Source: Ruminiclostridium sp.
Lineage (GTDB): Bacteria; Bacillota; Clostridia; DSM-8532
Length of the DNA stretch: 33,533 nt
NCBI GenBank assembly: GCA_012523055.1
Contig: JAAYJG010000322.1
Coordinates: 1 to 33,533, forward strand
Reading direction: 5' to 3'
How positions within the stretch are numbered: the stretch's first letter is position 1; each line of letters opens with the position of its first letter. A program made the position numbers and the translations under genes. Positions 1 to 33,533 of the stretch are shown one piece after another. Below the pieces are notes generated by a model, which searched no databases, had not been told where the DNA came from, and worked only from the letters and a program-made list of their open reading frames with translations.

Positions 1-326
1 CCTGACCTTGATAAATTCATTAGTGGAAAGCTATACAGGGTTGGATTTATATGTAAAAGTTTATAGATGATTTTGATTACTACAAAAAAATTGCCGTCAA
101 TGGCTTGACAGAAACTATTTGAGAAGACCTATTTGCGTTATTGCTTGTGTTGATGTAATGTAATTATATGAGAGTTTAACATCGGATACCAAGAGAAGAT
201 TCCATATTAAAACGCTCATCGCACTTGTGGTGTATCCCAGTTTGTTGATATTAACTACCATATAAGGGTGCGTAACCACACAAGGTGTATTCTCCAATTA
301 AGAAAAAGAAGCAGGAGCTGAGTTCA

Positions 327-1070
327 TTGGAAAACATTCGGAAGGCACTAGAACTGGTGCACACAGCAAAAAGTCTGGTCATATTAACAGGAGCAGGAGC
401 GTCAACCGAGAGCGGTATTCCGGATTTCCGGTCATCCAGTGGTCTTTATAATAAACCCAAGCGATACGATTATCCTGCCGAGGTTTTACTAAGCCACAGT
501 TTTTTTGTTGAACACACAGACATCTTTTATGAGTATTATTTCAGTAACCTTGTATATAAGGATGCAAAACCCAATGATTGTCATATTGCTCTTGCTGAAA
601 TGGAACAGCTTTGCAATGTAAAGGCAGTTATTACTCAGAACATCGACGGGCTGCATCAGCAAGCAGGTTCTTCGAATGTCATTGAACTTCATGGTACCAT
701 AAAACGATATCATTGTATGAAGTGCAACAAACCATATTCGCTTGAGGAGCTTGAACCTTCATCCGTGCCGTTATGTACTCAATGCGGAGGAATCATTAAA
801 CCTGATGTGGTGTTATATGAAGAACCCTTAAATGAAAATGACCTGATGAATGCGATACAACAGACCGCTGCTGCCGATGTCCTGCTTGTAATCGGTACAA
901 GCCTTACAGTTTATCCTGCAGCCGGGCTGTTGAATTATTACAAAGGCAATAAGCTGATTATTATGAATATGAGCCAAACACCGTTTGATAACAGCGCCAA
1001 AGTTATCATTCGTGATAAAGCGGGGAGGAGCATGAAAAAGGTTGTGTCACTGCTTAAGGAGAACCATTAG
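327..1070 (+). CDS. cobB: Sir2-family NAD-dependent protein deacylase
   Basis: GAGASTESGIPDFRS, TQNIDGLH, HG and two CxxC Zn pairs (CMKC, CTQC), GTSLTVYPA. The ORF track starts at GTG 285; the TTG at 327 after AGGAG looks a better start. Confidence 0.9.
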   Translation: MENIRKALELVHTAKSLVILTGAGASTESGIPDFRSSSGLYNKPKRYDYPAEVLLSHSFFVEHTDIFYEYYFSNLVYKDAKPNDCHIALAEMEQLCNVKAVITQNIDGLHQQAGSSNVIELHGTIKRYHCMKCNKPYSLEELEPSSVPLCTQCGGIIKPDVVLYEEPLNENDLMNAIQQTAAADVLLVIGTSLTVYPAAGLLNYYKGNKLIIMNMSQTPFDNSAKVIIRDKAGRSMKKVVSLLKENH

Positions 1071-1132
1071 GTGGTTTTCTTTATAACGAGGCTCCAGGAT
1101 GTTCAACGGTTTAGAACATAAAGGGAGAACTC

Positions 1133-1636
1133 ATGTTTCATTTTAAAAATATAAATATCAACGATAAAAAAGAGTTCTATCATCAAATAAACACATGCCT
1201 TTTAAGTATGATCCAAGATGAACCGGATTGGCTGGCCGGTCTTGCCAATGCATCAGCCTTACTATACCAGTTAATGCCCGAAATAAATTGGGCAGGGTTC
1301 TATTTAGACAAGGGCGAAGAACTGGTGCTCGGACCATTTCAGGGAAAACCTGCCTGTATCCGCATCGCCTTTGGCAGAGGGGTTTGCGGTACAGCTGCAA
1401 AAACCGGGAAGATACAGATAGTTGATGATGTTAACCTGTTTCCAGGGCATATTGCCTGCGACAGTGAATCTCAATCTGAGATTGTCCTGCCTGTGTTTCA
1501 GCACCAAAGGTTAATCGGAGTGCTTGATATAGACAGCCCGGTAAAAGCCAGGTTCGATCAGGAAGATACAAATGGTTTGGTTCAGTTCATCGATATCCTG
1601 AACCAATGTCTAAAATGGCCTGAGAATTTTAAATAG
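1133..1636 (+). CDS. msrC: GAF-domain free methionine-(R)-sulfoxide reductase
   Basis: NWAGFYL, LVLGPFQGKPACIRI, GRGVCGTAA, HIACDSESQSEIVLPV, GVLDIDSP are typical of the fRMsr family. Confidence 0.88.
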   Translation: MFHFKNININDKKEFYHQINTCLLSMIQDEPDWLAGLANASALLYQLMPEINWAGFYLDKGEELVLGPFQGKPACIRIAFGRGVCGTAAKTGKIQIVDDVNLFPGHIACDSESQSEIVLPVFQHQRLIGVLDIDSPVKARFDQEDTNGLVQFIDILNQCLKWPENFK

Positions 1637-1922
1637 TGTGTATAAACCCTTACGATCGTTCAGATGATGACGTTTCCCATCTATTTGCCAAACACATGAC
1701 ATTAAGCATAGACTCAGGATTCTTGCTCATCCATGAAATTATCTTGACCATATCCAGATTCAGGAATACTATTAAAGTACTTAACGACATGCGTCTAGAT
1801 CACCCCAGCATATGTACTTGTCGCAAAATAATGATGGAAAAGAAGAAGTTCTACGAGATATGATGCCTTAGAACCCCCATCCTGGCGATATATTTACAAG
1901 GTTCTCTTTAGGAGAAATTATT

Positions 1923-2540
1923 ATGAATATTTATCTTGTGAGGCATGGTCAAAAAATGGAAGATGATAAAAACCACGAGTCACTTGAACTTACAGACAGA
2001 GGTTTTATTCAGGCTGATATAGTAGGGAAAAGGCTAAAAAATTATAACATTGATAAAATATATTCAAGTAATATGAAAAGAGCTATTCAAACTGCAGAAA
2101 CAATAAATAATCACTTAAATGTAGAAATTACCATCAGTAATGATATTAGAGAGATCCATATGGGAGTTTGCGATACAAAAGGTTGGGCATATTTACAAGA
2201 AAAATATCCGGATTTTATCAAAGAGTTCAATAAGCATGAAACCGATTTAAGATATCCGCCTGATGGAGAATGTGGAGAAGACGTATGGAACAGAGCAATG
2301 AATTTAATAAATGAAATTATTAATTCTGATTTAGAAAATGTAGTTGTTGTTACTCATGGTGGTGTTATTCGATCAATATTATGTGGGGTTTTACAACTTC
2401 ATCAAGCAAGGCGTTTCTGTTTAGGTGCACCGCCTGAGAATTGTAGTATAAGCATCATTAAATATAACAAAAACACGAACAAGTTTTGCTTACATAGTTT
2501 CAACGATTATGCCCATTTAGATGGCTGCCCTCCACAATAG
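1923..2540 (+). CDS. Histidine phosphatase (phosphoglycerate mutase-like) family protein
   Basis: N-terminal YLVRHGQ, SSNMKRAIQTAE, VVTHGGVIR. Confidence 0.9.
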   Translation: MNIYLVRHGQKMEDDKNHESLELTDRGFIQADIVGKRLKNYNIDKIYSSNMKRAIQTAETINNHLNVEITISNDIREIHMGVCDTKGWAYLQEKYPDFIKEFNKHETDLRYPPDGECGEDVWNRAMNLINEIINSDLENVVVVTHGGVIRSILCGVLQLHQARRFCLGAPPENCSISIIKYNKNTNKFCLHSFNDYAHLDGCPPQ

Positions 2541-2726
2541 TGCGGGGATGTAACATTTATGGCGCAGATAATATATGTTATGCTTTGTAGTTATTTGCTG
2601 ATATCTTTCATTTTGAGGAAAGGGGGCGGTTTCAATAAAGTGGCAAGAGTTAACTATTTGCCATTATGACTAATTGTATCATCACGCCGTTTTGTAAAAA
2701 GCATTTGGGATTTTAACCCTTCTACT

Positions 2727-2896
2727 TTATAACAACGTAAGCGATTGCTTGCAATCGCAACACACTGTTATATCGAGGCGGGAGATATGCTCGTCGCCTG
2801 ATTAAGGTAATCGGTACCCGCCACCACACGTTTTTCAGCCCTTGGCTGAAAATACGTTAAGAGGTGGGGCGGGGACCCATCTAGGCCTCGTTATAT
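2727..2896. repeat. Intergenic structured repeat, copy E1 (modular hairpin plus conserved core)
   Basis: Core TATATCGAGGCGGGAGATATGCTCG...GGTACCCGCCACCACACGTTTTTCAGCC...GGCCTCGTTATAT is nearly identical to 11311-11441. Nested inverted repeats throughout. Confidence 0.85.
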
Positions 2897-2929
2897 TTTG
2901 CTCATTTGGTGGAAACAGGAGAATTGAAA

Positions 2930-3748
2930 ATGATAAGAGCTATGTTTTTTGATCTGGATGGTACGCTGCTAAACAGCGATCGGATTATAACCCAACAAAC
3001 AATATTGACTCTTGAAAGATGTAAAGAAAGCGGAATAGGACTCTTTATCGCCACTGCACGGCCACCGCTTTTAGAGCGAATGCTTTCCTGGGATGAAAAC
3101 ACTATGTCTCTTTTTGACGGAGGCGTATACTATAACGGAGGCTGTATAATAATAAACGAGCAAAAAGATTACTTGTTTATGTCTGATGAAATAGTCCAGA
3201 AAACCATAGAATATGTATTCAAAGATGATAACCTAAATATTACATTACAATTGGAAGGCGAAAAACATGCATTACGGTTTCCCCTTGAAGATAAATATTT
3301 CAAAAGCTGGGGTGTTAGTGCTGAATCTGTTCTTTCATTCAATCAAATTGGAAATCTCAAAACAGTAAAAATACTTATTTTTTATGATAACCTGATAGAT
3401 TCAGTGAAACCACTGAATGATGAGCTAATTGCTTGTTTAAAAGCACTATGCTATGATACAGCACAGTTTTATTTAACCGACAAGGGAAAATGTGTTCAAA
3501 TAATGGGAGAGACTGTTAATAAATTGCAGGGCATAGAGAAAATCCGAAAATGTTTAGGTCTCCAAAAAGATGAAATAGCAGTCTTCGGAGATGACGTCAA
3601 TGACATCGAAATGCTGTCAGAATACAAGTATAGCGTAGCCATGGGAAATGCTGAATGTCATGTGAAAGATGCAGCAGGATTTGTAACTAGTGATAACGAC
3701 AGTGATGGTATTCATCATGCTATATGCAGCATTCTCCGGCTTATATAG
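2930..3748 (+). CDS. HAD-family hydrolase, Cof-like subfamily
   Basis: FFDLDGTLLNSD, ATARPP, FGDDVNDIEMLSEYKYSVAMGNA. Start chosen at ATG 2930 after AGGAG. Confidence 0.9.
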   Translation: MIRAMFFDLDGTLLNSDRIITQQTILTLERCKESGIGLFIATARPPLLERMLSWDENTMSLFDGGVYYNGGCIIINEQKDYLFMSDEIVQKTIEYVFKDDNLNITLQLEGEKHALRFPLEDKYFKSWGVSAESVLSFNQIGNLKTVKILIFYDNLIDSVKPLNDELIACLKALCYDTAQFYLTDKGKCVQIMGETVNKLQGIEKIRKCLGLQKDEIAVFGDDVNDIEMLSEYKYSVAMGNAECHVKDAAGFVTSDNDSDGIHHAICSILRLI

Positions 3749-3925
3749 CTGCTCATTCAAAAAAGCAGAGAAAATGTTGTTTATTGGTTTGACATTTGAA
3801 CCTCTCCCACTGAATACACAATTTGAAGGTGAGGATTCTTGCTTCCTCGAGTTCTTAATTTGTTGTGTACCAGTGGACGGAAAAATAATGAAGTAAAACG
3901 GTTACGTGTTTTATAGTGAGGATTT

Positions 3926-4417
3926 ATGCAAAATATTGTTTTAATAGGTATGCCAGGGGTAGGTAAAAGCACAATAGGAGTAATTCTGGCAAAAACACTT
4001 GGAATGAGTTTTATTGATACTGACCTCATTATTCAGGAAAATGAGGGTAAGCTGCTGCAAGAAATTATTAAGAAGGACGGACTTGACAGGTTTCTTGGTA
4101 TTGAAGAAAAGGTAATGATGTCAATAAGAAGCTTCAATACAGTAATTGCTACAGGAGGAAGCGCGATTTACAGTAATAAAGGGATGCAATCTTTAAAGAG
4201 TAATGGTATCGCTTGTTACCTAAAGCTACCGATAAAAGAAATACAGCAGAGGATTAATAATATTACAACACGTGGAATTGTTATGAAAGAGAATCAGAGC
4301 TTTTATGAACTATATATGGAAAGAAAGCCTTTATATGAGCGGTATGCAGATATCATAATTGACTGTACCGATAAAAGTATGGAATGTATCGTTAGTGAGA
4401 TAAAAAGCAAATTATGA
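3926..4417 (+). CDS. aroK: Shikimate kinase-like P-loop kinase
   Basis: GMPGVGKST, FIDTDLIIQ, ATGGSAIY, RKPLYERYAD. Confidence 0.75.
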   Translation: MQNIVLIGMPGVGKSTIGVILAKTLGMSFIDTDLIIQENEGKLLQEIIKKDGLDRFLGIEEKVMMSIRSFNTVIATGGSAIYSNKGMQSLKSNGIACYLKLPIKEIQQRINNITTRGIVMKENQSFYELYMERKPLYERYADIIIDCTDKSMECIVSEIKSKL

Positions 4418-4488
4418 TAGATAGAGAATGAAATGCATGATTATAGGTAAAACATTCGATAATTAATAATAGGTGTGTGAGGTTTTTT

Positions 4489-5058
4489 ATGGAAATCAAG
4501 ACGAACAGGCTGATCTTAAGAGAGTTTGAAGTTAACGATTTTTTAGCTGTACATGAATATGCGTCAAATCTTGATAATGTTAAGTATATGGTTTTTGGCC
4601 CAAATGATGAAAAAGCAACAGAATCGTTTATTAATGAATGCATCAAACGGCAAGACGAATCACCACGTTTACATTATGATTTTGCTATTACGCTTAAATC
4701 TACTGGCCAACTAATAGGTGCATGCGGTATTTATTTGGAAGATGACTCAGCTCAGGCGTCTTTGGGATGGATCCTAAACAAAAAATATTGGAAACAAGGC
4801 TACATGCCAGAAGCTGCTAACACTCTACTGTCTTTTGGATTTGAAAAGCTAAAGCTACATCGAATATATGCATCGTGTAATGCAGAAAATTATGGCTCCT
4901 ACAGAGTTATGGAAAAATGCGGTATGCGCAGGGAAGCGCACTTTATAAAGAATAGACGTGGTAGAAAAGGTATTGATGCTGAGTGGTTGAGTGAATACAT
5001 TTATGCGATTTTAGACAGTGAATGGAAAACGAATTCCCAAGTTTCAACTACAATGTAA
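4489..5058 (+). CDS. GNAT N-acetyltransferase (RimJ/RimL type)
   Basis: METKTNRLILREF-like N-terminus (MEIKTNRLILREFEVND), IGACGIYL, LHRIYASCNAENYGSYRVMEKCGMRREA. Confidence 0.9.
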   Translation: MEIKTNRLILREFEVNDFLAVHEYASNLDNVKYMVFGPNDEKATESFINECIKRQDESPRLHYDFAITLKSTGQLIGACGIYLEDDSAQASLGWILNKKYWKQGYMPEAANTLLSFGFEKLKLHRIYASCNAENYGSYRVMEKCGMRREAHFIKNRRGRKGIDAEWLSEYIYAILDSEWKTNSQVSTTM

Positions 5059-5228
5059 ACAGAAATTTGTATAGCTACCAAGGAGATGAGCCATTGACCC
5101 GGTTCAGCGGCGTCGGGTATGAAAAAGCGCTATATATAGATAAGCTGATGAGTTCAATAGATTGTATGAAACCATAATATTTTGTCTTATTGAGCTTAGC
5201 TTCGTTTAGAAAACAAGGAGGAAACGTT

Positions 5229-6455
5229 ATGCTAAAGGATGTTACTTGCGCAGCGTTTTCACAGATTGATATTACACCTGAATTTCAGACATCGTTGGTG
5301 GGGTTTTACAGGCCAGATAGCCGTTCCCAAGGTGTGCAACATCGTCTTTATGCGCAGACCATATTATTTCAAACTAAAAATGAGAGCTTTTGTTTGATTA
5401 CAATAGACAACCTGGGGTTAACGATTCCACTGGCACGTATCGTTCGTACAAAAGTATCAAAAATTTTAAACACCGACATATCTCATGTTATGCTTAACTT
5501 TTCACATACGCATTCAGCCCCGGAACCAACACCATATGCGTTAAATGGAGAAAAATATTTTGATTTTCTGTGTGTGCAGATAGTACAATGCGTTATAACA
5601 GCAAAGGAAAAAATTTCTCCTTGTAAGGTTAGTTGGGCATTGACTGAAGCTGATATTGGAGAAAACCGCAGAGACGGTTGTATAGTAACAGACAATCGAC
5701 TTGGAGCGTTAATGGTGTCTGAGGCAAATAGCAGTAAGCCTATTGTTATGATAATGCGGATTGCCGCCCATGCCAATGTGCTTAAGGAATCTACAATTTC
5801 CAGCGATTTCATTGGCGTAGCGCGTGAAAAGCTTCAACGTTTCCTGGGGTATCCTGTTATGGTTTTGCAGGGAGCAGCAGGAAACCTTAAACCATTGGGT
5901 GTTCCAAAGATTGGCGGAGGCAGTCTCGATGACATATGCAGGATTTCTGACATACTTGTTTCTGCTGCACAAAAGCTGCAATTTACACTACAGGATATTT
6001 ATGATATTCGAATGTTTTCAAGGGAAATGACATTTATTGCAGATGTTCCGACCAAAGAGGAAGCAGACAGTATAACCGCATATGCTCCTTGGGCAGACGC
6101 CACAGAATGGCTTTATTCCTGCGAGGAACTGCGCAATAGAGGGCAAAAGACACAGGAACTAACTGCAGAGATCAACTTTTTTGTGTTGAATCAAGGCTGT
6201 ATCTGCGGTGTTGCAGAGGAGATCTTCTGTGAACTTGCGCTTGATGCTAAAGAACGTACCGGCAACCCGTTATTTTTCCTGAATGGGTATACAAACGGCT
6301 GTACGGGCTATCTTCCAAGTCGTACAGAGTGGCATAAGGGTGGATATGAAGTATTATTCAGTAATTTCATCTATCATAAGTATCATGGGCATGTCATGCC
6401 ATACCGAGCAGAGACGGCAGACCAAATTGTGGATTTAGTTGTCAATGGATGGTAA
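5229..6455 (+). CDS. Neutral/alkaline ceramidase N-terminal-domain-like protein
   Basis: DITP, GVQHRLYAQ, NFSHTHSAP, VLQGAAGNLKP. AAGGAGG SD before ATG 5229. Confidence 0.7.
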   Translation: MLKDVTCAAFSQIDITPEFQTSLVGFYRPDSRSQGVQHRLYAQTILFQTKNESFCLITIDNLGLTIPLARIVRTKVSKILNTDISHVMLNFSHTHSAPEPTPYALNGEKYFDFLCVQIVQCVITAKEKISPCKVSWALTEADIGENRRDGCIVTDNRLGALMVSEANSSKPIVMIMRIAAHANVLKESTISSDFIGVAREKLQRFLGYPVMVLQGAAGNLKPLGVPKIGGGSLDDICRISDILVSAAQKLQFTLQDIYDIRMFSREMTFIADVPTKEEADSITAYAPWADATEWLYSCEELRNRGQKTQELTAEINFFVLNQGCICGVAEEIFCELALDAKERTGNPLFFLNGYTNGCTGYLPSRTEWHKGGYEVLFSNFIYHKYHGHVMPYRAETADQIVDLVVNGW

Positions 6456-6462
6456 TGTAATA

Positions 6463-6552
6463 GAGTCTGAAATTTACATTGATTCTCGTGAAAGGAATAT
6501 TGATGGAATACAAGTATAATACTCTGTTACCTGCGAAACAAATTTCAGACTC
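6463..6552. repeat. 13-bp perfect inverted repeat (GAGTCTGAAATTT / AAATTTCAGACTC) flanking 64 nt
   Basis: Read directly from the sequence: arms 6463-6475 and 6540-6552. Confidence 0.85.
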
Positions 6553-6614
6553 AAGATAATCTATAGGGCGAAATAATTCTTTTTAACTGAGGTATTAATA
6601 AAAGGATGTTAATT

Positions 6615-7385
6615 ATGAATTGGTCAAAACATCATGAGGTAAATCATATAATAGAAAAATTACTGAATGGCCATCGGCAAGTCTTTGGAGATAAGATGGA
6701 AGGCTTTTACTTGTATGGATCGTTAATCTGGGGTGACTTTGACATTGACTCCAGCGATATAGATACATTATGTGCATTAACCACCGAGGTGAAACCTGAG
6801 GAGATTGAGCATCTTCGCATGATGCACGAAGAAATAGCGAATGAAAGCCCACTGTGGAGAGATCGTATTGAAGTACATTATGCATCACTCGAAGGTCTGA
6901 AGAATTTCCGCAAGTTCTCATCCAAGATGGGGAATATTTCTCCCGGAGAACCCCTCCATATCATTGATGCAGGGATTGATTGGCTCGATGAATGGTATTG
7001 TGTACAAGAATATGCCGTCACGCTTTTTGGCATTGATAAGTCGGAAGTAATACCACACATAGAGAAGTCCGAGTTTATTCAAACAATTTGTGGCTATGCG
7101 CAAAGTTTTCGGGAACGCATTCAGGCAAGCAAGCATTGTCGCTATAGCCAGGCTTATGCGATCCTAACTGTGTGCCGTGCTCTTTATACGTTAAGAAACG
7201 AAGAGCAAGCCTCAAAGCTTACGGCGGCTCGTTGGGCTATAAATTTTCTGCCAGAATATCGAAATATTATCAGTGATGCGCTTATATGGCGTCACGAACG
7301 CAACGCATCTGTTCAGAATCCGTTCGAAACATACGTTTTGGCCGAGAAGTTCGTAAATGATATTGTTGGCCGGTTCTTCGACTGA
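6615..7385 (+). CDS. Nucleotidyltransferase / AadA-like (DUF4111-type) aminoglycoside adenylyltransferase homolog
   Basis: GFYLYGSLIWGDFDIDSSDID nucleotidyltransferase motif; helical C-terminal region with LTVCRALYTLRN. Confidence 0.7.
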   Translation: MNWSKHHEVNHIIEKLLNGHRQVFGDKMEGFYLYGSLIWGDFDIDSSDIDTLCALTTEVKPEEIEHLRMMHEEIANESPLWRDRIEVHYASLEGLKNFRKFSSKMGNISPGEPLHIIDAGIDWLDEWYCVQEYAVTLFGIDKSEVIPHIEKSEFIQTICGYAQSFRERIQASKHCRYSQAYAILTVCRALYTLRNEEQASKLTAARWAINFLPEYRNIISDALIWRHERNASVQNPFETYVLAEKFVNDIVGRFFD

Positions 7386-7462
7386 TACAGGAAAAGTGGA
7401 ATTCGACGAGGACTGCTAAGCCTTATATCAGTGCAATGCAAATGACACAGGAGAAAAAAACA

Positions 7463-8320
7463 ATGCGATCAGAGCAGGAAATGTTTGATTTAATACTTGA
7501 TATTGCCGAAATGGATGCGCGTATCCGGGCAGTTTGCATGAATGGTTCAAGAGCGAACCCGAATGTTGCTAAAGATAAATATCGAGATTATGATATCGTA
7601 TATGTTGTAACTGAAACAGGATCATTCTTGAAAGACAAGAGTTGGATTTCACGGTTTGGGGATATCGCTATCGTTCAGGAACCTGATTCAAATGACCTTG
7701 GCTGGGGGCAAAAGGCCGACTACAGCCGTTCTTACTGTTGGCTGATGCTTTTTAAGGACGGAAATCGGATTGATTTACATATACAAATCAAAGAAGCCAT
7801 GGAGGAAGAGTATACGACAGATAGTTTAACCATTCCACTTCTGGATAAGGACAATATTCTTCCACCCATCCCGCCATCAAACGATAAGGGATATTGGGTA
7901 AAAAAACCGACAAAGCCGCAATATGATGGATGCTGTAACGAGTTTTGGTGGTGCCTGAACAATGTTGCAAAGGGGATCGTTCGTGATCAATTTCCTTATG
8001 CAATGCGAATGTACCATGAAACCGTGCATGCAGAGCTTGACAAAATGCTTGAGTGGTATATTGGTGTAAATTCAGGGTTTACCGTAACGGTTGGAATGTG
8101 GGGCAAATACTTTAAAAAATATCTGCCGGACGAACTATATCAGCTTTATACAAAAACATATTCTAGCTTCGAGGTGCTTTGGACAACCATTTTCGCGGCA
8201 TGTGAACTTTTCCGCACGGTAGCTCCTTTGGTAGGTAAACACTTTGGCTATGTTTATAACAAAAGTGACGATGATAACATGATGAACTATTTGATAAAGA
8301 TGAGGAACAATGAATTCTGA
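7463..8320 (+). CDS. Aminoglycoside 6-adenylyltransferase-like (ANT(6)/AadE family)
   Basis: MRSEQEMFDLIL, RAVCMNGSRANPN, DKYRDYDIVYVV, EFWWCLNNVAKGI, KYLP. Confidence 0.9.
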   Translation: MRSEQEMFDLILDIAEMDARIRAVCMNGSRANPNVAKDKYRDYDIVYVVTETGSFLKDKSWISRFGDIAIVQEPDSNDLGWGQKADYSRSYCWLMLFKDGNRIDLHIQIKEAMEEEYTTDSLTIPLLDKDNILPPIPPSNDKGYWVKKPTKPQYDGCCNEFWWCLNNVAKGIVRDQFPYAMRMYHETVHAELDKMLEWYIGVNSGFTVTVGMWGKYFKKYLPDELYQLYTKTYSSFEVLWTTIFAACELFRTVAPLVGKHFGYVYNKSDDDNMMNYLIKMRNNEF

Positions 8321-8362
8321 AAAACATGCTGTATCAGGGCGGTTCAAATCCCATGCGGCACT

Positions 8363-9166
8363 TTACGCTCCAGTAATGGTTTGGAATTTGCTTTGAGCAT
8401 GGTTCCAGCGCCCATATAACAGCGCTGCTACCCATGAGCGAGGCACTAGTTTGCCCAGAAAAGAAAGAAGCCTGTTTATTTTGCCAGGAACATAGATACT
8501 TTTTCCGGCCAGTGCATGGTCAAGCGATTTGCGGGCAACGCTCTCTATCGGGATTGTAGTTGCGTTCCCCAGGACACCCTGAACATTGATTCTCTGGACA
8601 ACCTCTAGTGTGGTAGCCATCCCTGCGGGGCACAAGGCCATGACATCAACATTTTCTCTTTTCAGTTCCTGGCGCAGTGAAATGGAAAAATCAAGCAAAA
8701 AACGCTTGGAAGCAGCGTATGTGGCTTTCAGGGGCATTGGAAACAATGATGCAAGGCTGGACACAAACATAATTGTGAAGCGCATGGCAGGCCTTCTGCG
8801 CTTCAGAAGGGCATGGGTAATACGCAAAGTGGCGGCGTTGTTTAACAAGACGATCTTTACGAGGTTCTCTCTTTCGTGTCCCATGAATCCACCCTCAAAA
8901 TCCATCCCTGCAACGTTCAGGAGCATGTCAAACTGAATATTGCTCCTGTCCATAACGCTGAGCATTTCATCAACACTTTCAGCACTGGTGAGGTCGCAGG
9001 CTTTCGATGCAACTGTAACATTGAATTGCCTTTCTAATCCACGCTTGATACAAAGCAATCCATCCTCATTGATATCTGTTAAAAACAGATTGTATCCGCG
9101 TCTGCCGCATTCATTTGCAAGCGCACGGCCAAGGCCGCCGGCGGCGCCGGTAATCATTACATTCAT
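8363..9166 (-). CDS. SDR-family oxidoreductase
   Basis: TGAAGGLGRALA, LLNVAG, YAASKRFLLDFS, CPAGMATT. Start overlaps the stop of the upstream SDR. Confidence 0.88.
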   Translation of the reverse strand: MNVMITGAAGGLGRALANECGRRGYNLFLTDINEDGLLCIKRGLERQFNVTVASKACDLTSAESVDEMLSVMDRSNIQFDMLLNVAGMDFEGGFMGHERENLVKIVLLNNAATLRITHALLKRRRPAMRFTIMFVSSLASLFPMPLKATYAASKRFLLDFSISLRQELKRENVDVMALCPAGMATTLEVVQRINVQGVLGNATTIPIESVARKSLDHALAGKSIYVPGKINRLLSFLGKLVPRSWVAALLYGRWNHAQSKFQTITGA

Positions 9167-10023
9167 CTCAAAACCTCCTGTTCATAATGAACACCGCAGA
9201 GCCGTTCGCTTAATTCAAACAGCCTGTCTGCGTTTTCACGGGTGACCTGCTTACTAAAGTCCTTCACTTTTAGATGGGAATAATATAATCCATCCGGTGC
9301 TGTTTTTGGATCACATAGAAACGCATAGGTTTTAGCGGGAATGGTAGGAGATAAACCGCGCTTCTTGCGAAGAGCCCAAATGCTGTTGACAAGACCGCTG
9401 GTTTCCTTATTGCCGATATCCGTGTTTACCAAGCCGGGATCCACAACATAAGCATGAATGCCCGCTGACACAAGGCGATCGTTTAAGCCTTTTGCAAACA
9501 GAATATTGCATAGCTTTGACTGTTTATAAGCTGTAAGAGGGTTATACAAGCGGCTTAGCATGATGTTGTTCCAGTGCATCGAAATGCCCTTGTGAGATTC
9601 ACTTCCTGTCATGATCACACGCCCATGTGCTTTTCTCAAAGCTGGCAGCAGCAGATATGTCAGAAGAAACCCGGCAAGATGGTTCAGAGCGAATTGTTGT
9701 TCATAGCCTTCTTCAGTAGTCATATACCAGCTTCTGACACATCCGGCATTATTGATAAGCGCAGAAAGCTCTCCATCACTTGTTTTTTCCAGATAAGAAG
9801 TTATTTCTTCCGCAACACGAGTGACTTCACGCTGTTGCAGTAAGTCTGCCAGAAAGAATGTAATCTTCGCATCAGGGTTTTCAGATAGTATGCTTTCTTT
9901 TGCACGGTTGCAGTTGATTTCATTATGCCCAACACCAAGAATATTGATCCCCTGACGAGTTAGAAGCCGTGTGGTTTCCAGTCCGATGCCGGAAGACGCG
10001 CCGGTAATTACAATCGTTTTCAT
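9163..10023 (-). CDS. SDR-family oxidoreductase (retinol-dehydrogenase-like)
   Basis: TGASSGIGLETTRLL, INNAGC, YKQSKLCNILFAKGL, DPGLVNTDI. ATG at 10023 after GGAGG is preferred over the track start at 10080. Confidence 0.9.
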   Translation of the reverse strand: MKTIVITGASSGIGLETTRLLTRQGINILGVGHNEINCNRAKESILSENPDAKITFFLADLLQQREVTRVAEEITSYLEKTSDGELSALINNAGCVRSWYMTTEEGYEQQFALNHLAGFLLTYLLLPALRKAHGRVIMTGSESHKGISMHWNNIMLSRLYNPLTAYKQSKLCNILFAKGLNDRLVSAGIHAYVVDPGLVNTDIGNKETSGLVNSIWALRKKRGLSPTIPAKTYAFLCDPKTAPDGLYYSHLKVKDFSKQVTRENADRLFELSERLCGVHYEQEVLR

Positions 10024-10037
10024 GGTTACCTCCATTC

Positions 10038-10775
10038 TCAATTCACAACAGGATATCCGAACCAACCCCAGGTGTGCCAAAATTCAAGTGAGCCGGAAGA
10101 GAGCATGGAAATTATCGTTCCAAGGACGAAGCAAGCAGTAAATACTGTCAGTGAGAATAGCGCAACCGAGCGAATGCGCCGATTGGTTTTTACCGGCAGC
10201 CTGGGATATATGGGGAGGGAGGGGAGTTTTGCTTTTCCGGAAGCCGCGGCAAGTGTATTCTGATGGAAACGTCCGTAGGAACGAATAAGCTGCCGAATGA
10301 ATGCGGCAAAATAAATGCTGCCCATTGCGGATAAAACAGAAAGCGAGAGCATGGACAATCCGAATACTGCTCCGCACAAATAGGGGATGGGTGGGATCAA
10401 CTACCCTGGGTTTAGATTAAGCAATAAGCACACGGCAACCACTGCACAGCTGATCGAGATTGCTGCCATGATAACCTCCCACACCATCAATAAAACGAAG
10501 AATATGCCTGCAAACAAGTCAACAATGCCAAGACCTATTACTGTTATCACGTTACTTCCACGTTTTTTTCCTTCGGTACCACTCTCAAACTGTGAAGCCA
10601 CTGCCTTTGGGTTTCCAAGCTTCGCAGCGATCTCTTCTTCTGAAAAACCATCTGCCATTTTAAATGCAAAGTGCTGTTCGTACTCTTCTACAATGTCAGC
10701 CGCATCACTGATGTTGTTCTTTTTTAGTTCATCTGTAAGCTTTGACAAAAATTCATTTCTTGTCACGATCATCAT
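10038..10775 (-). pseudogene. DUF1700 (HAAS-type) membrane protein interrupted by one in-frame TAG at 10401-10403
   Basis: ORFs 10401..10775 and 10038..10400 are contiguous and in the same frame (...LLNLNPG*LIPPIPYLCGAVFGLSM...). The N-terminal half has the soluble HAAS-like helix and the start of the TM region. Confidence 0.8.
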
Positions 10776-11097
10776 CCTCCAATATGGTTTCTACTGTTCT
10801 GGCGAAGTCCAGATATTCTTCACGGTCTTTCAAATAAGTTTCGCGCCCCAGGCTTGTCAGCGAATAATACTTACGTGGCGGGCCTCCGCTTTCTTCCTGC
10901 AGATAGGTGGACAGTATACCTTCGCTTTTCAACTTTCTTAAAATCGGGTAAACCGTACCGTCTGCGATATCGATCTGCTTAGTCAGATATTCGGATATTT
11001 CATATCCGTACCAATCATGTTTATTCAGCAGTGACAGCACACACAGTTCCAATACACCTTTTTTATATTGTGTGTTCACAGGTATCCTCCTTCCCAT
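10753..11097 (-). CDS. PadR-family transcriptional regulator
   Basis: KKGVLELCVLSLLNKHDWYGYEI, DGTVYPILRKLKSEGILSTY, GPPRKYYSLTSLG. Confidence 0.93.
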   Translation of the reverse strand: MGRRIPVNTQYKKGVLELCVLSLLNKHDWYGYEISEYLTKQIDIADGTVYPILRKLKSEGILSTYLQEESGGPPRKYYSLTSLGRETYLKDREEYLDFARTVETILEDDDRDKK

Positions 11098-11202
11098 TTG
11101 CTCTAGAAATTATTGATTACTATTATATAATAACCAGTAGTGGCTTATATGTCAATACCCTTTCGCGAATTATTTTTAACTTTCGAGCTGATTGCAAGGA
11201 AT

Positions 11203-11441
11203 CTCGTTATAACAACGGAAGCGATTGCTTGCAATCGCAACACACTGTTATTGCAACGGCAGGTTTTGCTTTAGCAAAACCATCACACTGCAACAACGAA
11301 GCTTCAGCTTCGTTATATCGAGGCGGGAGATATGCTCGCCGTCTGATTAAGGTGATCGGTACCCGCCACCACACGTTTTTCAGCCCATAGCTGAAAATAC
11401 GTTAAGAGGTGGGGTGGGGGACCATCGGGCCTCGTTATATT
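11203..11441. repeat. Intergenic structured repeat, copy E2 (expanded 5' modules plus conserved core)
   Basis: Near-identical core to E1 (2727-2896), plus an additional internal-loop hairpin module (11251-11293) and a simple hairpin AACGAAGC-TTCA-GCTTCGTT (11295-11314). Confidence 0.85.
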
Positions 11442-11557
11442 AGAGAATAGGATACAAAGAGAACCGGATCCTTCTTGGCATAATAAAAAAAGTGTATAAT
11501 GGAGATTGAACATAAAGCAAAATCTTTTAGCTATTGAGTATGAGAAAGGTGACTGTT

Positions 11558-11989
11558 ATGAAAAGTGTTAAATTAGTGAATGTGTGCCCGGTGCTGTTGT
11601 CAGAAGATATTGTTCGAACGGTAGACTTCTATGTTGAAAAGCTTGGGTTTCAATACGCAAAACACTATGACAAAATCGAAAATTTCGCAGCTCTGTATAG
11701 AGATTCCATCGAATTAATCATCATACAATCAAAGTTTGGAAAGGTAGAATCAAATACAAAAAGATATGGTGCTGGTTATGATATTTACATAGATACGGAT
11801 ACTGTTGAAGGTGTTGATGTGGTTTATCAGGAGTTTTTGTCAAAAGGGGTTACAGTGCTCCAGGAGCCAAGAAAAACGGATTATGGTTGTTATGAATTTG
11901 TGATTGAAGATATTGATGGAAGACAAATCGGAGTAGGCCTTATTTTTAGTAAAGAAACTTTTTTTAGGGAATCGAGCTTTATTGAATGA
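11558..11989 (+). CDS. VOC / glyoxalase-bleomycin resistance superfamily protein
   Basis: CPVLLSEDIVRTVDFYVEKLGF, YEFVIEDIDGRQIGVG. Confidence 0.88.
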   Translation: MKSVKLVNVCPVLLSEDIVRTVDFYVEKLGFQYAKHYDKIENFAALYRDSIELIIIQSKFGKVESNTKRYGAGYDIYIDTDTVEGVDVVYQEFLSKGVTVLQEPRKTDYGCYEFVIEDIDGRQIGVGLIFSKETFFRESSFIE

Positions 11990-12083
11990 TTACAAACAAG
12001 TATTTTCATGTCATAGGCTAATCAACGTGTGACAGTGTGAATGCGTCACCTGATCATATGGATCATAGAGGGGAGTAAAAATA

Positions 12084-12923
12084 ATGGCAAAAAAAGAAGG
12101 AAAATTCATCGGTTTATCAGGAACAGAGTTATATTATGAAATCGTAGGAGAAGGCACTCCAGTGCTGATGCTGCACGGGTGGGGAATGGATCACCGAATC
12201 ATGTCCTGTTGCATGGAGTTGGTCTTTCAGAAGAACAAGGAAAAATTCATGCGAATTTATTTTGATTTACCCGGGATGGGAAAGTCAAAAGCCGGTGAAT
12301 CTATCAAAAACTCTGATGGTATGCTGGAAGCCATCCTTGCATTTATTGAAAAGGTCATACCCAATCAAAAGTTTTTGTTGGTAGGAGAGTCGTATGGGGG
12401 TTATCTTGCCAGAGCACTCGTTCAAAAGATTGATCATCGTATTCTGGGTTTATTCTTAATATGTCCGCTGGTATATCCGGGATATCGGGCGGGAGAAGTG
12501 CCGGCGAAGACGGTATTGGAAAAAGATGTGCCATTTCTTGAAAGCTTAAGTGAGCAGGAACGGGTGAGCTTTGAATACATTACAATTGTTCAGAATCGAA
12601 GGGTTTGGAATGGCTTTAAAGAAAGTGTATATGAAGCCATCATCAATCAAAAAGATAACTATTTTCTGAATCATGTATTAGATGGGGCTTTTTCATATGA
12701 TGTGGATCATCTGGAAAATGCGTTTGCCAAACCTTGCCTCATCCTCACAGGACGGCAAGACACAGAGGTGGGGTACAGGGATCAATTCAAGCTTCTGGAT
12801 AACTACCCGAGAGCCTCCTTTGCAGTATTGGATAAGGCTGGTCACAATTTACAGATAGAGCAGGAGGATTTATTCGTTAACCTGGCATCGGAATGGTTGG
12901 AAAGAATAACAACTGAATCATAA
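12084..12923 (+). CDS. Alpha/beta hydrolase
   Basis: VLMLHGWGMDHR, GESYGGYLAR nucleophile elbow, AGHNLQIEQ catalytic His region. Confidence 0.92.
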   Translation: MAKKEGKFIGLSGTELYYEIVGEGTPVLMLHGWGMDHRIMSCCMELVFQKNKEKFMRIYFDLPGMGKSKAGESIKNSDGMLEAILAFIEKVIPNQKFLLVGESYGGYLARALVQKIDHRILGLFLICPLVYPGYRAGEVPAKTVLEKDVPFLESLSEQERVSFEYITIVQNRRVWNGFKESVYEAIINQKDNYFLNHVLDGAFSYDVDHLENAFAKPCLILTGRQDTEVGYRDQFKLLDNYPRASFAVLDKAGHNLQIEQEDLFVNLASEWLERITTES

Positions 12924-12994
12924 GTGTGCGTGCAGGTGGTATAGGAAATATCTAAAGGGCCAGGATTCAATGAGCGCTTGCGCGAATTGTGCGC

Positions 12995-13184
12995 CAAAAC
13001 GCGGGTGCTGAAAGCGCCTTACTTGCGCGTTTTGTGTGCAACTAGTTCATAACTATCTCTGATAGTTATGAACGGTCCGCGAGCATTTTATCAAATGCCC
13101 TTCAGTGGGGGATTGTACTCACCACTGAGCAGAAATCGGTTTATCCCCACCTGTAGAGGCAGGGGTCTTAGGGCATTTGATAAA
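12995..13184. other. Palindrome-rich structured noncoding region E3
   Basis: CAAAACGCG/CGCGTTTTG (12995-13034); TTCATAACTATC-tct-GATAGTTATGAA (13046-13072); terminal TTTATCAAATGCCC/GGGCATTTGATAAA (13087-13100 / 13171-13184) enclosing CCCCaCCTgtagAGGcaGGGG. Confidence 0.8.
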
Positions 13185-13273
13185 TATTCATACTATAACG
13201 AGGATGATTTAGCCCAACCGCGCTAGCGTAAAGTGTTTTTATTAATAATCGCTTTACCTCAAGTCAGAATTTT

Positions 13274-13681
13274 TCAATCATCCCTTGCAACTTTTATCCA
13301 CATCAGTCTGACGATTCCCCAGGCGACCAACGCATAAATGATCATGGCGACAATCGTAGCCGGATCAAAAACCGAGCTGGATACAAAGCCAGGAGTTGTT
13401 AATGGGTTAAAAATGCCTGAAAACGGGGCTATGAATATCCCTGTAAACATATACAAGAACGATGTGAAACCGCTACGTGGGTTTGCACCGAGCAGCATGA
13501 ACAAAAACCTCAGCCCCAGAAGAACTTCAATCAGGCCAAGCAAATAATAAATGACATTTCTGCTTCTGACAAACCATAGGGGTTTATCTTCCGGAAAAAC
13601 GGTCGTACCATCCGAATGCAGCCTTCGCATGGGTATTACTTTTCCATGTTGATCATATTCGCTTTCCTTCGAGTGATTCAT
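13274..13681 (-). CDS. YggT-family membrane protein
   Basis: RNVIYYLLGLIEVLLGLRFLFMLLGANP, FTGIFIAPFSGIF, DPATIVAMIIYALVAWGIVRL. Confidence 0.85.
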   Translation of the reverse strand: MNHSKESEYDQHGKVIPMRRLHSDGTTVFPEDKPLWFVRSRNVIYYLLGLIEVLLGLRFLFMLLGANPRSGFTSFLYMFTGIFIAPFSGIFNPLTTPGFVSSSVFDPATIVAMIIYALVAWGIVRLMWIKVARDD

Positions 13682-13844
13682 TTTTCTCTCCTGTAAGCAT
13701 TTTCTCAGTATTTTATTATGAACATAATCGGGTTGAGTATGCATTACGAGGAAAAACTAAAGCCGAGTTTGGTAGAACTTAAAATTTAACATTATGGGTT
13801 TACAAATACTTCCGATTCGCATATAATAAGCATAATAGATCAAG

Positions 13845-14080
13845 AAAAGACGATGATGGGGACAGTAAATACGTTGCTGAACGTCTCAGCGAGCCGGGGA
13901 GGGTGCGAGCCCGGTACTAGTAAGAAAGTATTGAAAATCACCCCGGAGTTTCAGACCGAAGCATTCCAGTAGGTTCTGACGGTTTTCCTCCGTTACATGG
14001 GAACGCATATGTTGGTATGTTGTATCAGGTGGTTCACGGAATGCAGCTTTCGTCCTGTTATGGGGCGGAAGCTTTTTTAT
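13845..14080 (+). promoter_or_regulatory. T-box leader, probable isoleucine specificity
   Basis: AGTA bulge (GGGACAGTA), distal stem I CGAGCCGGGGAGGGTGCGAGCCCGG, T-box-like AGGTGGTTCACGG (14027-14039), terminator GCTTTCGTCC...GGGCGGAAGCTTTTTT. Candidate ATC specifier in TTGAAAATCACC. Confidence 0.85.
14046..14078 (+). terminator. T-box regulatory rho-independent terminator
   Basis: GCTTTCGTCCTgttatgGGGCGGAAGC followed by TTTTTT. Confidence 0.85.
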
Positions 14081-14126
14081 TTCCTCTGTATCACCTCCAT
14101 ACCAAATATTTTTGGAGGTGATGAGA

Positions 14127-14884
14127 ATGATTGAAGGAGACATTCGTATGGAAGCGTGGTCGCGGAAGATGGTACAAAATTTTCCAAGACAGGCTTTATG
14201 ATTCAATTTGATACCGCAGCAGAAAAGCTGGGGTCGGATACCATCCGGTACTTGTTTGCCGGGGCGGGAGTTGCCAATGATGTCAGATTTGGTTATAGCC
14301 TTGGGGAAGAGGCACGCAGAAAGATACTCTCCTTCTGGAATACCTGTGTTTTCTTCATGACCTACGCTGTACTCGAGAAGCCAGAATTGGCCAAAAAACC
14401 TTCTCCGGACGCTCTTGAAATCACAGACAGGTGGGTTTTGGCCAGAACAGACCAGTTCATCCGGGAGGCTTCGGTTTTTTATGAAGAGGCTGGTTTGAAG
14501 GTTGAACAGCGAATTGTGCTCAGTATAAGGCCTTGTCAGTGCGTCAGGAGCCAAGGACAACAGCCTGGTCACCTTCACTCAGAATATTCTACGCATAATG
14601 CCACAGGACAGGAAGATATGAGCGGGGGGTGTGAGTCCATGCATGTTATCCCAGTAAACCAACCGAGTACAAACCAGGGGTGTGGAGCAAACCTGTCTGG
14701 TATGGAGCAGGGGGAAGGGGGACCTGAATCAAATAGGATTCAGGCAGTCCTTCAAAAATATGGAACGGCTATTGCAGAAGAAACGCTTTCATCTAGCTTT
14801 ACAGACGTGGTCTCAGAGCCTGTCATCACAAAAGAAGTTGCAGTGGGAGATGATACTGTTTTCATTAAGATTGGCCTTGCATAG
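14127..14884 (+). pseudogene. ileS: Gutted isoleucyl-tRNA synthetase remnant
   Basis: VAEDGTKFSKTGFMIQFDTAAEKLGSDTIRYLFAGAGVANDVRFGYSLGEEARRKILSFWNTCVFFMTYA (KMSKS-like KFSKT region), then EITDRWVLARTDQFIREA. There is no HIGH/N-terminal domain; the middle is unrelated; the C-terminal tail IAEETLSSSFTDVV...VGDDTVFIKIGLA may be the ileS C-terminus. Confidence 0.75.
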
Positions 14885-15082
14885 AGAAGGTCGTGAGTCT
14901 TTGCAGCTATATGAGTTGAACAGGGTAACAGAGAGCAACTCTATTTTGAAACCAGAATTGAATTGTTCTCTGTTAATAACATTATAACGTAACAACATCG
15001 TGACATTATGATGTAAGGATTATGGAATTAATCAGATTGTCGTGGCCAAACCTGACTGGTTTGCTCGCGATACAGCACAGTC

Positions 15083-15152
15083 TGTCATCCTGAGCACAGC
15101 GAAGGATCTTGTCAGGAGTAATGCGAGATCCTTCACTTCGTTCAGCAGGCTG
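15083..15152. repeat. REP-like interspersed repeat (TGTCATCCTGAGC...GCGAAGGATCT/AGATCCTTC)
   Basis: GAAGGATCT...AGATCCTTC inverted repeat. The TGTCATCCTGAGC motif recurs reverse-complemented at 31177-31210. Confidence 0.75.
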
Positions 15153-15216
15153 CGCCTGTTTAACTGCGAACAGTAATTTTTTATACTCTGCATAATTTCT
15201 ATTTTTGCTGAAAGTT

Positions 15217-15266
15217 TTGACATTTCGATTACATTAATCTATAATATTTGATAGAACATACGTTCT
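15217..15266 (+). promoter_or_regulatory. Consensus sigma-A promoter with LexA/SOS-box-like dyad
   Basis: TTGACA (15217-15222) - 17 nt - TATAAT (15240-15245); AGAACATACGTTCT at 15253-15266 matches the GAACN4GTTC core of Gram-positive LexA boxes. Confidence 0.7.
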
Positions 15267-15341
15267 AAAGGACGATAGGAATCAAGGCATTGGTTGCATT
15301 TCTGTGGACAGTGTATATCCTGCCATTGGAGGTTGTAAAGT

Positions 15342-16472
15342 ATGAAAAGACACGTCATCGATCTGGCTGCTTTTTTACCTGAAGGACAAACCATATGCGA
15401 ATTAAAAGACAATCTCCTTCACATGACGACGTCCCGTGCAATACCGACTCAGCGCTTTGATGCCGAACACCTGTCGATCAGTTCAAACATTTTTCTGCCC
15501 GACAAATTCAAGCTGCCCCTGCGGGTTGATATCACTGCAAAAATAGACGCTCCAGGTTTATATGTGCTTGTAGGGAAAGGCCATGTTAATTTTGGCACAT
15601 TATGCTCGGATAACAGGCGCATTGATGACATAGTTTCCCCATCACGAAAGACAATCTATTATCACAATGATATACCCATGAATCAGTTTACCGATATCTC
15701 CCTGATATACGATTTAAAAGAAATGCAAATTCTGGTTGATGGGCAAGAAAGGTATTACTCGAACAATGAAAGGTATATGAAATCACAGGAATTCAGGGAA
15801 TTAAACAAGGAAGGCTTTGGGCTGAAAATTGCCTGTGACAAGCTCACAAACCTGACCATTCAATCAGTTGCCATCACCGAGTTCCCAGATACTTGCAGTA
15901 TTGTACATACCGGGGCTGAACTGCCAGTTGCTTTTACGAAAAACCAGGTATTAGAACCAGGTGAAAGGCCAACTTTTGAAAAGTGCATTTCACGGCTTCC
16001 GGCGACCATAAAAAATGAAATTATTAAGCTCGATGAGTACCTTAAGTCGCTAAAACGGTTTAAATTCAAAAGACAAATCGAGAAAAACGGCAATAAAGTA
16101 ACTTATGTCGCGTCTGATTATGGTTTTTCTTATGCCATATACTTAAGCAACCACATGTTTGATCATTCTCTGCAATGGTATATCATCACAAATGGAAAGC
16201 CTGAAACCTGGCACAGAAAAGCTGATAAGATGGAAGAAACACTGAACAGCCTCATACAAAAAGCACCGGATTTTGCACAACGGATGTTCTTCAATCTGGA
16301 CGACTGCATGGGATGCTATAAAAACTGTCTTGCACAAACTCGGTACCAGTTGGGCGAAAAGAAAAAAGTTGTGTGCCATGGCAAGCTGAAATTCAAAATG
16401 AGTCCATCCGGGTTTGAAGATGTTCGTGCTTTTATCGATGAAATATACGCTATAACACAACAGTCGCAGTAA
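15342..16472 (+). CDS. Uncharacterised protein: possible lectin/jelly-roll-like N-terminal part plus C-terminal Cys-motif domain
   Basis: Good start and RBS context (GGAGGTTGTAAAGTATG). C-terminal LDDCMGCYKNCLAQTRYQ...HGKLKFKM. Family not recognised with certainty. Confidence 0.8.
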   Translation: MKRHVIDLAAFLPEGQTICELKDNLLHMTTSRAIPTQRFDAEHLSISSNIFLPDKFKLPLRVDITAKIDAPGLYVLVGKGHVNFGTLCSDNRRIDDIVSPSRKTIYYHNDIPMNQFTDISLIYDLKEMQILVDGQERYYSNNERYMKSQEFRELNKEGFGLKIACDKLTNLTIQSVAITEFPDTCSIVHTGAELPVAFTKNQVLEPGERPTFEKCISRLPATIKNEIIKLDEYLKSLKRFKFKRQIEKNGNKVTYVASDYGFSYAIYLSNHMFDHSLQWYIITNGKPETWHRKADKMEETLNSLIQKAPDFAQRMFFNLDDCMGCYKNCLAQTRYQLGEKKKVVCHGKLKFKMSPSGFEDVRAFIDEIYAITQQSQ

Positions 16473-16569
16473 GGTTTTCGTCGATTTTGTGTTCGTTCTT
16501 TTCAAAGTACTTGCCCACTTATGCGACAACAGCAAAAGGGTATTTCGTTGACAAGGAGGTATAGGCAGG

Positions 16570-17607
16570 ATGATATCCGTACACAAAGCAATGATGGATT
16601 GTGCGCAGCAGCTTCTTTCACAGGATATCAATCCTGTTATCAGATATAAGCTTCTGAAGGATGTTGTTGGTTTATCCACAGACACGCCGCAGATGAAAGC
16701 ATTGAAGGAAGAAGTATTGGCAAGCCCTTTGGTTAGCGAGCTTGACGATGAGCAGCTATATGATGGCAGCTGGGGCAGGTTCAACTCCATTGATTACACG
16801 GTGAAAAAGAAATTTCCGACAACCTGCATTGCTGTGGAAAGAGCATTGTATATTGGCCTGAATAATGAAGATACGATTCTTTTCAACGCACTTGAGTACA
16901 TCAGAGATGTTTTTCACAAAAAGGTCAGGGTGCCGGATAGGGGCGAGGTGAATGAAAGATGGCCTGCATTTAGCCAGTATCGCATCGCATACTTTCTGGA
17001 ATTGCTGCAGCCTTATAGTGAAGATGTGGATCAGGTTTGGCACACATGGCTATATATCGTTCAAAGGGCATTCTCGGAAGGGTTTTATGATCATGAAAAG
17101 AACCAAAAAGCGCAGCGGGAGGTTTTCGGCATCACTGGAAAAAGGTTGATTCTGCTGCCGTTTAATTTCTTACTGCTTCGCCGGAACGATATCCCTGACA
17201 GGCTTCAGCATGCAATGCTGGATTATTGTTGGGAAAGACACCTGAAAAACGGTTATTTTTGGCCGGAAGCAAAGCTGCACCAGCTGCCGGAAAGCTTTTA
17301 TTATAACAAAACCCACCGTTGGTTTAGCTCACTGGAATTTTTCATAACATTCAAAGGAAATTCACGATATCTTCAAGGCCCCATTGAATGGGTTATCAAT
17401 GGTAGAAGCGAGGATGGACTTTGGGATTTCGGGCCTCAAATAAAAGATCCCTTTGGTTATTACCGTTATTTATCGACAGAAGGGTGGAAAAAACGGCAGA
17501 ATCGCGTGATTGACTGCACTGTGGAAATCCTTGTGATCTTAAAAAAGTATCTTGATTCTAATCAGGAACAGAAAGCTCACCATTTCACAGACCAGCAGTC
17601 CGAATAA
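16570..17607 (+). CDS. Uncharacterised protein, prenyltransferase/squalene-cyclase-like alpha-alpha barrel suspected
   Basis: Long ORF with AAGGAGG SD. DGSWGRF, RSEDGLWDFGP and CT.EILVILKKYLD resemble this fold, at motif level only. Confidence 0.6.
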   Translation: MISVHKAMMDCAQQLLSQDINPVIRYKLLKDVVGLSTDTPQMKALKEEVLASPLVSELDDEQLYDGSWGRFNSIDYTVKKKFPTTCIAVERALYIGLNNEDTILFNALEYIRDVFHKKVRVPDRGEVNERWPAFSQYRIAYFLELLQPYSEDVDQVWHTWLYIVQRAFSEGFYDHEKNQKAQREVFGITGKRLILLPFNFLLLRRNDIPDRLQHAMLDYCWERHLKNGYFWPEAKLHQLPESFYYNKTHRWFSSLEFFITFKGNSRYLQGPIEWVINGRSEDGLWDFGPQIKDPFGYYRYLSTEGWKKRQNRVIDCTVEILVILKKYLDSNQEQKAHHFTDQQSE

Positions 17608-17639
17608 ATTCCAGGTTAAGCAATGAACGGAGTGAAAAA

Positions 17640-18014
17640 ATGACATCTGAAGAAATACTAAACTATTGTCTGTCCAAGCTCGGTGCATATATTGATTTTC
17701 CTTTTGGAGACATCCCGATTTGTGTTAAGGTTGGCAAGAGATTGTTTGCACAATTGTACCCGAAACCGGCTGACTTTAAACTCACTTTGAATTGCGACAG
17801 GGTTGTCGGTGAACTGTACAGAAATCTGTACCCAGATGACGTTACGAGGGGGTATCATTGCCCGCCTGTAATGCAGCCATATTTCAACACAATTCGGCTC
17901 AATGGTATTGTTCCAGACAATGAACTGAAGAAAATGATCGACCATTCTTATGCCACTGTCGTTAAAAAGCTTCCAAAACAGTTACAGCATCAACTAAAGG
18001 GTGAATGCTCGTAA
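17640..18014 (+). CDS. MmcQ/YjbR-family protein
   Basis: IDFPFGD..ICVKVGKRLFAQLYP...LTLNCD..... GYHCPPVMQPYFNTIRLNG...LKKMIDHSY. Confidence 0.85.
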   Translation: MTSEEILNYCLSKLGAYIDFPFGDIPICVKVGKRLFAQLYPKPADFKLTLNCDRVVGELYRNLYPDDVTRGYHCPPVMQPYFNTIRLNGIVPDNELKKMIDHSYATVVKKLPKQLQHQLKGECS

Positions 18015-18117
18015 CTATCAAATCTGGCACAACCGTTTTGCCAGAGTGCTGCCGATGGAAAAGGTTGTACAACTCATACAGGAAGCTTAACACCTTTGCT
18101 CAGTATCTGTTACGATT

Positions 18118-18233
18118 TTAAAGCTTCTCGAAGTATATAAACCGCAGACCATCGTGAAGCTTTTCTTCACTGAACCTTTGATAGCCCAGTTTTTCATACT
18201 TGCCCATGATTTCCATGAAGCAGGTAATTACGG
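18118..18233 (-). pseudogene. C-terminal remnant of a GNAT acetyltransferase
   Basis: Reverse strand reads FMEIMGKYEKLGYQRFSEEKLHDGLRFIYFEKL*, typical of a GNAT C-terminus; no upstream remainder. Confidence 0.55.
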
Positions 18234-18324
18234 GTAGATATATTATTAATGAAGCTTACCAATCACTTTCAAGTTCAATAGGTTCATTTTTGAAGTCTTT
18301 TATATACGTTTTCTATAATGAGTT

Positions 18325-18353
18325 TTGTAATGATTACACAGAAGTAGTATAAT
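18325..18353 (+). promoter_or_regulatory. Promoter with dyad over -35
   Basis: TTGTAA - 17 nt - TATAAT; perfect dyad TGTAAT-G-ATTACA (18326-18338) over the -35. Confidence 0.5.
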
Positions 18354-18423
18354 ATGCTAAAACCCATTTGAGTTGAGTGGGAAAAACGATGAAAATGAAA
18401 GTGTAATGCGGGAGGAAATGATC

Positions 18424-18927
18424 ATGGCCAAGATTTTAAACGCGAATAACATGTCTTTTCAGTTACGAGAATCACCAATCCCCGAGTTTTCCTGGCATAC
18501 CAGCCCTGATTTATCCGAGCTGACAAACTCCAAAGTCCTGAAATTCAATATCCGTTCGCTTGATCCCGGTAAATTTTCCTATCCTTATCATTCACACAGA
18601 AATTCTGAAGAAATGTTTGTTATCCTTTCGGGAAGTGTCACGCTTAGAACCCCAGAGGAGTATAAGGTTTTGTCAGAAGGGGATATTGTGTTTTTTGAAA
18701 TGGGGCCTGAAGGGGCGCACCAATTGTATAATCATACCGATAAGCCCTGCCAGTTTCTCGACATACGCACGGATCTGGGATTGGATGTATGTGATTATCC
18801 TGATTCAGGCAAGATCAACGTTCTGCCCTATAGAGATATCTTTCAATCTGAAACCGCGGTAGATTATTACCAGGGGGAGGAAAATATCAGTAAAAAATGG
18901 CCGGAAGAGATAGTTAACAAAAAGTGA
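18424..18927 (+). CDS. Cupin-domain protein
   Basis: PYHSHRNSEEMFVILSGSVTLRT, LSEGDIVFF. SD GGGAGG before ATG 18424. Confidence 0.88.
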   Translation: MAKILNANNMSFQLRESPIPEFSWHTSPDLSELTNSKVLKFNIRSLDPGKFSYPYHSHRNSEEMFVILSGSVTLRTPEEYKVLSEGDIVFFEMGPEGAHQLYNHTDKPCQFLDIRTDLGLDVCDYPDSGKINVLPYRDIFQSETAVDYYQGEENISKKWPEEIVNKK

Positions 18928-19017
18928 AGCGTTTATTGGTCCGGCCGCAATAATGTGTTTTTAGCCATATGTTAAAAAAAGGAAAGCATGATCTCCGCAT
19001 GTGTTGAGTAGCAATGC

Positions 19018-19104
19018 AGCTGGCTGAAAGCGATTGGCTTTAACGATGTTGACTACTTTTTCAAAGTATTTGAAATGAAAATTTTTAATGACAGAAGGCT
19101 TTAG
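19018..19104 (+). pseudogene. C-terminal remnant of a SAM-dependent methyltransferase
   Basis: Reads SWLKAIGFNDVDYFFKVFEMKIFNDRRL*; upstream in-frame stop. Confidence 0.55.
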
Positions 19105-19266
19105 TAGCTTACTGATGTATAACATCTGTTTGGCAGATGTGAGTAACGACATTGGGGTTTAGACGAAGTATACTTTAGTAACCTGACACTACTGGCATAT
19201 TCACAGAACGCTAATGGCATATCCACTAGCCTATTATGGTTTCATTCAGGATCTCCGAAAAGGGTA

Positions 19267-19300
19267 TTGTATAATTATACGACAGGATGTATAATTATAC
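19267..19300 (+). promoter_or_regulatory. Promoter with tandem palindromic operator TGTATAATTATAC x2
   Basis: Identical 13-mers at 19268-19280 and 19288-19300, 20-bp period. TTGTAT (19267) - 17 nt - TATAAT (19290). Confidence 0.65.
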
Positions 19301-19324
19301 ATATTCTTTTGTGGAGGTGTTCAT

Positions 19325-20056
19325 ATGGGAATAGACTACGAAAAAATCTCTAAAAACTACGATTCCGTTAGATATGCAAATCAAAGCACGATCAGTGTTT
19401 TTCTTCAGAACCTACATATTACTGAGGCAACGAAAGTATTGGACTTTGGATGCGGAACCGGCAATTATGCCGACACCCTTCAAAAAGCAACCCATGCACA
19501 GGTGTTTGGCGTAGAGCCATCAGATGGAATGAGAGAGAAGGCAGTTTCCAAAAACAGCAGTGTTGTTTTTTCGAAGGGAAATCACGGGCATATTCCGTTT
19601 GAAGATAATTTCTTTGACTTTGTTTACATGACGGATGTCATTCATCACATTCCTGATTTGGGTGTAATGTTCAGGGAGCTCTTCAGAGTTTTGAAGAAGG
19701 AAGGCTTCCTTTGCATTGTAACACAATCCCATGAACAAATAGACAAAAGGTTTTACGTCAAATATTTTCCCACCACCGCGATTGTGGATAAACACCGTTA
19801 TCCGGATATCCCTGTAATTATCGGTGACGCAGTGAAAGCTGGATTCTCACATATCAGAACAAATGTTAAAGAGGGGGGCATCACCAAAGTACAATCTGAT
19901 TTTGTTGAACTTGCCCGGGCAAAAGGGTATTCCATGTTTCATCTGATACCCGAGGAAGAATACCAAAAAGGCCTTACTGAGCTTGAAAAGGATGTCATGA
20001 CTGATGCCTTGTTCGTTCCTGATTCCAGCGGAACCCTTGTATGGCTTGGAAAGTGA
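19325..20056 (+). CDS. Class I SAM-dependent methyltransferase
   Basis: VLDFGCGTGNYADTL, VEPSDGMREKA, VYMTDVIHHIPD, LFRVLKKEGFLCIVTQS. Confidence 0.93.
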   Translation: MGIDYEKISKNYDSVRYANQSTISVFLQNLHITEATKVLDFGCGTGNYADTLQKATHAQVFGVEPSDGMREKAVSKNSSVVFSKGNHGHIPFEDNFFDFVYMTDVIHHIPDLGVMFRELFRVLKKEGFLCIVTQSHEQIDKRFYVKYFPTTAIVDKHRYPDIPVIIGDAVKAGFSHIRTNVKEGGITKVQSDFVELARAKGYSMFHLIPEEEYQKGLTELEKDVMTDALFVPDSSGTLVWLGK

Positions 20057-20069
20057 GGAGAGTATAATA

Positions 20070-20816
20070 ATGATACAGCAGATTGAGGAATTATCAATGA
20101 ATGCGTGGCCGGCATTGCAAACCTGCTTTTACGATGGCTGGGTAATGCGGTTTGCCGATGGATATACGAAAAGATCCAATTCGATTTTACCCATTTACGA
20201 ATCTACGATTTGCGCTGAAGAAAAGATTAACTTTTGCGAGCGGAAGTATGCGGAATGGGGTCTCCCGACAGTATTCAAACTGACACAGGAGAGCAACCCA
20301 CAAAGCCTGGATGGCATTCTTGAGCGTAAAGGCTATCAAAAACTGGATGAAACTGCAGTAAGGCTTTTGGACTTAACTCATTACACCGCCTGTAAGCCGA
20401 ATGATGTCATTCTGGAAGAAAAGTTTACTGAAAACTGGATAAACAGCTTTTTTCAGTGTTCCGGATTGACCGATGCAGGACAGCAAACAGCAGCAAAACA
20501 GATTCTTGGGTATATTCGCGCAGAGATTGTCTGTGTAGCAAAAACCGTGGAAGATAAAATCGTTGGGTGCGGCTTTGGCGTGATGGAAAGGGGATTTGTT
20601 GGCATCTTTAATATTGTGGTATCCAATGATTACCGCAGGAATGGATTTGGGTTGGATATCATGAATGGAATTCTGATGAAGGCAAAGGAAAAGGGAGTAC
20701 AAAACTCTTATTTACAGGTTGTCGTTGGTAATGCACCCGCAGAAAGTCTGTATACAAAGCTGGGCTACAAAGAAGTATATCATTATTGGTATAGGAGAAA
20801 GGAATCTCAGATCTAA
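20070..20816 (+). CDS. GNAT N-acetyltransferase
   Basis: GFVGIFNIVVSNDYRRNGFGLDIMNGIL, LQVVVGNAPAESLYTKLGYKEVYHYWYR. Confidence 0.92.
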   Translation: MIQQIEELSMNAWPALQTCFYDGWVMRFADGYTKRSNSILPIYESTICAEEKINFCERKYAEWGLPTVFKLTQESNPQSLDGILERKGYQKLDETAVRLLDLTHYTACKPNDVILEEKFTENWINSFFQCSGLTDAGQQTAAKQILGYIRAEIVCVAKTVEDKIVGCGFGVMERGFVGIFNIVVSNDYRRNGFGLDIMNGILMKAKEKGVQNSYLQVVVGNAPAESLYTKLGYKEVYHYWYRRKESQI

Positions 20817-20852
20817 AAATCTGTACCCGCCAACGCACGTTTTTTATGCAAG

Positions 20853-20878
20853 AACCCGGTGTCAATTGACGCCGGGTT
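20853..20878. terminator. Near-perfect 26-nt palindrome, possible terminator
   Basis: AACCCGGTGTCAATTGACGCCGGGTT followed by ATTTT, just after the GNAT stop. Confidence 0.45.
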
Positions 20879-20903
20879 ATTTTAAAAACACATTTGTACA
20901 AAG

Positions 20904-20992
20904 GGCTATTCCACGAACGTATGGGTCTTTTAATCCGAGCAAACGAGGGACTGAAAGACAATACGGCTATTCCACGAATGTATGGGTCTTTT
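20904..20992. repeat. Pair of 28-nt direct repeats separated by 33 nt
   Basis: GGCTATTCCACGAACGTATGGGTCTTTT (20904-20931) and GGCTATTCCACGAATGTATGGGTCTTTT (20965-20992), one mismatch. Confidence 0.9.
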
Positions 20993-21028
20993 GCCAGCGA
21001 CCCAAATTAGCTATTACTGCGAGAAGCT

Positions 21029-21415
21029 TTATTCTACATAAATTTCAACCTTTTCCTGGCGTTCCTCATCTTCAATCTCTGCGATTTTGCCTTGGGCACC
21101 GTTCTTAACGGCTTCCATTACTGCCTTGATATCAATTTTATTCAGCCCTACGTCCATCATTTGCGGAGCATAGGCAGTACCAAGCTTCAGGCCGATATCG
21201 ACAAGAGATATGGGTAGATTTACTTTCGTCTTTACTCTGTCATCCATCGTCATCACTCGAATCTTTATCCACTTTGCGTGCCCTGCAGTTACAAGGCTCT
21301 CTTCGGCAGGTGCCTGATCCAGCGCGTTCATCAGCTCCAGGCCTTCCTGTGCTGAAACCTTGCCTTCTTCAATCATCTTTAAGATCTGCATTCTTTCTTC
21401 TGATATATTTCTCAT
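21029..21415 (-). CDS. SHOCT-like-domain protein
   Basis: SEERMQILKMIEEGKVSAQEGLELMNAL (short bihelical motif), then a beta-rich region. GGAGG before ATG at 21415. Confidence 0.75.
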   Translation of the reverse strand: MRNISEERMQILKMIEEGKVSAQEGLELMNALDQAPAEESLVTAGHAKWIKIRVMTMDDRVKTKVNLPISLVDIGLKLGTAYAPQMMDVGLNKIDIKAVMEAVKNGAQGKIAEIEDEERQEKVEIYVE

Positions 21416-21539
21416 ATCAAAATCCTCCATTTCAATTGATACCTGTTTCATTTCTATTCGGCGTGTAAGCATGACTTAACCAAGATGGTTCTGCTAAATG
21501 GTTCCGTTGGTTCATTGTATACCGGTTGTAATGAACCAT

Positions 21540-21917
21540 TTAGCACTCAGATGAATCATTCAGCAGCCTTAAGGCTTCATCCTTGCTGATTTCTCCACGG
21601 CTGAGCTTTTCCAGCACTTCCTTGCGGTTCACCAGGTTTTTTGGCTGTTCCACCTGGTAGCCCAAAGCGCCAATCACTTCGTCCAGCTTGTTTCGCACGG
21701 TGGGGTAGGAGATTCCCAGTTCTTTTTCAATTTCCTTGATGTTGCCTCTGCTTTTTATGAAAACCTCGATGAAGTATTTTTGCGGCCCGGTCAGCTTGCA
21801 GAACTTACACAGATCAAATTCACCCCGTATTGTAGTATCACAATGATAACAATGGATTTCGGTGATCTGCAGCTCATTGTCGCATACAGGACATTTTCCG
21901 AGAACTTCATGTTTCAT
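21540..21917 (-). CDS. DUF2089-domain protein (Zn-ribbon plus HTH)
   Basis: CPVCDNELQITEIHCYHCDTTIRGEFDLCKFCKL, KEIEKELGISYPTVRNKLDEVI, LSRGEISKDEALRLL. Confidence 0.9.
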   Translation of the reverse strand: MKHEVLGKCPVCDNELQITEIHCYHCDTTIRGEFDLCKFCKLTGPQKYFIEVFIKSRGNIKEIEKELGISYPTVRNKLDEVIGALGYQVEQPKNLVNRKEVLEKLSRGEISKDEALRLLNDSSEC

Positions 21918-22271
21918 CCATTCACCTCCTGACTGATGAACAATTCAATTCTTGATTTTTATTTTTCAATGAATCAAAATATTTGATTCGTAATTTAATT
22001 ATATTAATAAACTTAAAAATGTCAATCATCAAATTGAAAAATTTGATTAGAATTTAATTAGAAATTAAAAATATAAATATGTAGCTTTAAACTGGAACTG
22101 GTAAGGAGATGAAAGCGAAGTATCTTTCATAGAAAATAGAATTATGTTACGATAGGGTTGGTGTGATTGGAAAAACTCAAAATCATAATGCAGAAAAAAC
22201 GGGTAAGGCGAAAAGAATCAGAAGGGGTGCGGTGAGCCCAACGGTACCTTTGATATGAACTGGAGGTTTTT

Positions 22272-23309
22272 ATGCGGCCATTGTATTTTCAAGAAGGTAA
22301 ACTCAGGTTGATTGATCAGACAAAGCTTCCTGGTGAAACCATCTGGCACGAGTATTCATCGTATGATCAGGTTGCAAAAGCCATTAAGGATATGATCGTC
22401 CGGGGTGCACCGGCGATTGGCGTTACGGCTGCTTACGGCATCGTCATCGGAATGAATGCCATCAACCAAACAAACAAGGAAGCTTTCTTCAAAGAACTCG
22501 CGCACATCGCCGATGAAATGAAAAGCACCAGGCCAACCGCGGTTAACCTGTTTTGGGCTGTTGACCGGATGGTGAATAAAGCACTGATCAATCATGATAA
22601 AAGCATTGACGAAATAAAGGCTATTGCACTGCTGGAAGCGCAGAAAATGGACGATGAAGATGTGCAGAGCAATCGCAAAATTGGTGAGTACGGCAGCCAA
22701 TTGATCCGTCATGGAGATACTATCCTGACCCATTGCAACGCCGGCAGCCTTGCAACCTGCGATTATGGTACGGCTCTTGGCGTGATTCGGGCAGCCCACG
22801 AGGCAGGCAAACAGGTAAAGGTGTTTGCCGATGAAACCCGCCCATACCTGCAGGGGGCAAGGCTTACAGCCTATGAATTGATGCAGGACGGCATTCCCGT
22901 GACCCTGATCTGTGACAATATGGCCGGACACTTTATGCATATCGGGCAGATTCAATGCTGTATCGTCGGTGCGGACAGAATCGCTTCCAATGGCGATACA
23001 GCCAATAAAATCGGCACCTATAGCGTGGCGGTTCTGGCAAAGGAAAACAATATTCCTTTTTATGTCGCAGCACCGGTTTCCACGATAGATTTTAAAATCA
23101 GCAGCGGTCAGGAGATACCCATTGAAGAACGCAACCAACGGGAGGTTACTCATATTCGTGAAATTCAGCTTGCACCGAATGGGGTGAATGTAAGAAACCC
23201 AGCCTTTGATGTCACTCCAAACCGGTATATTACAGCTATCATCACAGATAAAGGGGTGCTGTATCCTCCCTTCACCAAGAGTATTCAAAGCCTGAAGGAA
23301 AAATTATGA
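22272..23309 (+). CDS. mtnA: S-methyl-5-thioribose-1-phosphate isomerase (or 5-deoxyribose-1-P isomerase paralog)
   Basis: [88 protein letters not shown]. Confidence 0.95.
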
Positions 23310-23455
23310 AAGCAGGATCGCAGGTAAGCAAGCGCGGCTTGTTTTCCTGAATGAGGTGGAGGAACTATACCATAAAAAGCACTCATTTCATCCGGCAGCA
23401 GCCAGTTGTTGAAATAGAGCAGACATTTGATTTCCAGTAAAACAGGAGAAAAGCG

Positions 23456-24091
23456 ATGAAGCAAAACTATCGAGATATTCTTGACCTTTCAAAGATAATA
23501 TATGATAAGGGAATGGTCAATGCCTTTGAAGGAAATCTTTCGGTCAGAACCGGAGAAGGGCTGCTCATCACCCCCAGCCAAACCTGCAAGGGTTTTCTCA
23601 AAGAAGACATGTTAGTTGAAACAGATATGCAGGGAAAGGTCACAAAGGGAAATCGAAAGCCCTCTTCGGAAATTCTGCTGCATCTTGAAGCATACTCTAT
23701 CCGGAAAGATATTCATGCGGTGATACATGCGCATTCCCCTTATGCTACAGCGTTTGCAGTGGCCAATAAACCCATTGAAACAAAAGCATATCCGGAAATG
23801 ATCGTCCTGTTTGGGGAAATACCTCTTGTGAAGTACGGTACGCCTTCAACACCCGATATCTGTGCAGATTTGAAAAATCATCTGCACGATCATGATGTGG
23901 TTCTTTTGGCCAACCACGGAATTGTTGCCATTGGAAAAGACCTGTATGATGCTTTTTTCAAACTGGAATCTGCCGAAAGCATTGCAAAGGTTCTTCTGCT
24001 ATCCCATATGCTTGGCGGTGAGTTTGAGCTACCCCCAGATGAAGTATGCAAGCTTCATGAAATGGGGAAAAAGGGGTTCCATTGCCCATAA
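23456..24091 (+). CDS. Class II aldolase/adducin-family protein
   Basis: AFEGNLSVR, KPSSEILLHLEAY, AVIHAHSPYATAFA, LLANHGIVAIGKD. Confidence 0.93.
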   Translation: MKQNYRDILDLSKIIYDKGMVNAFEGNLSVRTGEGLLITPSQTCKGFLKEDMLVETDMQGKVTKGNRKPSSEILLHLEAYSIRKDIHAVIHAHSPYATAFAVANKPIETKAYPEMIVLFGEIPLVKYGTPSTPDICADLKNHLHDHDVVLLANHGIVAIGKDLYDAFFKLESAESIAKVLLLSHMLGGEFELPPDEVCKLHEMGKKGFHCP

Positions 24092-24372
24092 TCCTCATGA
24101 AAGGGTTCAAGTGATAAATGCAGGCAGGGGTGGGTATTCAAAATATTAAAAAGACTTGTGCTCCCACTGCGCGGATGAGCAAAAATGATGACTTTGTCTT
24201 TAAATCCTGACATAACGCGACCTCACTTTATCGATTGCATATATCATTGTCTTACCATATTCCTCTATTGATGGCAAGATGCGTTTTTTTAATAAAACTG
24301 GAAAGATCGCCGCTCGATGTGTTATAATGGTACTGTTACACAAAAAAGGGATCCTTTCAGGGGGGGATAGAT

Positions 24373-27171
24373 GTGATTAACAGTAAAAGAAGCCTAAAAA
24401 TATGCAGTTTATCCGCAGTTCTTATGCTCCTGGTTTTGCTGTGCGGCTCGTGTGCCGAAAAGGCGGAAACAGCCTCAGCCTCTTCATTCTCCAGCACAAA
24501 ATGGACCTTGATTGGTCCCTATGATGAGCCCGGGCAGGGGCCATGCACTTTATTCTATCAAGACCTGCTTGCGGATTACGGCTCGGAAAGCACTATTTCC
24601 GAATCCGGTCCGCCTGAAAATTTCGTCAAAACGGGCTTGATACAGGCAAAAAACAACCTGGTTGACTTTGGTGCAAAGTTTCCCGGGAAAAACTATTCTG
24701 TTTCCTATGCTTATCTGGAATTTAAAGGAAACGGTGAAGAGGTTTTTTACCGGATGGGTTCGGATGATGGCCTTCGTGTATGGTTGAATGGTGAGCTGAT
24801 GGTGGATCAACACGCCCATCGCGCCATCGACCCCAACTCTAATTCCTTCCGTGCGGTGTTAAAAAAGGGCACAAACCGGGTATTGGTAAAAGTATGCCAG
24901 GCATCCGGCGAATGGGGTTTCACCTTCAGACAGACGACACGTGAGGAGCATGAAGCCTTTATAGCCGAGCAGTCCGAAATGACACTGTCGTTATCAACCG
25001 ACAGTTTGTATATAGGGAATACAAATCCCCTTGCTTTTTCAATCTTTGCCAACCCGGCGCCGCTTGAAGATGTTCCGCTTATCTATTCTGTGACCGATTC
25101 TGAAGGAAAGGTCATCACCGAAGGAACTGAGTTTGCTGGTAAAAGCATCACCGTGGACTTTCCCTCTGATTGTAAAGAGGAAATATATATCACCGCGGTA
25201 CCAGGGAAAATCCAAGATGAATTAACCCGAAAGAAGCTTGAAAATACTAAATTCCAAACTGTATTATTCAGAGCAGACAGGGACTCGATTCATTGTACGT
25301 ATTCCAAAAAAGCCAGAAAGGCTGCACAAGAGCTTGGTAGTTCCCCCAGGTGGACATCCCTTGACAAAGAAGAGCTTAAAATGGTTGAAGATGTCGCACC
25401 TACACTGCTGTACCTTGCAGATATGATTGACGGGAATCTGCATACCTCTTTAGTCAATGAAAACAAGCAATCCATGGCAATATCCTTTATCAACGATATT
25501 CTCGCGGCGATGAAGGAAAGCCCGCAGGCACTCTCGTCCATGACCGGCTATCGTCAGATGGCTTACAGGTCACTGATCGATGGCAGCATTCAACCCTACA
25601 GCCTTTATCTTCCCAAAAACTATTCACCTGACAAAACCTATTCGCTGATTATGGTGGCTCATGGCTACTCCGGTGATGATTATGGCGGCGGAAACCATGT
25701 TGCTTCGCTGATGCCGGAGGATTTTATCGTTGTTTCTGTTTTTGGCAGGGGGGATGTGCATTATCAGTCGGTTGGCGAACAGGATGTTCTGGATGTGATG
25801 GACAGAATCATGGAACGTTACCCAATTGATGAAAACCGTGTATATATGATGGGAAGTTCCATGGGAGGTTTGGGTACATGGCGGATCGGTACACTCTATG
25901 CCGACAGGTTTGCAGCAATAGCACCCTATTGTGGTTGGACGGGAACGGTGTTTATGCGAAACCTTGGGAACACGAAAAACTATGTTGTCCATGGAGCCGC
26001 GGATCCTACTGTACCCGTGCAGTTTGACAGGGCCTGCGTCAACGAGCTGAAGAAACTGGGTTATGATGTGACCTATGTGGAAATACCCAATGGAAGCCAC
26101 TCAGCCTGGACGGAATGGTCAAGAATTCATGAACCTGAAACGATTTTGGATGTATTCAGATCCGCGGTAAGAAACCCATCTCCCGATAAAATTGCCGCTG
26201 CCGTCAGCTCTGTTCGTTATGGCAAACATTACTGGGTTACAGTCAATGAGCTTGACACCAGCGAGCCTTATGAGAGACCGAAATATACCGGTACAACACA
26301 GTATGAGTACACATATCCGCTGCAACCAGCTCCGGGAAGCTTTGAAGCCCGGCGTTCCGACGACGGTTCCATTCAAATATCCACCATGAGGATTAATGCT
26401 CTTTCAATAGACATGAAGCTTGCAGCTGTGAACATCAAAAGCACTGAAAAAATAACAATAGATGGAACCGTAATCGTTGTACCAGCAAACGCAGAGATTG
26501 TCCACCTTGCAAAACAGACGGATGGACAATGGGCGTATGACACACGTTTTGGCACGGAAGAGCTTCCCCGGCACGATGGGGGAGGCGTAGCCGACCTTTT
26601 CACCCGGCCGCTCATCCTGGTATACGGCACACAGAAGGCTGACAAAAAACCAATTCTCGAAGCTGCCGCTCGTGAGCTTGCGGACTGGTCCATTCGCCCT
26701 ACTGTTGCGATAGGGGTTAAAAGTGGGACCTTCAAAGTGAAGTCAGATACAGAGCTTACAGAGGAAGATATGGCCTCCCATCATATCCTGCTGTTTGGAA
26801 CACCCGAAGAAAACTCGGTTTCAAAGTTATTTCAACAGCAGTTGGCCGATTATTATCAGGATGGAGATATCTTTGTCGCTGGCAAAAAGTATACCGACAA
26901 CGGGCTATGTGTGACGATGCCCAACCCCAGGGCACCGGGGAAAATGATAGGGTATATGGACATCTCCCGCAATATACTAAATGCAGGTGATGCAAAGCAA
27001 TATTTTTTGAATTTCCAGTTTCGGTTAAGAAACAGTTACATCAATGAATTGATGGGAACCCCCAGTTTTTGCCCGGATGTATTTGTGATGACGCGCCATC
27101 CGATGAGTGACGCGTGGTCGGGCTGGTTCGACCGATACTGGGAAAACCTGCAGGGTTGCGAAGCAAATTGA
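24373..27171 (+). CDS. Large secreted lipoprotein with alpha/beta-hydrolase (esterase/peptidase-like) domain
   Basis: N-terminal signal with LLCGSC lipobox-like site; RMGSDDGLRVWLNGELM (PA14-like); YSLIMVAHGYSGDD; MMGSSMGGLGTWRIG; HGAADPTVPVQFDRA; NGSHSAWTEW. Confidence 0.85.
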   Translation: MINSKRSLKICSLSAVLMLLVLLCGSCAEKAETASASSFSSTKWTLIGPYDEPGQGPCTLFYQDLLADYGSESTISESGPPENFVKTGLIQAKNNLVDFGAKFPGKNYSVSYAYLEFKGNGEEVFYRMGSDDGLRVWLNGELMVDQHAHRAIDPNSNSFRAVLKKGTNRVLVKVCQASGEWGFTFRQTTREEHEAFIAEQSEMTLSLSTDSLYIGNTNPLAFSIFANPAPLEDVPLIYSVTDSEGKVITEGTEFAGKSITVDFPSDCKEEIYITAVPGKIQDELTRKKLENTKFQTVLFRADRDSIHCTYSKKARKAAQELGSSPRWTSLDKEELKMVEDVAPTLLYLADMIDGNLHTSLVNENKQSMAISFINDILAAMKESPQALSSMTGYRQMAYRSLIDGSIQPYSLYLPKNYSPDKTYSLIMVAHGYSGDDYGGGNHVASLMPEDFIVVSVFGRGDVHYQSVGEQDVLDVMDRIMERYPIDENRVYMMGSSMGGLGTWRIGTLYADRFAAIAPYCGWTGTVFMRNLGNTKNYVVHGAADPTVPVQFDRACVNELKKLGYDVTYVEIPNGSHSAWTEWSRIHEPETILDVFRSAVRNPSPDKIAAAVSSVRYGKHYWVTVNELDTSEPYERPKYTGTTQYEYTYPLQPAPGSFEARRSDDGSIQISTMRINALSIDMKLAAVNIKSTEKITIDGTVIVVPANAEIVHLAKQTDGQWAYDTRFGTEELPRHDGGGVADLFTRPLILVYGTQKADKKPILEAAARELADWSIRPTVAIGVKSGTFKVKSDTELTEEDMASHHILLFGTPEENSVSKLFQQQLADYYQDGDIFVAGKKYTDNGLCVTMPNPRAPGKMIGYMDISRNILNAGDAKQYFLNFQFRLRNSYINELMGTPSFCPDVFVMTRHPMSDAWSGWFDRYWENLQGCEAN

Positions 27172-27262
27172 AAGATATTTCATTAGGTTATCACCCAAAT
27201 AACCGATATATATTTCATTTCCCGAGCAGATCAGGCACCTGCATATTCATGAAAGAGAAAAG

Positions 27263-27287
27263 AGGTTCCAAATCGGAGCCTTTTTTT
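27263..27287 (+). terminator. Rho-independent terminator after lipoprotein gene
   Basis: AGGTTCCaaatcGGAGCCTTTTTTT. Confidence 0.65.
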
Positions 27288-27549
27288 GATTCCAGACAAG
27301 TTTCGACAATATCGGGCAGGATGACGGATAATTCATCTGCTGTGAAACTTACCGGATAAAAAGATTCATTGCGAGAACCGTTCTTACACCTGAGAATATA
27401 GGTGTTCATCAAAAGCCATACTGGTCTTTCTCTTTATTATAAAGGGTTATACGGTATATTCAACAAAGCTATGTCGATCTGAATAGAATCATTCAGAATT
27501 ATAGGATTTTTGATATGAAAGTTTTCCGTATAAAAGTTTCAAAACACTA

Positions 27550-27578
27550 TTGACATGGTTTGTATAATTGTATACAAT
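27550..27578 (+). promoter_or_regulatory. Promoter with GntR-type palindromic operator
   Basis: TTGACA - 17 nt - TACAAT; perfect palindrome ATTGTATACAAT (27567-27578) over the -10. Confidence 0.7.
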
Positions 27579-27617
27579 GTAAAAAATAAAACCACAGGCA
27601 TGAATAAGGGATGACAT

Positions 27618-28286
27618 ATGGGGAAGATCGAGCGCAAGGATACCGAGGCTGTCCATTCGCTTCACGGAAAGGTTTTTGAACAATTGGAAAACGCTATATT
27701 AAGCGGTCAATACAAGCAGGGCGAGTGCCTGAACGAATTAAAGCTTTCCGAAGACATGGGCGTCAGCCGAACTCCCATCCGCGAAGCCTTCCGCCAGCTG
27801 GAGCTGGAGGGGCTTGTCATCTATACGCCAAACCGTGGGGTTGTGGTTCGTGGTTTTTCAAAAGAGGATATTCGAGATATTTACCAAATCCGTTCGATGA
27901 TAGAGGGTATGACCGCAAGAAGAGCAACAGAAAACATAACATCCGAGCTTTTAAAGGAGTTGGAGGAAACCCTTGAGCTTGAGAAGTTTTACACTGAAAA
28001 GGGAGATGCTGAACAGATCTCAGCCCTGGATTCCCGCTTCCACGATGCGATCTATCAGGCCAGCGGCAGCCGACTGCTGATTAAAACACTTAAGGCGTTT
28101 CATCATTATGTGAAGCATGCCCGTAACCTGTCCCTGTCCAACCCCGAAAGGGCAAAGAAAACCTATGAAGAGCATAAAGCCATCTATGACGCAATTCTCG
28201 ACAGAGACCGCGAGCTGGCAGAAATTAAAACCGAGCAACATATTCGCAATGCAACCGATTTTATTGAAAAGATCAGCCTAACCTAA
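27618..28286 (+). CDS. GntR-family (FCD domain) transcriptional regulator
   Basis: LSEDMGVSRTPIREAFRQLELEGLV, PNRGVVVRGFS, IRSMIEGMTARRA, DSRFHDAIYQASG. Confidence 0.95.
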   Translation: MGKIERKDTEAVHSLHGKVFEQLENAILSGQYKQGECLNELKLSEDMGVSRTPIREAFRQLELEGLVIYTPNRGVVVRGFSKEDIRDIYQIRSMIEGMTARRATENITSELLKELEETLELEKFYTEKGDAEQISALDSRFHDAIYQASGSRLLIKTLKAFHHYVKHARNLSLSNPERAKKTYEEHKAIYDAILDRDRELAEIKTEQHIRNATDFIEKISLT

Positions 28287-28326
28287 AAGGAAAGGCACCA
28301 GCGAATTAAAAAAGGGGGAAATTCCT

Positions 28327-29694
28327 ATGGAACATAAATTAACGACAGAGCAACTGGAGCAATACTACGAACGATCCGCAAAAAAGATCGATAGAGACAG
28401 CTACTATAGCCCTAAATTATATACCAAATACAATGTGAAGCGAGGCCTTCGCAACGAAGACGGCACCGGTGTTGTAGTGGGTTTGACCGAAATAGGTGAT
28501 GTCCAGTCCTATGATTGGGTGGATGGCAAAAAGGTTCTAAAGGAAGGGAAGCTGATATACCGTGGCGTGGACGTGAACGATCTCGTTGACGCATGTATCC
28601 GGGAAGACCGTTTTGGCTTTGAGGAATGCGCATACCTTTTGTTGTTTGGTGAGCTTCCAAACAAAGTGCAGCTTGAAGAGTTCAATAGCGTGCTGGCGCA
28701 TCACCGCACACTTCCCGATGGCTTTGTGCGTGATATGATTATGAAGGCACCCAGCAGCAACATCATGAACAAGCTGGCACGCTCCGTCCTTGTGGCCTAT
28801 TCTTACGACCCTAATCCCGAGGATACCAGTGTACGCAATCTGTTCCGGCAAAGTGTTGATATTATCTCCAGCATTCCGCTGATGGCAGCCTATGCATATC
28901 AGGCAAAGTCCCATTACTATTTAGGGAACAGCCTGTTCATCCACAGGCCCAGGCCTGAATTAAGCACGGCCGAGAACATCCTGTGCCTCAGCCGCCCGGA
29001 TTGTCAATTTACCCATCTGGAAGCCTCCACACTGGATATCTGTATGATCCTTCACGCAGAGCACGGTGGTGGTAACAATTCAACATTCACAAGCCATGTT
29101 GTCGCATCGACCGGTACCGATATTTATTCCGCAATTGCTTCAGCACTGGGCTCTCTGAAAGGACCCAAACACGGTGGTGCCAACCTGAAGGTCATGGAAA
29201 TGATGGGTGAAATCAAACGGGAAGTGAAGCATTGGGACAATGATTCAGAGGTTCGTGATTATCTGGTGAAAATATTTAAAAAGGACGCCTATGACCATTC
29301 CGGCCTGATTTATGGTTTGGGGCATGCCGTTTATACATTATCCGACCCAAGATGTGTTCTTTTGAAGAGGAAAGCCAGCCAACTGGCAAAGGACAAGGGC
29401 AGGCTGGAGGAATATCATCTTTATGAAAGCATTGAAAGGCTGGGGCCTGATGTTCTCCATGAACTGAAGAATACAAACAAACCCATCTGTGCCAATGTAG
29501 ACTTCTACTCCGGGTTTGTGTATGACATGCTGAATATACCTGTTGACCTGTACACACCATTGTTTGCCATTGCCAGGGCTGTAGGCCTCTGTGCACACAT
29601 CATCGAGGAGAACGTCAACGGCGGGCGCATCATCCGTCCGGCATACAAAAACGTGCGTGACAGAACGGATTATATTCCCCTGGCTCAAAGATAG
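28327..29694 (+). CDS. gltA: Citrate/2-methylcitrate synthase
   Basis: LIYRGVDVNDL, AYLLLFGELP, LHAEHGGGNNSTFTSHVVASTGTD, SLKGPKHGGAN, GLGHAVYTLSDPR, NVDFYSGFVYDML. Confidence 0.95.
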   Translation: MEHKLTTEQLEQYYERSAKKIDRDSYYSPKLYTKYNVKRGLRNEDGTGVVVGLTEIGDVQSYDWVDGKKVLKEGKLIYRGVDVNDLVDACIREDRFGFEECAYLLLFGELPNKVQLEEFNSVLAHHRTLPDGFVRDMIMKAPSSNIMNKLARSVLVAYSYDPNPEDTSVRNLFRQSVDIISSIPLMAAYAYQAKSHYYLGNSLFIHRPRPELSTAENILCLSRPDCQFTHLEASTLDICMILHAEHGGGNNSTFTSHVVASTGTDIYSAIASALGSLKGPKHGGANLKVMEMMGEIKREVKHWDNDSEVRDYLVKIFKKDAYDHSGLIYGLGHAVYTLSDPRCVLLKRKASQLAKDKGRLEEYHLYESIERLGPDVLHELKNTNKPICANVDFYSGFVYDMLNIPVDLYTPLFAIARAVGLCAHIIEENVNGGRIIRPAYKNVRDRTDYIPLAQR

Positions 29695-29808
29695 TGTGTC
29701 ATTGGATTAAAACAGAAAGTGTTTAAAGGAGCAGGCTTTTATTGTATGATGAAATCGTAATAACGATTATGTGTTATGCAAGAAAAAGTCTTGCTTTTTG
29801 GAGGAAAC

Positions 29809-31143
29809 ATGAAAGACCTGACAAGAGGTAAGCCCGTCAAGGTTATCCTTTTGTTTGCGATTCCATTGTACATAGGTCAGCTTTTTTCTCTTTCTTATGG
29901 CCTGATTGATACACGAATCATTGGGAGCATATTGGGAGGGACATCACTTGCGGCAGTTGGTTCGACAACGGCGCTAAGTGATTTGCTGATTGAATTTGAA
30001 AACGGAATCATATGTGGATTCGGAATCATTGTTGCAAAGTATTATGGTGCCAATGATGAAGAAAAAATGAAAAAGGCAATTGGCGGGATGGCTGTGATGG
30101 GTGTTGGATTCACTGTTATAATCAGTGTGGTATGCCTTTTGTTTATGAATACCATTCTTCGATTGCTGAATGTTTCCGGAAGCTTGCATGATGAAGCATT
30201 TGTATATATTTCTATTATAATCGCGGGAATGATTGCATTATCGCTTTACAGTATTTGTACCGCGATATTGCGCTCAATCGGTGATTCATTCACGCCACTT
30301 GTTTTTTTGGTAATATCCAATGTTATGAATATTATTTTAGATATTCTGTTTGTGAAATATATGCACATGGGTGTGGCCGGAGCCGCAATAGCTACGATAC
30401 TGACGCAGGCGCTGTCAGCACTGCTGTGTTTATTCTATATAATAAAAAAGTACCCGGAATTTTCTTTACGATTCAGTGATTTGAAGCCTGATGGTGATAT
30501 GCTTCGTGAATTGCTGTCTTCAGGGATATCCATGGGCTTTATGCTTTCATTTGTACTGCTGGGATCACTTGCTTTGCAAACTACTATCAATCAGCTTGGA
30601 GCGAACATCATTGTTGCTCACACCGGTGCGCGCAAAGCTACAATCATGTTTCTGATTCCGTTTTTTGTGCTTGGATCGGCATTGGCGACATACTGCAGCC
30701 AAAATCGTGGAGCCAAGGAGTATGGGCGCATTAAAAAGGGTGTTTCGGATACGCTGAAAATTTCTGCCATCTGGTGCGCTGTGGTGATAATACTCGTGTA
30801 TTCATCGGCACCAGTCATTATCCGGCTTATAACAGCAACTAACGAACCGGAAGTTATTAACAATGCGTCGCTTTATCTAAAGATTAATTCTGCTCTTTTC
30901 TTTCTGCCGGCAATGATCTGTATTTTGAGAAACAGTATGCAGGGCCTTGGCGATACAAAGACACCTTTGATTTCCAGTTTGATTGAACTTGTCGGTAAGG
31001 TTTTGATTGCATTTATTCTGGTACCGGTTATCAGGTATTTGGGCGTTATCGTTGCAGAACCGATTGTATGGGCAGTTATGATTATTCCATTGCTAATTCG
31101 GTGGAAAAAGACCGATTTTCATCAGTTACAGTCGTCAGGATAA
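29809..31143 (+). CDS. MATE-family efflux transporter
   Basis: LTRGKPVKVILLFAIPLYIGQLF, multiple TM segments, RSIGDSFTPL, AGAAIATILTQ, QGLGDTKTPL. SD GGAGG before ATG 29809. Confidence 0.93.
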   Translation: MKDLTRGKPVKVILLFAIPLYIGQLFSLSYGLIDTRIIGSILGGTSLAAVGSTTALSDLLIEFENGIICGFGIIVAKYYGANDEEKMKKAIGGMAVMGVGFTVIISVVCLLFMNTILRLLNVSGSLHDEAFVYISIIIAGMIALSLYSICTAILRSIGDSFTPLVFLVISNVMNIILDILFVKYMHMGVAGAAIATILTQALSALLCLFYIIKKYPEFSLRFSDLKPDGDMLRELLSSGISMGFMLSFVLLGSLALQTTINQLGANIIVAHTGARKATIMFLIPFFVLGSALATYCSQNRGAKEYGRIKKGVSDTLKISAIWCAVVIILVYSSAPVIIRLITATNEPEVINNASLYLKINSALFFLPAMICILRNSMQGLGDTKTPLISSLIELVGKVLIAFILVPVIRYLGVIVAEPIVWAVMIIPLLIRWKKTDFHQLQSSG

Positions 31144-31170
31144 CTAAAAATACTTTGAACAATCAAGGTT

Positions 31171-31220
31171 ACTGCGCTCAGGATGACATCGCTGCGCTCA
31201 GGATGACATCGTTGCGCTCA
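31171..31220. repeat. 20-bp tandem repeat (x2.5) of GCTGCGCTCAGGATGACATC
   Basis: actgcgctcaggatgacatc / gctgcgctcaggatgacatc / gttgcgctcag; contains the reverse complement of the TGTCATCCTGAGC motif at 15083. Confidence 0.85.
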
Positions 31221-31441
31221 GATAAAACACATACCTCTGAAGCTACTTATGAACTTATTAGTGGGGGGTGTGAACAGTAACCAATCAAGCGTTTTCCATG
31301 TTGAGCTACAGATATCCTCTTGTTGATTTACCCCTGATTTATGATAAAATAGGTATGTTATTCATTTGACATGGGGCTGTTATTTCCCCTTGCAACAGAT
31401 GCGACAATAGAAAATACTCTGAAGAACCAGAGATTTCCGGG

Positions 31442-33533
31442 GTGGACAGGTTGTTTTTAAAATCAATTGAAATGCAGGGGTTTAAGTCCTTTGCCGATAA
31501 AATAAATCTTCATTTTAACAAAGGCCTCACCGCTGTGGTGGGCCCAAACGGAAGCGGGAAAAGCAATATTTCCGATGCGGTCCGTTGGGTTTTGGGTGAG
31601 CAGAGCGCAAAATCACTGCGTGGCAGCAAAATGGAGGATGTTATTTTTGCGGGCACACAGCATCGTAAGCCCGTCGGCTTTGCACAGGTTACCCTGACAA
31701 TAGACAATTCAGATAAATCCCTTCCATTGGAGTTCACCGAGGTTACTGTTACCCGGCGGGTATACCGTTCGGGAGAAAGCGAATATTATATCAACAAGAC
31801 ATCCTGCCGTCTGAAGGATATTCACGAGCTTTTCATGAATACCGGCGTCGGTAAGGAAGGCTATTCCATCATCGGGCAGGGCAGAATCGATGAAATTCTC
31901 AGCAACCGCTCCGAGGATCGGCGCGCTATTTTTGAAGAAGCCGCCGGGATCATGAAGTACAAGGTGCGAAAAATCGAAGCCGAGCGCAAGCTGGAAAGCA
32001 CCCGTCAGAACCTGCTTCGCATCGAAGATATTATACAGGAGCTGGGCTCCCAGCTGGAACCCCTGCGCGAGCAGGCTGAAAAGGCCAGGCAGTACCTTGA
32101 GCTCAGCACCGAGCTGAAAGATCTCGATGTTAGCCTTTATCTGGACAGCATTGCCAAAAGCCAGGAAAAGATCGATGAGATCGACTCCCAGTTTCAGGGC
32201 GTTCAGCAGAATATTCAGGAAGAAAACGACCGGCTGGAGAAAAAGAAACTGGAAAACCGTGATAAGACCGAAAAGCTGGACAGGCTGAAAAAACAACTGG
32301 AGCTGCTTCGGGAAGAGCTTTTCAATCTGGACAGGGACACCGGACGGCTGGAGAACCAAATCTCTATTAACGAAGAAAAGATCAATCATATAGAATCCAG
32401 CAATACCGCCGCAAACCAGGACATTGAGGGAAACAAAAGCCGCATGGCGGCCATGGACGCGGACATCGAAAAGCGCAATAAACGTCTTGCAAACCTGAAC
32501 CGGGATCAGGAGAATTACACCCGGTTGCTCTCCGAAGCCGAAGAAAAGCTGGCAGAGGTTATTGCGGTACTGGACGCAGGTGAACGTCGCATCGAGCTGA
32601 TGAAGCAGGAAGTGATGGACAAGCTGGATGATCTGTCCGAATGCCGCACCCGCCTGAACAGCCTGAAGAATGAGCAGGAAGCGTTTCAAACAAGGCAGCA
32701 GAAGGTAGAAGGTGAAATCCGCAAAACCATGCTCGACAGAGATAAGGAGAGCATGCAGCTTGAACAGGCGAGAAACGAACTGCGCAGACAAAAGGAGAAC
32801 TTAACCAATAAAAAGGAAGATTCAGCCAAGCGTGAAGCTGAACTTCAAACCGGGAAAAAGCAGCTCGAGACCCTGCGCGGCGATCAGAATAAATGCCTTG
32901 CCGAGTTACAGGCAGTTAAATCCCGACGCAAGGTACTCAAAGACATGGATAACAGCCTGGAGGGTTACAGCCACAGCGTCAGGGCCATTCTTAAGGCCTG
33001 CCGTGAAAACAGGCAGCTTGGGGATGGTATTCATGGGGCGCTGGCACAGTTAATCCACGTCAGGGAACGTTTTGAAACAGCCATAGAGGTTGCTCTTGGG
33101 GCAGCCCTGCAAAACATCGTCGTAAAGGATGAATATACGGCAAAAAATGCCATTCGATATTTAAAGGATAACAACCTGGGACGTGCTACATTCCTGCCCA
33201 TTTCCTCCGTAAAGCCCAGAGATCTGGATCAGGGAACGCAAAAAAGGCTTGAAGTCGAGCCGGGATATCTGGGTTCTGCGTCTGAAAAGATCGAATGTGA
33301 ACCCGCCTTTAAAGATATCATTTCCAACCTTTTGGGAAGAACCGTCATCGCACAGACCATCGATGAAGGCATCGCCATTTCGCGGAAATATGGCTACAGC
33401 TTCAGAGTGGTAACCCTTGACGGAGAAGTGCTGAATCCGGGTGGTTCAATGACAGGCGGAAGCCAGCCCTCCAAATCCTCCAGCCTGCTTAGCAGGAACC
33501 GTATTCTGCGTGAATTGGATGATAAAATTGAAG
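31442..33533 (+). CDS. smc: Chromosome segregation ATPase SMC (N-terminal head, coiled coil, hinge; truncated by window end)
   Basis: LFLKSIEMQGFKSFADKINLHF, VVGPNGSGKSNISDAVRWVLGEQSAKSLRG, GQGRIDEILSNRSEDRRAIFEEAAGI; hinge GDGIHGALAQLI...GGSMTGG. Absent from the ORF track because no stop lies in the window. Confidence 0.96.
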   Translation, partial: MDRLFLKSIEMQGFKSFADKINLHFNKGLTAVVGPNGSGKSNISDAVRWVLGEQSAKSLRGSKMEDVIFAGTQHRKPVGFAQVTLTIDNSDKSLPLEFTEVTVTRRVYRSGESEYYINKTSCRLKDIHELFMNTGVGKEGYSIIGQGRIDEILSNRSEDRRAIFEEAAGIMKYKVRKIEAERKLESTRQNLLRIEDIIQELGSQLEPLREQAEKARQYLELSTELKDLDVSLYLDSIAKSQEKIDEIDSQFQGVQQNIQEENDRLEKKKLENRDKTEKLDRLKKQLELLREELFNLDRDTGRLENQISINEEKINHIESSNTAANQDIEGNKSRMAAMDADIEKRNKRLANLNRDQENYTRLLSEAEEKLAEVIAVLDAGERRIELMKQEVMDKLDDLSECRTRLNSLKNEQEAFQTRQQKVEGEIRKTMLDRDKESMQLEQARNELRRQKENLTNKKEDSAKREAELQTGKKQLETLRGDQNKCLAELQAVKSRRKVLKDMDNSLEGYSHSVRAILKACRENRQLGDGIHGALAQLIHVRERFETAIEVALGAALQNIVVKDEYTAKNAIRYLKDNNLGRATFLPISSVKPRDLDQGTQKRLEVEPGYLGSASEKIECEPAFKDIISNLLGRTVIAQTIDEGIAISRKYGYSFRVVTLDGEVLNPGGSMTGGSQPSKSSSLLSRNRILRELDDKIE

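Follow-up and report, generated by a model that had tools for sequence, protein, structure and literature searches.

The paired hairpin modules of E1 and E2 belong to two of about 40 copies of a single interspersed element in the genome from which the window (the whole 33,533-nucleotide stretch of Ruminiclostridium sp. DNA that was analysed) derives, and we consider these copies to be probable non-autonomous, MITE-like mobile elements with a BOX-like modular build, in which the folded strand would be recognised and the left arm would act as an outward promoter. When this genome (G000; 4.13 Mb in 564 contigs) was searched, the left and the right part each had 47 matches, fragments counted, and 38 of the 47 right-part matches span at least about 100 bases of that part. 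The complete copies start with TATAAC, end with GTTATA and are 130–351 nt long; they are thus short, gene-less and dispersed in many copies, as MITEs are, with a terminal inverted repeat identity of only 6 bp (TATAAC/GTTATA). Each is built from a left hairpin with a conserved internal loop (the P hairpin) and a right domain (CGAGGC...GCCTCG), with TATA at either end, and the spread in length is due to extra hairpin modules at fixed places. The shortest copy consists of one left hairpin and a right domain with a short TATAGA loop, while longer copies have a CACG...CGTTAAGAG hairpin added in the TATAGA loop, more hairpins 3' of the left hairpin, and one hairpin inside GGGAGAT/ATGCTCGCC. The parts of E1 and E2 are listed in Table 1.

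Table 1. Parts of E2 and E1 and their positions in the window
Feature	Position	Strand	Description
E2, whole element	11208-11439	+	232 nt; TATA ends 11208-11211 and 11436-11439
E2 module 1 (P hairpin)	11208-11251	+	TATAACAACGGAAGCGATTGC-TT-GCAATCGCAACACACTGTTAT
E2 module 1, outer stem	11209-11214 with 11246-11251	+	ATAACA with TGTTAT; direct reading
E2 module 2 (P hairpin, stems differ from module 1)	11249-11293	+	TATTGCAACGGCAGGTTTTGC-TTTA-GCAAAACCATCACACTGCAA
E2 module 2, outer stem	11251-11255 with 11289-11293	+	TTGCA with TGCAA; direct reading
E2 module 3 (plain hairpin)	11295-11314	+	AACGAAGC-TTCA-GCTTCGTT
E2 right domain	11319-11434	+	CGAGGC...GCCTCG
E2 right domain, two inner hairpins	within 11319-11434	+	GGGAGATATGCTCGCC; long CCGCCACC...GGTGGGG
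E2 left arm, outward promoter-like sequence	11206-11234	-	TTGCAA, 17 nt, TATAAC; last base from flank
E1, whole element	2728-2895	+	168 nt; single P hairpin
E1 P hairpin	2728-2770 (module read at 2729-2771)	+	internal loop ACGTAA / AACACAC
E1 right domain	2774-2890	+	CGAGGC...GCCTCG

In both E2 modules and in that of E1 the pairing is as the earlier note had claimed, and all stems were confirmed by direct reading; the outer stems of the two E2 modules overlap at base 11251, which can pair in only one of them at a time. Folding gave z = -6.1 for E2 as RNA and z = -6.5 for E1 as DNA. The right boundary had been placed too early, since the element runs on to 11439 in E2 and to 2895 in E1. It had also been proposed that the module is being duplicated in tandem, which did not hold for E2: the same chain of modules 1, 2 and 3 recurs in many other copies, ruling out a fresh duplication there and indicating that the three-hairpin chain was inherited. 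Elsewhere tandem duplication does occur, with true arrays of 74-nt units at L110, L112 and L182. In other copies of the element, the position of module 3 is held by AAGGTTCTT-type hairpins instead.

A covariance model was built from 26 modules, and in the genome it recovered E2 module 1, E2 module 2 and the E1 module with E-values of 6e-16, 5e-16 and 1e-13, respectively; as both E2 module sequences are part of the training set, the weight of the E-values lies on the further copies and the other genomes. The 62 distinct modules from the loci collected to that point have more than 10 different inner stems, all perfectly or nearly paired, although this list is in itself no evidence of pairing because the search demanded at least five inner pairs. 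Standard pairs filled 93.9% of the pair cells in the 26 selected modules versus 76.6% after shuffling (score 0.459 vs 0.143), while in the 69 distinct model matches, with an alignment that leans towards the model to which it was fitted, the inner stem was 97.3% paired (score 0.382 vs 0.117 shuffled), and since these figures count sequences and not independent events, part of the covariation could stem from array copying or palindrome correction. The pairing of either set was not matched by any shuffle (500 for the 69 modules) or by any slid register, and one pair position among the 69 uses all four Watson-Crick types. The outer stems covary too (TAA/TTA, TAG/CTA, TTG/CAA), CAACRGMA and AWCACAC, the two strands of the internal loop, are kept across modules, and further hairpins of this family, AAGGTTCTT-stem-AAGGTTCTT among them, show similar stem variation. 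The right domain, which is alignable across families, showed little covariation with RNAalifold (covariation term -0.37). As the stems change sequence while staying paired, it seems to be the folded shape of the hairpin which is kept, and not the sequence of its stems.

In the earlier note, the module had been interpreted as an RNA or ssDNA motif under selection and centred on a conserved internal loop, and three outcomes had been named that would speak against this: no further copies in the genome, no covariation with more sequences, or a match to a known RNA family. None of these was obtained, as the model found 128 modules in the source genome, the covariation persisted in the larger set, and an Rfam scan of the window (4227 models) gave nothing above the gathering threshold. 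The motif is hence supported, whereas it had been missed that the module forms the left end of a dispersed, probably mobile element with fixed ends and a second structured domain. When seven element loci were scanned against Rfam at E<=1, nothing was returned except an L20 leader and one miRNA match due to chance, both outside the elements. Our literature search found no published description of the element, and published text matching its sequence came from unrelated papers only.

Within the source family, the covariance model counted 59 modules in G020 (Thermoclostridium sp. bin_309), 30 in G017, 19 in G025, 11 each in G015 and G016, and 10 in G019, and none across the 14 genomes of genus g2. 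A class-level search of 391 genomes gave a match in 13, including members of families f21, f22, f50, f54 and f67. Elements with the same architecture were present in G204, G280, G389 and Herbivorax; those of f21, f22 and f50 have the same ends and a similar right domain with different stems, the Herbivorax elements have the same ends and again different stems, and the loop strands in these other families of Clostridia and in Herbivorax are the same despite the different stems. In G204, an assembly consisting of a single contig, all copies read are short, and a left P hairpin is located 69–130 nt upstream of 9/10 right ends, with no P hairpin within the 330 nt read at the tenth (L303). Plasmid, phage and viral collections gave no match to the element queries used.

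The flanking sequences, together with one clean empty site and a second consistent one, suggest that the element inserts at TTATAW and that TATA then stands on both of its sides. The end sequences of E2 were also found in the 42 copies used for flank comparison, where the base preceding TATAAC is a T in 39/42 and the base following GTTATA is an A or T in 42/42. At L125 in Herbivorax, an IS91 transposase frame becomes continuous across its zinc-binding motif once the element is taken out and one TATA left, and the restored frame has Pfam matches to Zn_Tnp_IS91 and Y2_Tnp. This is the only clean empty site: the comparison of L018 with L120 would fit an empty site with a single TATA or TATT but rests on a diverged neighbour, while the orthologous comparisons L020/L134 and L046/L133 gave no clear element boundaries. 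L280 and L286, with TTAA at the left end and TATA at the right end, do not match a strict 4-bp duplication. On the padR side of E2, DNA similarity with G019, G001 and G009 stops about 50–65 bases short of the element, and in G001, the only genome read beyond this point, the stretch read ahead of the padR homologue holds no E2 counterpart. At a second Herbivorax locus (L148, about 2160-2240), an element joins a tyrosine-recombinase-like frame to the IS91-type transposase frame of L125, an arrangement such as recombination between two copies might leave.

Read on the minus strand, the left arm resembles an outward promoter, with TTGCAA, a 17 nt spacer and TATAA completed by a base from the flank, and solo half-sites of this arm mostly retain TATAAT. 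A diverging gene was located on the promoter side of 16/27 solo half-sites versus 3/27 on the other side (Fisher p = 0.0004), with gene starts taken from a simple ORF rule rather than from annotation, and with a flank threshold shortened post hoc, as an earlier test with longer flanks was too small (7/8 vs 3/8). There was no gene-side bias for whole elements (6/21 vs 7/21). Several genera within the family have such solo half-sites, one of which precedes a ybaB-like gene in G019, and their position suggests that they serve host genes. The flank-completed -10 sequence is TATAAA in E1 and TATAAC in E2, where the final C explains why the site was missed by a promoter scan, and padR has its own promoter-like site (TTGACA-17-TATTAT) upstream, closer to the gene than that of E2; for these reasons we make no claim that E1 or E2 drive genes. 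A bare half-site (L119 in G019) and a hairpin element (L108 in G020) are both positioned upstream of what, by eye, seems to be the same ybaB-type gene.

In the mechanism that we propose, insertion at TTATAW would leave TATA on both sides, copies would grow or shrink through gain or loss of whole hairpin modules at fixed places, and the left arm would also act as an outward promoter, with its half-sites used by host genes. The folded single strand, either DNA or RNA, would be what is recognised, most likely by an enzyme supplied in trans which moves the element, and such recognition would account for covarying stems next to constant loop strands. No autonomous copy or transposase gene with these ends was found among the copies read. 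An IS630/mariner partner was rejected, as DDE_3 (PF13358) transposases are absent from the incomplete assemblies of G000, G019 and G020, and no consistent Y1 partner emerged, as Y1 genes are present but uncorrelated with carriage. It is unlikely that the hairpins are REP-like sites at which a Y1 (HUH) RAYT/IS200 transposase binds the single strand, with the GMAG at the hairpin foot resembling the GTAG tag and with insertion beside TATA without duplication. Such an arrangement would suit the presence of RAYT genes in the two genomes richest in modules within the genus (three in G000 and one in G020, none in G019), the promoter motif or half-site adjoining three of these four genes, the TTAA/TATA mismatch of L280 and L286, and the way in which REP families likewise keep their tag while their stems take alternative complementary bases (PMC3733652). 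However, the RAYT genes of C256 and C413 are immediately flanked by a different palindrome, GGGGACGGTTCT, the hairpin foot reads CRGMAG and not GTAG, the carriers G016, G017 and G395 have no Y1 match whereas the non-carrier G012 has one, and G204 has 15 Y1 matches versus only 10 short elements, none of which was seen with a Y1 gene. Four RAYT-like genes (Y1_Tnp) were recorded at L236, L237, L238 and L239, with GGGGACGGTTCT palindromes near L236 and L238.

The behaviour of the half-sites could also be taken to mean that the main role of the module is regulatory, as RNA or DNA, be it a promoter with operator or a processed RNA, and that it is under host selection and disperses only secondarily. 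We regard this as improbable: the retained TATAAT, the position of solo half-sites upstream of diverging genes and their recurrence in several genera agree with it, but whole elements are unbiased, E2 has a TATAAC next to a padR gene with a nearer promoter-like site, and the neighbouring genes at the few loci read have no obvious function in common. An equally poor prospect is that the covariation is neutral, with template switching at quasi-palindromes copying arm onto arm and so giving pairing without selection. There are perfectly healed palindromes at L016, L018 and L145, and units of one array have stems in common, yet copying should heal the internal loop as well, and most modules, in different families too, retain its two non-complementary strands. 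One might suspect that the hairpins are due to chance or are an artefact of assembly, given the many contigs which often end in the element, but the strong model E-values across genomes, including that of the single-contig G204, and the shuffle tests with 69 modules refute this, and we give it practically no credence. Beyond our preferred reading of a mobile element with a recognised folded strand, a bolder version is conceivable though doubtful, in which this is a gene-less mobile element found Clostridia-wide, with its fixed-loop shape recognised regardless of the stems by machinery that is neither of the IS630 type nor a known Y1 system, and with growth by the addition of modules.

We judge the element family to be new, and nearest in build to BOX, with this comparison made on architecture only. 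To our knowledge, BOX, RUP and Correia elements have been described from one or few genera, and their mobilising partner is mostly not known. RUP shares its ends with IS630-Spn1, whereas the ends found here match only over TATAAC, and the DDE_3 transposase is lacking in the three assemblies named above. Integron attC sites are imperfect single-strand hairpins that have AAC/GTT feet and are unpaired in the middle, a resemblance which is a lead only, as the internal-loop sequence is conserved in our element and no cassettes were seen. The BOX elements of Streptococcus pneumoniae and S. suis (boxA-boxB(n)-boxC) are modular interspersed repeats with variable inner modules and pairing ends, and each of BOX, RUP and SPRITE can insert into the others (PMC3049150). 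The end modules and variable number of inner hairpin modules are thus in common with BOX, while here the inner modules differ in their stems but not in their internal loop, TTATAW is the apparent target, and the element is present in several bacterial families. As with RUP and Correia/NEMIS, the element is short and structured with TA-type termini; the outward promoter sequence is a likeness to Correia, and insertion into transposase genes one to RUP and the Neisseria elements (PMC2229807, PMC10969869). The GTAG/CGTC REPs also have a short tag at the hairpin foot and subfamilies with alternative complementary stems, but the element described here lacks the GTAG tag, is long and has a second domain; GTAG repeats have been reported in Proteobacteria, Cyanobacteria, Chloroflexi and the PVC phyla (PMC3733652).

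Across families, the element keeps its architecture while its stems are rewritten, and so offers a natural set of compensatory mutants with which to test if mobility depends on the shape of the single strand. New promoters and additional hairpins also seem to arise from it, as does, in one genome (G007, L074), a portion of a protein-coding frame, so that it may serve as a way for genomes to acquire regulatory and coding sequence. At L074 (contig C160, around 1424-2651), a right-domain-like copy is in frame within an isopropylmalate-dehydrogenase-like frame (Pfam Iso_dh), as an N-terminal extension. Finally, the window contains a separate string, CTGCGCTCAGGATGACATCG, which is present twice in tandem at 31172-31211 and once, partial and inverted, at 15083-15102, and which is also found at other loci of the same genome (L202).
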